In this document: positions 1-61,470 of the stretch, in pieces
Layout of the letters: every line of letters begins with the position of its first letter
How positions within the stretch are numbered: the first letter of the stretch is position 1
Source: an uncultured Bacteroidota bacterium
GTDB taxonomy: Bacteria > Bacteroidota > Bacteroidia > Flavobacteriales > Flavobacteriaceae
Direction of reading: 5' to 3'
NCBI GenBank assembly: GCA_902560065.1
Contig: CACEKG010000005.1
Span: 1 to 61,470, forward strand
Length of the DNA: 61,470 nucleotides
Notes under the pieces: generated by a model
What the model saw: the letters and a program-made list of their open reading frames with translations, nothing else
What the model was told of the DNA's origin: nothing
Databases searched by the model: none
Position numbers and translations under genes: made by a program

Positions 1-150
1 TTTTCCGAGGAAGAAATTAAATTATCCAAAAATTTTGGAGGTGTTGCTGTTTCAATTGGAAATAATATATTAAGGACAGAAACAGCTGGAATTATAGCAT
101 GTAACATAATTTCTGTCAAACAGGATTTAAAAAATATGCAAACATTTTAA
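1..150 (+). CDS. rsmE: RsmE C-terminus (16S rRNA m3U1498 methyltransferase), partial
   Basis: The window opens inside this gene; only the last 49 codons are present and the stop is at 148-150. The visible part reads FSEEEIKLSKNFGG and then LRTETAG, which matches the SPOUT-fold end of RsmE, where the GPEGG-(F)S-x-E-E and L-R-x-E-T-A segments form the SAM-binding knot. The family methylates N3 of U1498 in 16S rRNA. The AI-2E-type permease follows after 16 bp on the same strand, so the two may be co-transcribed. The N-terminal PUA-like RNA-binding domain lies outside the window. Confidence 0.85.
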   Translation, partial: FSEEEIKLSKNFGGVAVSIGNNILRTETAGIIACNIISVKQDLKNMQTF

Positions 151-166
151 TTCCTATATTTAAGAA

Positions 167-1255
167 ATGAATTCTAAAGAAATATCTCAAGGAATAATTT
201 TATCTATTTTTAAATTAGGTTTAATTTTTATTTGTATTTGGCTTTTAATTCAATTAAAATCATTAATTATTTACATAGTCATATCAGTCGTAATAAGTTT
301 GATTGGAAGACCTATAAATAGATTTCTTCTTAACAAATTAAAACTTGGAAAAATTTTCTCTTCTACTTTAACAATAATTATACTTTTAAGCTTCTTTTTT
401 TTAATAATATCTCTTTTTGTTCCTCTACTACTTCAGCAAAGTGATAATCTTTCATTACTTGATGTTGATGAAATGAAACTAAAAATTGAACAGTTAGCCT
501 CAGAGGCTAATGCTTATTTTGGCCTCTATAATGAATTTTGGGTAAGTCAGTTTTCAATACAAGGTATTTTTAACAATTTTAATTTCACGATTATTCCAGA
601 AGTTTTAAATCAATTCATAGAAATTCTCGGTGGACTTACAATTGGATTGTTTTCAGTTGTTTTTATATCTTTTTTTCTTTTAAAAGACAACAAACTATTA
701 AGAAAAATTATTCTTAACATTGTTACTGATAATATCTCCCAAAAAGTAAGTAAATCAATTACAAAAATTAAAGAATTACTGTCTAGATATTTTATTGGTA
801 TTCTATTACAAATTACAATTCTATTAATTATTTACAGTATCGTTTTATTAATTTTTGGAATTAAAAATGCTTTTATTATTGCTTTCCTCTGTGCTCTTTT
901 AAATTTAATTCCATACATAGGTCCAATTATTGGTGGTTTTTTAATGTTAATATTAACAATGACTAGCAACATAGACCTTGACTTTAGTTCTGAAATTCTT
1001 CCTAAAACTATTTATGTAATGATAGGTTTTATAATTGGTCAATTAATTGACAACTTTTTCAGTCAACCCTATATATTCTCAAAAAGTGTAAAGTCACATC
1101 CTTTAGAAATTTTCTTAGTTATAATTGCGTCTGGAACATTATTTGGAGCTTTAGGGATGATAATAGCTATTCCAATATATACATCATTAAAAGTAATTTT
1201 AAAAGAATTTTTTTCTGAAAGTAAAATAGTAAAATCCTTAACAAAGGACATATAA
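167..1255 (+). CDS. AI-2E family transporter (PerM/YdiK-like permease)
   Basis: A 362-residue polytopic membrane protein. There is a hydrophobic hairpin at about residues 10-50, another segment at 63-90, a soluble stretch at about 95-150, then a cluster of membrane segments from about 150 to 345. The motif region NLIPYIGPIIGG and the later IGQLIDNFF, followed by SHPLEIF and GALGMIIAIP, are the signature of the AI-2E/UPF0118 family. Members export or exchange small molecules (autoinducer-2 in TqsA, Na+/H+ in others), so the substrate cannot be read from sequence. It starts 16 bp after rsmE and ends 11 bp from a convergent gene. Length is usual for the family. Confidence 0.9.
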   Translation: MNSKEISQGIILSIFKLGLIFICIWLLIQLKSLIIYIVISVVISLIGRPINRFLLNKLKLGKIFSSTLTIIILLSFFFLIISLFVPLLLQQSDNLSLLDVDEMKLKIEQLASEANAYFGLYNEFWVSQFSIQGIFNNFNFTIIPEVLNQFIEILGGLTIGLFSVVFISFFLLKDNKLLRKIILNIVTDNISQKVSKSITKIKELLSRYFIGILLQITILLIIYSIVLLIFGIKNAFIIAFLCALLNLIPYIGPIIGGFLMLILTMTSNIDLDFSSEILPKTIYVMIGFIIGQLIDNFFSQPYIFSKSVKSHPLEIFLVIIASGTLFGALGMIIAIPIYTSLKVILKEFFSESKIVKSLTKDI

Positions 1256-1266
1256 CTCTATAAAAT

Positions 1267-2268
1267 TTAATTATAAGTTTTATAAACTTCTTTCATTCTT
1301 TCCAGTCCTAATAAAAATTCTTTTTTTAATTCAGAGACAAGGGACTTTATAGACTTCACATTATTTATAGATGTAACACCCTGCCCTGCTGACCATATTG
1401 TTTTCCATGCTTTAGCTTCTGCTTTTGCTGCATCTAATTCACTTCCAAAATCAATCTTTTTAGTTTTACTCCACATTTCCTCAGTTATACCCATTGCTTC
1501 TAGACTAGATCTTAAAAAACTTGCATTAACGCCAGAAACAGCAGCTGTGTAAACAATATCTTCAGCTGAGCTATCAATTATCATTTTTTTATATTTTTCA
1601 TCAGCTAAACTTTCTTCAACATTGATAAATCTTGTACCCATCCAAGCTAAATCTGCACCCATTTGAATGGCAGCAGCAACATCGTTTCCATTACTAATGG
1701 ATCCTGCCAATAGAATTGTTTTATTAAAAAACTTCTTAATTTCGTTAACTAATGCAATCGGATTAATAATACCAGCATGACCTCCAGCTCCTGCAGCAAC
1801 TAAAATTAATCCATCAACATTTGCTTCTGCAGCTTTTTCAGCATGTCTTTTTTTTATAATATCATGATAAACAATGCCTCCATAACTATGAACAGCCTTA
1901 ACTAAATCTGAAACAGCTCCCAGAGAAGTTATAATAATTGGAACTTTATGTTTAATACATATTTCAAGATCAGGCTGAACTCTAGGGTTAGTTAAATGAA
2001 CAATTAAGTTTACTCCAAAAGGAGCTGCTTTTTTTCCCAATTCACTTTCATATTTTTCTAATTCTTCTTTAATTTCTATAACCCACTTTTCAAAATCTTC
2101 GGTCGTCCTACAATTTAAGGCAGGAAAAGTTCCTACAATTCCGTTTTTACAACACTCTATTACCAGTTTTGGTCCAGAAATCAAAAACATTGGTGCTGCA
2201 ACTACAGGTATACTTAATTCATCTATAAATTTTGGTTTCATATTTATTTTTTTAACATTATCGTCCAT
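1267..2268 (-). CDS. Nitronate monooxygenase / 2-nitropropane dioxygenase-like flavoprotein
   Basis: A TIM-barrel FMN enzyme of the NPD/nitronate monooxygenase family. Seen: the N-terminal PVVAAPMFLISGPKLV (substrate-side AAPM), VNLIV, the glycine-rich AAGAGGHAG segment, LLAGSISNG and MGADLAWMGTRF, which are the phosphate-binding signatures of the family. The catalytic histidine is probably that of GGHAG. The family oxidises alkyl nitronates, but some members act on other substrates. Two starts are possible: ATG at 2268, which overlaps the upstream gene by 25 bp, or ATG at 2241 (Met10), which lies just after the upstream stop and matches the usual N-terminus better. It is apparently co-transcribed with the DUF4442 gene and ald. 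Confidence 0.85.
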   Translation of the reverse strand: MDDNVKKINMKPKFIDELSIPVVAAPMFLISGPKLVIECCKNGIVGTFPALNCRTTEDFEKWVIEIKEELEKYESELGKKAAPFGVNLIVHLTNPRVQPDLEICIKHKVPIIITSLGAVSDLVKAVHSYGGIVYHDIIKKRHAEKAAEANVDGLILVAAGAGGHAGIINPIALVNEIKKFFNKTILLAGSISNGNDVAAAIQMGADLAWMGTRFINVEESLADEKYKKMIIDSSAEDIVYTAAVSGVNASFLRSSLEAMGITEEMWSKTKKIDFGSELDAAKAEAKAWKTIWSAGQGVTSINNVKSIKSLVSELKKEFLLGLERMKEVYKTYN

Positions 2269-2699
2269 TCAAATTCAAATGAAGAAACTACATCCCCACT
2301 TTCATCTTTTCCATGAGATTTTAACCACACAGTCTGAGATTTTTTTGTTTCTAATGCCCTATTAATAGTTTCATTAATTTTTTTTCCTTGATTACAATTA
2401 AACCTTATTAAACCTTTTGCTTTTTTTGAAAAGTTAGCCTTATTATTTAATACTAACATTGAAATATTTTTTTTGGATTCGTTAATAGCTTGCATAATTA
2501 AAATTCCAGTTGTTAATTCAGCAGCCATTCCTTGAACTGCCCAGAATAAAGACTTAAAAGGATTTTTATTAAACCATCCTAACCTTACATTTGCACTACA
2601 ACTTTCTTTAGAAATTTCTCTTACTCTTATTCCACACCACCAAACAGAGGGTAGTTTAAAAAAAAGAAAAGTATTTATTGAAGAAATTGTATACTTCAT
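2244..2699 (-). CDS. DUF4442 hotdog-fold protein (thioesterase-like)
   Basis: A 151-residue protein. It carries the DUF4442 pattern: NKNPFKSLFWAVQGMAAEL followed by TGILIM, in which the AVQGMAAE helix is the hotdog central helix. This places it with YiiD-C/PaaI-like thioesterase folds. Its substrate is unknown; an acyl-CoA or related thioester is an inference from the fold only. It sits between ald and the nitronate monooxygenase-like gene on the same strand, with 3 bp to ald and a possible 25-bp overlap on the other side, so a shared transcript is likely. Confidence 0.75.
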   Translation of the reverse strand: MKYTISSINTFLFFKLPSVWWCGIRVREISKESCSANVRLGWFNKNPFKSLFWAVQGMAAELTTGILIMQAINESKKNISMLVLNNKANFSKKAKGLIRFNCNQGKKINETINRALETKKSQTVWLKSHGKDESGDVVSSFEFEWTIMLKK

Positions 2700-2702
2700 A
2701 AT

Positions 2703-3815
2703 TTAATTTAAAAAGGTAGATACTTTTTTGTAATTTAAATTAAAAGCATTAGCAACCTCTTTATAAACAACACTTCCGTTAATAATATTTAATCCTTTTG
2801 CTAAAGAATTATCAATTTTACATGCTTTTTTCCATCCATTATTAGCTAATTGAATTGCATATGATAAAGTAGCGTTTGTTAATGCGGTAGTTGATGTATT
2901 TGGGACTGCTCCTGGCATATTAGTTACAGCATAATGAATAATGCCTTTTTTAATGAAAATAGGATTTTTGTGAGTAGTTGGTTTACTTGATTCAAAACAT
3001 CCTCCCTGATCAATTGCTATATCTACCAAAACAGTCCCTGGAATCATATCAGATAACATAGATTCAGTAATTAATTTAGGTGCTTTAGATCCAGGTATAA
3101 GTACTGAACCAATAATTAAATGTGATCTCTTTACTTCTTTTTCAATATTTAATTGATTTGAATAAATTGGAGTAACATTGGCAGGCATAATATTTTCAAG
3201 CTCTCTTAATCTTTCTAAATTATTATCAAATATGGTAACATTTGCTCCTAAACCAGCAGCCATTTTAGCAGCCTCAGTTCCAGAAATTCCTCCTCCAAGT
3301 ATCATAACATTAGCAGGCTGAACTCCAGGAACTCCTCCAAGAAGAATTCCAAAACCATCTTGCGGTTTCTCCAAAAACTTAGCTCCCTGTTGAGTTGCCA
3401 TTCTTCCAGCAACTTCAGACATTGGTATTAACAATGGAAGTTTGCCATTTTTTTCTACTGTTTCGTATGCTAAACAGACTGCTCCAGAATTAATCATAGC
3501 TTTTGTCAATTTTTCACTTGAAGCGAAATGAAAGAAAGTAAAAATCAAGTGATTTTGTTTTATTAATTTATACTCTTCCTCTATAGGTTCTTTAACTTTA
3601 ATAATCATTTCAGATGTAGAAAAAAGCTCATTAGCACTATCTATTATCTCACAACCAATTGAAGAATAATCATTGTCATTAAAGCCACTTGAAAAACCAG
3701 CTCCTTTCTCAATATTAACTGTATGGCCAGAATTAATTAAAGCTGAAGCTCCAGCCGGAGTAAGTCCTACTCTAGATTCATCTGATTTAATTTCTTTTGG
3801 AACTCCAATAATCAT
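2703..3815 (-). CDS. ald: Alanine dehydrogenase
   Basis: A 370-residue NAD-dependent dehydrogenase interconverting L-alanine and pyruvate plus ammonia. The N-terminus MIIGVPKEIKSDESRVGLTP is diagnostic, with Arg15 in the substrate pocket. KVKEP contains the pyruvate-binding lysine and HFA follows with the conserved histidine. The Rossmann GGGISG is near residue 174, followed by AVTNMPGAVPNTST, the family's C-terminal signature. Length equals the family norm. The ATG at 3815 is clear. It is the first gene of a minus-strand set and is divergent from the Gfo/Idh/MocA gene across a 138-bp region holding a 12-bp inverted repeat. Confidence 0.95.
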   Translation of the reverse strand: MIIGVPKEIKSDESRVGLTPAGASALINSGHTVNIEKGAGFSSGFNDNDYSSIGCEIIDSANELFSTSEMIIKVKEPIEEEYKLIKQNHLIFTFFHFASSEKLTKAMINSGAVCLAYETVEKNGKLPLLIPMSEVAGRMATQQGAKFLEKPQDGFGILLGGVPGVQPANVMILGGGISGTEAAKMAAGLGANVTIFDNNLERLRELENIMPANVTPIYSNQLNIEKEVKRSHLIIGSVLIPGSKAPKLITESMLSDMIPGTVLVDIAIDQGGCFESSKPTTHKNPIFIKKGIIHYAVTNMPGAVPNTSTTALTNATLSYAIQLANNGWKKACKIDNSLAKGLNIINGSVVYKEVANAFNLNYKKVSTFLN

Positions 3816-3830
3816 AAATACGAATATATT

Positions 3831-3917
3831 TAAAAAACTCTTTTTGTGGCTAATTTATGCAGAGTAAATTAATTCTTAATAAACTACTAGTAATATTTAA
3901 TTAATAAGAGTTTTTTA
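3831..3917. repeat. 12-bp inverted repeat with 63-bp spacer between ald and the oxidoreductase gene
   Basis: TAAAAAACTCTT at 3831-3842 is exactly reverse-complemented by AAGAGTTTTTTA at 3906-3917. The pair lies in the 138-bp divergent intergenic region, which should hold promoters for both genes. It could be paired operator half-sites or chance in AT-rich DNA. No other structure is evident in this gap. Confidence 0.4.
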
Positions 3918-3953
3918 TATTGGTGTTTATTAATTAAAAATCAATTAGATATT

Positions 3954-5315
3954 ATGAATAACAGAAGAGAATTTATTAAAAAAGCAGCTAAAATTGGTAT
4001 AGGATCTCAGTTTATTTTTAATACACCGCTAGAGCTGATTGCAAATAATAGATCAAAAGTATCATCAAACGATAAAATTAATTTTGGTGTAATTGGATGT
4101 AAAGGAATGGGTTGGAGTGACATGACATCAATATTAAAAAATAGTGAAACTAACTGTATAGCCATTTGCGATATTGATGATAAAGTTCTTGAAGAAAGAT
4201 CAGAAAATGTAAAAGATATTACTGGGAAAAAACCTAAAATTTATAAGGATTACAGAAAGTTTTTAGAAAACAAAGATATTGATGCAGTTGTAATTGGAAC
4301 TCCTGATCATTGGCACTGTTTAAATTTAGTAGATGCTCTACATGCAGATAAACATATATATTGTGAGAAGCCTATTTCAAATTCAATTGAAGAAGCTGAC
4401 TTAATGTTAAAAGCTTCAGTTAAATCTAAAAAATGTGTTCAAGTAGGACAATGGCAAAGAAGTGGAGGACAATACAGAGAAGCTATGAATTATTTATGGT
4501 CAGGAAAAATAGGGAAAGTAAGATTAGTCAAAGTTTGGGCCTATATGGGTTGGTATGGATGGGTAGATAATTTTAAGGATACTAAAACCCCTAAAGGAAT
4601 TGACTATAAAATGTGGTTAGGTCCTGCTCCTTTGAGAAAGTTTAATAAAAATAGATTCCATGGTAGTTTTAGATGGTACTGGGATTATGCTGGCGGATTA
4701 ATGACTGACTGGGGAGTTCACGAAATTGATATAGCACTATGGGGAATGAATGCAAAAAATCCAATATCAATTTCTGCAGCTGGAGGCAAATTTGCCTATC
4801 CTGATCAAGATACAGAGACGCCAGATTCTCTTCAAACTATATATGAATATAAAGATTTTACAATTTTATGGGAACATTCTAACGGAATAGAGGGTGGAAA
4901 TTATGGGCTTGATGAAGGAATAGCATTTATTGGAAGCAAAGGCACAATAGTGGTTAATAGAACTGGATGGGAAGTAATTCCAGAAAAAAATCACCGTAAT
5001 GGCGGGGAATTATTTATAGAAGGAGTCCCAAGAACTACTTTTAACTGGGATGAGGTTCGTAAAAAATATGGTGACGCCCTTGATTTACATACAAAAAACT
5101 TTATAGATAGCATTAAGAAAAATGATCCGTCAATTTTAAACTGTGACATGAAAAGTGGAAGTCAAGTATCAAAAGTTGCTCATATGGGTAATGTTGCTTT
5201 TAGAAGTGAATCAAAAATCAGATGGAATGATGAAAAAAATAATTTTGATAATTCCGTAGCTAATAATCTTATTATACCGAAATATAATAATGGTTGGAGA
5301 CTACCTTCTGTGTAA
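3954..5315 (+). CDS. Tat-exported Gfo/Idh/MocA family oxidoreductase
   Basis: A 453-residue protein with a twin-arginine signal (NNRREFIKKAA, then a short hydrophobic stretch), so it is probably folded with its NAD(P) cofactor and exported to the periplasm. The Rossmann region starts near residue 43 (NFGVIGCKGMG) and the conserved CEKPIS, with the lysine that contacts cofactor and substrate, is near 136. The C-terminal alpha/beta domain holds GGLMTDWGVHEIDIALWGMN, where the histidine is the family's catalytic candidate. Relatives act on sugars and glycosides. Substrate is unknown. It is a single gene, divergent from ald and followed by a convergent tRNA. Confidence 0.85.
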   Translation: MNNRREFIKKAAKIGIGSQFIFNTPLELIANNRSKVSSNDKINFGVIGCKGMGWSDMTSILKNSETNCIAICDIDDKVLEERSENVKDITGKKPKIYKDYRKFLENKDIDAVVIGTPDHWHCLNLVDALHADKHIYCEKPISNSIEEADLMLKASVKSKKCVQVGQWQRSGGQYREAMNYLWSGKIGKVRLVKVWAYMGWYGWVDNFKDTKTPKGIDYKMWLGPAPLRKFNKNRFHGSFRWYWDYAGGLMTDWGVHEIDIALWGMNAKNPISISAAGGKFAYPDQDTETPDSLQTIYEYKDFTILWEHSNGIEGGNYGLDEGIAFIGSKGTIVVNRTGWEVIPEKNHRNGGELFIEGVPRTTFNWDEVRKKYGDALDLHTKNFIDSIKKNDPSILNCDMKSGSQVSKVAHMGNVAFRSESKIRWNDEKNNFDNSVANNLIIPKYNNGWRLPSV

Positions 5316-5354
5316 CTTTAGGGGGGTTAAAAGTTTTTAACAAAACCGTAGCCA

Positions 5355-5384
5355 TAAAAACAAACCCCTACTATTTATAGGGGC
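5355..5384 (-). terminator. Rho-independent terminator of tRNA-Arg
   Basis: Read on the minus strand, 16 nt after the tRNA 3' end there is a CCCCTA/TAGGGG stem (5365-5370 with 5378-5383) with a 7-nt loop, followed by TTTGTTTTTA. On the plus strand no T-run follows, so it serves the tRNA rather than the upstream plus-strand gene. A near-identical hairpin follows tRNA-Ser at 30191-30220. Confidence 0.8.
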
Positions 5385-5399
5385 TTACAAGTTAAATTG

Positions 5400-5473
5400 T
5401 GAACGCGACAGGATTCGAACCTGTGACCGTCTGCTTAGAAGGCAGATGCTCTATCCAGCTGAGCTACGCGTCC
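5400..5473 (-). tRNA. tRNA-Arg (anticodon TCT)
   Basis: The minus strand folds into a full cloverleaf of 74 nt. The acceptor GGACGCG pairs with CGCGTTC (one G-U pair), the D arm contains AGCTCAGCTGG, the anticodon loop is CTTCTAA with anticodon TCT, and the T arm contains GGTTCGAATCC. The discriminator is A, and CCA is not encoded, so it must be added enzymatically. It reads AGA codons, which are heavily used in this AT-rich genome. Confidence 0.95.
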
Positions 5474-5549
5474 TAAATAGATAATCAAGAAATATAATTC
5501 TTAATATAAACTTGGGCAAAAATAACACTATTTACCTTAAAAAATTAAA

Positions 5550-6416
5550 TTAAAATTGATCTTTATTATAATCTGGATTTGGTCCATTTTTAGAACAAAC
5601 ATATGCGCTTAAATTAACTGCTCTTTTTAAGAATAACTTTACTGATATATTAGAAATCATCCCTTCTATTATCATTGCTAAAAAAGAATCCCCCGCTCCT
5701 ACAGTATTTAGTACTTTTATTTTTATTGCATCTTGATAATGAAATTTTGAATCGTAAAAAACAACCCCTTTATCACCAAGAGTCAAGCATACAAACTCCG
5801 TATTTGTTATTTTAGAAATTTCTAACATTTTGTTTTCAATAGAATTGGAAACTATTCCCAAATCTTTAGAAATCCTTTCAATTTCTTCTTCATTGAATTT
5901 AATCATATTTGATTCTTGCATTAAAAAAGAAATTAAATCAAAATCATAATAAGGCTCTCTAATGTTTACATCAAAAACTTTAAAATTAGCATGACTAATT
6001 AATTTAAGTAATGTTTCTTTAGAAACTATATCTCTTGATACTAAGCTTCCAAAAACAAAAAAGTCAGAATTTTCAACAACCTCAATATAATTATCCAAAA
6101 CCTGAATTTTATCCCATGCACATGGATATTTTATTATATAATTAGCAGATTTTGATTTATCTAAAGAAATATTAACCTCTCCCGTATTAAATTTTTTATC
6201 TATTTGAATTAATGAGTTATCAAAACCAAGTTCATCTATAAACTCTATAATTTGTCTTCCCATTTCATCCCCACCTACCCTTGTTATAAATTGAGTGTCT
6301 ACTCCTAATTTATTTAAATGATAAGCTACATTCAGGGGAGCTCCACCAATTTCTTTATAATCAGGAAAATTATCCCATAAAGCTTCTCCAAAACATACAA
6401 CTTTTTTTTTCATCAA
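5550..6416 (-). CDS. PfkB-family carbohydrate kinase, probably fructokinase
   Basis: A 288-residue ribokinase/PfkB-fold sugar kinase. The N-terminal FGEALWDNFP, then GGAPLNVAYHLNKLG near residue 22 (sugar-binding GG) and the C-terminal NTVGAGDSFLA near residue 234 (anion hole and catalytic Asp) are all intact. The FGEALWD-x-FP start is typical of the bacterial fructokinase branch rather than 5-dehydro-2-deoxygluconokinase (IolC). It is the last gene of a minus-strand group and lies 22 bp after the M20 peptidase gene. Cytoplasmic. The choice of fructose over another ketose or hexose is inferred. Confidence 0.85.
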   Translation of the reverse strand: MMKKKVVCFGEALWDNFPDYKEIGGAPLNVAYHLNKLGVDTQFITRVGGDEMGRQIIEFIDELGFDNSLIQIDKKFNTGEVNISLDKSKSANYIIKYPCAWDKIQVLDNYIEVVENSDFFVFGSLVSRDIVSKETLLKLISHANFKVFDVNIREPYYDFDLISFLMQESNMIKFNEEEIERISKDLGIVSNSIENKMLEISKITNTEFVCLTLGDKGVVFYDSKFHYQDAIKIKVLNTVGAGDSFLAMIIEGMISNISVKLFLKRAVNLSAYVCSKNGPNPDYNKDQF

Positions 6417-6438
6417 TTAAAAAATAATAATTCAAAAA

Positions 6439-7944
6439 TTATTTAAATGGTTCTGATAGTAAATTAACAAAAGTCTCTATACCATAGAAATAATTCCCTA
6501 ATCTAATATTTTCATTAGGACTATGTTGATTATTATCTAAATTAACAGTAGGAAGGCCAATAGCAGGAATGCCTAGATTATTAACAAAAGGTGAGATAGG
6601 AACGGAACCTCCACTAGTTCTTATCAAAACAGGATCAATACCATAGGTATTATAAAGAATATTTTTTAACCATATACCTTCAATAGCATCAACTGGAGTC
6701 CTAAATGCTGGATAAGAAACTTTATAAGTCATTTTTATAAGCTTATTATTTAACATTCTTTGATTATCATTTGGTTCTTTATTAATAATTTTATATCCCA
6801 ATGATTCTATATGGGTTTTTATTAAATTTATTAATCTTAATGGATCACTCTCTAAAACAAGTCTTACATCAATTTCAGCTTGAGCAATTGAAGGAATTAT
6901 AGTTCTAACCTGAGATCCAACCCAACCACTTTGAAGACCTCTAATATTTAACGAAGGATATTGAATTGATTCTTGATAACTTTCTGCTACTTTATCTACC
7001 GATTTAATTTTTGTTCTTTTCTTAATTAATTCATCCTCTGATGGTATTTTTTTTAAAACTGATTTAACTTGCTCAGTAATTCTTATCCCATCATAAAAAC
7101 CAGGTATAATAACTCTACCATCATCACTTTTCATTGATGATAAAACTTTGGTTAATCTTAATGCTGGATTAGGGATAAAATTACCATAATGACCACTATG
7201 CTGAGAAGTTTTAGGGCCATATACCTTAAGAGTTATTGAAGCTATGCCTCTATTGCCAAAAACTAAAGTGGGTTTTTTTGAAGAATGCATAGGTCCATCT
7301 AAAATTAAAAGAAGATCAGCTGTTAATAGATCTTTATATTTATCTACAGCATCTGGCAAACCTGGTGAACCCTTCTCTTCCTCAAAATCAAGAATTATTT
7401 TAATATTAAAAGCTGGTTCTTTATTATAAATTTTAAGGATTTTTAATGCCGTTAAAAACATCATAAAAGGCCCCTTATCATCTGATGTTGATCTTGCAAA
7501 AATTCTTAAATCTTCATTTTCTTTTATGTCAAGAATTTTCCAATCAACCTTATTCCATTTCTTACCGTCATAACTTTTCAATACAGGTTTCCATGGACTC
7601 TCCTGATTCCATTTTGACAAATCTACTGATTGTCCATCTAAATGCATGTAAAAGGCTATTGTAGGGAGTTTTCTATCTACTACTCTTTCTGCTATGGCTA
7701 AAGGAAGAGATGATGTCTTTAAAATATTAAAATCAAATCCAAAAGATTCCAACTGTAATCTACTCCAATCTATGTTTTTTAGTATTTCATCATTGTTTTT
7801 TCCATCATTAGGTATTGATAAAAATTCCTTAAAAGACTCTATACTATTTATTCCCTCTGCTTTTGAAATTAGTTGATATTTTCTTTGAGATAACAGATTT
7901 TGATGAACACAAAAAATGATAAATAAAATAAAAATTTTTTTCAT
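6439..7944 (-). CDS. Exported M20 family metallopeptidase
   Basis: A 501-residue di-zinc exopeptidase or amidohydrolase with a cleavable signal peptide (about residues 1-19, ending near NLLSQ). The metal ligands are visible: MHLDGQSVD (His, near 95), STSDDKGP (bridging Asp, near 153), LDFEEEKGSPG (catalytic Glu and ligand Glu, near 187), LILDGP, and the C-terminal NQHSPNE (His). The dimerisation domain lies in between. Members cleave dipeptides, aminoacyl or N-acyl compounds in the periplasm. It starts 2 bp after the stop of the PqaA-like gene and precedes the sugar kinase, so the three probably share a transcript. Confidence 0.88.
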   Translation of the reverse strand: MKKIFILFIIFCVHQNLLSQRKYQLISKAEGINSIESFKEFLSIPNDGKNNDEILKNIDWSRLQLESFGFDFNILKTSSLPLAIAERVVDRKLPTIAFYMHLDGQSVDLSKWNQESPWKPVLKSYDGKKWNKVDWKILDIKENEDLRIFARSTSDDKGPFMMFLTALKILKIYNKEPAFNIKIILDFEEEKGSPGLPDAVDKYKDLLTADLLLILDGPMHSSKKPTLVFGNRGIASITLKVYGPKTSQHSGHYGNFIPNPALRLTKVLSSMKSDDGRVIIPGFYDGIRITEQVKSVLKKIPSEDELIKKRTKIKSVDKVAESYQESIQYPSLNIRGLQSGWVGSQVRTIIPSIAQAEIDVRLVLESDPLRLINLIKTHIESLGYKIINKEPNDNQRMLNNKLIKMTYKVSYPAFRTPVDAIEGIWLKNILYNTYGIDPVLIRTSGGSVPISPFVNNLGIPAIGLPTVNLDNNQHSPNENIRLGNYFYGIETFVNLLSEPFK

Positions 7945-7946
7945 AA

Positions 7947-9377
7947 TTAGTCTGATATCAATGGAGTTCCTAAAGGTAACTTAGGTTTATAGTCATTAAA
8001 TGGATAAGTATCCGGATAAATCCAAGTTCCAGACGTTAATTTTAATGGAAAGTCTTCAATTCCATAAAACTCAACTTCAATTAAACCTGCTGTATAACCA
8101 TCATTTTTTTCTTTTGGAAAAACATATATGCCTGAATTATTTTTTTCAACTTTTGACTCAATCCAACTACTATCCCCAACTTTCCATATCCTAAAATCTC
8201 TTTCTTTAGGATTATTTGAAGTCCATTTTGAAATTAAATATTCTTGTTTAGGATCAATTTTGATATATACACTATCATTTTTAATGCTCCAGTCAAAAGC
8301 AGGCATTTTTATATTATTTATAACTCTATAATAATATGACATCAAATTCTTTAGAGTCATATAATAATCTCCATTAAGACCATGATTTCCATTTGGAACA
8401 TATTGTAATTGTTTAATTCCTTTCAAGTCATCCCAATAAAAACGCCATGAATCAGTAGCAAAAAACTCATCAATAGTTCCATTAATTATAAATTTTGGTA
8501 TACTCGAAAATTTATCAATAAACTCATAAGGTTCAACATGCTTTAATAACTTATCATACTCTTTTGAATTCATCCATTCCATAATATCATGGTTTTTATA
8601 ATCATCTATAGCTATGGACCATTCTCCATAAGCTTTAAAATGATTTTGCATTGAAGGTCTTACATTAAGCATATCAATAACTATTGGAGCCATTCCAATT
8701 ACACGAGAATCAACTGCTGCAGTAGTCCATGTCGTCCACCCTCTTTTAGAAGCCCCAGCAACAAAAAAAGAAGATACCGGTATATTAGAATGTTTTGTGA
8801 TTTTTTCAACCACATCAAAAGCCCTAGAAACTGCTCTAGTCATTGGAAACCTGGCTAACCACTCTAAATCATTGTCTTTAGCTCCATTTTTTAAAAACTT
8901 TTTCCATCCATAAGCTATTAAATCATCTTCATAAAATTCTTTACCATCACTTCCTTTAAATGAAACTGGTTGAAAAGGAATATTACTTATATGAGCAATT
9001 ACTGATTTTGTTTGTACAGCGTGTTCTTTAGTTATTGAATCTAAAAATGAATTGTTATCTAATCTAGTTCCTCCCCCAATAAACATAAGTGCCTTGTTTG
9101 ATTTTACATCATTTGGCACAACCACATCAACCCAATGCCACCAATCAGTTATATTAACTTCTTGTTTTGTCAACCATTTTCCTGAATACATTTTAATATG
9201 ATAAGTTTTATAAGTGTCAGTTATAACAGAATCTTTTATCTCGTAGGAAAAATCTTTTTTATTCTCTACATACTTTATCAAATGATCTAGAGGTTCCTTT
9301 TTTTCAGAACAAAAATTAAATAATATCGAAACAGATATAAGAATAAAATAAGTATGAGTTTTTAGAAATAGTTTCAT
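7947..9377 (-). CDS. PhoPQ-activated pathogenicity-related (PqaA) family lipoprotein
   Basis: A 476-residue lipoprotein with an N-terminal hydrophobic segment and a lipobox ending LFNFC at about residue 23. The body matches the PqaA/PhoPQ_related family, an alpha/beta-hydrolase relative. Seen: VVVPNDV and LMFIGGGTR, LARFPMTRAVSRAFDVVE, and the nucleophile-elbow-like VAGASKRGWTTW, followed by GTIDEFFATDSWRFYWDD and NGNHGL (acid and histidine candidates). The substrate is not known; hydrolysis of esters or amides in the periplasm is an inference. It is first in a minus-strand group with the M20 peptidase and PfkB kinase, and divergent from fadN. Confidence 0.85.
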   Translation of the reverse strand: MKLFLKTHTYFILISVSILFNFCSEKKEPLDHLIKYVENKKDFSYEIKDSVITDTYKTYHIKMYSGKWLTKQEVNITDWWHWVDVVVPNDVKSNKALMFIGGGTRLDNNSFLDSITKEHAVQTKSVIAHISNIPFQPVSFKGSDGKEFYEDDLIAYGWKKFLKNGAKDNDLEWLARFPMTRAVSRAFDVVEKITKHSNIPVSSFFVAGASKRGWTTWTTAAVDSRVIGMAPIVIDMLNVRPSMQNHFKAYGEWSIAIDDYKNHDIMEWMNSKEYDKLLKHVEPYEFIDKFSSIPKFIINGTIDEFFATDSWRFYWDDLKGIKQLQYVPNGNHGLNGDYYMTLKNLMSYYYRVINNIKMPAFDWSIKNDSVYIKIDPKQEYLISKWTSNNPKERDFRIWKVGDSSWIESKVEKNNSGIYVFPKEKNDGYTAGLIEVEFYGIEDFPLKLTSGTWIYPDTYPFNDYKPKLPLGTPLISD

Positions 9378-9445
9378 TTTAAGATGTTTAGTATTTCTAA
9401 CAAATTAACAAGTTATTTTTTTAAAACAAAATATATAAAAACAAT

Positions 9446-9463
9446 TACTATGCATGCATAGTA
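9446..9463. promoter_or_regulatory. 18-bp perfect palindrome, likely operator for fadN-fadA
   Basis: TACTATGCATGCATAGTA is a perfect palindrome in the 128-bp region between the PqaA-like gene and fadN. It is followed directly by GTATTTATAATAC, a second smaller inverted repeat (9461-9473), and by TACTTTTTG (9471-9479), one base longer than the TAnnTTTG -7 consensus. A repressor bound here would cover the promoter spacer of fadN. Which regulator binds is unknown; TetR- or MarR-type fatty-acid regulators are the natural guess. Confidence 0.55.
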
Positions 9464-9505
9464 TTTATAATACTTTTTGTAGATTCGTTATCACAAATAT
9501 TTTTT

Positions 9506-11896
9506 ATGAAATTTCGAATACAAAAAGCTACAGTTCTAGGGTCGGGAGTAATGGGTTCAGGCATTGCATGTCACCTTGCAAATATTGGAATTGAGGTGTT
9601 AATGTTAGATATACCTCCTAAAAGTGATAATAATAAATCTAAAAACAGAAACATTATAGCTGATGAGGCTCTAAAAAAATCCTTAACGTCTAAACCAGCT
9701 GCTTTATATGACAAAAGTTATGCAAACAAAATATCTACTGGAAATTTTGAAGATGATTTTGAAAAAATCAATGATTCTGATTGGATTATAGAAGTTGTTG
9801 TAGAAAAATTAGAAATAAAAAAGCAAATTTTTGAAAAAGTTGAGAAACATAGAAAAAAAGGAAGCCTTGTAACATCTAATACTTCAAGCATTCCTATTTC
9901 TCTTCTTTCCGAGGGTAGGTCTGAAGACTTTAAAAAACATTTTTGTGGAACTCATTTTTTTAACCCACCAAGATATTTAAAGCTTTTAGAGATAATTCCT
10001 ACCAAAGAAAGCAGTACTGAAATGATCAATTTTTTTATGGAGTTTGGATTTAATTTACTCGGAAAACAAACTGTTTTATGTAAAGATACCCCTGCTTTTA
10101 TTGCTAACAGAATTGGAGTAGTTTCAGGAACAGAACTTGTTTTATTAGCCGATAAATATAAAATGGGTGCAGAAGAAACTGATGCAATAACAGGATCATT
10201 AATAGGCAGGCCTAATACTGCAACATTTAGACTACAAGATTTAGTTGGACTTGATACAAGTGATAATGTAAGTAATTTTATTAAAAATAGTGTTAAAGAT
10301 GATAGCTATATTGGAAAATTAAAAAATCATAAAGAGCCAAAATTTATGCGTTATTTATTGGACAATAAATTTCTTGGCAATAAAACTGGAAAAGGATTTT
10401 ATCAGAAAACAAACACTAAGGATAAAAATGGTAAAACAATTATAAATGTTTTAAACTTTGAAACACTAAAATATGAACCTTGTAAAAAACCTAAACTTGA
10501 TATAGTTAAGTCTGCAAAAAGTATTGAGTTAATGAACAAAAGACTTAAATACTTAATTGAAGGTGATTCAAAAGAAAATCAATTTTTCAAAGAATATTTC
10601 AGTGTACTATTATCTTACTCAGCTAATCGCGTTCCTGAAATAGCCGATCAATTTTATCAAATTGATGATGCCATGCGAGCAGGATATTTTTGGGATTATG
10701 GGCCATTCGAATATTGGGATTTAATAGGTCTAAGTGAAGGTATAGAATTGATTAAAAAATCTGGAGAAAAAATTCCTAAATGGATTGAAACAATGGAAAA
10801 GTCCAGCATAAAATCATTTTACAAGTTTGAAAATGGAAAAAGGAAATATTTTAATATTAATTCCAATAAGTATGAGACAATTCCTGGCTCTGAAAAATTA
10901 ATAATTTTTGATAGTATTAGAGAAAACACTCCAATTATAAAAAATAGCGAATGTACAGTTCATGATATAGGAGATGGAGTTATGTGTCTTGAGTTTTTGA
11001 GTAAAAGTAACTCTATAGGCGAAGGAATAGGCAGAGCTCTTGTTGAGTCTATTCAAAAAGCAGAAGAGGAAGGTTGGAATGGTCTTGTTATAGGAAATAA
11101 TGGAAAACAGTTTTCTGTAGGGGCCAATCTTATGAACTTAGGTATGATGGCTATGCAAAAACAATTTAAACCTTTAGAGGAATTAGTTAATAATTTTCAA
11201 CAAATAACAATGAAGATTAAAACCTCTAAAATCCCTGTAGTAACAGCCACACAAGGTTATGTTTTTGGAGGTGGATGTGAAATTGCAATGCATTCAGACG
11301 CTGGAATATATGCTGCAGAATCATACATTGGACTTGTTGAAGTTGGAGTTGGATTACTTCCAGGAGGTGGTGGCACAAAAGAGTTTGCACTAAGAGCCTC
11401 TGATGATTTTTTTGAAGGAGATGTCAAAACCCCAACTCTAATTAATTATTTTAAAACAATTGCAACTGCTGCAGTTTCTACATCTGCTTGTGAAGGCTAT
11501 AACTTAAATTACTTAAAAAAGGGCAAAGATTTTGTATGCATAAATACGCCTATGAATATTGGAAAGGCTAAAAATAAAGTTTTAGAACTAGCTAAAAATT
11601 ATATAGCTCCAACACCAAGAAAAGATATAGAAGTATTAGGAAGAGGTGGTCTTAGTGTTTTATATTCTGCAATTAACGAATTTAGATTAGGTGAATATAT
11701 GTCAGATTATGATGTTGTAATTGCTAAAAAAGTTGCAGAAGTTATATGTGGAGGTGATTTGACAAGTCCTCAAAAAGTAAGTGAGCAGTATCTTTTAGAT
11801 ATAGAAAGAGAAGGTTTTATGAGTCTTCTTGGAAATCAAAAAACATTAGAAAGAATTCAATATTTATTAATGAATAATAAACCTTTAAGAAATTAA
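9506..11896 (+). CDS. fadN: 3-hydroxyacyl-CoA dehydrogenase / enoyl-CoA hydratase fusion (FadN type)
   Basis: A 796-residue fusion with dehydrogenase first and hydratase last, the order seen in Bacillus FadN and the reverse of E. coli FadB. The Rossmann GSGVMGSGIACHLAN is at about residues 12-26, the catalytic-His motif GTHFFNPPRYLKLLEIIP near 148, and the dehydrogenase C-terminal domains run to about residue 440. The crotonase domain starts near 485, with the oxyanion-hole FSVGANLM near 535 and FGGGCEIAMH near 590. It performs the middle two steps of beta-oxidation. The thiolase gene follows after 3 bp. Expression is probably controlled by the palindrome upstream. Confidence 0.92.
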   Translation: MKFRIQKATVLGSGVMGSGIACHLANIGIEVLMLDIPPKSDNNKSKNRNIIADEALKKSLTSKPAALYDKSYANKISTGNFEDDFEKINDSDWIIEVVVEKLEIKKQIFEKVEKHRKKGSLVTSNTSSIPISLLSEGRSEDFKKHFCGTHFFNPPRYLKLLEIIPTKESSTEMINFFMEFGFNLLGKQTVLCKDTPAFIANRIGVVSGTELVLLADKYKMGAEETDAITGSLIGRPNTATFRLQDLVGLDTSDNVSNFIKNSVKDDSYIGKLKNHKEPKFMRYLLDNKFLGNKTGKGFYQKTNTKDKNGKTIINVLNFETLKYEPCKKPKLDIVKSAKSIELMNKRLKYLIEGDSKENQFFKEYFSVLLSYSANRVPEIADQFYQIDDAMRAGYFWDYGPFEYWDLIGLSEGIELIKKSGEKIPKWIETMEKSSIKSFYKFENGKRKYFNINSNKYETIPGSEKLIIFDSIRENTPIIKNSECTVHDIGDGVMCLEFLSKSNSIGEGIGRALVESIQKAEEEGWNGLVIGNNGKQFSVGANLMNLGMMAMQKQFKPLEELVNNFQQITMKIKTSKIPVVTATQGYVFGGGCEIAMHSDAGIYAAESYIGLVEVGVGLLPGGGGTKEFALRASDDFFEGDVKTPTLINYFKTIATAAVSTSACEGYNLNYLKKGKDFVCINTPMNIGKAKNKVLELAKNYIAPTPRKDIEVLGRGGLSVLYSAINEFRLGEYMSDYDVVIAKKVAEVICGGDLTSPQKVSEQYLLDIEREGFMSLLGNQKTLERIQYLLMNNKPLRN

Positions 11897-11899
11897 ACT

Positions 11900-13069
11900 A
11901 TGGAAGCTTTTGTAATAAATGGATATAGATCAGCCGTCGCGAAATCAAAACGTGGAGGTTTTAAAAACTATAGATCTGATGATTTAGCAGTTGATGTAAT
12001 AAAGCATCTTATGAAAAATGTTCCTGAAATTGATCCTAAACAAGTTGATGATGTTATTGTTGGTTGCGCAAACCCTGAAGGAGAACAAGGCCTTCAAATC
12101 GGAAGACTTATATCTGCAAGAGCTTTAGGAAAAGAAGTCCCTGGAATAACCATCAATAGATATTGCGCTTCTGGGTTAGAAGCTATTTCGCAAGCCGTTG
12201 GAAAGATTAAAGCAGGATTTGGACATATATACATCGCTGGAGGTGTTGAAAGCATGAGCATGATTCCAATGACTGGGTATAAATTAGCTCCTAGCTACAA
12301 AGCTAATATGGAAAATCTCAATTATCATGTAAGTATGGGAGCAACAGCTGAAGCTGTTGCAAAAAAATATGAAATTACTAGAGAAGATGCTGATGAGTTT
12401 TCCTTTAATTCTCATAAAAAAGCATCATCTGCCTTAAAAAATGAAAAGTTTAAGAGTCAAATTGTCCCTGTTGAAGTTAATGAGGTTTTTGTAAAGAATG
12501 GAAAAAGAGAAACGACTTCCTTTACAGTTGAGGTAGATGAAGGAGTAAGACATGACACCACAATTGAAGCTTTATCTAAACTACGTCCAGCATTTAAAAA
12601 AAATGGAGTAGTAACAGCTGGAAACTCATCCCAAACATCCGATGGTGCTGCGTTTACTTTAGTTGTAAGTGAAGAAATAGTAAATAAATTAAATTTAAAG
12701 CCTATTGCAAAAATGTTAAGTTGCGCTGTTGGAGGTGTTGATCCTTTATATATGGGTATTGGACCATGTGTCGCTATACCTAAAGCATTAAAACAAGCAG
12801 GAATCAAAAAAAATGATATCGAACAAACTGAATTAAATGAAGCCTTTGCAGTTCAAGCTCTTGCTGTAATAAAAGAAGCAGATCTTGATCCTGAAACTAT
12901 TAATCCTAATGGTGGAGCAATAGCGCTTGGCCATCCACTTGGATGTACTGGAGCTAAATTGACTATTCAATTATTAGAAGAAATGAAGGCAAGAAAACAA
13001 AAGTACGGGATGGTTACTGCCTGTGTTGGAGGCGGACAAGGTATTGCAGGTATTTTTGAAAGATTATAA
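11900..13069 (+). CDS. fadA: Acetyl-CoA acyltransferase (thiolase)
   Basis: A 389-residue thiolase performing the final thiolytic cleavage of 3-ketoacyl-CoA. All three catalytic motifs are intact: nucleophile Cys in [11 protein letters not shown] near residue 90, His in [15 protein letters not shown] near 347, and the activating Cys in TACVGGGQG near 377. It is transcribed with fadN (3-bp gap). In many relatives an acyl-CoA dehydrogenase follows; here the next reading frame is the DUF2256 protein of the photolyase cassette, which begins within a few bases of this stop codon. Confidence 0.93.
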
Positions 13070-13074
13070 TAGTT

Positions 13075-13215
13075 ATTAAAAGAGTTTTAAAAAAAGATCT
13101 TCCAGAAAAAATTTGCCCTGTTTGTAACAGACCTTTTAAATGGAGAAAGAAATGGGAAAAAAATTGGAATCAAGTCACTTATTGTAGTTATAAATGCAGA
13201 AAGAAAAAGGGTTAA
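13075..13215 (+). CDS. DUF2256 mini zinc-ribbon protein, non-standard start
   Basis: A reading frame of about 46 residues that is easy to miss. It contains [18 protein letters not shown] followed by [11 protein letters not shown], the four-cysteine DUF2256 pattern, so it probably binds one zinc ion. DUF2256 genes are repeatedly found beside cryptochrome/photolyase genes. The frame is open only from 13060 (in-frame TGA at 13057-13059) and no ATG, GTG or TTG lies upstream of the conserved core. ATT at 13075 (used here) or 13063, or ATA, are the only start candidates. The end overlaps the cryptochrome start by 22 bp, suggesting coupled translation. Function is unknown. Confidence 0.75.
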
Positions 13216-14510
13216 TCTGGTTTACAAACAATCTAAGGGCAATTGACAATAAAGTTCTTTATGAAGCTTCAAAAAGAAGTGACTCTTTAATCGGTTATTA
13301 TAATTTTGACCCGTTATTATTTAAAAGAAATATATGGGGATTTAAAAAAACAGAAAAATATAGAACAAAGTTTTTAATTGAAAGTATTGATAATTTAAAA
13401 AAAAATCTTTCTCAACTAAACATAACTTTGGTAATTGATTTTTCTGAAGGTTTCAATAAATTATTTGAAGTAATTGGGAGAGAAAAAATAAGTTCTATAT
13501 ATTTTCAGAAAGAGTGGACTAGTGAAGAAAAAAAAACTCAGGATAAAATTTTCAATAAAATTTCAAAAAAAATAAAAAAACTTAGTTTTTATGATCAATT
13601 TTTATTTCAACCCAGTGATATAAATATTGAAATAGCTGATTTTCCTGAAATTTTTTCAATTTTCAGAAAAAAAGTTGAGAAAAAAATTGAAATTAACAAT
13701 TGCTTTCCTGTGCCTAAAAAATATCCTAAGTCAAATTTATTAAATATTGAAAATGAAACGCCAAATCTTGAAAAATTAGGATTTAAAAGTTTTAAGATTG
13801 ATGCTAATAGTGCTTTTCCTTTTATTGGAGGAACTGATAACTGTTTAGAAAGAATTAATTCTTATTTCTGGAAATCAAAAAAAATTGACTATTATAAACA
13901 AACTAGAAATGGAATGATAAAAACTGATTACAGTTCAAAGTTGTCATCCTGGTTATCAAATGGTTCTATTTCCGCTCGATATATTTATTGGCAAATAAAA
14001 GATTATGAAAAAAAAGAAACCAAAAATCAGTCAACTTATTGGTTGTTTTTTGAACTTATGTGGAGAGATTTCTTTAAATATATATCCATTAAACACGGTA
14101 ATAAAATTTTTAATAAAAATGGCCTTTCAAAAACTCAAGTAAATTGGATAAATGATCAAAAAGAATTAAAAAATTGGATAAATGGAACCACAGATGAACC
14201 TTTTATAAACGCAAACATGATAGAATTGAAAAAAACTGGCTGGATGAGCAATAGAGGCAGACAGAATGTTGCATCATTTTTTTCTAAAAATTTAAAATTA
14301 GATTGGAGAATTGGAGCTTCTTATTTTGAATCAATTTTAATTGACTATGATGTTCATAGCAATTATGGAAATTGGCTTTATAATTCTGGAATTGGAAATG
14401 ATCCAATGCCTTTTAGAAAACTTAATGTAAAATTTCAATCAGAAAAATATGATCCTAAGAAAAAATTTGAAAACCTATGGTTAAATAGTCAATATGAACT
14501 CGAGTTGTAA
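13194..14510 (+). CDS. DASH-family cryptochrome/photolyase
   Basis: A 438-residue FAD protein. The N-terminal antenna domain begins [15 protein letters not shown] (family form WFRNDLRxxDN). The FAD-binding C-terminal half has [10 protein letters not shown] near residue 290, then [20 protein letters not shown] and [19 protein letters not shown] followed by [15 protein letters not shown], the DASH signature. DASH proteins repair cyclobutane dimers, mainly in single-stranded DNA, and some act as blue-light sensors. The start overlaps the DUF2256 frame by 22 bp and the end overlaps the next photolyase gene by 17 bp, so the cassette is translationally coupled. Length is at the short end of the family. 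Confidence 0.92.
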
Positions 14511-15978
14511 CATTATCTTCCCTCATCAGCTTTTTAAAGATTTTATTCTACCAAAGAATAATACAACATATTTAATTGAAGAGTATCTTTTTTTTAATCA
14601 ATATAAATTTCATAAACAAAAAATATTATTTCATCGAGGAACAATGAAATATTATGAAAAATATTTGAAAGATCTCAAAATTGATGTTGTCTACATCAAC
14701 TCAGTCGATAAAAATTCTGACATAAGAATATTAATATCAGAAATTATCAAAAATAAATTCCAAAAAATAGAATATATAGATACTGTAGATTATTTACTAG
14801 AAAAAAGAATAAACTTTATTTCCGAAAAAAATAATATAGACTTAAATAAATACGAATCTTTATTGTTTATGAACTCTAATATTAATTTAGATTCTTTTTT
14901 TAAAAAAACTAAAAAAAAATTTTTTCAAACAACCTTCTATATTCAGCAGAGAAAAAATCATGATATATTAATTGATAACAACCAGAATCCGGAAGGGGGA
15001 CAATGGTCTTATGATGCATTAAATAGGGAAAAATATCCTAAAGAAAAAGAACCTCCTAAAGTAAGTTTAAATACTAAAAACTCTTTACATACAGATGCTG
15101 AAAAATATGTAAACCAGAGTTTTAAAGCTAATTATGGAAATCTTAACTCTGAGTTCTTTTATCCTAACACACATTCAAGTGCTGAAAAATGGTTTGATGA
15201 TTTTTTAAAAAACAGATTAGACAACTTTGGAAAATATGAAGATGCAATTGTTGAAAATGAGCTCATATTAAATCATAGTTTACTGAGTCCACTTATGAAT
15301 GTGGGTTTAATATCTCCCAATCATGTAATTAATAAAGCTATTAGTTACGCTAAAAAAAACAATATACCCTTAAATTCAATTGAGGGGTTTGTAAGACAAA
15401 TAATTGGATGGAGAGAATTTATTAGGGGAATATATGTTTCAAAAGGATCTGAGGAAAGGACTAAAAACTTTTGGGGTTTTTCTAAGAAAATTCCAAATAG
15501 TTTCTATTCTGGTGAAACAGGAATTACGCCAATTGACTCTGTCATCAAAAAAATTAATGATTACGCATATTGCCATCATATAGAAAGACTCATGGTTTTA
15601 GGCAATTTTATGTTATTATGCGAATTTGATCCTGATGATGTTTATAAATGGTTCATGGAAATGTTTATAGATTCATATGATTGGGTAATGGTACCCAACG
15701 TTTATGGAATGAGCCAATTTAGTGATGGTGGTTTAATGTCAACCAAGCCCTATATATCAAGTAGTAATTACCTATTTAAAATGAGTAATTATAATAAAAA
15801 AGATAAGTGGGTAAAAATATGGGATAGTTTGTTTTGGAGATTTATGGATGTACATAGAACCTTTTTTATAAAAAATCCAAGAATGAGAATGTTGGTTAAT
15901 ACATATGATAAAATGCAAAATGAGAAAAAAACTGAAATGAGAATAATTGCTGAAAAGTATTTAAAAAGTTTAGAATAA
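14494..15978 (+). CDS. CryPro/PhrB-type (6-4) photolyase-related protein lacking the Fe-S ligand loop
   Basis: A 494-residue protein of the deoxyribodipyrimidine photolyase-related family (FeS-BCP, CryPro). Conserved: NIIFPHQLF at the N-terminus (antenna domain), NPEGGQWSYDALNREK near 165-180, IIGWREFIRG near 303, CHHIERLMVLGNF at 360-372, and PNVYGMSQFSDGG followed by STKPY near 401-420 (FAD site). In typical members the segment after KMSDY carries a C-x2-C and a further Cys for a [4Fe-4S] cluster. Here residues 429-445 read KMSNYNKKDKWVKIWDS with no Cys, and the whole protein has only Cys5, Cys360 and Cys376. The cluster cannot form as in the family. Family repair substrate: (6-4) photoproducts. 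Confidence 0.9.
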   Translation: MNSSCNIIFPHQLFKDFILPKNNTTYLIEEYLFFNQYKFHKQKILFHRGTMKYYEKYLKDLKIDVVYINSVDKNSDIRILISEIIKNKFQKIEYIDTVDYLLEKRINFISEKNNIDLNKYESLLFMNSNINLDSFFKKTKKKFFQTTFYIQQRKNHDILIDNNQNPEGGQWSYDALNREKYPKEKEPPKVSLNTKNSLHTDAEKYVNQSFKANYGNLNSEFFYPNTHSSAEKWFDDFLKNRLDNFGKYEDAIVENELILNHSLLSPLMNVGLISPNHVINKAISYAKKNNIPLNSIEGFVRQIIGWREFIRGIYVSKGSEERTKNFWGFSKKIPNSFYSGETGITPIDSVIKKINDYAYCHHIERLMVLGNFMLLCEFDPDDVYKWFMEMFIDSYDWVMVPNVYGMSQFSDGGLMSTKPYISSSNYLFKMSNYNKKDKWVKIWDSLFWRFMDVHRTFFIKNPRMRMLVNTYDKMQNEKKTEMRIIAEKYLKSLE

Positions 15979-15980
15979 AC

Positions 15981-16256
15981 ATGAAAAAATTTACTGAAAA
16001 AGAAATTGACAGAATTATAGAAATGGCATGGGAAGACAGAACCCCTTTCGAGGCTATATACATTCAGTTTAATTTATCTGAAAAAAAGCTAATTGAACTA
16101 ATGAGAAAAACTCTCAAGCTAAAGAGCTTTAAAATGTGGAGATCAAGAGTTAAGGGAAATAAAATTAAGAACTCGCCAATAAAATCTTCAAAGTCAATGA
16201 GATTTAAATCTAAGCAACAAAAGATCATATCAAATAACAAAATCTCTAAAAGATGA
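15981..16256 (+). CDS. DUF2805 (TIGR03643) family small protein
   Basis: A 91-residue protein. Its first 60 residues read EKEIDRIIEMAWEDRTPFEA and then QFNLSEKKLIELMR, KSFKMWRSRV, which is the DUF2805/TIGR03643 pattern, a helix-turn-helix-like fold of unknown role. The C-terminal third is Lys/Ser-rich and probably disordered or nucleic-acid binding. It starts 2 bp after the photolyase stop, so it belongs to the light cassette. These small proteins are commonly encoded beside photolyase or cryptochrome genes, but no activity is established. No cysteines, membrane segment or signal peptide. Confidence 0.8.
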   Translation: MKKFTEKEIDRIIEMAWEDRTPFEAIYIQFNLSEKKLIELMRKTLKLKSFKMWRSRVKGNKIKNSPIKSSKSMRFKSKQQKIISNNKISKR

Positions 16257-16277
16257 TTATTTTCAATATAAATTATT

Positions 16278-16285
16278 TAATTTTG
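16278..16285 (+). promoter_or_regulatory. Bacteroidota -7 element for the metal locus
   Basis: TAATTTTG fits TAnnTTTG exactly and lies 18 nt before the ATG at 16303. No TTG -33 element at the usual 17-23 nt spacing is evident. It would start the transcript of the His/Cys-rich locus separately from the photolyase cassette. Confidence 0.5.
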
Positions 16286-16302
16286 TTTTTCTTTAAAAAA
16301 AG

Positions 16303-16620
16303 ATGAAGAAACTTAATAAATTCAAGTATTATATTGCTGCTTTTTTGATTATTGTTTTCTTTTCACCAACATTAATCCACACTTCATTTTTTTTCAAAAA
16401 TCATACTCACAAAATTTGTGAAATTTCAGATACTCACATGCATGAAAAAATTGATTCATGTAATTTATGTGAGTTCACTTTTACAAAAAAATATTATTTA
16501 AATAACAAAAATTTACTTGATAAGGTCATATATGTTATTAAGTCTTATCACTTTAGTTTTAAATTACTTTCATCATATTTTATTAATTTTTTTGATTCGC
16601 GAGCCCCTCCTGTTTTCTAA
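16303..16620 (+). CDS. Small exported Cys/His-rich protein, copy A
   Basis: A 105-residue protein with an N-terminal hydrophobic segment (residues 10-28; signal peptide or anchor). It is followed by a candidate metal-binding patch: NHTHKICEISDTHMHEK then CNLCEF, that is H-x-H-x2-C, H-x-H and C-x2-C within about 30 residues. The C-terminus is NFFDSRAPPVF. The protein at 19775-20089 has the same plan (KIC, spaced His, C-x2-C, and FNSRDPP at the end), so the two are paralogues flanking the lipoprotein and TonB receptor. No named family is recognised. Location in the envelope and a role with zinc or copper are inferred from composition and neighbours. Confidence 0.7.
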   Translation: MKKLNKFKYYIAAFLIIVFFSPTLIHTSFFFKNHTHKICEISDTHMHEKIDSCNLCEFTFTKKYYLNNKNLLDKVIYVIKSYHFSFKLLSSYFINFFDSRAPPVF

Positions 16621-16672
16621 ACACACTCTAATCTGAAATAATCAATTTAACAATTAATAAAAATCAAAAATC

Positions 16673-17218
16673 ATGAAAAAAAATATATTATACGCTTTTA
16701 TAACTCTCTGTCTGGTAATTACATCATGTTCAAAAGATGAGCCTGATCATGTCCACGAACATGAATTAATAACTACCATGACAATTACATTAACTCCCTC
16801 AGATGCATCAGGTTCTGTAACTCTTCAGACTCAAGATCTAGACGGTGATGGGCCCAATGCTCCTGATGTAACAGTTTCTGGAAATTTAAAATCAGGGGTT
16901 TTATACAATGGTGCAATTGTTTTGCTTAATGAAACTGAATCTCCTGCTGAAAACGTAACTATGGAAATTGAAGAAGAAGATAAAGAACATCAATTTTTCT
17001 TTACTGTAGGAAGCGGTTTGGATATTACAACAGAATATTTAAATTTCGACTCTGACGGCAATCCTCTTGGCACTAAGTTTTCTCTTATTGCAAGATCTGC
17101 TGGCAATGGTCTTATGACCGTTACTTTACGTCATGAACCTAAGAAACCAAATAGTGGTCTGGAAGATGCTGGAGGTGGAACTGATCTAGAGGCCTCTTTC
17201 AATGTTACTGTAGAGTAA
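16673..17218 (+). CDS. His-tagged envelope lipoprotein of the metal locus
   Basis: A 181-residue lipoprotein: signal peptide with lipobox VITSC at residues 16-20, then a short acidic-His tail DEPDHVHEHE that could bind a transition metal. The rest is a beta-rich domain (repeated TMTITLTP, VTLQTQDLDGDGPNAP, GVLYNGAIVLLNETESP, EHQFFFTVG, LMTVTLRHEPKKP) resembling flavobacterial proteins loosely annotated as type 1 periplasmic binding fold. Such genes regularly precede a TonB-dependent receptor, as here (66-bp gap with a hairpin). Probable job: catching or handing over metal at the outer membrane. The specific metal is not readable. Confidence 0.75.
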   Translation: MKKNILYAFITLCLVITSCSKDEPDHVHEHELITTMTITLTPSDASGSVTLQTQDLDGDGPNAPDVTVSGNLKSGVLYNGAIVLLNETESPAENVTMEIEEEDKEHQFFFTVGSGLDITTEYLNFDSDGNPLGTKFSLIARSAGNGLMTVTLRHEPKKPNSGLEDAGGGTDLEASFNVTVE

Positions 17219-17245
17219 AGTAGAATTAATTTTTTAAACTTAAAT

Positions 17246-17271
17246 TAGAGATGGATTTAAACCCATCTCTA
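17246..17271 (+). terminator. Hairpin between lipoprotein and TonB receptor genes
   Basis: TAGAGATGG (17246-17254) pairs perfectly with CCATCTCTA (17263-17271) around an 8-nt loop, followed by a U-rich GTTTTCT. It ends 13 nt before the receptor ATG. It may be an intrinsic terminator allowing partial read-through, or a stabilising hairpin for the lipoprotein mRNA. Confidence 0.6.
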
Positions 17272-17284
17272 GTTTTCTGTATAG

Positions 17285-19684
17285 ATGATTAAAAAAATCA
17301 TTGTATTATTATTCCTGTTAAGTAATATTACATATTCTCAAAATTGTAATTATACTTTTTCGGGAAAAGTTATTGATCTTCACGATGGATCCCCACTTAT
17401 AGGTGCAATAATAATATCTAGTAATTCCGATGTTCTAGTGCAAACAGACATAAATGGGAATTTTAATATTACAAATCTTTGTGAAAAAACATACGTGTTT
17501 AATGTTTCTCATCCATCGTGTGAATCAAGAACTTATGATATAAAAATTTCAAAAAACATAAGTAAAAATTTAATATTGGAACATCATATTGAAGAATTAA
17601 ACGAAGTTTCTGTATTTGGAAAATCTAATGATGAAAAATCTAAAACTTTAATAGAGAATAAAATTTCAGTTGAAACTATAGATAATTATAATAGTGGCTC
17701 ATTAGGAGATATATTAAAAAATATATCTGGAATCTCTTCTTTTAACACAGGAAATACTATCATTAAGCCAATAATAAACGGATTACATAGCAGTAGAGTT
17801 GTTATTATTAATAAGGGTGTAAAAATGGAAGATCAAGAATGGGGAACTGAGCATGCTCCTAATATAGACATTAACTCAATTGAAAGTCTTAAACTTGTTA
17901 AAGGTGCAGGTTTACTAGAATATAGTGGTGATGCCATCGGTGGAATAATTATCGCTGAAGCATCAAAAGTTGAGAAAAAAGACAGTTTATATGGCAAAAC
18001 AATACTTTCAAATTCTACAAATGGTAGAGGTTCAACTATATCTTCTAGATTAACCAAAACTTATTCAAATGGATGGTATGGATCAATTCAAACTACATAT
18101 AAACGTTATGGTGATTTTGAGTCTGCTGATTATGTCTTAAGCAACACTGGAACACAAGAGAAAAATTTTTCATTTCGTTCTGGTATGGATAAATACACTC
18201 ATGGCTTTGAATTATATATTTCAAATTTTGATAATGAAACAGGAATTTTAAAAGCATCTCATTTACATTCAGCTCAGGAACAACTTAGAGGCATTAACAG
18301 TTCAAAGCCCTTAATAATTGATAATTTCACTTATGATATAAATGCTCCTAAGCAAACTTACACTCATACTTTAGCAAGATTTAAAGGATATAAATTTTAT
18401 AATAATTTTGGAAAATTAAATTTTCAATACGATTTTCAAAGAAATAGACGTTTTGAATATGATATCAGAAGAAGTGCATATAAAAATCTTCCATCTATTG
18501 ATCTTAATCTGAAAACTCACTCTGTAAAATTTGATTTATTATCGAGTTTAAGTTCTAATTTGAACTTGAAAATTGGAATATTAGGTCGATATCAAAATAA
18601 CTATCCTAATCCTAGAACTGGTGTAAAAAGAATTATTCCTGATTATGATAAGTTTGATCTTGGATTTTATAGTATTCTAGATTATTTATTAAACAATAAT
18701 CTTACAATAGAATCAGGAGTTCGCTTTGATTATACACATATGGATGTTTTTAAATTTTATAATGTTTCTTTATGGAATTCGAGAAACTATGATAAAAAAT
18801 ATAGCAACCTTGTTTTAGAAGAATACAATAATCAAATTTTAATAAACTCAAAACTTAACTTCAGTAATCTGTCGGCTACAATTGGAACCAGATATAATTT
18901 GAAAAATAACAGCAAAATCTTATTTAATTACTCTCTGGCATCTAGAGTTCCAAACCCCTCAGAATTGTTTAGTGAAGGTCTCCATCATTCCGCAGCAAGA
19001 ATTGAACTTGGAGATTTAAGTTTTAAGTCTGAATTAGGGCATAAATTAACATTCACTTATTCTTATGACGGTAAAAAAACAAGTTTATCAATAAATCCTT
19101 ATGCAAATTTAATTGACAACTTTATATTAATTGAACCAACAACAATCCAGCAAACGATAAGAGGAAGTTTTCAAGTTTGGGAATATAGACAAACTAACGC
19201 GCAACTATTAGGATTAGACTTTGATTTAAAATATAAGGTTAATCAAAAATTTAATTTAGAAAATCAATTTTCATTAGTCAAAGGATATGATGTTACTTTA
19301 GATGAGGCTTTAATAAATATGCCGCCTGTTAGTATAAAGAATCAAATAATTTATAATAATTCAAAATCAAATAATCTAAAATTATCTTTTCAAAGTGAAT
19401 ATGTTTTTAAGCAAAATGAATTTCCAAATAATGATTTTACAGTATTTATTCCCCAAACTGAAAGATTTGAATTGGTTGAATTAAGTACTCCCCCAAAAGC
19501 CTATCAATTGTTAAATTTTAATTCAAGTATAGATTTAAATATTTTTAAAAAAACAAAAATGAATCTAACATTTAGAATAAATAATCTTCTTAATACCTCA
19601 TATCGAAATTATTTAAATCGTTTGAGATATTATAGTCATGAATTAGGTAGGAATTTTACACTAAATATTAAATTTAATTACTAG
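17285..19684 (+). CDS. TonB-dependent outer-membrane receptor, ZnuD-like (metal uptake)
   Basis: A 799-residue receptor. Signal peptide at residues 1-19 (ends TYSQ), carboxypeptidase-regulatory-like domain at about 22-105 (FSGKVIDLHDGSPLIGAII), plug at about 115-225 (NISGISSF, INGLHSSRVVIINKGV, EWGTEHAPNIDI, VKGAGLLEYSGDAIGGII), then a beta-barrel to the terminal KFNY. The HAPNID and SEGLHHSAARIELGD segments resemble receptors of the ZnuD group. With the His-rich lipoproteins and Cys/His mini-proteins on both sides this suggests zinc (or another divalent metal) import rather than siderophore or glycan uptake. Ligand not proven. Possibly controlled by the hairpin just upstream. Confidence 0.85.
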   Translation: MIKKIIVLLFLLSNITYSQNCNYTFSGKVIDLHDGSPLIGAIIISSNSDVLVQTDINGNFNITNLCEKTYVFNVSHPSCESRTYDIKISKNISKNLILEHHIEELNEVSVFGKSNDEKSKTLIENKISVETIDNYNSGSLGDILKNISGISSFNTGNTIIKPIINGLHSSRVVIINKGVKMEDQEWGTEHAPNIDINSIESLKLVKGAGLLEYSGDAIGGIIIAEASKVEKKDSLYGKTILSNSTNGRGSTISSRLTKTYSNGWYGSIQTTYKRYGDFESADYVLSNTGTQEKNFSFRSGMDKYTHGFELYISNFDNETGILKASHLHSAQEQLRGINSSKPLIIDNFTYDINAPKQTYTHTLARFKGYKFYNNFGKLNFQYDFQRNRRFEYDIRRSAYKNLPSIDLNLKTHSVKFDLLSSLSSNLNLKIGILGRYQNNYPNPRTGVKRIIPDYDKFDLGFYSILDYLLNNNLTIESGVRFDYTHMDVFKFYNVSLWNSRNYDKKYSNLVLEEYNNQILINSKLNFSNLSATIGTRYNLKNNSKILFNYSLASRVPNPSELFSEGLHHSAARIELGDLSFKSELGHKLTFTYSYDGKKTSLSINPYANLIDNFILIEPTTIQQTIRGSFQVWEYRQTNAQLLGLDFDLKYKVNQKFNLENQFSLVKGYDVTLDEALINMPPVSIKNQIIYNNSKSNNLKLSFQSEYVFKQNEFPNNDFTVFIPQTERFELVELSTPPKAYQLLNFNSSIDLNIFKKTKMNLTFRINNLLNTSYRNYLNRLRYYSHELGRNFTLNIKFNY

Positions 19685-19774
19685 TAAAATATTGTTTATT
19701 TTTTATTCTCTTTGAAATTGACTAAATTTAAGTCGAAAAGGTTACTTATAATAATCTAAAGTTTAATTTTTAAC

Positions 19775-20089
19775 ATGAAAAAAAGATTAAGTTTTTTTCT
19801 TATTGCTGTTTTACTTTCTCCAAATATAATTTCCCTAGAACACCTTTTTTCTGAAAATAAAAAAATATGTACCGAACAAAAAGTTCATTTTGATCAACAT
19901 GAAGTTGATTGTTCTGTATGCTATTTATATTCTAATACACACCCAAGTATTTTCATAGATAATAAAACTAATCTTTTTAAACCCCCTATAAAACCGAATA
20001 TTAGCTTTCAAAATAATTATAACTCAAATTTTATAAATATTTTTAATTCACGTGACCCGCCAAAAAACTTAATACTTTTGCACGTTTAA
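19775..20089 (+). CDS. Small exported Cys/His-rich protein, copy B
   Basis: A 104-residue protein with a signal peptide-like start (MKKRLSFFLIAVLLSPNIIS). The candidate metal patch is KKICTEQKVHFDQHEVDCSV followed by Cys: Cys, then spaced His, then C-x2-C. It ends with NFINIFNSRDPPKNL in the last 20 or so residues. The order of elements and the SRxPP ending match the protein at 16303-20 of the same locus, so both belong to one small family without a name I recognise. It sits 90 bp after the TonB receptor and 37 bp before the 45-residue His-rich lipoprotein. A role as periplasmic or outer-membrane metal chaperone is inferred. Confidence 0.7.
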   Translation: MKKRLSFFLIAVLLSPNIISLEHLFSENKKICTEQKVHFDQHEVDCSVCYLYSNTHPSIFIDNKTNLFKPPIKPNISFQNNYNSNFINIFNSRDPPKNLILLHV

Positions 20090-20126
20090 AAATTACTTAT
20101 TTATTAACATTAAAATTAAAAATATT

Positions 20127-20264
20127 ATGAAAAAATTTATATCACTAGCATTTGCTTCAGCCTTATTAATGGCTTCATTTGCTGCTTGCGAAGACGATCA
20201 TGATGATCATGATGGTCACGATCATTCAAGCCTTGTAGTTAAGAATGATTCAAATATAGCTTAG
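20127..20264 (+). CDS. 45-residue His/Asp-rich mini-lipoprotein
   Basis: A very short frame from ATG 20127 to TAG 20262-20264. The product has a complete lipoprotein signal (MKKFISLAFASALLMASFAA then Cys21), leaving a mature peptide of about 25 residues that begins CEDDHDDHDGHDHSS, with four His among acidic residues. This is an obvious divalent-metal binding tail tethered to a membrane. It is followed by a strong terminator at 20291-20326, so it closes the metal locus. No family is recognised. The signal peptide, lipobox and location make it very unlikely to be a chance frame. Confidence 0.75.
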   Translation: MKKFISLAFASALLMASFAACEDDHDDHDGHDHSSLVVKNDSNIA

Positions 20265-20290
20265 AGTTTTAATTTCTGGGTTTTATTTTA

Positions 20291-20326
20291 AAACATCTGC
20301 TTTTTTTAAGGCAGATGTTTTTTTTA
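20291..20326 (+). terminator. Rho-independent terminator closing the metal locus
   Basis: ACATCTGC (20293-20300) pairs with GCAGATGT (20311-20318); the flanking A-run and the following T-run (20319-20325) extend it. It is a textbook intrinsic terminator 27 nt after the mini-lipoprotein stop. Confidence 0.9.
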
Positions 20327-20374
20327 TTATTCAAATAAACTAAACTTTCTTTCATAAATTATTAAATTCATTAA

Positions 20375-20785
20375 ATGATAAAACAAATTGAGATAAAAAT
20401 CCCGCCACATAAAAGAGGTTTTCATCTAATAAGCAACTATATTTTTGATAAACTACCTAATTTAACTGGTATAGTTCATGTTTTTATAAAACACACTTCT
20501 GCAAGCCTTACAATTAATGAAAATGCGGACTACACAGTTAGAGAAGATTTTGAAACTCATTTTAACAAAATGGTTCCAGAATCCGCAAATTATTTCAAGC
20601 ATACAATTGAAGGTCCAGATGATATGACATCTCATATAAAAAGCAGCCTTTTAGGATCATCCATTTCATTTCCAATAAAAAACGGAACTCCACAACTTGG
20701 TATTTGGCAAGGAATATTTTTATGTGAACATCGAAATAATGGAGGTTCTAGAAATATTATTATAACTGTTTATGGAGAAGATTAA
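20375..20785 (+). CDS. yjbQ: YjbQ family protein (UPF0047)
   Basis: A 136-residue cytoplasmic protein of the YjbQ/UPF0047 family. Conserved: RGFHLISNYI near 14, VFIKHTSASLTINENAD at 38-54, DDMTSHIKSSLLGSSISFPI near 90-108, GTPQLGIWQGIFLCEHRNNGG near 110-130. The His, Asn and Glu residues in those motifs form the family's metal site. A secondary thiamine-phosphate synthase activity has been proposed for E. coli YjbQ, but the physiological role remains uncertain. It is a single gene between a terminator and a convergent gene ending 4 bp away. Confidence 0.92.
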   Translation: MIKQIEIKIPPHKRGFHLISNYIFDKLPNLTGIVHVFIKHTSASLTINENADYTVREDFETHFNKMVPESANYFKHTIEGPDDMTSHIKSSLLGSSISFPIKNGTPQLGIWQGIFLCEHRNNGGSRNIIITVYGED

Positions 20786-20788
20786 GTA

Positions 20789-23047
20789 TTAATTATATTC
20801 TTTTAAAAATTTCAATTGATTTTCAATTATAATATCCCAATCTAAAGCATGTCCAGCTCCATCTAATACAATTGTTTTTTTGTCCTTCTCAGGCGTTCCA
20901 ATTAACTTATTCCATGGAACAAATGAATCTTCATATTCAAATATACCATCTAAAGTTCCAACAATATGTAAAATTGGCATCTTGACCCTTCTTAAATAAA
21001 TATGTGGCTCAATTTCTTTTTTACTTCTTTGAAGCATTAAACCTCCAGCAAAAACTGTAGCGCTTTTGACTCTATCATCAATTGCAAGTAAATAATTTGA
21101 TGAAACTGAACCCCAGCTGTAACCAGTATATGAAAGTTTAGAAAAATCAAAATCTTTTCTTGATTCTATATAATCAATAACTCTTCTATAATCTTTACCA
21201 ATCTTAATAATACTCTCTTTGTATTCATCTGATTCATTTGGCCACCAAGTTTGAATTGTTTTTTTTCTTGAATATGTAGAATGGTAAGCTGGCATAATTA
21301 AAACATAGCCTTCATCAATTAAATGTTTATAATTAATTCCTGAACCTTCTAACCAACTATAGTATTTTATAAACCCATCATCATTTTTTGAGCCAATGCC
21401 ACCTGCAGTAGGAAATTCAATTATTGGTTTTAAATTACCTTTAAAATTTTCAGAATAAGCTATATATCCATATAGCTTCTCATCAGTCTTATAAGGAGGC
21501 TTCATTTCAAACTTTTCTAAAATATATCCTTTATTTTCATGTTTAATGTTTATCAAGTTTACTTCTAAAGGATATGGCTTATAATCAAATTGAGATTTAT
21601 AATATTCAAAAACTTCTTCACTCACGTCTTCCTCCATATCAAAATCTCTTTCAACATAGCTTATTTTAATTTCATCTTGACTGTAATCATTTGAAAATTG
21701 TTTAACAAGTCTAAAACCGTTGCCTTTACTCCTATCAAATGGAGAAAGACTATAGAAGCTATTAAAAGTATAGCTATTATCCATATATGCTCCTCCAAGA
21801 ATTCCATATTTATCTTCTCCATGAGGATTAGTTACCCATTCTCTTACGTTACCTGCTATATTTGGCAACAATTTTTTTTCATTGGAATAATTAACCTCAT
21901 TTAACATATTACTATTGTAATTTGATAATTTCACTGCAGGTATATCCATTATAAAACCAGATAGACTAGCAGAATGAAGCCATTGAAAAACATTAGGTAA
22001 TTTAAAACCTTTATACTTAGCATAAGCTCTTGCTTCAAACCAAGAAATGTTAGTTACAGGAAAATTGTCTTCACCTTTAGGATACTGACCATATCTCCAA
22101 TTCCCAGGTCCAAATCTTCCAAATTTATCTGTAAATCTTTTAATGGTATTTTTGTAAGTATAATTTTCTCCATCTATTTTAATTGGAAAATCCCAATAAT
22201 CTTCATTATCATAACCACCTTCATCAATAAATTTTTTAAATTCAGAATTAGACACTTCATATTTTGAAACTCCAAATGCTGACCAAGAATTATTGTCTCC
22301 AAAATAAAATCCAGGAAAAAACATTAATTGATTATTTCCTGCAGATTTTAAAACAAAGTTTTTAGGTAATTTTTTAAGCAAACTTATTTCAAAAAGTCCT
22401 GATTGTTCAACTTCTCCTATATGTTCAATATCACCATTAATTAATTTGACAATAAAACTCTTTTCCCTAGGCCATAAATTTGGCACACTAATACTATCGA
22501 TAGGAGCTTTTCCTATATATGACCAAACTGAATCTCTTAAAAACCGAACATATACATCTGTATTTTCTAAATCACTATCAACATTGACAGTCCATGAAGT
22601 CTTTTTGAGAAAACTTTTTAAAATTTGATTTTCTGGATATGTTTTTAATAGATCAATTGAGTTTTTAAAAACGTAGTAAGTGTCACCATTATCATAGGCT
22701 TTTGAAATTTTAGGCAAAAGGTCATCTAATAGTAAATCCTTAGAACTAGATTTTCTAAAAAAATAAACAAAAAGTAATAATAAAAGAGAAGTTAAAACAA
22801 CGTTGCCAATTTTTATAAATCTTGATTTTTTTGTTTTAGCTGGAGAAATATTTTTAATTACACCCTTAGCTGATATAAATAAAATTATAATTGATAAAAG
22901 AAAAGCAATTAATAAAATTATAAGTATATAATTAAAGTATTTATTATCTATAGAATACTTTGTGAAAATCCAATCAACTCCCTGAAGAAATGTAAATCCA
23001 AATGCTAAAAACCCACCTATAAACTTAAAAAATCTGTTTGAACCCAA
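20789..23047 (-). CDS. Membrane SUMF1-domain / alpha-beta hydrolase fusion protein
   Basis: A 752-residue protein. There are three N-terminal membrane segments (about residues 8-25, 38-60, 78-95), then a PEGA-like beta region (about 150-215), a SUMF1/FGE-like domain (about 235-455: YEVSNSEFKKFIDEGGYD, FPVTNISWFEARAYAKYKG, NIAGNVREWV, KGNGFRLV) and a C-terminal hydrolase (about 475-752). The hydrolase triad candidates are Ser in GYSWGS, Asp in GTLDG and His in GAGHALD. The SUMF1 part has no catalytic Cys, so it is not a formylglycine-generating enzyme; sugar or ligand binding is more likely. The start must be TTG at 23047 because no ATG is in frame upstream; a TATATTTG element lies 23 bp upstream of it. 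Confidence 0.8.
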   Translation of the reverse strand: MGSNRFFKFIGGFLAFGFTFLQGVDWIFTKYSIDNKYFNYILIILLIAFLLSIIILFISAKGVIKNISPAKTKKSRFIKIGNVVLTSLLLLLFVYFFRKSSSKDLLLDDLLPKISKAYDNGDTYYVFKNSIDLLKTYPENQILKSFLKKTSWTVNVDSDLENTDVYVRFLRDSVWSYIGKAPIDSISVPNLWPREKSFIVKLINGDIEHIGEVEQSGLFEISLLKKLPKNFVLKSAGNNQLMFFPGFYFGDNNSWSAFGVSKYEVSNSEFKKFIDEGGYDNEDYWDFPIKIDGENYTYKNTIKRFTDKFGRFGPGNWRYGQYPKGEDNFPVTNISWFEARAYAKYKGFKLPNVFQWLHSASLSGFIMDIPAVKLSNYNSNMLNEVNYSNEKKLLPNIAGNVREWVTNPHGEDKYGILGGAYMDNSYTFNSFYSLSPFDRSKGNGFRLVKQFSNDYSQDEIKISYVERDFDMEEDVSEEVFEYYKSQFDYKPYPLEVNLINIKHENKGYILEKFEMKPPYKTDEKLYGYIAYSENFKGNLKPIIEFPTAGGIGSKNDDGFIKYYSWLEGSGINYKHLIDEGYVLIMPAYHSTYSRKKTIQTWWPNESDEYKESIIKIGKDYRRVIDYIESRKDFDFSKLSYTGYSWGSVSSNYLLAIDDRVKSATVFAGGLMLQRSKKEIEPHIYLRRVKMPILHIVGTLDGIFEYEDSFVPWNKLIGTPEKDKKTIVLDGAGHALDWDIIIENQLKFLKEYN

Positions 23048-23069
23048 AATTTGAATTATGGTTAATAAT

Positions 23070-23077
23070 CAAATATA
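23070..23077 (-). promoter_or_regulatory. -7 promoter element for the SUMF1-hydrolase gene
   Basis: TATATTTG on the minus strand matches TAnnTTTG and sits 22 nt before the TTG start at 23047. It supports that start and separates this gene from the symporter gene upstream, whose 3' end it nearly touches (stop at 23083). Confidence 0.5.
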
Positions 23078-23082
23078 ATATT

Positions 23083-24660
23083 TTAATAACTGCCCATCAA
23101 AACATAAACTGATATTGTAATTACACACAATGATATAGACATAGGCTTAGTATATTTCCATTGAACTAAATCATCAATATTTAATTCACTGAATTTGAAT
23201 TTCCCATCAGATGGATAAAAATGAGAAACTAAAAACATTGTGGCAATATTTAATATAAACTCAATTCCCCAAATATGAACAAAATGAATGTCAGTTTTTA
23301 ATATAAAAGAAGTTGTAATATAAAAGGTTAAACCAACAAACAAGGAAGCTTTGGCTCCCATAGCTGATATTTTTTTAAGAAAAAAACCTGCAATCATTAT
23401 TGATCCTATAGGAATAAAAAAGATCCCGTTTAATTGTTGTAATAATTGATATAATCCATCTGGTGCATTTGCTACAAAAGGAGCAACAAGAATTGAGAAA
23501 ATGGCCAAAATGGTTGAAGTTAACTTACCAATCTTTACTAATTTGTTATCACTTGAGTTTTTATTAAAATATCCTTTATATATATCTAAACTAAATATTG
23601 TTGCCGCACTATTTAAAACACTATTAAAAGTACTCAAAACAGCACCCATTACAATGGCAGCAAAAACACCTACTAAACTCAAAGGAAGAACTTTTTTTAT
23701 TAATTCAGGATAAATCATATCCTGGTTTTCATAAAGAGAATCTCCATAATAATAAAAACCTATAACACCAGGCAGAATAATAATTGTAGGGACTAAGATT
23801 TTAAGAACTCCTGTATATAACAAACCTTTTTGAGCTTCAACTAAATTTTTAGCTCCTAATGCTCTTTGAATAATAGTTTGATTCATTGCCCAAAAATAAA
23901 GTTGATTTATTATTAAGCCCGTAAATAATACTTCAAAGGGCATGACTGAGTCTTTAGCACCAACTACATTAAATTTTTCAGGGCTATTTTGATAAACTTT
24001 AGAAAGTCCATCAAATAAGCTTCCATCTCCAATAGCATAAAGTGCTAAAAAAGGAATTGCTAAACCACCTAAAAGAAGACCATAGCCATTAATAGTATCA
24101 GAGACAGCAACAGCTTTTAATCCTCCAAAAATGGCATATATAGATCCAATTATACCAATTGTAATAACTGTAATCCATAAACCTTCAGTTTGGTTTACAC
24201 CTAAAACTTCTGAAACATTAAAAATGCTCTCTAAGTTTATAGCTCCGGTATAAAGAACAATTGGTAATAATGTTACCACAAATGAAATGATCAAAAAGAA
24301 GGCCACTAATACCCTTGTTGTTTTATCAAATCTTTTTTCTAAGAATTCAGGAATTGTTGTAAGGCCCATTTTTAAATATCGAGGGACAAAATAAATTGCA
24401 GCAATCACTAATGCTAAAGCAGAAGTTACTTCCCAAGCAATAATTATAAAACCATTTTTATATGAAGAACCATTCATTCCAATAAGATGCTCAGTAGAAA
24501 TATTAGTTAATAGCATGGAGCCTGCTATAACTATTCCTGTTAAACTTCTCCCTCCCAAAAAATAACCTTCAGATGAAGTGAGTCTTTCCTTTCTTAGTTT
24601 TATATAAGAATAGACTGCAACAAATAATATAAAACCAATAAAAGTAAGGGCTGTTTGCAT
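23083..24660 (-). CDS. Sodium/solute symporter (SSS family), probable inositol transporter
   Basis: About 525 residues with 13-14 predicted membrane helices. SSS-family marks: the GYFLGGRSLTG start, TNISTEHLIGMNG, SIYAIFGGLKAVAVSDTINGYG (helix 5/6 signature), NQTIIQRALGAKN, and MGAVLSTFNSVLNSAATIFSLD (Na+ site region). The substrate is not readable from sequence. Position directly behind iolD and downstream of iolG/B/E makes myo-inositol or a close relative the best inference. A frame also opens at TTG 24666, but ATG 24660, 6 nt after the iolD stop, is preferred. Confidence 0.88.
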   Translation of the reverse strand: MQTALTFIGFILFVAVYSYIKLRKERLTSSEGYFLGGRSLTGIVIAGSMLLTNISTEHLIGMNGSSYKNGFIIIAWEVTSALALVIAAIYFVPRYLKMGLTTIPEFLEKRFDKTTRVLVAFFLIISFVVTLLPIVLYTGAINLESIFNVSEVLGVNQTEGLWITVITIGIIGSIYAIFGGLKAVAVSDTINGYGLLLGGLAIPFLALYAIGDGSLFDGLSKVYQNSPEKFNVVGAKDSVMPFEVLFTGLIINQLYFWAMNQTIIQRALGAKNLVEAQKGLLYTGVLKILVPTIIILPGVIGFYYYGDSLYENQDMIYPELIKKVLPLSLVGVFAAIVMGAVLSTFNSVLNSAATIFSLDIYKGYFNKNSSDNKLVKIGKLTSTILAIFSILVAPFVANAPDGLYQLLQQLNGIFFIPIGSIMIAGFFLKKISAMGAKASLFVGLTFYITTSFILKTDIHFVHIWGIEFILNIATMFLVSHFYPSDGKFKFSELNIDDLVQWKYTKPMSISLCVITISVYVLMGSY

Positions 24661-24666
24661 AATCAA

Positions 24667-26538
24667 TTAACTAGGCTTAATATAGTTTTTTTGTTGTTTT
24701 TTTCCTTTTTCATATTCTACTCTAACCTTTTGAACTTTTTTTGATTTAGAAACCTCAGGAACAGGAACTTCCCACCATGAATATGCATATCCATCCATTT
24801 TTCTGTCTCTTATTGTGTCAACATATACTACTGTTGTGGTATCATTATTTTTCGCTTTTTTTAATGCATTAGAAAATTCTTTAATCCCCTTTGGTTTATA
24901 TACAATAGCACCTAAACTTTCTGCATTTTTAGCTAAATCAACTGGTAAAAAATCTCCATCTAATTGACCTGTTTTAGGGTTTCTATATTTAAAATGTGTT
25001 CCAAAACCTTCACCACCAACTGAATTAGAAAGACCACCAATACTAGCATAACCTTCATTATTAATTAAAATAATTGTTATTTTATAACCTTCTTGTATTG
25101 TTGTAATTATATCTGAGGGTAACATTAAGTAACTAGCATCTCCACAAATAACATAAACCTCTCTATCTGTATCAGCCATTTTAACTCCTAACCCCCCTGG
25201 AATTTCATAACCCATACAAGAGTTCCCATATTCTAGATGAAATCCTTTTGAGTTTTTAGTTCTCCATAATTTGTGTAAATCGCCAGGGGCGCTTCCAGCA
25301 GCACAAACTATTACATCATTGTCATCTATAAATTCATTTAAAGCTCCAATATACTCAGATTGTACAGGATTATTCTCATCAACAGTTTTGTATACCTCGT
25401 CAACAATTTTATCCCATTCGATACAATGTTTTTTTATTTTATCTAAATAATCATTACTTGTGTTAAATTCCTTTAGATTATTATTTAAAAGATTAATTGT
25501 TTTTTTAGCATCTCCCTGTAGAGGAATAGCACTTTGTTTAAAAGCATCAAATTCTTTTACATTAATATTTATAAATTTTACGTCTGGATTTTGCCAAGCT
25601 GTTTTAGAAGCAGACATAAAATCACCATAACGTGTTCCAATTCCAATAACTAAATCAGCATCTTTGGCTATTAAATTTGCTCCCTTTGTACCAGTGGCAC
25701 CTAATGCTCCCAAATTCAATGGATGTTTATAATGCATAGAACCTTTTCCAGCAAAAGTTTCTGCAACAGGGATCCCTGTATTTTCAACTAAATCTTTTAA
25801 TTCATCTTCAGCTTCAGAATAAATCACGCCTCCTCCAGCTACAATCATTGGTTTTTTTGATTTTTTAATAATATCTATAGATTTCTTTAATAAAAAATTA
25901 TCTGGAGTCATTCTTGGAATATACCAAACTCTTTTTTCAAAGAATTCATTAGGAAAATCATAAGCTTCGGCTTGAACATCATGCGGCATAGCAATTGTAA
26001 CAGTTCCTGTTTCAGATGGAGAAGTTAACACTCTCATTGCCTCTAATAATGAAGATATTAATTGTTCAGGACGATTTATTCGATCCCAATATTTTGAAAT
26101 TGGCTTAAAACAGTCATTAGCCGACATATCCTGAGTATATGAATGTTCTGTTTGTTGCAATAATGGTGATGCTGATCGTTTTGAAAAAAAATCTCCAGGA
26201 ATCAATAAAACAGGTATTCTGTTAATTGTTGCTGATGCTGCTGCAGTAATCATATTTGTAGCACCAGGACCTATAGATGTTGTGCAAACAAATGTTTGCA
26301 TTCTATTCTTCATTTTTGCATAAGCAGCTGCAGTATGAACCATAGCTTGTTCATTTCTGGTTTGATAATATTTAAAATCTAAATTTTCTTTTAAAGCTTC
26401 ACCTAAACCAACAACATTACCGTGACCAAAAATTCCAAAACATCCAGCAAAAAATTTGTTTTCAATATTATCTCTTCTAACATATTGATTTTTTAAAAAC
26501 TCAATAGTTGCTTGTGCTACAGTTAATTTTTTAGTCAT
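24667..26538 (-). CDS. iolD: 3D-(3,5/4)-trihydroxycyclohexane-1,2-dione hydrolase
   Basis: A 623-residue thiamine-diphosphate enzyme that opens the inositol-derived ring to 5-deoxy-glucuronate. TPP-enzyme N-domain: HGNVVGLGEAL, the catalytic Glu in YQTRNEQAMVHTAAAYAKM near 60, and CTTSIGPGATNM near 85. IolD-specific segment: DFFSKRSASPLLQQTEHSYT. C-terminal cofactor domain: GDASYLMLPSDI with the later NNEGYASIGGLS near 480-505. Length equals the family norm. It sits between iolG and the symporter. A promoter with good -33 and -7 elements lies in the 48-bp gap upstream. Confidence 0.95.
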   Translation of the reverse strand: MTKKLTVAQATIEFLKNQYVRRDNIENKFFAGCFGIFGHGNVVGLGEALKENLDFKYYQTRNEQAMVHTAAAYAKMKNRMQTFVCTTSIGPGATNMITAAASATINRIPVLLIPGDFFSKRSASPLLQQTEHSYTQDMSANDCFKPISKYWDRINRPEQLISSLLEAMRVLTSPSETGTVTIAMPHDVQAEAYDFPNEFFEKRVWYIPRMTPDNFLLKKSIDIIKKSKKPMIVAGGGVIYSEAEDELKDLVENTGIPVAETFAGKGSMHYKHPLNLGALGATGTKGANLIAKDADLVIGIGTRYGDFMSASKTAWQNPDVKFININVKEFDAFKQSAIPLQGDAKKTINLLNNNLKEFNTSNDYLDKIKKHCIEWDKIVDEVYKTVDENNPVQSEYIGALNEFIDDNDVIVCAAGSAPGDLHKLWRTKNSKGFHLEYGNSCMGYEIPGGLGVKMADTDREVYVICGDASYLMLPSDIITTIQEGYKITIILINNEGYASIGGLSNSVGGEGFGTHFKYRNPKTGQLDGDFLPVDLAKNAESLGAIVYKPKGIKEFSNALKKAKNNDTTTVVYVDTIRDRKMDGYAYSWWEVPVPEVSKSKKVQKVRVEYEKGKKQQKNYIKPS

Positions 26539-26555
26539 AATTTATTTTATTTATT

Positions 26556-26584
26556 CAAATATATCTATTCTGTTTATAAATCAA
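26556..26584 (-). promoter_or_regulatory. Bacteroidota promoter in front of iolD
   Basis: On the minus strand TTG (26584-26582) is followed after 18 nt by TATATTTG (26563-26556), a full match to the TTG-N17-23-TAnnTTTG consensus. It lies in the gap between iolG and iolD, overlapping the iolG stop region, and gives iolD and the symporter their own start, about 14 nt before ATG 26538. Confidence 0.65.
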
Positions 26585-26586
26585 TC

Positions 26587-27615
26587 TTATGGCATAATAT
26601 CCTTTATCTCAACTATCCCTTTAGTTTTAAATGACTCAGTCATTGCACAAGTAACAATTGTAGCTTTTGTTGCATTTTCAAGGTTGCATTCAGGCTGTTT
26701 CCCTTCCAAAACAGAATTAACAAAATCCTGAACTTGAATTAAAAAAGAATCTTTAAAACGATCATAGAAAGTTTCGTTACACTCATTTCTAACTCCATGC
26801 TTATCCGAAATTTGCACACGATTTTTTGATGGAGGGTTGCCAACTGTCAGTTTGCCCTGAGTTCCAATTATTTCTGTAAAAGTATCATGACCATAAGATG
26901 ATGTTCTTGAAGCTCCTAATAAAGCCATTGACCCATCTTCAAATTCACAAAAAACAAAGGTGTTGTCTGCGTCACCTAAATCTCCGAACTCTTTAAATCT
27001 ATATGCACCTCCTTGAGACCAGAGTCTTTTAACTTCACTTCCAATATACCATCTAGCTAAATCAACATCATGAACATTGAAATCATGAAAAACACCTCCA
27101 CTAGTTTTAACAAAACTTACCTGAAACGGTGCCCAAATGTCTTTATCAACAGTTTGTGATCTAACAAAAAAAGGTTTCCCTACTTTATTTTCAATAATTG
27201 TTTTTTTTGCATCAACATAACTGGGATCATATCTCCTATTGAAACCAATCATAACAATTAAATTTGAATGTTTTTTTGCTTCCTCCTCTACTTTTAAACA
27301 GTTTTCTATGTCAATTGACAAAGGTTTTTCACAAAAGACATGTAATCCAGACTCCATAGCTTTCACAATGTGTTCAGCATGAGAATCGGTTGAAGTAATT
27401 ATTACAACAGCATCCATATTTGGATGCTCTAACATACTTTCATAATTTGAATATGTATCACTTACTTCTAATTCTTTTTTTGCATAAGCTAATTCTTCTT
27501 CTACTAAACTACATACAGCAACTAAATTTGCATTTGGAATTTTAAATTGAATATTTTTTCCATACTCCTTTCCCAACCTTCCAAGTCCAGCAAGTCCAAT
27601 ATTTAGCTTTTTCAT
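26587..27615 (-). CDS. iolG: Inositol 2-dehydrogenase (Gfo/Idh/MocA family)
   Basis: A 342-residue cytoplasmic NAD-dependent dehydrogenase. Rossmann GLAGLGRLGKEYGKNI at 7-22, CEKPLSIDIENC near 94 (catalytic Lys), GFNRRYDPSYVDAKK near 123-137 (IolG-type), and the active-site GGVFHDFNVHDVDLARWYIG near 172-191 with the Asp and His of the D-x3-H motif. It oxidises myo-inositol to 2-keto-myo-inositol. Unlike the oxidoreductase at 3954 it has no export signal. It follows iolB by 8 bp in an iolE-iolB-iolG order. Confidence 0.92.
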   Translation of the reverse strand: MKKLNIGLAGLGRLGKEYGKNIQFKIPNANLVAVCSLVEEELAYAKKELEVSDTYSNYESMLEHPNMDAVVIITSTDSHAEHIVKAMESGLHVFCEKPLSIDIENCLKVEEEAKKHSNLIVMIGFNRRYDPSYVDAKKTIIENKVGKPFFVRSQTVDKDIWAPFQVSFVKTSGGVFHDFNVHDVDLARWYIGSEVKRLWSQGGAYRFKEFGDLGDADNTFVFCEFEDGSMALLGASRTSSYGHDTFTEIIGTQGKLTVGNPPSKNRVQISDKHGVRNECNETFYDRFKDSFLIQVQDFVNSVLEGKQPECNLENATKATIVTCAMTESFKTKGIVEIKDIMP

Positions 27616-27623
27616 TTACTTTA

Positions 27624-28469
27624 TTACTTAAAATTTTTTATCATATCTTTTATTCCAGGGATCACCTCTAATTGATAAGCATGTGAAGGTTGAAAGAATT
27701 GCACAAGGGAACGATGGGTTTTTCCAACAATAATGGTAAAATAATACATTTGATAGCCAGGAGCAGCAACTGATGGATGATATCCTTTATCAATTAAAAT
27801 AGTACTTTGATCTTTTACATGGTATATGGGGCCATAACTTTCATCATGAGGATATAAAAATTGTGCACCAAAACCATTAGATGGATTAAATCTAAATTGA
27901 TATACTTCTTCAAATTTTGTCTCTTTTGGGAGTCTGTCGGCATCATGTTTATGAGGAGGAAACCCTGACCAACCTCCTGCGCCAACAGTAAAGAGTTCAC
28001 TAACTAATAACCTACCAGAACGATCTTCTCCATTTTTACCTAAAATATGATAAATTTTTCTATGTGTTTTAGTTTCATCACTTCCATATTGAACTTTTTG
28101 AACCTCGTTTTGATCAATTTTAAATGGAGAATATTTTTTTTCTATTTTACCTCCTGCTATATATATTTCAGCGCCACTATCACTTTTAGCATTAAAACTC
28201 ACGTTACTTTCTTTTCCTGCATAAACTCCTTCAGGCTTGCCCTCCCACAAACTAAGTCTTTTACCAATATTTGAAAATTTTTCATTATCAACAATAACAT
28301 CTATAACTCCTGATACAACAGCTATAATAGTTTCATGGTCTTTAAGTAAATAACTATAAGATTCTCCTTTATTTAATTTTATATGATTAAAATAAACAAG
28401 AGGGACTATATTATTATCTATATCAACTATAGGTTTATTTTTATTATCATAAGCCTCAATATGATGCAT
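27624..28469 (-). CDS. iolB: 5-deoxy-glucuronate isomerase
   Basis: A 281-residue bicupin that isomerises 5-deoxy-glucuronate to 5-dehydro-2-deoxy-gluconate. The family metal-binding cupin motif is visible as GAGGWSGFPPHKHD near residue 168-181 with the following EEVYQFRF (His, His, Glu ligands), and KGYHPSVAAPGYQMYYF near 228-244. Length matches the family. It is embedded between iolE (3 bp) and iolG (8 bp), which makes the assignment secure. Cytoplasmic. Confidence 0.95.
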   Translation of the reverse strand: MHHIEAYDNKNKPIVDIDNNIVPLVYFNHIKLNKGESYSYLLKDHETIIAVVSGVIDVIVDNEKFSNIGKRLSLWEGKPEGVYAGKESNVSFNAKSDSGAEIYIAGGKIEKKYSPFKIDQNEVQKVQYGSDETKTHRKIYHILGKNGEDRSGRLLVSELFTVGAGGWSGFPPHKHDADRLPKETKFEEVYQFRFNPSNGFGAQFLYPHDESYGPIYHVKDQSTILIDKGYHPSVAAPGYQMYYFTIIVGKTHRSLVQFFQPSHAYQLEVIPGIKDMIKNFK

Positions 28470-28472
28470 ATA

Positions 28473-29357
28473 TTAAAAATTTAATTCTTTAGTTAGATAT
28501 TCATATCCTTTCTTTGCGTATTCAAAAGGATTTGCTTTATATGGATCTTGTTCAGCTTCAACAACTAACCACCCTTTATAATTACTTTCATGAACTGCCT
28601 TTGCAATGGGCTTCATATCTAAATCTCCATCTCCTGGTACTGTAAACATTCCTAATTTAACTCCTTCTAGAAAACTTAAATTTTCATTAAATACCTTTTG
28701 TTTTATTAACTCTCTAACATCTTTAAAATGTATATGAGAGGTTCTGTCTATGTACTTTTGAATTGCATTTAAAGGGTTATCTCCTGCCATGTAAAAGTGA
28801 CCGCAATCATAATTTAGATTTACATATTTTTCATTTGTTTCATTTAATAACCTGTCTACTTCTGACATTGTCTCTATCATAGTACCCATATGATGATGAT
28901 AAGACAATTTAATACCAAATTCATTAAGTGAAATTTTACCTAATTCATTTAATCCTTCAGTTAATTTTTTCCAATTTTCTTTAGTTCCAGGCTTTCTGTT
29001 TGATAGAGGGATATTATATTGTCCGTGAATAGAATTACCTACCTCAGCACCACCAATAACTTTTGCATCAAAATAATTTAAAAAATCAATCTGATTAATA
29101 AAATTGTCTTTTACTTCCTTGAAAGTCTTGGTAGAAAATTCATAACTAAACCATTGATTACATATGGTTATTCCTCTTAAATTTAACTTTTCTTTTAAAA
29201 GAAATCTGTCATTAACAGGATATTTAGTTCCAACTTCACAACCTTTATAACCAGCCAGCGCCATTTCACTTATACATTGTTCAAAAGAAATATCTCCTCC
29301 AAGTTCAGGCATGTCGTCATTTGTCCAATTAATAGGAGCTATTCCTAATTTTATCAT
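28473..29357 (-). CDS. iolE: Myo-inosose-2 dehydratase
   Basis: A 294-residue xylose-isomerase-like TIM barrel that dehydrates 2-keto-myo-inositol. IolE marks: GIAPINWTNDDMPELGG at 4-20, EVGTKYP near 40, KLSYHHHMGTMIET near 145-158 (His ligands), YDCGHFYMAGD near 180, HIHFKD and a C-terminal VVEAEQDP (Glu ligand). It is the first gene of the iol group, with a TATATTTG element 69 bp upstream at 29426-29433. The operon order is iolE-iolB-iolG-iolD-symporter; iolC, iolJ and iolA are not in the window. Confidence 0.95.
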   Translation of the reverse strand: MIKLGIAPINWTNDDMPELGGDISFEQCISEMALAGYKGCEVGTKYPVNDRFLLKEKLNLRGITICNQWFSYEFSTKTFKEVKDNFINQIDFLNYFDAKVIGGAEVGNSIHGQYNIPLSNRKPGTKENWKKLTEGLNELGKISLNEFGIKLSYHHHMGTMIETMSEVDRLLNETNEKYVNLNYDCGHFYMAGDNPLNAIQKYIDRTSHIHFKDVRELIKQKVFNENLSFLEGVKLGMFTVPGDGDLDMKPIAKAVHESNYKGWLVVEAEQDPYKANPFEYAKKGYEYLTKELNF

Positions 29358-29425
29358 TTTTAATTAATTATTTATGCAATTACTAGTCATAAGGTTTTAC
29401 AATCTTAAATATAACACCCCTGAAT

Positions 29426-29433
29426 CAAATATA
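29426..29433 (-). promoter_or_regulatory. -7 element for the iol operon
   Basis: TATATTTG on the minus strand, 69 nt upstream of the iolE ATG. It is back to back with an identical element on the plus strand at 29442-29449, so the two promoters probably share or compete for the same upstream DNA. No -33 TTG is obvious. Confidence 0.5.
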
Positions 29434-29441
29434 AATTATTT

Positions 29442-29449
29442 TATATTTG
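29442..29449 (+). promoter_or_regulatory. -7 element for the plug-domain gene
   Basis: TATATTTG on the plus strand, 24 nt before the ATG at 29474. It diverges from the iol element at 29426-29433 with only 8 bp between them. Confidence 0.5.
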
Positions 29450-29473
29450 TTTTAATCATAAACTTTCTTCATC

Positions 29474-29974
29474 ATGAAATGTAAATTATTTTTTTCATTA
29501 TTATTCATATCAATTTCAATATCAGCTCAAAATAATATTGAAATAAATTTGAGTAAAAAACAGCTCAGAGAGATAAAAAAAATTGAAAAATTTAAACTAA
29601 TGGGATTAAATAATTACGGAATAGATGTTAATGCAAATGATTGGGTATCAGCTCTCCGATATTATCTAATTGGTAAAACTGTTTCAAACAATAATGGAAT
29701 TCCTATTTTAGTTCCAGTCTCAACTTTTGGAAATAAATACCTAATAGAGGGAAAAAATGTTAGTGGATCTCCTATTAGAAACTATGAAAACACAAATATT
29801 GATTTCAGAGAACCTTTATGGGTTATCGATGGTGTTCCAATTGGTAATGCTGCGCCTAAAGGGGTTCAACCTTTATCAAGAAACATTATAAATGTAAATG
29901 TTTTGAAGCATTCTAAAGCCGCTAAATATGGATCTAGAGGAGCATTCGGTGTTATTGAAATTACAACCAAGTAG
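29474..29974 (+). CDS. Stand-alone TonB-receptor plug-like exported protein
   Basis: A 166-residue protein with a signal peptide (MKCKLFFSLLFISISISAQ). After a Lys-rich helical stretch (about 25-45), its C-terminal half matches the plug of SusC/RagA-type receptors: PLWVIDGVPIGN near 118, INVNVLKHSKAAKYGSRGAFGVIEITTK at the end. The carboxy end stops exactly where a receptor's beta-barrel would begin. It is not a truncated receptor by frameshift: the stop follows ITTK cleanly and the next gene is unrelated. Such orphan plug proteins occur in Flavobacteriia; function is unknown. The promoter element at 29442-29449 fits. Confidence 0.7.
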   Translation: MKCKLFFSLLFISISISAQNNIEINLSKKQLREIKKIEKFKLMGLNNYGIDVNANDWVSALRYYLIGKTVSNNNGIPILVPVSTFGNKYLIEGKNVSGSPIRNYENTNIDFREPLWVIDGVPIGNAAPKGVQPLSRNIINVNVLKHSKAAKYGSRGAFGVIEITTK

Positions 29975-30014
29975 AAATAGTTTGCTTTACTCCTAATTTA
30001 ATAGATTAAATTTT

Positions 30015-30200
30015 ATGATAAATTTTATTAAAAAACTATTCTTTTATTTTCTATTATTTACCGGAATTATTCTTTCTACATCCCATTTGGGGGATAATTA
30101 TTTTGGAATAAATGACGAAGAAGGATATTTATTAACTATTGGAGTAGTTTGTTTAACAGCCTTTATTTTAGAATATTTAATTCCGACATTAAAAAAATAA
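30015..30200 (+). CDS. Small two-helix membrane protein
   Basis: A 61-residue protein with two hydrophobic segments (about residues 6-23 and 38-56) joined by a short polar loop GDNYFGINDEEG, and a basic end PTLKK. No family is recognised. It lies 40 bp after the plug-domain gene on the same strand and ends next to the terminator of the convergent tRNA-Ser. Coding status is likely from the consistent hydrophobic pattern and ATG start, but a homology search would settle it. Confidence 0.55.
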   Translation: MINFIKKLFFYFLLFTGIILSTSHLGDNYFGINDEEGYLLTIGVVCLTAFILEYLIPTLKK

Positions 30201-30220
30201 ATCCCTAATATTTATAGGGG
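30191..30220 (-). terminator. Rho-independent terminator of tRNA-Ser
   Basis: Minus strand: CCCTA and TAGGG form a 5-bp stem around a 7-nt loop (TAAATAT), then ATTTATTTTTTT. It starts 17 nt after the tRNA 3' end and overlaps the 3' end of the plus-strand 61-residue gene by 10 bp. The sequence closely resembles the tRNA-Arg terminator at 5355-5384. Confidence 0.75.
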
Positions 30221-30236
30221 TTTAGGGGTATAGTTG

Positions 30237-30320
30237 CGGAGAGACTGGGATTCGAACCCAGGCAACGCTTACACGTTGACAGATTAGCAATCTGCTCCAT
30301 TACCACTCTGGCACCTCTCC
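30237..30320 (-). tRNA. tRNA-Ser (anticodon GCT)
   Basis: The minus strand gives an 84-nt class II tRNA. Acceptor GGAGAGG pairs with TCTCTCC (one G-U pair), D arm CCAGAGTGG, anticodon loop TTGCTAA with anticodon GCT, a long variable arm (CAACGTGTAAGCGTTG folds on itself), and T arm GGTTCGAATCC. The discriminator is G as expected for serine, and CCA is not encoded. Confidence 0.95.
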
Positions 30321-30381
30321 TATTAAAATTAATCGATCAAAAATAGAGGTTAGTTTAAAACTAAACAATCATTTTTACAAA

Positions 30382-32430
30382 TTATTCTGGATATTCAATT
30401 CTAAGTTGATATATATTAACCAACTTTTTAAATAAAATATTTTTAACTATTTCAATTTCCTTTAAAGTAATGTCAGATGAATCAAATTGATTTTCATTCA
30501 TTTTATCAGATACAATCTTATTAACAAATTCTTCTAATTGCTCAGCACTAGGGTTTTTTAAACTTTTCGATGCAGCCTCAACAGAGTCTGCCATCATTAA
30601 TATAGCTGTCTCTTTAGAAAAAGGTTTAGGGCCTGGATACTGAAAATCTTCTTTTAAATAATCATCATTTTTTAACTCTTCATTTTTTTTATAAAAATAA
30701 TAAACCAATGAGGTTCCATGATGTGTTTTAATAAAATCTATAATTCTTTCAGGTAAATTATTTTTTTTGGCTATTATTACCCCATCTTCAACGTGATCAA
30801 TTATAAGTTTAGCACTATTTATCGGGGAAAGATCTTCATGAACAGATTTATTACCACTAAGGTTTTCAGTGTAATAATTTGGGTGTTTTAATTTTCCTAT
30901 ATCATGATATAGTGCTCCTACTCTAATTAATAATGTATTTGCATTTATTTCGTTAGCAGCGGCTTCTGCCAAATTTGCAACCTGCAATGAATGGTGAAAT
31001 GTTCCAGGGGCTTTATCTGATAGTTCTTTCAATAAAGGAGAATTAGTATCAGTTAACTCAAGTAGAGAAACATCTGAAACTAAACCAAATACTTTTTCAT
31101 AAATATAAATTAATGGAAGAACAAAAAGTATAAATAATCCATTTAAAATAAATAATCCAACAACAATTAACTCTAATCCCTTAAAATTTCCTTCTTGAAT
31201 AACAGAAAAAGAAAAATAAGCAAGAAAATAAACTAAAAGAATTTGAGATACTGCTATAAAAATATTTGCTCTTCTATAAAACTGAGTTATAGATTGAGTT
31301 GCAATAATTCCTGCTATCATTTGCAAGAAAATAAACTCAAAACTGTTTGGAACGATAAACCCTATAGATAAAACAATTATGAGATGAATAAACAAAGCTA
31401 GCCTTGTATCAAAGAATACCTTAATAACTAATGGAGTGATACATATAGGAACTGCATAGATAAATTTTGGATTATATTTTAAAATTATTGTAGATAAAAC
31501 AACCATTAATAAAATATTGAAAAAAATAAAAGTTAATTTTCTATTATCATTATAAATATCTAGTCTGTATTTATTTAGAAACATAATTAAAAGAAAGAAA
31601 ATTAAAAACATTAAAATCGAATATCCAAAAACAATTGAATTTGAAGAACTTGAATCTACTTCCCTTGTAAGAAATTCCATTCTTAGAGAATTTAGGATAT
31701 TAATTTGCTCATCATCAACAACCTCTCCTTGAGCAATAATTAATTCTCCTTTTCGAATAACACCTCTTGATAAGGAAATTTGATCTAACAAGCTTTTCTG
31801 TGCTTCAAGATTAAACTTTTCATCATAAAAAACATTAGGAACAATTAGGTCAAAAAACAAATCATTAAAGGATTCTTTATACCTTATGTATGGCTTTAAT
31901 TTTATTTTTTTGGATAAATAACTGAATAAACTTGCTGGATCAAATAATTGCTCTATTGAAATTGGAATTTCAATATTATCATCAATTAAAAATATTTGGT
32001 TAATATCAGGCTTCAATTCATTTGAAGATATAACCCCATAATTGTATATGTCTTCTAAAATAGACTTGCCATATAGAAAAAGACTATCATATAGCTTTTC
32101 ATTTTTTAAATCAGAAAAATATTCAATTGTTTTAGTATTATAATCTTCAAGAACTTTTGTTTTAATTGTATTGTCTATTCTGTAGTATGGATTAAAACTT
32201 TCAAGTATATTTTGTTTATCATCATTTAATTCTTTATCCGATTTTAAAATCGAGAAATCAAAAGGGGCAAAATATGTTGCGTATTGCCATACTTTACCTT
32301 TTTGGAATTCATACTTAAATTTACCTTCCCTTGGAAATAAATAAACTATAATAAAAGAACTTAGAAAAATCAGAAAGATTTTGTAAGCAATTGATTTGTG
32401 TTTAATAAAAAAATTAAAAATTTTAACCAC
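30382..32430 (-). CDS. pgpH: PgpH-type 7TM-HD phosphodiesterase (cyclic di-AMP hydrolase family)
   Basis: A 682-residue integral membrane HD protein. One N-terminal membrane segment (about 13-32), an extracytoplasmic 7TMR-HDED-like domain (about 35-255), seven membrane helices (about 265-455), then a cytoplasmic HD domain: TFHHSLQVANLAEAA near 478, LYHDIGKLKHP near 510 (HD pair), SAKLIIDHV, TKHHGT-type KTHHGTSLVYYF near 570 and MMADSVEAASKS near 612. This is the c-di-AMP phosphodiesterase architecture known from Listeria PgpH. It controls a second messenger tied to osmotic and wall balance. A TAGATTTG element lies 17 nt upstream of the ATG. Confidence 0.92.
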   Translation of the reverse strand: MVKIFNFFIKHKSIAYKIFLIFLSSFIIVYLFPREGKFKYEFQKGKVWQYATYFAPFDFSILKSDKELNDDKQNILESFNPYYRIDNTIKTKVLEDYNTKTIEYFSDLKNEKLYDSLFLYGKSILEDIYNYGVISSNELKPDINQIFLIDDNIEIPISIEQLFDPASLFSYLSKKIKLKPYIRYKESFNDLFFDLIVPNVFYDEKFNLEAQKSLLDQISLSRGVIRKGELIIAQGEVVDDEQINILNSLRMEFLTREVDSSSSNSIVFGYSILMFLIFFLLIMFLNKYRLDIYNDNRKLTFIFFNILLMVVLSTIILKYNPKFIYAVPICITPLVIKVFFDTRLALFIHLIIVLSIGFIVPNSFEFIFLQMIAGIIATQSITQFYRRANIFIAVSQILLVYFLAYFSFSVIQEGNFKGLELIVVGLFILNGLFILFVLPLIYIYEKVFGLVSDVSLLELTDTNSPLLKELSDKAPGTFHHSLQVANLAEAAANEINANTLLIRVGALYHDIGKLKHPNYYTENLSGNKSVHEDLSPINSAKLIIDHVEDGVIIAKKNNLPERIIDFIKTHHGTSLVYYFYKKNEELKNDDYLKEDFQYPGPKPFSKETAILMMADSVEAASKSLKNPSAEQLEEFVNKIVSDKMNENQFDSSDITLKEIEIVKNILFKKLVNIYQLRIEYPE

Positions 32431-32446
32431 TTCTAAATAATTAGTT

Positions 32447-32454
32447 CAAATCTA
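32447..32454 (-). promoter_or_regulatory. -7 element for pgpH
   Basis: TAGATTTG on the minus strand, 16 nt upstream of the pgpH ATG, in the 129-bp divergent gap. No -33 at good spacing is seen. Confidence 0.45.
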
Positions 32455-32517
32455 ATAAATCTTATTATACAATTCTAAGATTCAACATAGGCGTAAAAAA
32501 TTATAGATTGAAATTGT

Positions 32518-32525
32518 TATTTTTG
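32518..32525 (+). promoter_or_regulatory. -7 element for the NlpC/P60 gene
   Basis: TATTTTTG on the plus strand fits TAnnTTTG and lies 34 nt before the ATG at 32560. It diverges from the pgpH element in the same gap. Confidence 0.4.
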
Positions 32526-32559
32526 TTTAAGCTAATTTTATTAGCTTTATTTACTAATA

Positions 32560-33315
32560 ATGTTTGGCATTTGTAACTTAAGCAGCATTCCTGTAAGAAA
32601 AAATGGAGATGATAAAAGTGAAATGATTTCTCAACTTCTCTATGGTGATCTATATGAAGTAATTGAAAAAAAGGAAAAATGGGTTTTAATAAAAATTAAT
32701 TTTGATGACTATAAAGGATGGATTGATTATAAACAATTTTCAGAAATTGAATCAGAAAATCATTTTAATGAACTAATAAAAAATAAAGCTTACTCTTTAG
32801 ACCTTATAAATTTCGTTGAGACTTACAATAAAGAATTAATCCCTATTTTATTAGGTAGTAATATAGGAGTGTCTGAGTATATAAAACATACTTTTGATGG
32901 TGAATTTTCAAACAAAATTAGAAACAGAAAACAATTAATTGAAACTGCAAAACTTTATTTGAATGCTCCTTATTTATGGGGAGGAAAAACTCCTTTTGGA
33001 ATTGATTGTTCAGGTTTATCTCAAATGGTTTATAAAATTAATGGCTATAAAATTCCAAGGGATGCTAAAGATCAAGTTAATTTTGGAGCAGACCTAGGTT
33101 TTATTGAAGAAAGTAAAGAAGGAGATTTGGCTTTCTTTGATAATGATGAAGGAGAAATAATTCATGTAGGAATATTATTAAAAAACAACTACATAATCCA
33201 TGCCAGCGGATATGTTAAAATTGATAGAATCGATCAAACTGGAATTTATGATTTAAACAAAAAAAAACATACTCATAAACTAAGAACAATAAAAAATATA
33301 ATTGATAATATTTAA
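32560..33315 (+). CDS. NlpC/P60 family cell-wall hydrolase with N-terminal SH3 domain
   Basis: A 251-residue protein. An SH3b-like domain occupies about residues 4-65 (SSIPVRKNGDDKSEMISQLL, WVLIKINFDDYKGWID) and an NlpC/P60 papain-like domain the last 130 residues. The catalytic triad is visible: Cys in GIDCSGLSQ near 150, His in HVGILL near 206 and the third polar residue in YIIHASG near 218. The GGKTPFG before the Cys is typical. The family cleaves peptide stems in peptidoglycan (gamma-D-Glu to diaminopimelate). No classical signal peptide is seen, so it may be cytoplasmic, acting on recycled muropeptides. Confidence 0.88.
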   Translation: MFGICNLSSIPVRKNGDDKSEMISQLLYGDLYEVIEKKEKWVLIKINFDDYKGWIDYKQFSEIESENHFNELIKNKAYSLDLINFVETYNKELIPILLGSNIGVSEYIKHTFDGEFSNKIRNRKQLIETAKLYLNAPYLWGGKTPFGIDCSGLSQMVYKINGYKIPRDAKDQVNFGADLGFIEESKEGDLAFFDNDEGEIIHVGILLKNNYIIHASGYVKIDRIDQTGIYDLNKKKHTHKLRTIKNIIDNI

Positions 33316-34532
33316 TCTATCATTTTCTTCATTTCCATAAAACCCTGATTATCTCCAAGAGTTCCATAAATATTCATTAAAGTTCTAATTGCTTCTTCAT
33401 CTTTATTGAGTGTAATTAATTTCTTTAAAATTGGAACACACTCTCTGTATAAATCTTCTCTTTTCTTTTTTAAAACATCATATTTTGCATTATCTGCTCT
33501 TGAAGTTCCTAAGGAATTCATTTTATCAACAATTTCTGGTTCTTCTTCTAAAATAAGAGCAACTAAATTAAGATAAGCTGATTCATAAGAGGGATTTATC
33601 TCAATAGCTTTTTCGTAATATTTTCTGGCATCTTCAGTATTTCCCTGATCAGCATTAACAACTCCTAGATTAAAAAATAATATATGATCGTTAGGCTTTA
33701 ATCTAATAGCTTCAATCATAAGCTCTTTAAACTTTTCCATTTCATCAAGATCTATATACAAATTCGCTTCCACCAAAATTAAATTAACATCTTCAGGATT
33801 TGTTTTTCTAGCTTCAGATACTGCCCTCATAGCATCATCTTTCATTCCTAATTGATTGTATATTAAAGCGATATTTTTAACTATTTCAGGAAACTTTGAT
33901 TCAGTATCTTCTTTAATAAATTGATCATATTCTTTTGGTAATTTTTTGAATAATTCATATTGAACTTCGTCTACCTCTAGCTTTTCACCCGTATCAATTT
34001 TTGTGACATAATATTTAGTAACAATCCCTTCATAATTTAACTCTTTCAATTCTATATAAAATTTTAATGCAGTCTCCCAATCTCCAGCATTTACTGAACT
34101 AGATGCAGCGTAATATAAATAGTCTTCGGCATTTTTATCAATTGTGTAAGCTAAATAAAGTTTTTTAGAAGCGTCTAAAAAACTTTCTAGTTGATTATCA
34201 GAAATTGCACTGTTTACAATATCTGAAGACAATAATTGTAATTCAGCAGAAACTTCCTCTGCTAAATTTTTAACTGATTGTATCAATTTAAGCTTTTGAT
34301 ACGATTCTTCAAAACTTTCCTTTGATCTTAAAATTTTTGCTAATAATAATACATAATTATTAAAAACTTTACTATCGGCATTTTCAAGAAGTTCCTTATT
34401 TGAATTTATAATTTTATACGCCCCATCAACATCTCCAGTATTAAATTTTTTGTTTGCATTCCTTAATTCTTTCTTTTGAGAAAAAGAAAAAGAAAAAATT
34501 AAACATGTAATTAAGAAAATATATTTTTTCAT
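33312..34532 (-). CDS. Exported tetratricopeptide-repeat protein
   Basis: A 406-residue protein with a signal peptide (MKKYIFLITCLIFSFSFSQ). It is mostly helical, with several TPR units: about 30-70 (NANKKFNTGDVDGAYKII), 210-240 (NIALIYNQLGMKDDAMRAVS), 245-275, and the clearest 275-320 (HILFFNLGVVNADQGNTEDA, then RKYYEKAIEINPSYESAY). TPRs build protein-binding scaffolds; the partner is not evident. It lies 19 bp downstream of gyrA on the same strand and overlaps the convergent NlpC/P60 gene by 4 bp. Co-transcription with gyrA is plausible; this pair is also common in Flavobacteriia as far as I recall. Confidence 0.85.
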   Translation of the reverse strand: MKKYIFLITCLIFSFSFSQKKELRNANKKFNTGDVDGAYKIINSNKELLENADSKVFNNYVLLLAKILRSKESFEESYQKLKLIQSVKNLAEEVSAELQLLSSDIVNSAISDNQLESFLDASKKLYLAYTIDKNAEDYLYYAASSSVNAGDWETALKFYIELKELNYEGIVTKYYVTKIDTGEKLEVDEVQYELFKKLPKEYDQFIKEDTESKFPEIVKNIALIYNQLGMKDDAMRAVSEARKTNPEDVNLILVEANLYIDLDEMEKFKELMIEAIRLKPNDHILFFNLGVVNADQGNTEDARKYYEKAIEINPSYESAYLNLVALILEEEPEIVDKMNSLGTSRADNAKYDVLKKKREDLYRECVPILKKLITLNKDEEAIRTLMNIYGTLGDNQGFMEMKKMID

Positions 34533-34551
34533 TTTTTATTTATTTAAATTA

Positions 34552-37209
34552 TTATTCTATTAAAGTATCATCAGTAACTTCGATATCATTAACATCTTCT
34601 ACATCTTCATCGTCTTTCATAACTTTAGCTACAGCAGCTATGCTGTCATCATCTTTCAAATTAATCAATTTAACTCCTTGAGTTGCTCTACCCATAACTC
34701 TTAAAGTTGCAACTTCTAATCTTATGGCTATTCCCGATTTATTAATAATCATTAAATCATCTTGATCTGTAACACTTTTTAATGTTACTAACTTACCAGT
34801 TTTTTCAGTTATAGAAATAGTTTTAACTCCTTTTCCTCCTCTGTTTGTTATCCTATAATTATCCAAACTAGATCTTTTGCCATAACCATTTTCAGAAACA
34901 ACCAAAATATTTGCATCAAAATCATTTACGCTAACCATTCCTACGACTTCATCATTCTCATTAGCCAACCTAATTCCCCTGACTCCAGAAGCTCCTCTTC
35001 CCATGGGTCTTGTTTTACTTTCTTCAAATCTAATAGCTTTTCCAGATTTAACAGCTATTAAAATTTGACTGGTTCCGTTAGTAAGTTTTGCTTCTAATAA
35101 CTCATCACCCTCCTTTATAGTTATAGCATTAATACCATTAGCTCTTGGCCTGGAATATTTTTCTAAAGAAGTTTTTTTAACTTGACCTTTCTTCGTAGCC
35201 ATTATAACGTAATGACTATTTATATAATCATCATTCTTTAAGTCTTGAGTACATATAAAAGCCTTAACTTTATCATCCTGTTCAATACTAATTAAATTTT
35301 GAATAGCTCTACCCTTCGAAACTCTAGACCCTTCAGGTATTTCATAAACTCTCATCCAAAAACATTTACCTTTTTGTGTAAAGAAAAGCATGTATTGATG
35401 ATTTGTCCCTACAAACAAATCTTCCAAAAAGTCTTCATCTCTTGTTGTGGAAGCTTTTTTACCTACACCTCCTCTATTTTGAGTTTTATACTCAGCTAAA
35501 GGAGTTCTTTTAATATAACCAGCATGTGATATAGTTATAACAACTTTCTCATCAGGAATCATATCTTCCATACTAAATTCCCCACCAGCATACTCGATTA
35601 GGGATCTTCTTTCATCACCATACTTTTCCTTCACGTCAATCAATTCATCCTTTATAATTGACATTCTCCTATCCTTTTTTTCAAGAATATCTTTTAAGTC
35701 ACCAATTGTTGCAATCAAGTTTTCATACTCAGTTCTCAGTTTATCCTGTTCTAAACCTGTTAATTGTCTTAGTCTCATTTCAACAATAGCCTTAGATTGA
35801 ATCTCTGACAACTCATATTTTTTCATCAATTTATCCCTTGCTTCCTCTGGACTTGCCGAACTCTTAATAAGAGAAATTACTGAATCAATATTATCTGAAG
35901 CTATTATCAAACCATCAAGAATATGAGCTCTATCTTCAGCCTTTTTTAACTCAAATTTTGTTCTTCTAACAACAACATCGTGCCTATGCTCAACAAAATG
36001 ATGAATCATATCTTTTAAATTCAACATTTGAGGTTTTCCCTTTACTAGAGCAACATTATTTACACTGAATGAGGACTGTAAAGAAGTAAATTTATAAAGT
36101 TTGTTTAAAACAATATTTGGAATAGCATCTCTTTTTAAAACATACACAATTCTCATTCCTTTTCTATCAGATTCATCCCTAATTGTTTTAATTCCCTCTA
36201 ATTTTTTTTCATTTATTAATTCAGCAGTTTTTCTAATCATCTCTGCTTTGTTGACTTGGAATGGAATTTCAGAAACAATAATACACTCCCTGTCATCAAC
36301 TGACTCAATTACAGCTTTCCCTCTTAAAACAACTTTTCCTCTTCCTGTTAAAAAAGCTTCTTTAACACCTTCATATCCATATATAATACCTCCTGTAGGA
36401 AAATCAGGAGCTTTAATATATTTTATCAATTCATCAATTTCATTAGCTTTTTGTTTTTCTTTTGTTAAATGTTCTTTTCTTAAAAGAACTTCATCATTAT
36501 TTGGAATAAAACCTACTCTTTCCTCTTCAGACTTTTCATTAATTATCGAGTCTCTTGCTTCTTCATCGCTAATTATTACAGTTTCTGATAACCCAACCTT
36601 TTCTATATGTATTTTGTCAATGAAAAAGATAATTCCATCAACAACTTCAGATAAATTATGAGGAGGCATGTTAGTAGCCATCCCTACTGCAATACCTGAA
36701 GCACCATTGATTAATAAATTAGGTACTTTTGTAGGTAAAACAAGAGGTTCTTTTAAAGTATCATCGAAGTTAAGTTGATGATCAACTGTATCTTTATCAA
36801 TATCTGACATTAAATCTTCAGATATTTTTTTCATCCTCGCTTCAGTATATCTCATTGCTGCAGGACTATCTCCATCAACTGAGCCAAAATTTCCTTGTCC
36901 ATCAACCAAAAGATATCTTAAACTCCAATCTTGGGCCATTCTTACCATTGTATCATAAACTGAACTATCACCATGTGGATGATATTTCCCCATAACTTCT
37001 CCAACAATTCTGGCTGATTTTTTATGTGCTGTATTAGATCTAATTCCCATTTCATGCATTCCATATAATACTCTTCTATGTACGGGTTTTAAGCCATCTC
37101 TTACGTCTGGTAAAGCTCGTGACACAATGACAGACATTGAATAATCAATGTAAGCAGATTCCATTTCTTCCCTTATATTAATTGGAATTAATTTTTCTCC
37201 TAAATCCAT
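34552..37209 (-). CDS. gyrA: DNA gyrase subunit A with a lineage-type insertion
   Basis: An 885-residue type IIA topoisomerase subunit. Winged-helix/tower: [20 protein letters not shown] at 31-50; quinolone region [19 protein letters not shown] at 77-95 with Ser and Asp at the sensitive-type positions; catalytic Tyr in [10 protein letters not shown] (Tyr121). The C-terminal beta-pinwheel has the GyrA box as QNRGGVGKK near 580 and six blade repeats. Between residues about 200 and 257 there are roughly 50 extra, charged residues (start [20 protein letters not shown], end [12 protein letters not shown]) where flavobacterial and enterobacterial GyrA have only about eight. The rest aligns without gaps to the family. 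Acidic tail at 865-885. Confidence 0.96.
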
Positions 37210-37431
37210 TTCAAGCTATGTTTTTATATAGCAGCTAAAATAAGAAAACCCTAGTGAAAAATAGACCAAATACGATTTCGTTATGACTAAAATTATTAAC
37301 ATTATTAAGCTAAAAAATGATAATAAAATATCATACAGCAACTTTGAAATATAATTTTTTTTTTGTCTATTAGCACGATTAATTAAAACTTTGGTCTAAT
37401 TTTTGAAGAACTATGATTAAAAGAAAATATA
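37210..37431. other. Divergent gyrA/clpC intergenic region
   Basis: 222 bp that must hold promoters for both genes. I see no exact TAnnTTTG element in good position for either; TAATTTTTG at 37402-37410 before clpC is one base too long. GCTAT and ATAGC form a weak hairpin (37214-37231) in the gyrA leader. No small reading frame of note. Confidence 0.4.
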
Positions 37432-39972
37432 ATGGATGATAATTTTTCTTCTAGGGTTAAAGACGTTATTGCATATAGTAAAGAAGAAGCTTTAAGGCTA
37501 GGACACAATTTCATTGGGACTGAACATTTAATGCTTGGTATGATAAGAGATGGAGGCGGAAAAGCTATTTCAATTCTAAAATCAATTGAAATTGATTTAG
37601 ATGACTTAAGAAAAAAAGTTGAAATTCTAAATCCAGCAGTTATAGATGATCAAGAAAGTTTCAATAGTAAACAAAATTTACATCTTACTAGACAAGCTGA
37701 AAGAGCTCTTAAAACAACTTTTCTTGAAGCAAAATTATTTCAAAGTGATTTAATTAATACTGTTCATTTACTTTTATGTATTTTAAGAAATGAAAATGAT
37801 CCAACTACAAAGCTCCTATCAAAACTTAACATTAATTATGATAATATTAAAGAACAGTTTAAACTATCTATGACTGGAGACAATGACAATTATTCCGAAA
37901 CATCGGCTACATTTTCCGAAAAAGACGATTATCCTGATGAAGAAAAAGAAGATCCATTCACTTCTTCAACTGAAACTAAGATTTCAAAAAAATCAAAAAC
38001 TCCAGTACTAGATAATTTTGGAAGAGATATTACAGATTTAGCAATTAATGATAAATTAGATCCAGTAGTAGGAAGAGAAAAAGAAATTGAAAGGGTATCA
38101 CAAATATTAAGTAGAAGAAAAAAAAACAACCCTTTACTTATAGGAGAACCGGGGGTTGGCAAATCTGCTATAGCAGAAGGTTTAGCATTAAGAATAATAC
38201 AAAAAAAAGTTTCTAGAATTTTATATAATAAAAGAGTTGTCACTTTAGATCTAGCTAGCTTGGTAGCCGGGACGAAATATAGAGGTCAGTTTGAAGAAAG
38301 AATGAAAGCTGTCATGAATGAATTAAAATTAAATACTGATATTATACTCTTTATTGATGAAATTCATACTATTGTTGGAGCTGGAGGAGCAACTGGTAGT
38401 CTTGATGCTTCAAATATGTTTAAACCAGCTCTTTCAAGAGGAGAAATTCAGTGTATTGGTGCTACAACATTAGATGAATATCGTCAACATATTGAAAAAG
38501 ACGGTGCTCTTGAGCGAAGGTTTCAAAAAATCATAGTTGAGGAAACTACACAAGATGAAACACTAGAAATATTAAAAAACATAAAAGAAAAATACGAAAA
38601 CCATCATAATGTAAATTATACAGATGAAGCACTTAAAGCTTGTGTAGAGTTAACTTTCAGATATGTCTCTGATAGATTCTTACCTGATAAAGCTATAGAT
38701 GCTTTAGATGAGGCCGGTTCAAGAGTTCATATCAATAATATGACTGTCCCTAAAAACATTGTTGATTTAGAACAAAAACTTGAAGACGTGCGTCTAGAAA
38801 AAAACTCTGTGGTAAAGAAACAAAAATATGAAGAAGCTGCAAAACTTCGTGATGATGAAAAGAAAGTTGAAAAAGAGTTGCTAGAGGCACAAAAAAAATG
38901 GAAAGAAGATTCTAAAAATAATAGAATTACTGTTAATGAACAGAATATAGCTGATGTAGTTTCTATGATAACAAACATTCCTGTAACTAAAATAGTCAAA
39001 TCAGAAAAAAATAAGTTAAACCTTTTGTCAGATAAAATATCTAAAAAATTAATAGGGCAAAAAAAGGCAGTTGAAAAAATTGTAAAGGCTATTCAGAGAA
39101 ATAGATCTGGTTTAAAAGCACCAGATAGACCAATTGGGTCTTTTATTTTTCTTGGGCAAACAGGAGTTGGTAAAACTCAACTTGCAAAAATATTAGCTTC
39201 AGAAATTTTTGAATCTGATCAAAGTCTAATAAGAATTGACATGAGTGAATATATGGAAAAATTTGCTGTGTCGAGATTAATAGGTGCTCCTCCTGGATAT
39301 GTTGGCTATGAAGAAGGAGGACAATTATCTGAGAAAGTAAGAAGAAAACCCTATTCAGTTATTTTGCTTGATGAGGTTGAAAAAGCCCATCCTGATATTT
39401 TTAATATGCTTCTACAAGTTCTTGATGATGGATATCTTACAGATAGTTTAGGAAGGAAAGTTAATTTTCAAAATACTATAATAATAATGACATCAAATTT
39501 AGGAGCTAGACAATTAAAAGACTTTGGTACTGGAGTAGGTTTTGAAACAAAGTCAAAAAAAGAACAATCAAATGAAATTGAAAAAAGTATTATTGAAAAA
39601 GAACTAAAAAAAACTTTTACACCTGAGTTCCTTAATAGAGTTGATGAGATAATTATATTTAATAATTTAGAAAAGAAAGATATTAGAGAAATCGTAGATA
39701 TAGAGCTTAGTAAAGTAATAGAAAGAGTTAATGGTATTGGCTATAAACTTGAAGTAAAATCAAATGCCAAAGATTTTTTAACCGATAAAGGTTATGACAA
39801 AAAATATGGAGCTAGACCTTTAAACAGAGCTATACAAAAATATATTGAAGATTTAATAGCTGAAAATGTTGTTTCAAACCAAATAAAAGAAGGAGATATC
39901 ATTGAAATAGATTGGATTAAAAAACAAAATTCCCTATCTCTAAAAATTAAAGAGAAAACATCATCATCATAA
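37432..39972 (+). CDS. clpC: ATP-dependent Clp protease ATP-binding subunit ClpC
   Basis: An 846-residue Hsp100 unfoldase feeding ClpP. Clp-N repeats at about 2-145 (EEALRLGHNFIGTEHLMLG). First AAA+ domain: Walker A GEPGVGKSAIAEGLA near 237, Walker B ILFIDEIHTIVGAG near 306. UVR-type middle segment at about 455-490 (KKQKYEEAAKLRDDEKKVEK), which marks ClpC rather than ClpA or ClpB. Second AAA+: LGQTGVGKTQLAK near 576 and VILLDEVEKAHPDIFNMLLQ near 643. The hydrophobic ClpP-docking loop is in the IGF-like GVGF region near 700. Handles misfolded and arginine-phosphorylated or adaptor-delivered substrates in the cytoplasm. It is divergent from gyrA. Confidence 0.95.
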   Translation: MDDNFSSRVKDVIAYSKEEALRLGHNFIGTEHLMLGMIRDGGGKAISILKSIEIDLDDLRKKVEILNPAVIDDQESFNSKQNLHLTRQAERALKTTFLEAKLFQSDLINTVHLLLCILRNENDPTTKLLSKLNINYDNIKEQFKLSMTGDNDNYSETSATFSEKDDYPDEEKEDPFTSSTETKISKKSKTPVLDNFGRDITDLAINDKLDPVVGREKEIERVSQILSRRKKNNPLLIGEPGVGKSAIAEGLALRIIQKKVSRILYNKRVVTLDLASLVAGTKYRGQFEERMKAVMNELKLNTDIILFIDEIHTIVGAGGATGSLDASNMFKPALSRGEIQCIGATTLDEYRQHIEKDGALERRFQKIIVEETTQDETLEILKNIKEKYENHHNVNYTDEALKACVELTFRYVSDRFLPDKAIDALDEAGSRVHINNMTVPKNIVDLEQKLEDVRLEKNSVVKKQKYEEAAKLRDDEKKVEKELLEAQKKWKEDSKNNRITVNEQNIADVVSMITNIPVTKIVKSEKNKLNLLSDKISKKLIGQKKAVEKIVKAIQRNRSGLKAPDRPIGSFIFLGQTGVGKTQLAKILASEIFESDQSLIRIDMSEYMEKFAVSRLIGAPPGYVGYEEGGQLSEKVRRKPYSVILLDEVEKAHPDIFNMLLQVLDDGYLTDSLGRKVNFQNTIIIMTSNLGARQLKDFGTGVGFETKSKKEQSNEIEKSIIEKELKKTFTPEFLNRVDEIIIFNNLEKKDIREIVDIELSKVIERVNGIGYKLEVKSNAKDFLTDKGYDKKYGARPLNRAIQKYIEDLIAENVVSNQIKEGDIIEIDWIKKQNSLSLKIKEKTSSS

Positions 39973-40035
39973 AATATCTAATATTTTTTGATTCACATTA
40001 ATATTTATTTTTTTTAATTCTTAGTATTAAATATA

Positions 40036-40043
40036 TACTTTTG
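40036..40043 (+). promoter_or_regulatory. -7 element of the thr operon
   Basis: TACTTTTG matches TAnnTTTG and lies 46 nt before the thrA ATG. The leader in between shows no Thr/Ile-rich leader peptide and no terminator-like hairpin, so classical attenuation as in E. coli is not evident. Confidence 0.5.
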
Positions 40044-40089
40044 CCGACATTATTCGTTTACAAGAATAAAAAAGTAGAAATCTGATTAA

Positions 40090-42537
40090 ATGAAAGTTTT
40101 AAAATTTGGTGGAACTTCTGTTGCTAATTCAAAGGCTTTATATAATGTTATCGATATAATAAAGCAAAATAAAAATCAGAAAATAGTTGTTGTTGTTTCA
40201 GCTTTAGGAGGTATAACTGATATTCTCTCCGAAATGTTAAATAAAGCAATAAATAAAGGCAATGTATATAAAACATTTTTAAATCTAATTGAAGAAAGAC
40301 ATTTAGAACCTATTCAAAAATTCATTCCTCTTGAAAAACAAAGTGAATTAATAAGTTTTTTAAAATCAAAAATTAATGAAATTGAAGATGTTTTAGATGC
40401 TATATCTATAATAAATGAAGATTCAGAAAGTATTCAAGCTAAAGTTCTTAGTTATGGAGAAATTTTATCTTCTTATATCATATATAAAATATTAATAAAA
40501 TCTAAGTTAAATGTTGAACTTTTAGATTCAAAATCAATTATAAAAACAAAGATTTTAAATAAAAAAGATGTAGTTAACACCGAATTAAGTAAAAAAAATC
40601 TTTTAAGAGAAATTTCAGAAAAAGAAAAAAATATTTATCTAATGTCCGGTTTTATTGCCTCGGATGAGAAAAATAATATAAAAACACTTGGAAGAGGAGG
40701 TTCAGATTATACTGCATCCTTAGTAGCCTCATTTTTAAACGCAGATATGCTTGAAATATGGACTGATGTAAGCGGAATGTATACTGCAAATCCTCAAATA
40801 GTAAGTCAAGCCAAACCAATTCCTAAACTATCTTACAAAGAAGCTATGGAGTTATCCCATTTTGGAGCTAAAGTTTTATACCCTCCTACTATTCAACCAT
40901 TAATTAAAAAGAAAATACCTGTTTTAATTAAAAACACCTTTGATTACAAATCTCCAGGCACAATAATTTCTTTTGAAACTAATAATGAAAAAAATGTTGT
41001 TAAAGGTATTAGTCATATAGATGATGTTTCTCTTTTAAATATTGAAGGAAGTGGAATGGTAGGAATTCCTGGTTTTTCTCAAAAAGTGTTCCATGCTCTT
41101 TCCTCAAATAATATTAATATTATTATGATAACCCAAGCATCATCTGAGCACTCAATTTGTATAGGTCTTACTAAAGATGATGCAAAAAAAGCAAAAGAAA
41201 TTATTGAAGATGAATTTTCTCTTGAAATAAGTTTAAATAAATTAAATTCAGTTGCAATTGAAAAAAATATGGTAAATATTGCAGTTGTAGGTGACAAAAT
41301 GAAAGATCATCAAGGGATAAGTGGTAAATTATTTAGTAGCCTTGGAGCTAATAATATTAATATAAGAGCGATTGCACAAGGTGCATCGGAAAGAAATATT
41401 TCAATTATTATTGACAAAAAAAATATAAAAAAAGCGCTAAACACGATTCATGAAAGATTTTTTGAAGAACAAATCATCGAGCTAAACTTATTTATAACTG
41501 GTGTTGGTAATGTAGGCAGTAAACTTTTAGAGCAAATTAATCAACAAAAAAAATATTTAATTGAAAATTTAAAATTAAAGATTAGGGTAATTGCAATCTC
41601 TAACTCAAAAAAAATGCTATTTAATGAAAATTCTTTAAAACTGAAAAATTGGAAAAAAAATCTCTTAAATAGTTCATTAATTGCTGATAGAAAGATTTTC
41701 TTCGACTATATTAAAACTTTAAACTATAGAAACAGCATATTTATCGATAATACGGCAGATAAAAAAATAGCATCTGAGTATTCAAAATATTTGAAAAATA
41801 ATATTGGAGTAGTTACCTGTAATAAAATTGCATGTGCTGACAAATTATCTAATTATATTGAATTAAAAAATCTTTCTAGAAAATTTGGAACTTCATTTTT
41901 GTTTGAAACTAATGTTGGGGCTGGTTTGCCAGTGATTGACACCCTTAATAATTTGAGAGCTTCTGGAGATAGAATTATTAAAATTCAGGCTATTTTATCA
42001 GGCAGTTTAAATTTTATTTTTAATAATTTTAAAAAAGGTTTAAGTTTTCATGATATAGTATTAAAAGCAGAAAAAGAAGGATTTACAGAGCCTGATCCCA
42101 AAATAGATCTTAGTGGAGTTGATGTAGCTAGAAAAATTTTAATTTTAGCTAGAGAAAGTGGCTATAATTTGGAATTAAAATCAATCGAAAACAATTCTTT
42201 CCTTCCAAAGGATTGTTTGAAAACTAAAACCAAAAAAGATTTTTACAATTCTTTAAAAAAGAATGAACTTCATTTTGTTAAACTTTTAGAAAATGCAGAA
42301 AATCAAAATTCTAGATTAAAATATATAGCTCAACTAGAAAAAGGAAAAGCTTCTGTCGGTCTTCAAAATATAAATCCTGATCATGATTTTTATAATTTAG
42401 AAGGTAGTGATAATATTATTTTGTTTTATACTAAAAGATATAATAAACAACCTTTAATAATAAAAGGTGCTGGAGCTGGAGCCGAAGTAACCGCAGCAGG
42501 TATTTTTGGAGATATAATTAGAACTGGAAAAAGATAA
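40090..42537 (+). CDS. thrA: Bifunctional aspartokinase / homoserine dehydrogenase
   Basis: An 815-residue fusion catalysing the first and third steps from aspartate to threonine. Aspartokinase: VLKFGGTSVAN at 3-13, YGEILSSYI near 125, GRGGSDYTASLVAS near 203 and DVSGMYTANP near 226. Two ACT-like regulatory units at about 310-460 (MITQASSEHSICIGL, NIRAIAQGASERNISI). Homoserine dehydrogenase from about 463: NAD-binding ITGVGNVGSKLLEQI, ETNVGAGLPVIDTL, and the catalytic segment GSLNFIFNN with GFTEPDPKIDLSGVDVARK. Feedback by threonine is expected from the ACT region. It starts the thrA-thrB-thrC operon, 4 bp before thrB. Confidence 0.95.
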   Translation: MKVLKFGGTSVANSKALYNVIDIIKQNKNQKIVVVVSALGGITDILSEMLNKAINKGNVYKTFLNLIEERHLEPIQKFIPLEKQSELISFLKSKINEIEDVLDAISIINEDSESIQAKVLSYGEILSSYIIYKILIKSKLNVELLDSKSIIKTKILNKKDVVNTELSKKNLLREISEKEKNIYLMSGFIASDEKNNIKTLGRGGSDYTASLVASFLNADMLEIWTDVSGMYTANPQIVSQAKPIPKLSYKEAMELSHFGAKVLYPPTIQPLIKKKIPVLIKNTFDYKSPGTIISFETNNEKNVVKGISHIDDVSLLNIEGSGMVGIPGFSQKVFHALSSNNINIIMITQASSEHSICIGLTKDDAKKAKEIIEDEFSLEISLNKLNSVAIEKNMVNIAVVGDKMKDHQGISGKLFSSLGANNINIRAIAQGASERNISIIIDKKNIKKALNTIHERFFEEQIIELNLFITGVGNVGSKLLEQINQQKKYLIENLKLKIRVIAISNSKKMLFNENSLKLKNWKKNLLNSSLIADRKIFFDYIKTLNYRNSIFIDNTADKKIASEYSKYLKNNIGVVTCNKIACADKLSNYIELKNLSRKFGTSFLFETNVGAGLPVIDTLNNLRASGDRIIKIQAILSGSLNFIFNNFKKGLSFHDIVLKAEKEGFTEPDPKIDLSGVDVARKILILARESGYNLELKSIENNSFLPKDCLKTKTKKDFYNSLKKNELHFVKLLENAENQNSRLKYIAQLEKGKASVGLQNINPDHDFYNLEGSDNIILFYTKRYNKQPLIIKGAGAGAEVTAAGIFGDIIRTGKR

Positions 42538-42541
42538 ATTC

Positions 42542-43462
42542 ATGAACAGCATAAAGGTTTTTTGTCCGGCAAGTGTTGCTAATGTTTCATGTGGATTTGA
42601 TGTATTAGGATTCTGTTTAGATGGTATTGGAGACGAAATGAAAATAACTAAAACAGCTAATAAGGGACTAATTATATCTAAAATAACTGGTGCTGAACTA
42701 CCATTGGATCCAAATAAAAATGTTGCTACAATAGCCGCTTCAGCTATTTTAAAGAATTTTAATTTAGATTACGGTTTTGATTTTGAAATAAAAAAAAACA
42801 TAAAACCTGGAAGCGGTATTGGAAGTAGTGCCGCAAGTGCTGTAGGTGCTGTTTATGGAATTAATAAATTAATTGGAGAGCCATTTGAAAAAAAAGAACT
42901 TATAAAGTTTGCACTTGAGGGAGAAAAATATGCAAGTAAAGCTGAACATGCTGACAATATTGCTCCAGCTTTACTCGGAGGATTTTCTTTAGTAAGATGC
43001 AATAAAACATTTGATATTATTAAATTACCATATCCAGAAAAGCTCTACACAACAATACTTCATCCAGAAATAGAATTAAAAACTTCACATGCTAGATCTA
43101 TTTTAAAAAAGGCAATTCCTTTGAATGATGTTGTTAGGCAATCAGGAAATTTAGCTGCTTTAATTAGTGCGCTTTATACTAAAAACTATGATTTAATTTC
43201 AAAATCATTAAAAGATTATATTATTGAACCTTATAGGTCAAAATTAATTCCAGAATTTGATTTATTAAAAAAAACCGCATTAAATTCTGGGGCTTTAGGA
43301 TCAGGAATTTCAGGATCAGGACCGTCAATATTTGCTCTCTCAAAAGGAAAAGAAATTGCAGAAAATGTTGGTCAAGAGATGAAAAAAATCGTTTCAAAAC
43401 TACCAATAAAACACAATGTTTATGTCTCAAAAATAAATCAAAAAGGAGTGAAAATTATTTGA
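42542..43462 (+). CDS. thrB: Homoserine kinase
   Basis: A 306-residue GHMP kinase phosphorylating homoserine. N-terminal FCPASVANVSCGFDVLGF, the ATP-binding glycine loop PGSGIGSSAASAVGAVYG near 97-114, HADNIAPALLGGF near 138, and the C-terminal GSGISGSGPSIFAL near 254-267 are all complete. Length is usual. It lies 4 bp after thrA and is followed by thrC; cytoplasmic. Confidence 0.95.
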   Translation: MNSIKVFCPASVANVSCGFDVLGFCLDGIGDEMKITKTANKGLIISKITGAELPLDPNKNVATIAASAILKNFNLDYGFDFEIKKNIKPGSGIGSSAASAVGAVYGINKLIGEPFEKKELIKFALEGEKYASKAEHADNIAPALLGGFSLVRCNKTFDIIKLPYPEKLYTTILHPEIELKTSHARSILKKAIPLNDVVRQSGNLAALISALYTKNYDLISKSLKDYIIEPYRSKLIPEFDLLKKTALNSGALGSGISGSGPSIFALSKGKEIAENVGQEMKKIVSKLPIKHNVYVSKINQKGVKII

Positions 43463-43467
43463 CAATA

Positions 43468-44772
43468 ATGAATTATATAAGCTTAAATCATAATTCTAAA
43501 AAAGTAAACTTCGAAAATGCTTTAATTAATGGCTTAGCGCCTGATAAAGGATTATATTTTCCTGAATATATTCCTAAACTATCAACAAAGTTATTTAAGA
43601 ATATTGATAATATTAGTAACAATGAAATAGCTTATAAAGTTATAAAACCTTTTGTAGGTAATTGCGTAGATAAAAATAACTTAATTAAAATTATTGAAGA
43701 TACTTTAAGTTTTGAGTTTCCTCTAAAACAAATAAATAATTTAATATACTCTCTTGAATTATTTCATGGCCCTACTTTAGCATTTAAAGATGTTGGAGCT
43801 AGATTCATGGCTAGATTTCTTGGATATATTAATGAAAAAAAAAGAAATAAAAAAATTACAGTACTTGTTGCAACATCTGGAGATACTGGTGGAGCAGTTG
43901 CAAGTGGGTTTAATAATATTGAAGGAATTGATGTAGTAATATTATATCCAAAAAACAAAGTAAGTAAAATTCAAGAAAAACAATTAACAACTTTAGGGAA
44001 TAATATATATGCTTTAGAGGTTGATGGTGATTTTGATGATTGTCAAAATATGGCAAAAAATATTTTTGTTGATGATCAAATTAATAATGAAATTGATATT
44101 ACATCAGCTAATTCAATAAATGTTGGCAGATGGTTACCACAAACTTTTTATTATTTCTTCGCTTATAAGGAAATTATTAAAAGAGGATTAACAAACAAAA
44201 AAAATGTCTTTTCTGTTCCAAGTGGAAATTTTGGAAATATTTGTGCAGGATTATTAAGTAAATTAATGGGTCTACCAATTAACCATTTCATTTCATCAAC
44301 TAATATTAATAACGTAATACCAATATTTCTAAAAACCGGTCAATATAAACCAAAAAAAACAATCAAAACAATTTCAAATGCAATGGATGTTGGCAATCCC
44401 AGTAACTTTATAAGAATTCAAAATCTTTATAAAAATGATTTTCATAAATTAAAAAAAATAATGAGTGGATATTATTTTTCTGACTCTCAAACAAGTAATG
44501 AAATCTATAATGTTTTTAAAAAACATAATTACATACTTGATCCTCATGGTGCAATTGGCTACTTAGGTTTAAAAAAATTCTTAAGTTCAAATGAAAATTA
44601 TTTTGGTGTTTTTTTAGAAACAGCACATCCTATTAAATTTTTAGAAATTGTTGAAAAAAAAATTAAAGAAAAAATTCCTGTTCCAAAACAAATAAAAAAT
44701 ATATTAAATAAGAATGGAAACAAAACACCAATTTCAAATTACAATGAACTTAAATCATTCCTTTTAAAATAA
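43468..44772 (+). CDS. thrC: Threonine synthase
   Basis: A PLP enzyme of 434 residues from ATG 43468, converting O-phosphohomoserine to threonine. The N-terminus MNYISLNHNSKKVNFENALI aligns with the family when this ATG is used. TTG at 43459 would add three residues and overlap thrB by 4 bp; a GGAG at 43445-43448 is better spaced for TTG, so the choice is not closed. Markers: NGLAPDKGLYFPEYIP, LFHGPTLAFKDVGARFMARF near 95-114 with the PLP lysine in FKD, VATSGDTGGAVASGF near 137, and SGNFGNICAGLL near 252. Last gene of the thr operon. Confidence 0.95.
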   Translation: MNYISLNHNSKKVNFENALINGLAPDKGLYFPEYIPKLSTKLFKNIDNISNNEIAYKVIKPFVGNCVDKNNLIKIIEDTLSFEFPLKQINNLIYSLELFHGPTLAFKDVGARFMARFLGYINEKKRNKKITVLVATSGDTGGAVASGFNNIEGIDVVILYPKNKVSKIQEKQLTTLGNNIYALEVDGDFDDCQNMAKNIFVDDQINNEIDITSANSINVGRWLPQTFYYFFAYKEIIKRGLTNKKNVFSVPSGNFGNICAGLLSKLMGLPINHFISSTNINNVIPIFLKTGQYKPKKTIKTISNAMDVGNPSNFIRIQNLYKNDFHKLKKIMSGYYFSDSQTSNEIYNVFKKHNYILDPHGAIGYLGLKKFLSSNENYFGVFLETAHPIKFLEIVEKKIKEKIPVPKQIKNILNKNGNKTPISNYNELKSFLLK

Positions 44773-44925
44773 TTTTATTTTGAATTTATTTAGTTAATTG
44801 AATAGATTAAAATATTGATTTAATCAAAATCCCGGTTTTTAAAAAAATAAAAATTTAAGACTTTGTCTAAAAATGTTTGTAATCCTTTAAAAATTCATAT
44901 AAATTATAGTTAATTATTAATTGAA

Positions 44926-46008
44926 ATGAAAAAAACACCATTAAATCATATACACCACTCCTTAGGTGCTAAAATGGGGCCTTTTGCTGGCTATGAAATG
45001 CCAATTAGTTATTCTGGAGTCAAAAATGAACATAACTATGTTAGAAATTATGGAGGAGTGTTTGACGTTTCTCATATGGGGGAATTTGTTGTAGAAGGTG
45101 AAAATGCTGTTCCCTTCCTTCAAAAAATTTGCAGTAATGATATTGATAAAATCAAGTTAGGAAAAGCTCAATATAATTGTTTTCCAAACGAAAAAGGAGG
45201 TATTGTAGATGATTTAATTGTTTATAAAATTGAACATAATAAATTTTTACTAGTTGTCAATGCTTCAAATATTGAAAAAGATTGGAAATGGGTAAATAAA
45301 TATAACAAACACTATGAAAATAAAATTTCAAATATTTCTGATGAAACTTCATTAATTGCAATTCAAGGTCCAAAAACAATGGAAATTATTAAAGAATTCA
45401 TAATTGATGATATTTCATTGCTAAAAAATTACAGTCACATAACTTCAACTTTTTGCGGAATTGAAAATGTTTTAATATCAACTACAGGGTATACTGGATC
45501 TGGAGGAGTAGAAATATACTGTAAAAATAATGATGCTGTTAAAATATGGGAAACAATATTTAACTCAAAAAAAAATAGTTTAATTCCTGTTGGCCTAGCC
45601 GCAAGAGATACATTAAGAATTGAAATGGGATATTGTTTATATGGAAACGAAATCAACGATTCAACATCTCCAATAATGGCAGGTTTAAGTTGGATTACAA
45701 AACCTTCTACTGGATGTATAAATTCTAAAAAATTTGAAAAAGAAATAAAAGAAGGTACCAGACAGAATCTTGTTGGAATTATTATGACTGAGAAAGGAAT
45801 CCCTAGATCTGGTTACCTATTAACAAATAGAGATAATATAAAAGTTGGTCAAATTACTTCTGGAACCTTTTCTCCTAAATTAAATAAAGGAATAGCTATT
45901 GCTTATATAGATTCAAAATACAATAATTATGAAAATGAAATTTTTATTGATATTAGAAACAAAAAATTTAAAGTAAACTTAGTCAAGTTACCATTTATCA
46001 AAAATTAA
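44926..46008 (+). CDS. gcvT: Aminomethyltransferase, glycine cleavage T protein
   Basis: A 360-residue folate enzyme of the glycine cleavage system. MKKTPLNHIHHSLGAKMGPF, YGGVFDVSHMGEFVVEG near 45-60, GGIVDDLIVYKI near 90 (the catalytic Asp of the D-D-L motif), STTGYTGSGGVEIY near 185-198 and PVGLAARDTLRIEMGYCLYGNE near 223-244 are intact. It transfers the methylene unit to tetrahydrofolate and releases ammonia. The H and P proteins are not adjacent. The 153-bp upstream gap contains no glycine-riboswitch-like structure. The RmlD-like gene follows after 6 bp. Confidence 0.95.
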   Translation: MKKTPLNHIHHSLGAKMGPFAGYEMPISYSGVKNEHNYVRNYGGVFDVSHMGEFVVEGENAVPFLQKICSNDIDKIKLGKAQYNCFPNEKGGIVDDLIVYKIEHNKFLLVVNASNIEKDWKWVNKYNKHYENKISNISDETSLIAIQGPKTMEIIKEFIIDDISLLKNYSHITSTFCGIENVLISTTGYTGSGGVEIYCKNNDAVKIWETIFNSKKNSLIPVGLAARDTLRIEMGYCLYGNEINDSTSPIMAGLSWITKPSTGCINSKKFEKEIKEGTRQNLVGIIMTEKGIPRSGYLLTNRDNIKVGQITSGTFSPKLNKGIAIAYIDSKYNNYENEIFIDIRNKKFKVNLVKLPFIKN

Positions 46009-46014
46009 TTTTTC

Positions 46015-46836
46015 ATGAATAAAATACTTATTCTAGGAGGAAGTGGATTTATAGGAAATAAGCTTTATAGAGAACTCAACAAATTCTATAAAACCTTTTC
46101 TACCTACAATAATAATACTAAAAATAAAGAAAACAGTCACTTTTATTATTTTAGAATGGAAGAATTAAATATTAATATTCTTTTAAATAAAATTAAACCA
46201 AATATTATTATTTCTTGCTTAAGAGGAGATTTTGAATTACAGGTATTAACGCATAGAGAAATATGCAATTATGTTAAAAGCAGTAATTGTAAAATAGTTT
46301 TTTTATCATCCTCTAATGTTTTCGATACTTTTAGACATTATCCATCATATGAAAATGACAAAACATTTTCAGAAAGTCCATATGGCATTTTTAAAATTAA
46401 AATTGAAAACTTACTTTTAAAACTCCCAACAAAAAAATTCATAATCGCAAGACTGCCAATGATTTGGGGAAATAATTCTCCAAGAATTAAAGAAATAAAA
46501 AGAAATCTTATTAATAAGATACCTATTGAAGTATACCCTAATACAATTATTAATTTAAATTCAATTAACAAACTTTGTCAACAAATCTTATACCTCATAA
46601 ATCAAAACAAAAATGGGATATATCATTTAGGAACCTATGATCTTATATATCATGATGATTTAATTAATAAAATAATTAAAAGAAAATTCAAAAATAAAGC
46701 CATATTTAAATTTGTTTATTCTTCAAACACTGAGAGATACATAGCAACTCTTCCAAAAGAAAACAAACTTCCAAAACATCTTAATATTTCATGTAATCAG
46801 GTAATAAATAGTTTATCCATTAAAAGATCTTTTTAA
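46015..46836 (+). CDS. RmlD-like NAD(P)-dependent sugar-nucleotide reductase family protein
   Basis: A 273-residue extended SDR. Rossmann motif ILILGGSGFIGNKLYREL at 4-21, then KPNIIISCLRGDFEL near 62, IVFLSSSNVFD near 96 and SPYGIFKIKIENLL near 122-135, where the Y-x3-K of the catalytic pair reads Y-G-I-F-K. ARLPMIWG then gives the substrate loop. It resembles dTDP-4-dehydrorhamnose reductases but is on its own, without RmlA/B/C, so the substrate is open. It is coupled to gcvT (6 bp) and followed after 37 bp by yebC. Confidence 0.75.
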   Translation: MNKILILGGSGFIGNKLYRELNKFYKTFSTYNNNTKNKENSHFYYFRMEELNINILLNKIKPNIIISCLRGDFELQVLTHREICNYVKSSNCKIVFLSSSNVFDTFRHYPSYENDKTFSESPYGIFKIKIENLLLKLPTKKFIIARLPMIWGNNSPRIKEIKRNLINKIPIEVYPNTIINLNSINKLCQQILYLINQNKNGIYHLGTYDLIYHDDLINKIIKRKFKNKAIFKFVYSSNTERYIATLPKENKLPKHLNISCNQVINSLSIKRSF

Positions 46837-46873
46837 CATTTTTTTTAATTATCCTTATTTTTGAAATAAAAGT

Positions 46874-47593
46874 ATGGGAAGAGCTTTTGAATTTAGAAAA
46901 GCTAGAAAATTAAAAAGATGGTCAAATATTTCTAAAACTTTTACTAGACTTAGTAAAGAAATAATCATAAGTGTTAAAGAAAATGGAAGTGATCCATCAA
47001 ATAATTCAAAGTTAAGGGCGTTAATTCAAAATGCAAAGGCAGCAAATATGCCCAAGGATAATATTGAAAGGGCTATAAAAAAAGCAACTGAAAATAAAAC
47101 AGAAAATTATAAAGAAGTTCTATTTGAAGGTTATGGCCCTCACGGAGCTGCAATATTAATTGAGACTGCAACAAATAACAACAATAGAACGGTAGCAAAT
47201 ATTAGAAGTTATTTTAATAAATCAAATGGAAATCTTGGAAAAGCTGGTTCAGTTGAATTTATGTTTGATCACATATGTAATTTTAGATTAAAATCTGAAA
47301 AAATTATTCCTGAGGAGATTGAGCTTGAATTTATTGACTATGGAGTTGAGGAGGTTGAGGTCGAAAATAATGAGATTTTAATATACGCTCCTTTTAATGA
47401 TTTTGGATCAATACAAAAAGCTCTGGAGTCAAAAAAAATCGAAATAATATCCTCTAGCTTTGAAAGAATACCAAAAAACAGGTTATATCTTAACTCCGAA
47501 AAATTATCTGAAGTTCTAAAACTTATAGAAAAAATTGAGTCAGACGAAGATGTTCAAAACATTTATTCAAATGTAGATTTAAAAAATAATTAG
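46874..47593 (+). CDS. yebC: YebC/PmpR family DNA-binding protein
   Basis: A 239-residue protein with the YebC start MGRAFEFRKARKLKRWSNIS, where the family commonly has AGHSKW; the RAFEFRKARK form is the one used in Bacteroidota. Continuing: KAANMPKDNIERAIKKA near 56-72, FEGYGPHGAAILIETATNN near 83-101 and NKSNGNLGKAGSVEFMFD near 116-133. The family includes transcription regulators (PmpR) and ribosome-associated factors that help at proline stretches, so the exact role is uncertain. Cytoplasmic. It overlaps the convergent plsC gene by 4 bp at the 3' end. Confidence 0.93.
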   Translation: MGRAFEFRKARKLKRWSNISKTFTRLSKEIIISVKENGSDPSNNSKLRALIQNAKAANMPKDNIERAIKKATENKTENYKEVLFEGYGPHGAAILIETATNNNNRTVANIRSYFNKSNGNLGKAGSVEFMFDHICNFRLKSEKIIPEEIELEFIDYGVEEVEVENNEILIYAPFNDFGSIQKALESKKIEIISSSFERIPKNRLYLNSEKLSEVLKLIEKIESDEDVQNIYSNVDLKNN

Positions 47594-48129
47594 TTGTAAT
47601 CAAATCTATAACTTAATACATTTTTATAATTATTATATAGCTTTTTAAAATCTTCTTTTATGTTACCAGTTGGATAAAATAATGAATGAACAATTACATT
47701 TTTATTTTTATAATCAAAGGCAACAGGTAGTATTGGAACTTTTGCCTTTAGAGCAATATAATAAAAACCTGTTTTCCACATTTTCACTTTTTTTCTTGTT
47801 CCTTCTGGAGCAATGGCCAATTTAAATTTTTTTCTTTTATTAAAAATATCCACAATTGAACTAACTGTATCATTTTTTGAGTTTCTATCTACAGGAACGC
47901 CTCCTAATATTCTAAAAAACCAACCAGTTAGCGAACCAAAAAGCTCTCTCTTTCCTACAAAATTTATTTTTTCATTAATTATGTTTCTTACTAATATTCC
48001 AATAAAAAAATCATAAAAACTAGTATGTGGAGCAACTGCAATAATATATTTAGGAACTTTTGAAAATTTACCTAAAATTTTCCATCTAAAAATTTTAAAA
48101 ATAATTTTACAAATATTTCTTTTAATCAT
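47590..48129 (-). CDS. 1-acyl-sn-glycerol-3-phosphate acyltransferase-like (PlsC family)
   Basis: A compact 179-residue acyltransferase. The catalytic H-x4-D is in VAPHTSFYDFFIG near 32-44, substrate-binding GGVPVDR near 75-81, and APEGTRKKVKMWKTGFYYIA near 108-127 gives the phosphate-binding EGTR. It is shorter than E. coli PlsC but normal for the small Bacteroidota branch. It acylates a lysophospholipid or related acceptor at the inner membrane; the exact acceptor is inferred. It overlaps kdsB by 8 bp, so the two are translationally coupled, tying it to envelope lipid synthesis. Confidence 0.85.
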   Translation of the reverse strand: MIKRNICKIIFKIFRWKILGKFSKVPKYIIAVAPHTSFYDFFIGILVRNIINEKINFVGKRELFGSLTGWFFRILGGVPVDRNSKNDTVSSIVDIFNKRKKFKLAIAPEGTRKKVKMWKTGFYYIALKAKVPILPVAFDYKNKNVIVHSLFYPTGNIKEDFKKLYNNYKNVLSYRFDYN

Positions 48130-48862
48130 TTTGCTTTAATTTAATTATTTCATTAGCCTTTTTTAAATCTTCTTTTGTGTCAATTCCTATTGAAGACTTG
48201 TCAGTCATAACCATTTTAATCCTATAACCCATCTCAATAAAACGAATTGCCTCAATCTTTTCTAAAGATTCTAATTTTGTCTTTTCTTGAATACTAATTT
48301 TTTTTAAAATATCTGCTCTAAATGCATAAACACCAATATGTTTTAAATAATTATGTCTAATTTTTTCTCTATTATATGGGATAGCATATCTTGAAAAATA
48401 CATTGCAAAATCATAATTATCTAATACAACTTTTACAACGTTTGGATTATTAATTTCATTTTCATCAAATATGGTAGTCATTAAAGATGCTATTTGTATT
48501 TTATTTTGTGTATCGTCTTTAAATACACCTATTAAATTTTTTAATCCTTTTTTATCAATAAATGGTTCATCTCCTTGAACATTAAATATTATTTCTGAGT
48601 CAAGTTTATGACAAAATTCTGCAATTCTATCAGTCCCACATTCATGATTAGTCTTGCTATATAACACATTAAGTTTATTTTTGTTAAAATCATTAAAAAT
48701 TAATTTACTATCTGTAACAACAAAAACTTTATCAAACAAATTAGATTTAACAACTGAATCATAAGTTTGTTGAATTACAGTTTTATTCCCTAATTTTTTC
48801 ATTAGTTTTCCAGGAAAACGTTTAGAGTTATACCTAGCAGGAATTAATGCTGAAATTTTCAT
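48122..48862 (-). CDS. kdsB: 3-deoxy-manno-octulosonate cytidylyltransferase
   Basis: A 246-residue nucleotidyltransferase making CMP-Kdo for lipopolysaccharide. KISALIPARYNSKRFPGKLM at 2-21 (CTP loop), GTDRIAEFCHKL near 76, NVQGDEPFIDKKGL near 94-107 (Mg-binding Asp), YFSRYAIPYNREK near 154 and HIGVYAFRADIL near 172-183 are complete. It shows that the organism makes Kdo-containing LPS and is therefore Gram-negative. It is followed by plsC with an 8-bp overlap. Divergent from the 48965 gene. Confidence 0.95.
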   Translation of the reverse strand: MKISALIPARYNSKRFPGKLMKKLGNKTVIQQTYDSVVKSNLFDKVFVVTDSKLIFNDFNKNKLNVLYSKTNHECGTDRIAEFCHKLDSEIIFNVQGDEPFIDKKGLKNLIGVFKDDTQNKIQIASLMTTIFDENEINNPNVVKVVLDNYDFAMYFSRYAIPYNREKIRHNYLKHIGVYAFRADILKKISIQEKTKLESLEKIEAIRFIEMGYRIKMVMTDKSSIGIDTKEDLKKANEIIKLKQND

Positions 48863-48934
48863 TTAATATTTTTGATTTACCAATGATATAAAATATATTT
48901 TTTTTTAAAAACTTTTAGTCAAAAAAAAAAATTG

Positions 48935-48942
48935 TAGATTTG
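48935..48942 (+). promoter_or_regulatory. -7 element for the 48965 gene cluster
   Basis: TAGATTTG on the plus strand, 22 nt before ATG 48965. It probably drives the 48965-DUF3822-rsmD set, whose genes overlap. Confidence 0.5.
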
Positions 48943-48964
48943 TTTTTGTCAAAAAAACAACAAA

Positions 48965-49612
48965 ATGAAAACAGGTATTCAGGCTTTTCTATGGCTTTTA
49001 TGTATTTTTTTTAGTTACAAAATATATGATTCTATAAATAAACCCATAAATTTTAATGAAGTTAAATATAATCGATATTATGATGTTATTGATAGATTAA
49101 AAGAAATTAGAACAGCTCAAATTGCTTATAAAGATGTTAATGGAGTTTATTCAAATAATTTCGATAGTCTAGTTAATTTTATTGATAATGGCATTTTTAC
49201 TTTAATTGAAAAAAGAGACTCATCATACTTAGAATATGACAGGATATATAGAATTGATATGCTTAAGGAGGTAGTTGTTGTTGACACATTAGGATTTGTT
49301 TCCGTCAAAGATTCACTTTTTAAAAATAATACTACATACAAGGATATGAAAAAAATTCCAGTAAAAGGAATAGATACTGTTTTTCAAATTGATGCTAGAA
49401 TAATAATGATAAATGATTATAAAGCACCAGTTTTTGAAGTAAAAGTTTCAAAAAACATTGTATTATTTGATCAAGATGAAGACCTCTTAAAATTAGAAAA
49501 TGAAACGATATCAATAGATGGTGTTAATGGCTCTGAAATTGTTCTTGGGTCATTAAATGAAGTTAGCACCAATGGAAATTGGCCAAAAGTTTTTGATGCA
49601 AAAAGAGAATAG
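48965..49612 (+). CDS. Membrane-anchored conserved flavobacterial protein of unknown function
   Basis: A 215-residue protein with one N-terminal membrane segment (residues 5-24) and a periplasmic-type remainder. The stretch YDVIDRLKEIRTAQIAYKDV followed by NGVYSNNFDSLVNFI resembles the helical and loop layout of pseudopilin-like N-termini (AQxAYK-x-V-x-G-x-Y). Otherwise I recognise no domain. It overlaps the DUF3822 gene by at least 17 bp and is followed by rsmD, an arrangement I recall as common in Flavobacteriia. Function is unknown. A TAGATTTG element 22 bp upstream suggests it starts the transcript. Confidence 0.75.
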   Translation: MKTGIQAFLWLLCIFFSYKIYDSINKPINFNEVKYNRYYDVIDRLKEIRTAQIAYKDVNGVYSNNFDSLVNFIDNGIFTLIEKRDSSYLEYDRIYRIDMLKEVVVVDTLGFVSVKDSLFKNNTTYKDMKKIPVKGIDTVFQIDARIIMINDYKAPVFEVKVSKNIVLFDQDEDLLKLENETISIDGVNGSEIVLGSLNEVSTNGNWPKVFDAKRE

Positions 49613-50363
49613 AAAAATTCAAGAAAATGAAGTTTCTATTCATTTATTTGAGGATGGTTATATTTTTTCTGACAACATAAAATCTAATTATTACAAAAAG
49701 TCATTATTCACAAAAAAAAATAAACCTAGTGAAATAGAATCAATTAATTTAAATGAAACAAAAGTAAGCTTTATATCATTTAACAAAACATCAGTTTTCG
49801 TTCCTTCTATTATTTTTAATGAAATCTCTCAAAAATCTTATTTCAAAAAAAGTACATTAAATAATATTAAATTTAAAACATACTTCGATAAATTAAATTC
49901 TAATGATATTGTAAATACATTTTTTTTAAAAGAAAATGAGGCTTTGTTTAATATATTCCCTCAAAAGAAAATTTCAATTATAACTCATTATAAAACAATA
50001 CTTTTAAACACTATAATAAATTGTGAAAAAGAATCATATAATGATAAAGTTGTTTATTTGAACTTACAAAAAAAATCTTTTGATATTTTTTATTTTATTA
50101 ATAATAAATTTAATTTAAGTAATAGTTTTAATATTAACAATACTGATGAGTTTTTATATTATTTTTTTTATTTTACTGAACAATTTAATTTGGATTCAAA
50201 TTCTTTTTCAATTGTTTTTTTAGGAAAATTTGAGACTTTTAAAACTCTCTATTCTGCAATAAGAGATTTTCAAACTAATATATTTTTTTTAAATAACTCC
50301 ATAAAAAATAATGATTATGTTGATAAACATCCATCTCCATTTCTTGCAAATTATTTTTGTTAA
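49596..50363 (+). CDS. DUF3822 family protein
   Basis: About 255 residues from ATG 49596; an ATG at 49557 would extend it by 13 residues with a longer overlap of the previous gene. It has the DUF3822 plan, an ASKHA-like fold: ISIHLF-type EVSIHLFEDGYIFS at the start, KVSFISFNKTSVFVPSIIFN near 65-85, EALFNIFPQKKISIITHYKT near 125-145, KVVYLNLQKKSFDIFYFINN near 160-180. No ATPase motifs are evident. Function is unknown. Its stop shares a base with the rsmD ATG (TAATG), so translation of rsmD is probably coupled to it. Confidence 0.75.
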   Translation: MQKENRKIQENEVSIHLFEDGYIFSDNIKSNYYKKSLFTKKNKPSEIESINLNETKVSFISFNKTSVFVPSIIFNEISQKSYFKKSTLNNIKFKTYFDKLNSNDIVNTFFLKENEALFNIFPQKKISIITHYKTILLNTIINCEKESYNDKVVYLNLQKKSFDIFYFINNKFNLSNSFNINNTDEFLYYFFYFTEQFNLDSNSFSIVFLGKFETFKTLYSAIRDFQTNIFFLNNSIKNNDYVDKHPSPFLANYFC

Positions 50364-50926
50364 TGAGAATTATTTCTGGAAATCATAAAGGAAGAAAAAT
50401 ATTTTCACCAAAAAGTCTTCCAGTAAGACCAACTACTGAAAGAGCAAGAGAAGGCTTATTCAATATTCTTCAGAATAAAATTGATATGAGTTTAATTAAT
50501 GTTCTTGATTTATTTTCAGGAACAGGTGTCATTAGTTACGAATTTTCTTCAAGAGGTGTAAAAAATATTATTTCTGTCGATAAAAATTATAATTGTATAA
50601 AACATATAAAAAAAACATCAATAAATTTAAATTTAAATATTACAGCTATTAAAAGCGAAGTAATATTATTTCTTAAAAAACCGTATCAAAGATTTAATTT
50701 AATTTTTGCTGACCCTCCATATGATTGGAATTTAGATAGCTATAAAAAAATGATTAATTTAATATTTGAAAATGAGTGGTTATTACCTAATGGTATATTA
50801 ATTGTTGAACACAGTAAAAAAACTAAATTAAATCAAGTTTTTGAATCTTATTTATCTAGAAGTTATGGAGAAAATAATTTTTCTTTTTACAAAAAAAAGC
50901 AGGCCTATAAGCCGGATTCTGTCTGA
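50363..50926 (+). CDS. rsmD: 16S rRNA (guanine(966)-N2)-methyltransferase
   Basis: A 187-residue SAM-dependent methyltransferase. The true start is ATG 50363 (MRIISGNHKGRKIFSPK), overlapping the DUF3822 stop by one base; a TTG at 50357 would add two residues. PTTERAREGLFNIL near 25, LDLFSGTGVISYEFSSRG near 46-63 (SAM motif I) and the catalytic FADPPYDW near 112. The last ten or so codons (KQAYKPDSV) lie inside the complement of the RNase P RNA 3' end: this tail is a by-product of the antisense overlap and is not part of the family fold. Confidence 0.93.
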   Translation: MRIISGNHKGRKIFSPKSLPVRPTTERAREGLFNILQNKIDMSLINVLDLFSGTGVISYEFSSRGVKNIISVDKNYNCIKHIKKTSINLNLNITAIKSEVILFLKKPYQRFNLIFADPPYDWNLDSYKKMINLIFENEWLLPNGILIVEHSKKTKLNQVFESYLSRSYGENNFSFYKKKQAYKPDSV

Positions 50927-51189
50927 GTCTTATCATTTATCTAGATGTATTATTACTAACACATTCAATCCGCCTACCCTTCTACTTGAACGAGCTATTC
51001 TTTATTGTAGATTTACTTGGCGTTTCACCACATAGAGTTTACCTGATTTCACTACAGCCAAACTGTACATTCTTTCTGTTGCACTAGTCCTATTTCAAAA
51101 ATGAAACGACGGGTGTTACCCGCTATGTTGCTCTTTGGTGTCCGGACTTTCCTCTTAATAAAATTAAGTAATAAGACAGCCTGCTTTTT
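50893..51189 (-). ncRNA. rnpB: RNase P RNA (bacterial class A)
   Basis: About 297 nt on the minus strand. P1 is formed by AAGCAGGC at the 5' end (near 51187) and GCCTGCTT at the 3' end (near 50896). The universal 5' core GAGGAAAGTCCGGAC lies at about 51158-51144 and the 3' core ACAGAATCCGGCTTATAG at about 50922-50905. GGGTAACACCC and similar stems lie between. It is the catalytic RNA for tRNA 5' maturation. The 3' 34 nt are antisense to the end of rsmD. A TAAATTTG element directly precedes the 5' end, and TTTTTTTT after P1 serves as terminator. Confidence 0.95.
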
Positions 51190-51190
51190 A

Positions 51191-51198
51191 CAAATTTA
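51191..51198 (-). promoter_or_regulatory. -7 element for rnpB
   Basis: TAAATTTG on the minus strand matches TAnnTTTG and ends 2 nt before the inferred RNase P RNA 5' end, the right distance for transcription initiation. No well-spaced -33 TTG is visible. Confidence 0.6.
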
Positions 51199-51262
51199 AT
51201 CAATTGTTAATAATTAAAAAAGATTCACAAAATTCATATATGACTTATAAATCAGCTATTTA

Positions 51263-51270
51263 TATATTTG
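51263..51270 (+). promoter_or_regulatory. -7 element abutting the dnaX start codon
   Basis: TATATTTG on the plus strand ends only 7 nt before the dnaX ATG (51278). Initiation from it would give a leader of a few nucleotides at most, that is a leaderless or near-leaderless mRNA. Confidence 0.5.
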
Positions 51271-51277
51271 TAAAGTA

Positions 51278-52933
51278 ATGAATGAATATGTAATATCAGC
51301 TTTAAAATATAGGCCTACTGAATTCAATGAGGTTATAGGTCAATCATCTATTACTCAAACCTTAACTAATGCAATAAATTTAAATCAATTACCACAAGCT
51401 CTTTTATTTTGTGGTCCAAGAGGAGTTGGAAAAACATCATGTGCTAGAATTCTTGCAAGAAAGATAAATAATCAAGAAAAAGAAGATGACATAAAGTTTA
51501 ATGTTTTTGAATTAGATGCTGCTTCAAATAACTCTGTTGATGATATTAGAAATTTAAATGAGCAGGTTAGAATTCCTCCTCAAGTGGGCAAATACAAAAT
51601 ATATATAATTGATGAAGCACATATGCTTTCTACTTCAGCTTTCAATGCATTTTTAAAGACTCTTGAAGAACCTCCTAAACATGCAATTTTTATTTTAGCA
51701 ACAACTGAAAAAAATAAAATAATACCAACAATTTTATCTAGATGTCAAATTTATGATTTTAAAAGTATAAGTAGTGGTGACATAGCTTTACATTTAAAAA
51801 ATATTTCATTAAAAAACAATATAAAATTTGAAGATCAAGCTTTAAATATTATTTCAGAAACTGCCGAAGGTGCCATGAGAGATGCATTATCATTATATGA
51901 CAGATTAGTAAACCTAACTAATGCAAATTTAACAACATTACTAGTTTCTGAAAACTTAAGTATTCTAAATCATGAAATATATATACAGTTAACTGAAAAA
52001 TTATTGAATAATAATATTGCTGACATTTTAATCAATATAGACGAAATTTTAAAAAAAGGTTTTTCTCACTTAGATTTTTTAAGTGGTCTAAGTAATTATT
52101 TTAGAAATCTTATGTTATCAAAAAACAAAGACACATTGAAGTTTATAAATTCAAAAGAACCTGTTTTAAATAAAATAATTCTTCAAAGTGATAAACTTGA
52201 AATGAAAACAATAATTAAGTCTATTAGCATAATAAATTCTTCTGAAATAAAATACAAACAAAGTAAAAATAAAAGATTACATATTGAATTTTGCTTGTTA
52301 GATATAGCTGAAAAGCTGTCAAATTCTAAAAAAAAAACTAAAATAATAAAACAAAGTTTTGAGGAAGAAAATATAACAAATAATACTAGTTTTAGTGAAG
52401 CTACTGAAAATCAAAATTTAAAAAAACCTAATAAAATAGAATTAAAAAACAAAGATGCGTCAGAAAATAAAAATGTTTCTGGACTTTCACTATCTAGCAT
52501 AAATTTTAAAAAAGAAAATGAAAAAATTCAATTAGAAAAACAACAATCTTCTGAAAAAAAAAATTTAAATGAAATTTTTACTAAAAAAGATCTTATTGAT
52601 GTTTGGAATAGTTACCTTCAAGATAAATTAAAAAATGGAGATAAAAATATTGCATCAATTCTTAAAATAAATACTCCTTCAATTGAAAATAAAAATTTGA
52701 TAAACTTTTCAGTTTTAAACGATTCAAATAAAATTGAACTAGAAGAAGAAAAAACCAATCTTTTACTCTTTTTAAGAAAACATTTAAAAAATGATGAGAT
52801 TAATTTAAAAATTACAGTTAACAAATTAGATATAAAAAAAACTGAATATTCAGATAAAGAAAAATATAAAATCTTATTAAAAAAAAACTCGCAGTTAGAT
52901 ATATTAAGAACTACCTTTGATTTGGAATTTTGA
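51278..52933 (+). CDS. dnaX: DNA polymerase III subunit gamma/tau
   Basis: A 551-residue clamp-loader ATPase. RPTEFNEVIGQSSITQTL at 13-30, Walker A CGPRGVGKTSCARILA near 46-60, DAASNNSVDDIRNLNEQVRI near 86-105, Walker B IYIIDEAHMLS near 110, SRCQIYDF near 155 (sensor/arginine finger). The Cys-rich zinc module normally between Walker A and DAASN is replaced by a short KINNQEKEDDIKFNVFEL without Cys. Residues after about 360 are a Lys/Asn/Ser-rich, poorly conserved tau-like region. It is preceded by a -7 element almost on the start codon. The 3' end overlaps the convergent ppx gene by 23 bp. Confidence 0.95.
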   Translation: MNEYVISALKYRPTEFNEVIGQSSITQTLTNAINLNQLPQALLFCGPRGVGKTSCARILARKINNQEKEDDIKFNVFELDAASNNSVDDIRNLNEQVRIPPQVGKYKIYIIDEAHMLSTSAFNAFLKTLEEPPKHAIFILATTEKNKIIPTILSRCQIYDFKSISSGDIALHLKNISLKNNIKFEDQALNIISETAEGAMRDALSLYDRLVNLTNANLTTLLVSENLSILNHEIYIQLTEKLLNNNIADILINIDEILKKGFSHLDFLSGLSNYFRNLMLSKNKDTLKFINSKEPVLNKIILQSDKLEMKTIIKSISIINSSEIKYKQSKNKRLHIEFCLLDIAEKLSNSKKKTKIIKQSFEEENITNNTSFSEATENQNLKKPNKIELKNKDASENKNVSGLSLSSINFKKENEKIQLEKQQSSEKKNLNEIFTKKDLIDVWNSYLQDKLKNGDKNIASILKINTPSIENKNLINFSVLNDSNKIELEEEKTNLLLFLRKHLKNDEINLKITVNKLDIKKTEYSDKEKYKILLKKNSQLDILRTTFDLEF

Positions 52934-53813
52934 TACCATTACCCTCTAAAATCTCCATTATCATTCCATCAGTCAAACCAGTTTGTGGAACAAAAATTAC
53001 TTTAGAACCACTCCAAAATAAAATATTAAGGTAAATTTTAATTGCAGGAATAATTACATCTGATCTATCTGGATTTAATCCAAGATCAATAATTCTTTGA
53101 TTATATGATAAATTATTTAATTTTTGAAAAAGTTTACTTAAAATTAAATAAGTAATTGGCTTTCCTTCTTTTGTGTTAGTAAGTTTATGAATTTTATTAA
53201 TATTACCTCCTGTGCCAAGAAGGTATACTTTTAAATTTCCTTTTAAATTATTTTTTATCCATTTTTCCATATTTTCCCATTCTATATTTTCTTCAATTGA
53301 ATTAATAATTCTAACTGTTCCTAATTTAAATGATTTTGATATGTTAATTTTTGAGTCATTAATAATAGATAGCTCTGTGCTTCCTCCACCAACATCAACA
53401 TATAAATAAGTCTTATAATCTAAATTTTTAAAAATATTTGTTTTAGAAATTATCATTGCTTCCTTTTTTCCATTAATAATTTCAATTTTAATTTTAGATT
53501 CATTAAAAACTCTCTCTACTATTTTCATCTTATTAGAAGATTCTCTTAATGCTGATGTTGCATAGACCTTAAATCGAGATACATTATGAATTTTCATAAT
53601 TAATTTAAAAGATTTAAATGCATCAATTAAATCTAGTATTTTTGATTCTGAAATATGACCTTTAGTAAAAGAATCCTTACCAAGTCTTATAGGTAATCTT
53701 ATAAAAGAATTTTTAAAAATGAAAGATTTATTATCTTGAAAAATCACATTAGCAATTAACATTCTTATTGCATTAGAACCTATATCTATTGCAGCATACT
53801 TAATTATCTTCAT
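52911..53813 (-). CDS. ppx: Ppx/GppA family phosphatase (exopolyphosphatase)
   Basis: A 300-residue protein with the sugar-kinase/actin fold of Ppx/GppA. KYAAIDIGSNAIRMLIANV at 5-23 (phosphate loop 1), YATSALRESSNKMK near 98 (the conserved A-T-x-A-x-R-x-A/S-x-N), YLYVDVGGGSTELSI near 136-150 (loop 2) and LLGTGGNINKIHKL near 207. It is the short, single-domain form common in Bacteroidota, without the HD-like C-terminal domain of E. coli Ppx. It degrades polyphosphate or pppGpp; which one is not decided by sequence. It lies 6 bp after ppk1, which favours polyphosphate. Confidence 0.9.
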   Translation of the reverse strand: MKIIKYAAIDIGSNAIRMLIANVIFQDNKSFIFKNSFIRLPIRLGKDSFTKGHISESKILDLIDAFKSFKLIMKIHNVSRFKVYATSALRESSNKMKIVERVFNESKIKIEIINGKKEAMIISKTNIFKNLDYKTYLYVDVGGGSTELSIINDSKINISKSFKLGTVRIINSIEENIEWENMEKWIKNNLKGNLKVYLLGTGGNINKIHKLTNTKEGKPITYLILSKLFQKLNNLSYNQRIIDLGLNPDRSDVIIPAIKIYLNILFWSGSKVIFVPQTGLTDGMIMEILEGNGIKIPNQR

Positions 53814-53819
53814 ATGTAA

Positions 53820-55865
53820 TTATAGAGATTTATAATAATCATATGTGGACCATTGAGATCTTAATTTATCTGATGATGAAGGTTTTATAATATCTTTAGA
53901 TTTTGCTCTATTTACGAATCTAGCCTTGACATTATCATTCCAAGCTATTTCAAATACATCATTTATTTGTTTTTTTAAAAGTTTATCATAAATGGGGGTT
54001 GCAACTTCTACTCTATTCTCAATATTTCTAGTCATGAAATCTGCTGAAGAGATATAAACAGAATTATCACCAGAATTTTCAAAAATATAAACTCTTGAAT
54101 GTTCTAAAAATCTGTCAATTATGCTAATTACTTCAATATTTTCACTTAAATTCTTTAAACCAGGTATTAAGCAACAAATTCCTCTTACAATCATTTTTAT
54201 TTTAACACCATGACAACTTGCTTCATATAACTTATCAATAATTTGAAAATTTGTGATTGCATTAAGTTTTAATTTAATTCCAGATGGTAAATTATTTTTT
54301 TTGTTTTGGATTTCATTATCTATAAGTTTAATTAATTTATTCTTTGTATAATGAGGAGAAACAATTAAATGTTTATATTTTTTTAATTTATAATTTACTT
54401 GAAGAAAATTAAAAATTCTATTTGACTCTTTTAAAATATTTTGATTAGATGTAAAAAGAATATAATCAGTATATAAACTTGCAGTATCTTCATTAAGATT
54501 ACCTGTACTTATAAAACCATATCTTTTTTTTGAATTATTAATAACTTTTTCTATTACACAAATCTTAGAATGAACTTTTAAACCAGGTACTCCAAATATA
54601 ATTTCAACTCCTGCATCTTTTAATTGTTCAGCATAAAGAATGTTATTTGTTTCATCAAATCTAGCTTGAAGTTCAATTTGAACTAAAACTTTCTTTCCAT
54701 TTCTTGCTGCATTAATTAAAGAACTCACAACATTTGAGATTTTTGAGAGTCTATAAATTGTAATTTTGATTGATTTAACATCAGGGTCAAGAGCAGATTC
54801 TCTAAGAAATTTAATTACATAAGAAAAAGTATGATAAGGAGTATTAATTAAATAATCTTTTGAATTAATTGCTTTAATTATACTTGATTTAAGTGACAAT
54901 CCTTTTATTGTTAATGGATTCATTTTTTTATAATGAAGATCAGGTCTATTTAATCTTGGAAAATTCATGTAATCTCTTCTATGGTGATATCTTCCTCCAG
55001 GAATCAGACTATCTGTAGAATCTATTAATATTTTTTTCATTAACACTCTTAATGTTTGACTAGAAATTTCTTTATCATAAACTAGCCTTACTGGTTCAGC
55101 CAAAGTTCTTTCTTTCACACTCTCCATAATCTTATTGATATAACTTTTAGAAAGATCTCCCTCCATGTCCAATTCAGCATTTCTAGTAACTTTTATCATA
55201 TGAGATTCAATACTTTTATAATCAAAAAAATTAAAAATCATTTTAAAGTGAAATCGGATTAAATCATCCAAAATCATAATATATTGATTGCCATTTAATT
55301 TAGGTAAAACAATAAATCGATTCAACTCACTAGGAATTTCAATTGTAGCGAATTGATAATTGTTATTCTTATTAAGGTCAAGTTTTATTGCTAAAAAAGC
55401 AATATTATTTGAGAAATCCTGATTAAATTCATCTGATAAAATTGTAGTAACAAGTGAAGGGCTTACATTTTTGATAAAATATTCATTTAAAAATTCTATC
55501 TGATTGTCCAAAACCTCGTTCTCATTTATAAAAATAATATTCTCATTTTTTAATTCATTTTGAATTTTTTTTAATATTTCATCACTTTTCTTTTGTTGTA
55601 TAATTACTTTCTCTGTAATATTTTTTAATAATTCTCTTGCATTAGTACCTCCAAGAACTTTTTTTCCAGATTTTTCAGATTGAGCTATTCTCTGAACAGT
55701 TGAGTATCTAACTTGAAAGAACTCATCTAAATTGTTTGAAAAAATTCCAACAAACCTTAATCTTTCCAATAAGGGTACATTTTTGTCTGAAGCTTCTTCA
55801 AGTACTCTTAAGTTAAAATCAAGCCAGCTAATCTCTCTATTTATATATTTTATAGAATTTTTCAT
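53820..55865 (-). CDS. ppk1: Polyphosphate kinase 1
   Basis: A 681-residue enzyme that makes polyphosphate from ATP. N domain: YINREISWLDFNLRVLEEA at 6-24 and RLRFVGIFSNNLDEFFQVR near 36-54. Head domain up to about 310. Two PLD-like catalytic domains: HTFSYVIKFLRESALDPDV near 340 and KKVLVQIELQARFDETNNI; the catalytic His lies in GLKVHSKICVIEK near 425 and the second H-K-type site in LEHSRVYIFEN near 590, then DFMTRNIENRVEVATPI near 615. Complete and of normal length. It sits one base after sixA and 6 bp before ppx, forming a synthesis and breakdown pair. Confidence 0.95.
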   Translation of the reverse strand: MKNSIKYINREISWLDFNLRVLEEASDKNVPLLERLRFVGIFSNNLDEFFQVRYSTVQRIAQSEKSGKKVLGGTNARELLKNITEKVIIQQKKSDEILKKIQNELKNENIIFINENEVLDNQIEFLNEYFIKNVSPSLVTTILSDEFNQDFSNNIAFLAIKLDLNKNNNYQFATIEIPSELNRFIVLPKLNGNQYIMILDDLIRFHFKMIFNFFDYKSIESHMIKVTRNAELDMEGDLSKSYINKIMESVKERTLAEPVRLVYDKEISSQTLRVLMKKILIDSTDSLIPGGRYHHRRDYMNFPRLNRPDLHYKKMNPLTIKGLSLKSSIIKAINSKDYLINTPYHTFSYVIKFLRESALDPDVKSIKITIYRLSKISNVVSSLINAARNGKKVLVQIELQARFDETNNILYAEQLKDAGVEIIFGVPGLKVHSKICVIEKVINNSKKRYGFISTGNLNEDTASLYTDYILFTSNQNILKESNRIFNFLQVNYKLKKYKHLIVSPHYTKNKLIKLIDNEIQNKKNNLPSGIKLKLNAITNFQIIDKLYEASCHGVKIKMIVRGICCLIPGLKNLSENIEVISIIDRFLEHSRVYIFENSGDNSVYISSADFMTRNIENRVEVATPIYDKLLKKQINDVFEIAWNDNVKARFVNRAKSKDIIKPSSSDKLRSQWSTYDYYKSL

Positions 55866-56351
55866 TTATTTTAAAATATTATTTGGCAATCCAAATATTG
55901 ATTCTCCATTTTTTAAATCTTTCCAATTAGATTGATTAAACTTAAATTTAACCCATCCAGCTGTTGGTAAATGAATTAATTCTTTATTTCCTAATAAGTT
56001 AGCAACCTCAGTAAATGCTGGGTTATGCCCTACACATAAAACTCTATTGAATTTATTATCAATTGATCTAATAAAGTTCAATATATTTTGAGAATTAAAT
56101 GAGTATAAATTTTCAATGATATTCATTTTAGAAAAGTTTATTTCTAATACACTTGAAGTAATAATTGCAGTACTTAATGCTCTAATTGCTGGACTTGAAT
56201 AAATAACATCAATATCAAAAAAAATTTTTCTTGAGGCTTTAGAAATATTTATAATTCTGTTTACTCCTTTTTCAGTTAAAGGTCTATTTCTGTCATCTAG
56301 ATTATTATCCCAAGATGATTTAGCATGTCTTAATAAAATTAACTCTTTCAT
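55866..56351 (-). CDS. sixA: SixA-type histidine phosphatase
   Basis: A 161-residue branch-2-like histidine phosphatase. The phosphoacceptor is His in ELILLRHAKSSWDNN near residues 3-17 (R-H-A form), followed by DRNRPLTEKGVNR, YSSPAIRALSTA near 52 and the second catalytic His in VLCVGHNPAFTEVANLLG near 107-124. E. coli SixA removes phosphate from phospho-His domains. Here it is directly joined to ppk1 (stop adjacent to its ATG) and follows pdxH by 3 bp, so its partner may belong to phosphate metabolism; this is inference. Confidence 0.9.
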   Translation of the reverse strand: MKELILLRHAKSSWDNNLDDRNRPLTEKGVNRIINISKASRKIFFDIDVIYSSPAIRALSTAIITSSVLEINFSKMNIIENLYSFNSQNILNFIRSIDNKFNRVLCVGHNPAFTEVANLLGNKELIHLPTAGWVKFKFNQSNWKDLKNGESIFGLPNNILK

Positions 56352-56354
56352 AAT

Positions 56355-57008
56355 TTAAGGAGACAATATATTAATTTTCCATTTTTTAGATTTAAGTAAA
56401 GAAAATAATACTCTCTGATGTAATCTATCAGGTCTTCCCTGCCAAAATTCAAATTCAAAGGGTTTTACAATATATCCACCCCAATTTTTGGGTCTTTTAA
56501 TTTTTTTGTTTTTATTTTCTTTTAAAAAAATATCCATATCTTTTTTTAACTTACTGTAGCTGTCAATTATTTCACTTTGATTAGATAAAAAAGCAGAAAC
56601 TTGACTTTTAAAAGGTCTTTTTGAAAAATATTCGTCAGAAAAACTAGAAGATGTTTTACTTACTATCCCCTTGATTATAATTTGTCTCTCTTGAGAGGGC
56701 CAAAAAAACAATAAACTTACTTTGTTATTTTTATTAATACTTATTCCCTTTTCACTATTATAATTAGAAAAGAAAACAAAGCCATTAAGATAAATTTTTT
56801 TTAAAAGAACAACCCTTCCCTTTGGAAATTCGTCATTTCCTATAGTTGACAAAACCATAGCATTAACCTCTTCAATTAATTTATCATTTTTGGCTATTTT
56901 AAACCATTGCTCAAATAAAACAAAAGGATCTTTTAAGCCATTAAAATTTATTTGACTTTTTTTATAAACTTTTCGAAAATTACTTAAATCTTCTTTCATG
57001 AATTCCAC
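56355..57008 (-). CDS. pdxH: Pyridoxamine 5'-phosphate oxidase
   Basis: A 217-residue FMN enzyme making pyridoxal 5'-phosphate. AMVLSTIGNDEFPKGRVVLL near 45-64, GFVFFSNYNSEKGISI near 72-87, LLFFWPSQERQIIIKGIVSK near 93-112, SQVSAFLSNQSEIIDSY near 133, WGGYIVKPFEFEFWQGRPDR near 175-194 and LHQRVLF (PLP/FMN-binding Arg). Complete and typical. It starts the minus-strand set pdxH-sixA-ppk1-ppx, with 3 bp to sixA. It lies 30 bp downstream of rnz, so transcription may also read through from the pyr group. Confidence 0.95.
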   Translation of the reverse strand: MEFMKEDLSNFRKVYKKSQINFNGLKDPFVLFEQWFKIAKNDKLIEEVNAMVLSTIGNDEFPKGRVVLLKKIYLNGFVFFSNYNSEKGISINKNNKVSLLFFWPSQERQIIIKGIVSKTSSSFSDEYFSKRPFKSQVSAFLSNQSEIIDSYSKLKKDMDIFLKENKNKKIKRPKNWGGYIVKPFEFEFWQGRPDRLHQRVLFSLLKSKKWKINILSP

Positions 57009-57037
57009 ATATTATGCAAGTTACGAAGCATTTTTAA

Positions 57038-57805
57038 TTAAAATAAAAATCTTTTCAAATCTTCTGATAAATATGAATTACTAAAAATATTTTTAGCTTC
57101 TTCAAGAAATTTGTCTTTTTTCTTATATCTAGAAGAATAATGTCCTAAAATTAATTTTTTAACCTTAGCTTTTAATGCAATTGTTGCAGCTTCAATTGAA
57201 GTACTGTGTTTTGTTTTTATAGCTAAATCTTTATCTAAATTTAAAAATGTTGAATCATGATAAAGTATATCAGCAAATTTTATATAATCTATTATATTTT
57301 CATCATATTTAGTATCGCTACAAAAAGCATATATTTGATTTTTCTTTCCATTTGACTTAAACAAAAACCCATTAGTATATATTCTATGATTTAAAGGTAT
57401 TGTTTTTACAGAAACTATTTCATCTTGATACAATGTTTGACTTTTTGATGAAAATAATTCTTTAAAAATCAATGGGTAATTAGTCCAAGAATTTGAAGCC
57501 TTTAACTGAGAAACAATTAAATCTTTAATTCCTTTTGGACCATAAATATATAATGCTTTTTTTCTACCTAGAAGTCTAAATGAAGAGATTAAGCCTATTA
57601 AACCATAAAAATGATCTCCATGCAAATGAGATATAAAAATGTGATTAATTCTAGAAAAATTTATTTTTGCTTTTCTTAATTGAATTTGAGTTCCTTCACC
57701 ACAATCAATTAAAAAATAATGCTTTTTTATTTTTAATAATTGAGAAGTAGTGTGATGATTTTCTCTTGGTGTAGCAGAATGGCAGCCTAATATAATTAAT
57801 TCCAT
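57038..57805 (-). CDS. rnz: Ribonuclease Z
   Basis: A 255-residue metallo-beta-lactamase endonuclease processing tRNA 3' ends, needed here because neither tRNA gene encodes CCA. The start is ATG 57805 (MELIILGCHSATPRENHHTT), 4 nt after the stop of the preceding small gene; a longer frame to 57850 exists but lacks family similarity. DCGEGTQIQLRKAKI near 37-51, the zinc motif FISHLHGDHFYGLIGLI near 60-76, SDTKYDENI near 166, YHDSTFL near 182 and LILGHYSSRYK near 220-230. It is shorter than the usual 300 residues, with a compact exosite region. Confidence 0.92.
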   Translation of the reverse strand: MELIILGCHSATPRENHHTTSQLLKIKKHYFLIDCGEGTQIQLRKAKINFSRINHIFISHLHGDHFYGLIGLISSFRLLGRKKALYIYGPKGIKDLIVSQLKASNSWTNYPLIFKELFSSKSQTLYQDEIVSVKTIPLNHRIYTNGFLFKSNGKKNQIYAFCSDTKYDENIIDYIKFADILYHDSTFLNLDKDLAIKTKHSTSIEAATIALKAKVKKLILGHYSSRYKKKDKFLEEAKNIFSNSYLSEDLKRFLF

Positions 57806-57809
57806 AGAT

Positions 57810-58127
57810 CTACAATTCTCTTTGAATTTTTTCAAACATAATATAATCAACTCCTTCTTTTATTGATTTAATTATATTAAGATTATCATGAAAACTTACT
57901 TCATTTTCATTTTTTGGAATAACTATCAAAACTCTATGAATTGAATTTTGAAAACTATTCAATTCAATAACATCTTTAATAAATTTATTGTAACTAAAAT
58001 TTTTAAAAAAAATAATAATATCTTTTTTTTTCAATTTCAAATATTCAAAAATTTCATTCGAAAATCCATTGAAATTTTTAGTTATGGTAAACAAAATAAT
58101 ATCATCTTCTAATTCTTCAATCTGCAT
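57810..58127 (-). CDS. Small conserved protein between pyrB and rnz
   Basis: A 105-residue protein with alternating strands and helices: DDIILFTITKNFNGFSNEIF, KDIIIFFKNFSYNKFIKDVI, RVLIVIPKNENEVSF, then DYIMFEKIQREL. The pattern suggests a small alpha/beta, STAS-like domain. Homologues next to rnz in Flavobacteriia are often labelled ribonuclease Z, apparently by position, although no metal-binding motif is present here. It overlaps pyrB by 11 bp and ends 4 nt before the rnz ATG, so the three are translationally linked. Function unknown. Confidence 0.7.
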   Translation of the reverse strand: MQIEELEDDIILFTITKNFNGFSNEIFEYLKLKKKDIIIFFKNFSYNKFIKDVIELNSFQNSIHRVLIVIPKNENEVSFHDNLNIIKSIKEGVDYIMFEKIQREL

Positions 58128-59061
58128 TTTTAATTTTAATATTTTTTGCTAATAAATAAATTACAGCCATTCTAATTGCAACACCATTTTCTACTTGATC
58201 CAATATTATTGCCTGATCAGAATCGGCTATTTCACTTGAAATTTCAACACCCCTATTAATTGGTCCAGGATGAAGAATAATAATCTCATTGTTTAATTTT
58301 TTCATAACATCATTATTCAAGCCATACATTTGCGAATATTCTCTGTTTGAAGGAAAAAATTTAAGGTTCATTCTTTCGTTTTGTACTCTTAACATATTTA
58401 CTGCGTCACACCATTTTAAAGTATCAATTAAATCATAAGAAATATCTACTCCGAGAGATTCTATATTTCTAGGAATTAATGTTTTTGGTCCACAAACTCT
58501 AATATTTACCCCCATTTTTTTTAAAACATAAATATTTGACAACGCTACTCTTGAATGTAAAATATCCCCAACAATTGCTATATTTTTATTTTTTAAATCT
58601 CCAAATTTTTCCATTAGAGAAAAAGAATCTAATAATGCTTGAGTTGGATGTTCATGAGAACCATCTCCAGCGTTAATAATAATTGAATTTATATTTTTTG
58701 ATAAAAAAAAAGCTGCACCAGGACTTGGATGTCTTAAAACAATAATATCAACTTTCATCGCTAAAATATTATTAACTGTATCAATTAGTGACTCTCCTTT
58801 ATTTAAGGATGAATATTGAGCTGAAAAATTAATAATATCTGAACTTAATCTTTTTTCAGCTAGTTCAAAAGAAATCTTTGTTCTTGTACTATTTTCAAAA
58901 AATAAGTTTGCAATTGTAATGTCTCTTAATGTCGGAACTTTTTTTATTGGCCTATTAATTATTTCTTTAAAATAAGTAGCCGTTTTATAAATTAAATTTA
59001 AATCATTAATATTGAGATCATTAATACTTAATAAACTATTTACACTTAAAGCTTTATTCAT
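58117..59061 (-). CDS. pyrB: Aspartate carbamoyltransferase catalytic subunit
   Basis: A 314-residue enzyme of pyrimidine synthesis. Carbamoyl-phosphate site LFFENSTRTKISFELAEKRL near 53-72, VIVLRHPSPGAA near 105-116, NAGDGSHEHPTQALLDSFSL near 131-150, NIAIVGDILHSRVALSN near 160-176 and ILHPGPINRGVEI near 262-274. No regulatory PyrI is adjacent. It overlaps pyrR by 8 bp and the next small gene by 11 bp, so it sits inside a translationally coupled operon. Confidence 0.95.
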   Translation of the reverse strand: MNKALSVNSLLSINDLNINDLNLIYKTATYFKEIINRPIKKVPTLRDITIANLFFENSTRTKISFELAEKRLSSDIINFSAQYSSLNKGESLIDTVNNILAMKVDIIVLRHPSPGAAFFLSKNINSIIINAGDGSHEHPTQALLDSFSLMEKFGDLKNKNIAIVGDILHSRVALSNIYVLKKMGVNIRVCGPKTLIPRNIESLGVDISYDLIDTLKWCDAVNMLRVQNERMNLKFFPSNREYSQMYGLNNDVMKKLNNEIIILHPGPINRGVEISSEIADSDQAIILDQVENGVAIRMAVIYLLAKNIKIKNAD

Positions 59062-59599
59062 ATTTCTTTTCTATATAAACTATATCTTTAAGATCCGTTT
59101 CATTCCATAAAACTTTTACTCTATCTCCATCAATTGCATCAACTTGAACACCTAAATAATCAGGTTGAATTGGCAAATGTCTACTAAATCTTCTGTCAAT
59201 TAACACTAACAGCTCTATTGACTTAGGCCTACCATAACTATCTATTGCAGTCAGTGCAGATCTTATTGTTCTTCCAGTATATAAAACGTCATCAATTAAA
59301 ACAATAGATTTACCCTCAATAGAAAAATCTATTTCAGTGGAACTTGCAGATATAGGTTTATTTGATCTTCTAAAATCATCTCTAAAAAAAGTAGTATCTA
59401 ACTTCCCTTTTTTTATTTTTTTTATTTTAAAATTTTCTTCAAGCAGACTAACTATTTTATTTAATAAATAAACGCCTCTCGGTTGTAATCCAATTAGTGC
59501 AGTATTTGATAAGTCACGATGATTTTCAATGAGCTGACAACAAAATCTATTTAAAATTATATCAATTTTATTTTCTGATAAGAGAACCCTTTTTGACAT
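59054..59599 (-). CDS. pyrR: PyrR bifunctional regulator / uracil phosphoribosyltransferase
   Basis: A 181-residue PRTase-fold protein. The PRPP loop is SIVLIDDVLYTGRTIRSALT near 102-121, with the N-terminal NRFCCQLIENHRDLSNTALI, GLQPRGVYLL near 41-50 and the C-terminal RHLPIQPDYLGVQVD near 145-159. PyrR binds pyr mRNA leaders in Gram-positives and often has weak uracil phosphoribosyltransferase activity. No canonical PyrR-binding loop is seen in the 90-bp gap before it, which contains only the rpsA terminator, so RNA control at this operon is not supported by sequence. First gene of pyrR-pyrB-small protein-rnz. Confidence 0.92.
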   Translation of the reverse strand: MSKRVLLSENKIDIILNRFCCQLIENHRDLSNTALIGLQPRGVYLLNKIVSLLEENFKIKKIKKGKLDTTFFRDDFRRSNKPISASSTEIDFSIEGKSIVLIDDVLYTGRTIRSALTAIDSYGRPKSIELLVLIDRRFSRHLPIQPDYLGVQVDAIDGDRVKVLWNETDLKDIVYIEKKYE

Positions 59600-59628
59600 T
59601 AAAAATAATTTTATTATTTTCTTAATTT

Positions 59629-59658
59629 AAAAAAAAACCCTCTTTGAAAAAGGGTTTT
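59629..59658 (-). terminator. Rho-independent terminator after rpsA
   Basis: Plus-strand AAAACCCT (59634-59641) and AGGGTTTT (59651-59658) form an 8-bp stem; on the minus strand it is followed by a run of nine T. It lies 32 nt after the rpsA stop and upstream of pyrR. Confidence 0.85.
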
Positions 59659-59689
59659 AATATAATTTTAATTAACATTTAATAAAAAA

Positions 59690-61470
59690 TTAATCTTTAT
59701 CATCTAACTTTTCTTTTAATTTAGCTAATTCCTTAATATCTCCTAATTTTGTTTTTTCTGATTTATGCTCGTTTTTTTTAGTCTTTTTATTAATAGTATT
59801 TTTAGTTTCTTTATCCATAAAGATATGTGAATGAGACGCTACAACTCTTTTAAATTCTTTATTAAACTCAATAATAACAAAATCGATTTCATCTCCCTTT
59901 TTTAATTTTGTTCCATCTTCCTTAATCATATATTTAGAAGGGATAAACGCGGTGATTTCATCATTAAATCTAACAGTGCACCCTTTGTCAATTAAATTGT
60001 AAACTTCACCCTTATGAATAGAATTAATAGAAAATTCTTTTTCAAATTTTAACCATGGATTATCCTTAGTTTGTTTATAACCAAGACTCAATTTTCTTCC
60101 TTCAATATCTAATTCGAGTACAATTACATCTATATTATCATTTAATGAAAGAATTTCTGAAGGATGTTTTATCTTTTTAGTCCATGACAAATCAGAAATG
60201 TATACTAAACCATCTATTCCTTCTTCTAATTCTATAAAAACTCCAAAATTTGTAAAATTCCTAACTTGTCCTGAATGTTTTGATCCAACAGGATATTTTT
60301 TTGTGATATCTGTCCATGGGTCTATAGATAATTGTTTAATTCCTAGGGACATTTTTCTAGATTCACGGTCTAAACTTAAAATAATAGCTTCTACATCATC
60401 ACCGAGTTTAACAAAATCTTGAGCTGATCTTAAATGGGTTGACCATGACATTTCTGAAACATGAATTAATCCCTCAACCCCATCTTCAATTTCAATAAAT
60501 GCTCCATAATCAGCTATAACAACAACTTTTCCTTTAACTTTAGTTCCTTCTTGAATATTTTCATCTAATTTATCCCATGGATGATCGCTAAGTTGTTTCA
60601 ATCCTAATTGAATTCTTGATTTATCATCATCAAAATCAAGAATAACAACATTTAATTTTTGATCTAATTCCAATATTTCATTAGGATGGTTAATTCTATT
60701 CCATGAAAGGTCAGTTATGTGAATTAATCCATCTACACCTCCTAAGTCTATGAAAACACCATAGGAAGTAATATTTTTAACTATTCCTTCGAGAATTTGG
60801 CCTTTTTCTAACTGACCCATTATCTCCTTTTTTTGAATTTCAATATCAGCTTCTATAAGAGCCTTATGAGATACGACAACATTTTTAAATTCATGATTTA
60901 TCTTAACAACCTTAAATTCCATATTTTTATTAACATATTGATCATAATCTCTTATAGGTTTTACATCAATTTGAGATCCAGGTAAAAAGGCTTCTATCCC
61001 AAAAACATCAACAATCATACCTCCTTTAGTTCTGCATTTAACAAAACCTTGAACTATTTCTCCACTTGCATGAACCTTATTAACTCTTTCCCAAGCCTTA
61101 ATAACTCTAGCTTTTTTATGTGATAATACTAGTTGACCTGATTTGTCTTCTCTTATATCAACAATAACTTCAACTTTATCTCCAACTTTTAAATCAGGAT
61201 TGTATCTAAATTCATTGAGCGAAATAACTCCCTCGGATTTTGCATTAATATCAATTATAGCTTCTCTATCTGTCATATAAATTACTTCTCCTTCAATAAC
61301 GTCGTCATCAGAAGTTTCAACAAAATTTTCTCTAACTAATTTTTCAAATGATTCTAATTGTTTATTTTCAATTACATCAATACCTTCTTTATAATTATGC
61401 CAATCAAAATTTTCTAAAAAATCAACTCTATCATTTTTTTTATTATCAAATTTAGACACTTGATCTTTCG
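59690..61470 (-). CDS. rpsA: 30S ribosomal protein S1 (probably 5'-truncated by the window edge)
   Basis: At least 589 residues with six S1 RNA-binding repeats: about 55-120 (GEVIYMTDREAIIDI), 132-195 (GFVKCRTKGGMIVDVFG), 220-290 (GIVKNITSYGVFIDLGGVDG), 305-375 (GKVVVIADYGAFIEIEDGVEG), 390-465 (GQVRNFTNFGVFIELEEGID) and 480-550 (GEVYNLIDKGCTVRF). A Lys-rich tail follows. The acidic FDWHNYKEGID start is the Bacteroidota form. A GTG at 61459 could start it, but the frame stays open to 61470 (reading K-D-Q before that GTG) and homologues have a longer N-terminus, so the true start is probably outside. S1 recruits mRNAs lacking strong Shine-Dalgarno sites, which fits the leaders seen here. Confidence 0.93.
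   Translation of the reverse strand, partial: KDQVSKFDNKKNDRVDFLENFDWHNYKEGIDVIENKQLESFEKLVRENFVETSDDDVIEGEVIYMTDREAIIDINAKSEGVISLNEFRYNPDLKVGDKVEVIVDIREDKSGQLVLSHKKARVIKAWERVNKVHASGEIVQGFVKCRTKGGMIVDVFGIEAFLPGSQIDVKPIRDYDQYVNKNMEFKVVKINHEFKNVVVSHKALIEADIEIQKKEIMGQLEKGQILEGIVKNITSYGVFIDLGGVDGLIHITDLSWNRINHPNEILELDQKLNVVILDFDDDKSRIQLGLKQLSDHPWDKLDENIQEGTKVKGKVVVIADYGAFIEIEDGVEGLIHVSEMSWSTHLRSAQDFVKLGDDVEAIILSLDRESRKMSLGIKQLSIDPWTDITKKYPVGSKHSGQVRNFTNFGVFIELEEGIDGLVYISDLSWTKKIKHPSEILSLNDNIDVIVLELDIEGRKLSLGYKQTKDNPWLKFEKEFSINSIHKGEVYNLIDKGCTVRFNDEITAFIPSKYMIKEDGTKLKKGDEIDFVIIEFNKEFKRVVASHSHIFMDKETKNTINKKTKKNEHKSEKTKLGDIKELAKLKEKLDDKD

Follow-up and report, generated by a model that had tools for sequence, protein, structure and literature searches.

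The closest described counterpart of the locus analysed here is ZnuD, the TonB-dependent zinc receptor of Neisseria meningitidis (PMC4557270). Zur-regulated TonB receptors are known, for example from Caulobacter (PMC4176598; reviewed in PMC6103462), and GTP cyclohydrolases and COG0523 proteins turn up repeatedly in Zur regulons; the Bacteroidota are not mentioned in this review (PMC6103462). In Leptospira, a mini-protein and a TonB receptor, LIC10965 and LIC10964, are both upregulated in host-adapted cells (PMC3953431). The literature searched contained no account of Zur-controlled TonB receptors in Bacteroidota. Pairs of a TonB receptor and a surface lipoprotein are a feature of this phylum, with BtuB-BtuG and HmuR-HmuY as types. 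To our knowledge, ZnuD has not been described with lipoprotein and mini-protein neighbours.

The window, a stretch of 61,470 nucleotides from an uncultured member of the Flavobacteriaceae, contains five open reading frames within 16303-20264, here named A to E in gene order, all on the forward strand and separated by gaps of 52, 66, 90, and 37 bp (Table 1). In agreement with the original prediction of five exported products, each begins with a hydrophobic export signal, and a lipobox cysteine is present in B and E. For four of the products, A, B, D, and E, searches of Pfam and NCBIfam gave nothing above threshold, so that the locus does contain parts without a named family, as had been proposed. 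The predicted promoter-like element before A is a fair assignment: its motif has a density of 0.85 per kb on the forward strand of the window, and the copy upstream of A is also kept in the sister species (L025). The predicted strong terminator was likewise found, as a hairpin followed by a T tail. The hairpin between B and C is a possible transcript attenuator or processing site. Housekeeping genes flank the locus, with a DUF2805 protein and photolyase-like genes upstream and YjbQ downstream; at 13194-15978, two genes of photolyase/cryptochrome type, encoding 438 and 494 aa, lie next to each other and were recognized by eye from the sequence.

Table 1. Features of the A-E locus, with positions in the window.
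Feature	Position	Strand	Remarks
Promoter-like -7 element TAnnTTTG (TAATTTTG)	16278..16285	+	about 20 bp 5' of A; Bacteroidota-type
A, mini-protein, 105 aa	16303..16620	+	unnamed family
B, lipoprotein, 181 aa	16673..17218	+	Ig-like beta-sandwich; unnamed family
Lipid-acceptor Cys and C-S-K-D-E surface-export signal of B	16727..16741	+	fits C-X-K-(D/E)2-X
Hairpin, 11 pairs	17246..17271	both	between B and C
C, TonB-dependent receptor, 799 aa	17285..19684	+	CarboxypepD_reg_2, plug, and barrel; ZnuD-like
N-terminal periplasmic extension of C, residues 21-110	17345..17614	+	C21, C66, H76, C79, H100, H101 conserved
Plug E189-H190 of C	17849..17854	+	aligned with ZnuD zinc ligands D99/H100
E391 of C	18455..18457	+	invariant acid near ZnuD E340; alignment gives no firm equivalence
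H567 of C	18983..18985	+	aligned with ZnuD zinc ligand H499
D, second mini-protein, 104 aa	19775..20089	+	A paralogue
E, lipoprotein, 45 aa, with DDHDDHDGHDH	20127..20264	+	resembles N-terminus of His-rich B protein
Terminator-like hairpin, 14 pairs, and T tail	20290..20321	+	3' of E

The original prediction regarded the five genes as one system with a conserved order. This did not hold, since D and E are absent from the sister species and the conserved unit consists of three genes only, A, B, and C. In a search of 80 relatives, B was present in 24, in every fetched case beside a C homologue and mostly beside an A homologue as well. A receptor scan of GTDB genomes yielded 80 loci, in 79 of which B adjoins C. 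Most of these loci have a mini-protein by HMM, and nearly all do when loci without an HMM match are judged by eye (an upstream ORF of about 100 aa with a hydrophobic start, H..., C..C, and a C-terminal R/K-x-P-P). The commonest gene order is A-C-B, and the order A-B-C of the window is also found in its genus and in locus L070. The unit occurs in several unrelated chromosomal contexts, which indicates that A, B, and C belong together. Its carriers include several Winogradskyella and Polaribacter. Its co-occurrence with ZnuA is weak (12 of 24 genomes with the unit vs. 16 of 56 without it). At the commonest Flavobacteriaceae site the mini-protein gene abuts or overlaps the preceding gene, and this arrangement suggests constitutive expression there. 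Four Flavobacteriaceae loci without the trio (L239-L242) feature, at this same site (serC-serA-...-folE), a mini-protein next to a receptor from a different clade, with no B; it appears that a mini-protein-receptor pair is retained there even as the type of receptor varies.

Receptor C is nearest to ZnuD among solved structures both by sequence and by predicted fold, as had been proposed. In profile comparisons ZnuD comes first (E 5e-32), followed by OprC (3e-24) and PhuR (2e-15), and the AF2 model of C (pLDDT 86.6) retrieves the ZnuD entries 4rdr, 4rdt_A, and 4rdt_B at ranks 1-3. In a HMMER alignment (chain 4rdr offset 14), E189, H190, and H567 align with three members of the ZnuD ligand set D99/H100/E340/H499; D99 is deduced from the constant 4rdr offset, and the simulation text of the ZnuD paper prints D90. 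Position 189 is E or D in 94 of 94 receptors, H190 and E391 are likewise present in all 94, and H567 is found in 58 of 58 members of the B-associated group. ZnuD and C have in common the plug acid-His pair, the barrel His, and an E-x-G-N/D motif. C differs from ZnuD in falling far short of the cut-off of the NCBIfam ZnuD model NF038289 (76.8 vs. 950 bits), in lacking the His-rich loops of ZnuD (no more than 3 His in any 20 residues), and in having an additional N-terminal CarboxypepD_reg domain. The Cys and His residues of this extension (Table 1) are kept in the Flavobacteriaceae receptors and constitute a possible second, periplasmic metal site. Altogether, the first rank of ZnuD by profile and fold, the ligand mapping, and the conservation of the mapped residues argue for C as a ZnuD-like zinc receptor.

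B is modelled with high confidence as an Ig-like sandwich (AF2 pLDDT 91.7), for which a fold search gave no PDB match below E 0.001 and a PDB sequence search gave chance-level matches only. The DHVHEHE segment of B, originally taken for a metal-binding tail, proved to be a variable N-terminal linker after the lipobox, with no His there in 77 of 79 B proteins. The conserved residues of B that may be capable of binding metal are instead H106 and H154, both invariant in the family, together with many conserved acidic residues. The lipid-acceptor Cys of B opens a segment that fits the optimal surface-export signal of Capnocytophaga (PMC5080379), and at least two acidic residues occur at positions +2 to +6 in all 79 B homologues; B is therefore likely to be exposed on the cell surface. 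The tie between a receptor gene and a surface-lipoprotein gene is shared with BtuB-BtuG and HmuR-HmuY, from which B-C differs in the Ig-like B without a significant PDB match and in the ligand class.

A consists of an N-terminal hydrophobic anchor, a conserved H..C..H.H..C cluster, and a C-terminal R-A/G-P-P motif. C39, C53, R100, P102, and P103 are invariant in its family, while H45 and H47 are present in at least 90%. The proposed relation between the two mini-proteins was confirmed, A and D being distant paralogues (phmmer E ~1e-6). Neither reaches the cut-off of DUF2946 or of the LIC10965 family. Weak family-level matches are given by one mini-protein to DUF2946 (E 0.022) and by two to NF047702, namely A over the full length (E 0.026) and another member (0.006, the best), far under the family cut-off. 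Like A and C, LIC10965 and LIC10964 combine a small protein, of a 104-position family, with a TonB receptor, and the two genes are consecutively numbered; homology of A to the LIC10965 family is only a lead. L076:9659-9973, adjacent to a CzcA/CusA-type efflux gene, encodes a DUF6660 mini-protein that is also small, contains Cys and His, and has PP near its end; it may be remotely related in kind to the A mini-proteins.

In the sister species, which lacks D, E, and the terminator, the receptor stop codon lies about 15 bp before yjbQ, so these elements were either inserted in the window's lineage or lost in the other. They may represent a later insert, made of an extra mini-protein and a His-rich lipoprotein stub. 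The DDHDDHDGHDH segment of E is present as predicted and is the sole 11-residue stretch with at least 4 His among the coding-strand open frames of the locus. No convincing orthologue of E was found (best E = 0.001-0.003, always to short parts of longer proteins); it is 42% identical to the N-terminus of the B protein of genome G030 (E = 0.0017), and may be a relic or else a free-standing His-rich lipoprotein. Alternatively, D and E could form a functional second module in which a His-rich surface lipoprotein is joined by a separate mini-protein, extending the system in this lineage. This reading, compatible with the main explanation below, has a little less than an even chance: both frames are intact with GC3 similar to that of their neighbours, and extra mini-proteins recur beside the unit, in downstream position, in L049, L089, L093, L106, and L127, so that D is not unique in kind, whereas the absence of the pair from the sister species and the lack of an E orthologue speak against it. 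The best match of D outside the locus (6.9e-8) is a mini-protein that adjoins another receptor in L238. That receptor gene (L238:4614-7022, genome G005) is read in two overlapping frames, and its loops are very rich in His, Asp, and Glu.

In the receptor tree, a phylum-wide sample (88 of 297 genomes at E 1e-60) falls into three groups: the B group (60 rows, support 100), receptors partnered by DUF4625 lipoproteins, and receptors that have neither. Lipoprotein type therefore tracks receptor clade. The N-terminal extension is found in only part of the B clade and is mostly missing in the DUF4625 clade. In the tree, most of the receptors nearest to those of the Flavobacteriales (support 99) have a Fur-type gene beside the pair. 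Counting genes up to 4 kb away, 10 of 80 loci are Fur-linked where about 0.3 would be expected (an excess of about 30-fold); the expectation derives from 62 Fur matches in 30 genomes of about 119 Mb summed, and as these genomes are related it is not a strict probability. Arrangements include a B-C-Fur operon (L175), divergent B and Fur genes (L166), and a convergent case (L177). In the window's genus there is a single Fur match per genome (assemblies 89%- and 66%-complete), and genome G001 has one strong Fur only.

The upstream regions of the Fur-linked receptor loci have TGCAACnnnGTTGCA in common, of which 29 exact sites occur in 20 genomes vs. none for the reversed control. These sites are located at the Fur-type gene itself, including one that adjoins a ZntA/CadA-type ATPase gene, as well as at MerC-FolE-CobW operons, DUF4625 lipoprotein genes, and B-C clusters, and before the gene of a ZigA-type COG0523 protein (6e-168, 559 of 600 bits); in L276 the order is box-B-Fur. 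On sequence grounds this gene set looks like a Zur-like regulon, and the homologous pairs resemble known Zur-regulated TonB receptors in that GTP cyclohydrolase and COG0523 proteins belong to the regulon. Outside the Flavobacteriaceae set, the box stands at a gene start in 15 of 66 B-containing clusters. The Zur or Fur box that had been suggested upstream of the locus was not found in the window, which has no site with fewer than 3 mismatches, nor in the Flavobacteriaceae set (0 of 79 copies); in other Bacteroidota, however, the same pair has a Zur-like box before it. Upstream of 81 homologues, palindromes did not exceed shuffles and, a Fur-like 7-1-7 pattern aside, known Zur and Fur boxes were not enriched; the 7-1-7 enrichment was rejected, since coding sequence shared by loci at one syntenic position accounts for most of it.

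Two further lipoprotein types carry the box. In L262, L267, L152, and L155 it accompanies DUF4625 (PF15418) lipoproteins, the partners of the sister receptor clade; box and receptor partnership give this domain of unknown function, which the literature searched did not mention, a possible role. In L261:4106-8170 (G238:C16) an exact box lies 70 bp before the gene of a 924-aa TonB receptor, which is followed by a DUF4876 lipoprotein gene, and this pair is a candidate second zinc receptor-lipoprotein system. Neither the box TGCAACnnnGTTGCA nor the lipoprotein partners were found described in the literature searched.

Taken together, the proposed role in metal acquisition is supported, and A-B-C is best explained, with better than even confidence, as an outer-membrane zinc-uptake unit composed of a ZnuD-like receptor together with its own surface lipoprotein and a mini-protein in the periplasm. 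Zinc would be captured at the surface by B or by C directly. Surface-exposed B would form a pair with C and probably either capture the ligand or cap the receptor, in the manner of BtuG on BtuB. C would bind Zn2+, possibly from a complex, at plug E189-H190 and barrel H567 and import it with TonB energy. A, anchored in the inner membrane and facing the periplasm, would probably receive, buffer, or hand on the metal, or sense loading. These roles of B and A are proposed from location, conservation, and analogy. Zinc is assigned as the substrate of the class from fold, ligands, and the regulon of the homologues, and for the window's organism we infer it from the class. Points against this reading are the lack of the box in the window and the other Flavobacteriaceae copies, the single Fur match per genome in the genus, the presence of ZnuA in only 12 of 24 genomes with the unit, the low ZnuD-model score of C and its lack of His-rich loops, the missing clear counterpart of ZnuD E340, the alignment of H190 and H567 with His of heme receptors, and the few loci next to efflux genes.

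Import of another transition metal, most likely copper, by Flavobacteriaceae copies that diverged from their Zur-boxed relatives is unlikely. The absence of a Zur box from these copies would fit, and OprC, whose metal site lies in the corresponding plug loop, comes second among the solved relatives of C by profile and by fold. However, the positions of the OprC copper ligands, which we take to be C143 and M147, are occupied in C by E185 and E189, leaving no soft Cys/Met ligands, and C scores 58.5 bits against the cut-off of 472 of the copper receptor model TIGR01778. A few loci adjoin copper or heavy-metal efflux genes (L054, L055, L076, L186), with L054 in a CusB/CopA island, L055 and L076 beside CusA/CzcA, and L177 beside a heavy-metal P-type ATPase gene, yet these neighbours are too few to carry the argument. 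Efflux genes of this kind are common in Bacteroidota. Furthermore, the homologous pairs share their box with FolE, ZigA, and MerC.

The presence of FolE and a ZigA-like COG0523 protein in this regulon also argues against C as a receptor for heme or an iron complex with an iron regulator as its Fur-type neighbour, a rather improbable reading. The heme model TIGR01786 does outscore the ZnuD model on C (94.6 bits, cut-off 324), H190 and H567 also align with His of heme receptors, and two of the Fur-type proteins score best to iron Fur models. Nevertheless, heme receptors rank behind ZnuD and OprC by profile and fold, and the NPNL heme motif is replaced in C by the ZnuD-type E-x-G-D/N..L..E. Finally, an ordinary receptor-lipoprotein pair for a small organic nutrient, with coincidental metal-like motifs, would account for the generic Ig-like fold of B and its lack of a conserved His-rich segment. 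Such a coincidence is very improbable given the full conservation of E/D189-H190 and E391, the Cys/His clusters of the mini-proteins, and the Zur-like regulon of the homologues. Placement of C with glycan or siderophore receptors, the outcome named at the outset as speaking against a metal system, was not obtained, as structure and profile comparisons put it with neither; the SusC model TIGR04056 is not among the matches of C, and B has no match to SusD.

Beyond the ZnuD-like zinc-uptake unit itself, the comparisons allow a broader and more tentative proposal, to which we give slightly less than even weight: a three-part zinc system found across the Bacteroidota, in which the R-x-P-P mini-protein would pass zinc on, with Zur-like control through TGCAACnnnGTTGCA in several lineages, while the Flavobacteriaceae would have been freed from it and express the unit with housekeeping genes. 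Of greater interest than the single locus is that a receptor-lipoprotein pair is spread across the phylum and, in several lineages, forms part of a Zur-like regulon. Outer-membrane zinc passage in Bacteroidota appears undescribed in the literature searched. With the present analysis, two unnamed protein families gain a testable role, the ligand residues of C are predicted, and a specific regulator box lets the zinc regulon of Bacteroidota be mapped.
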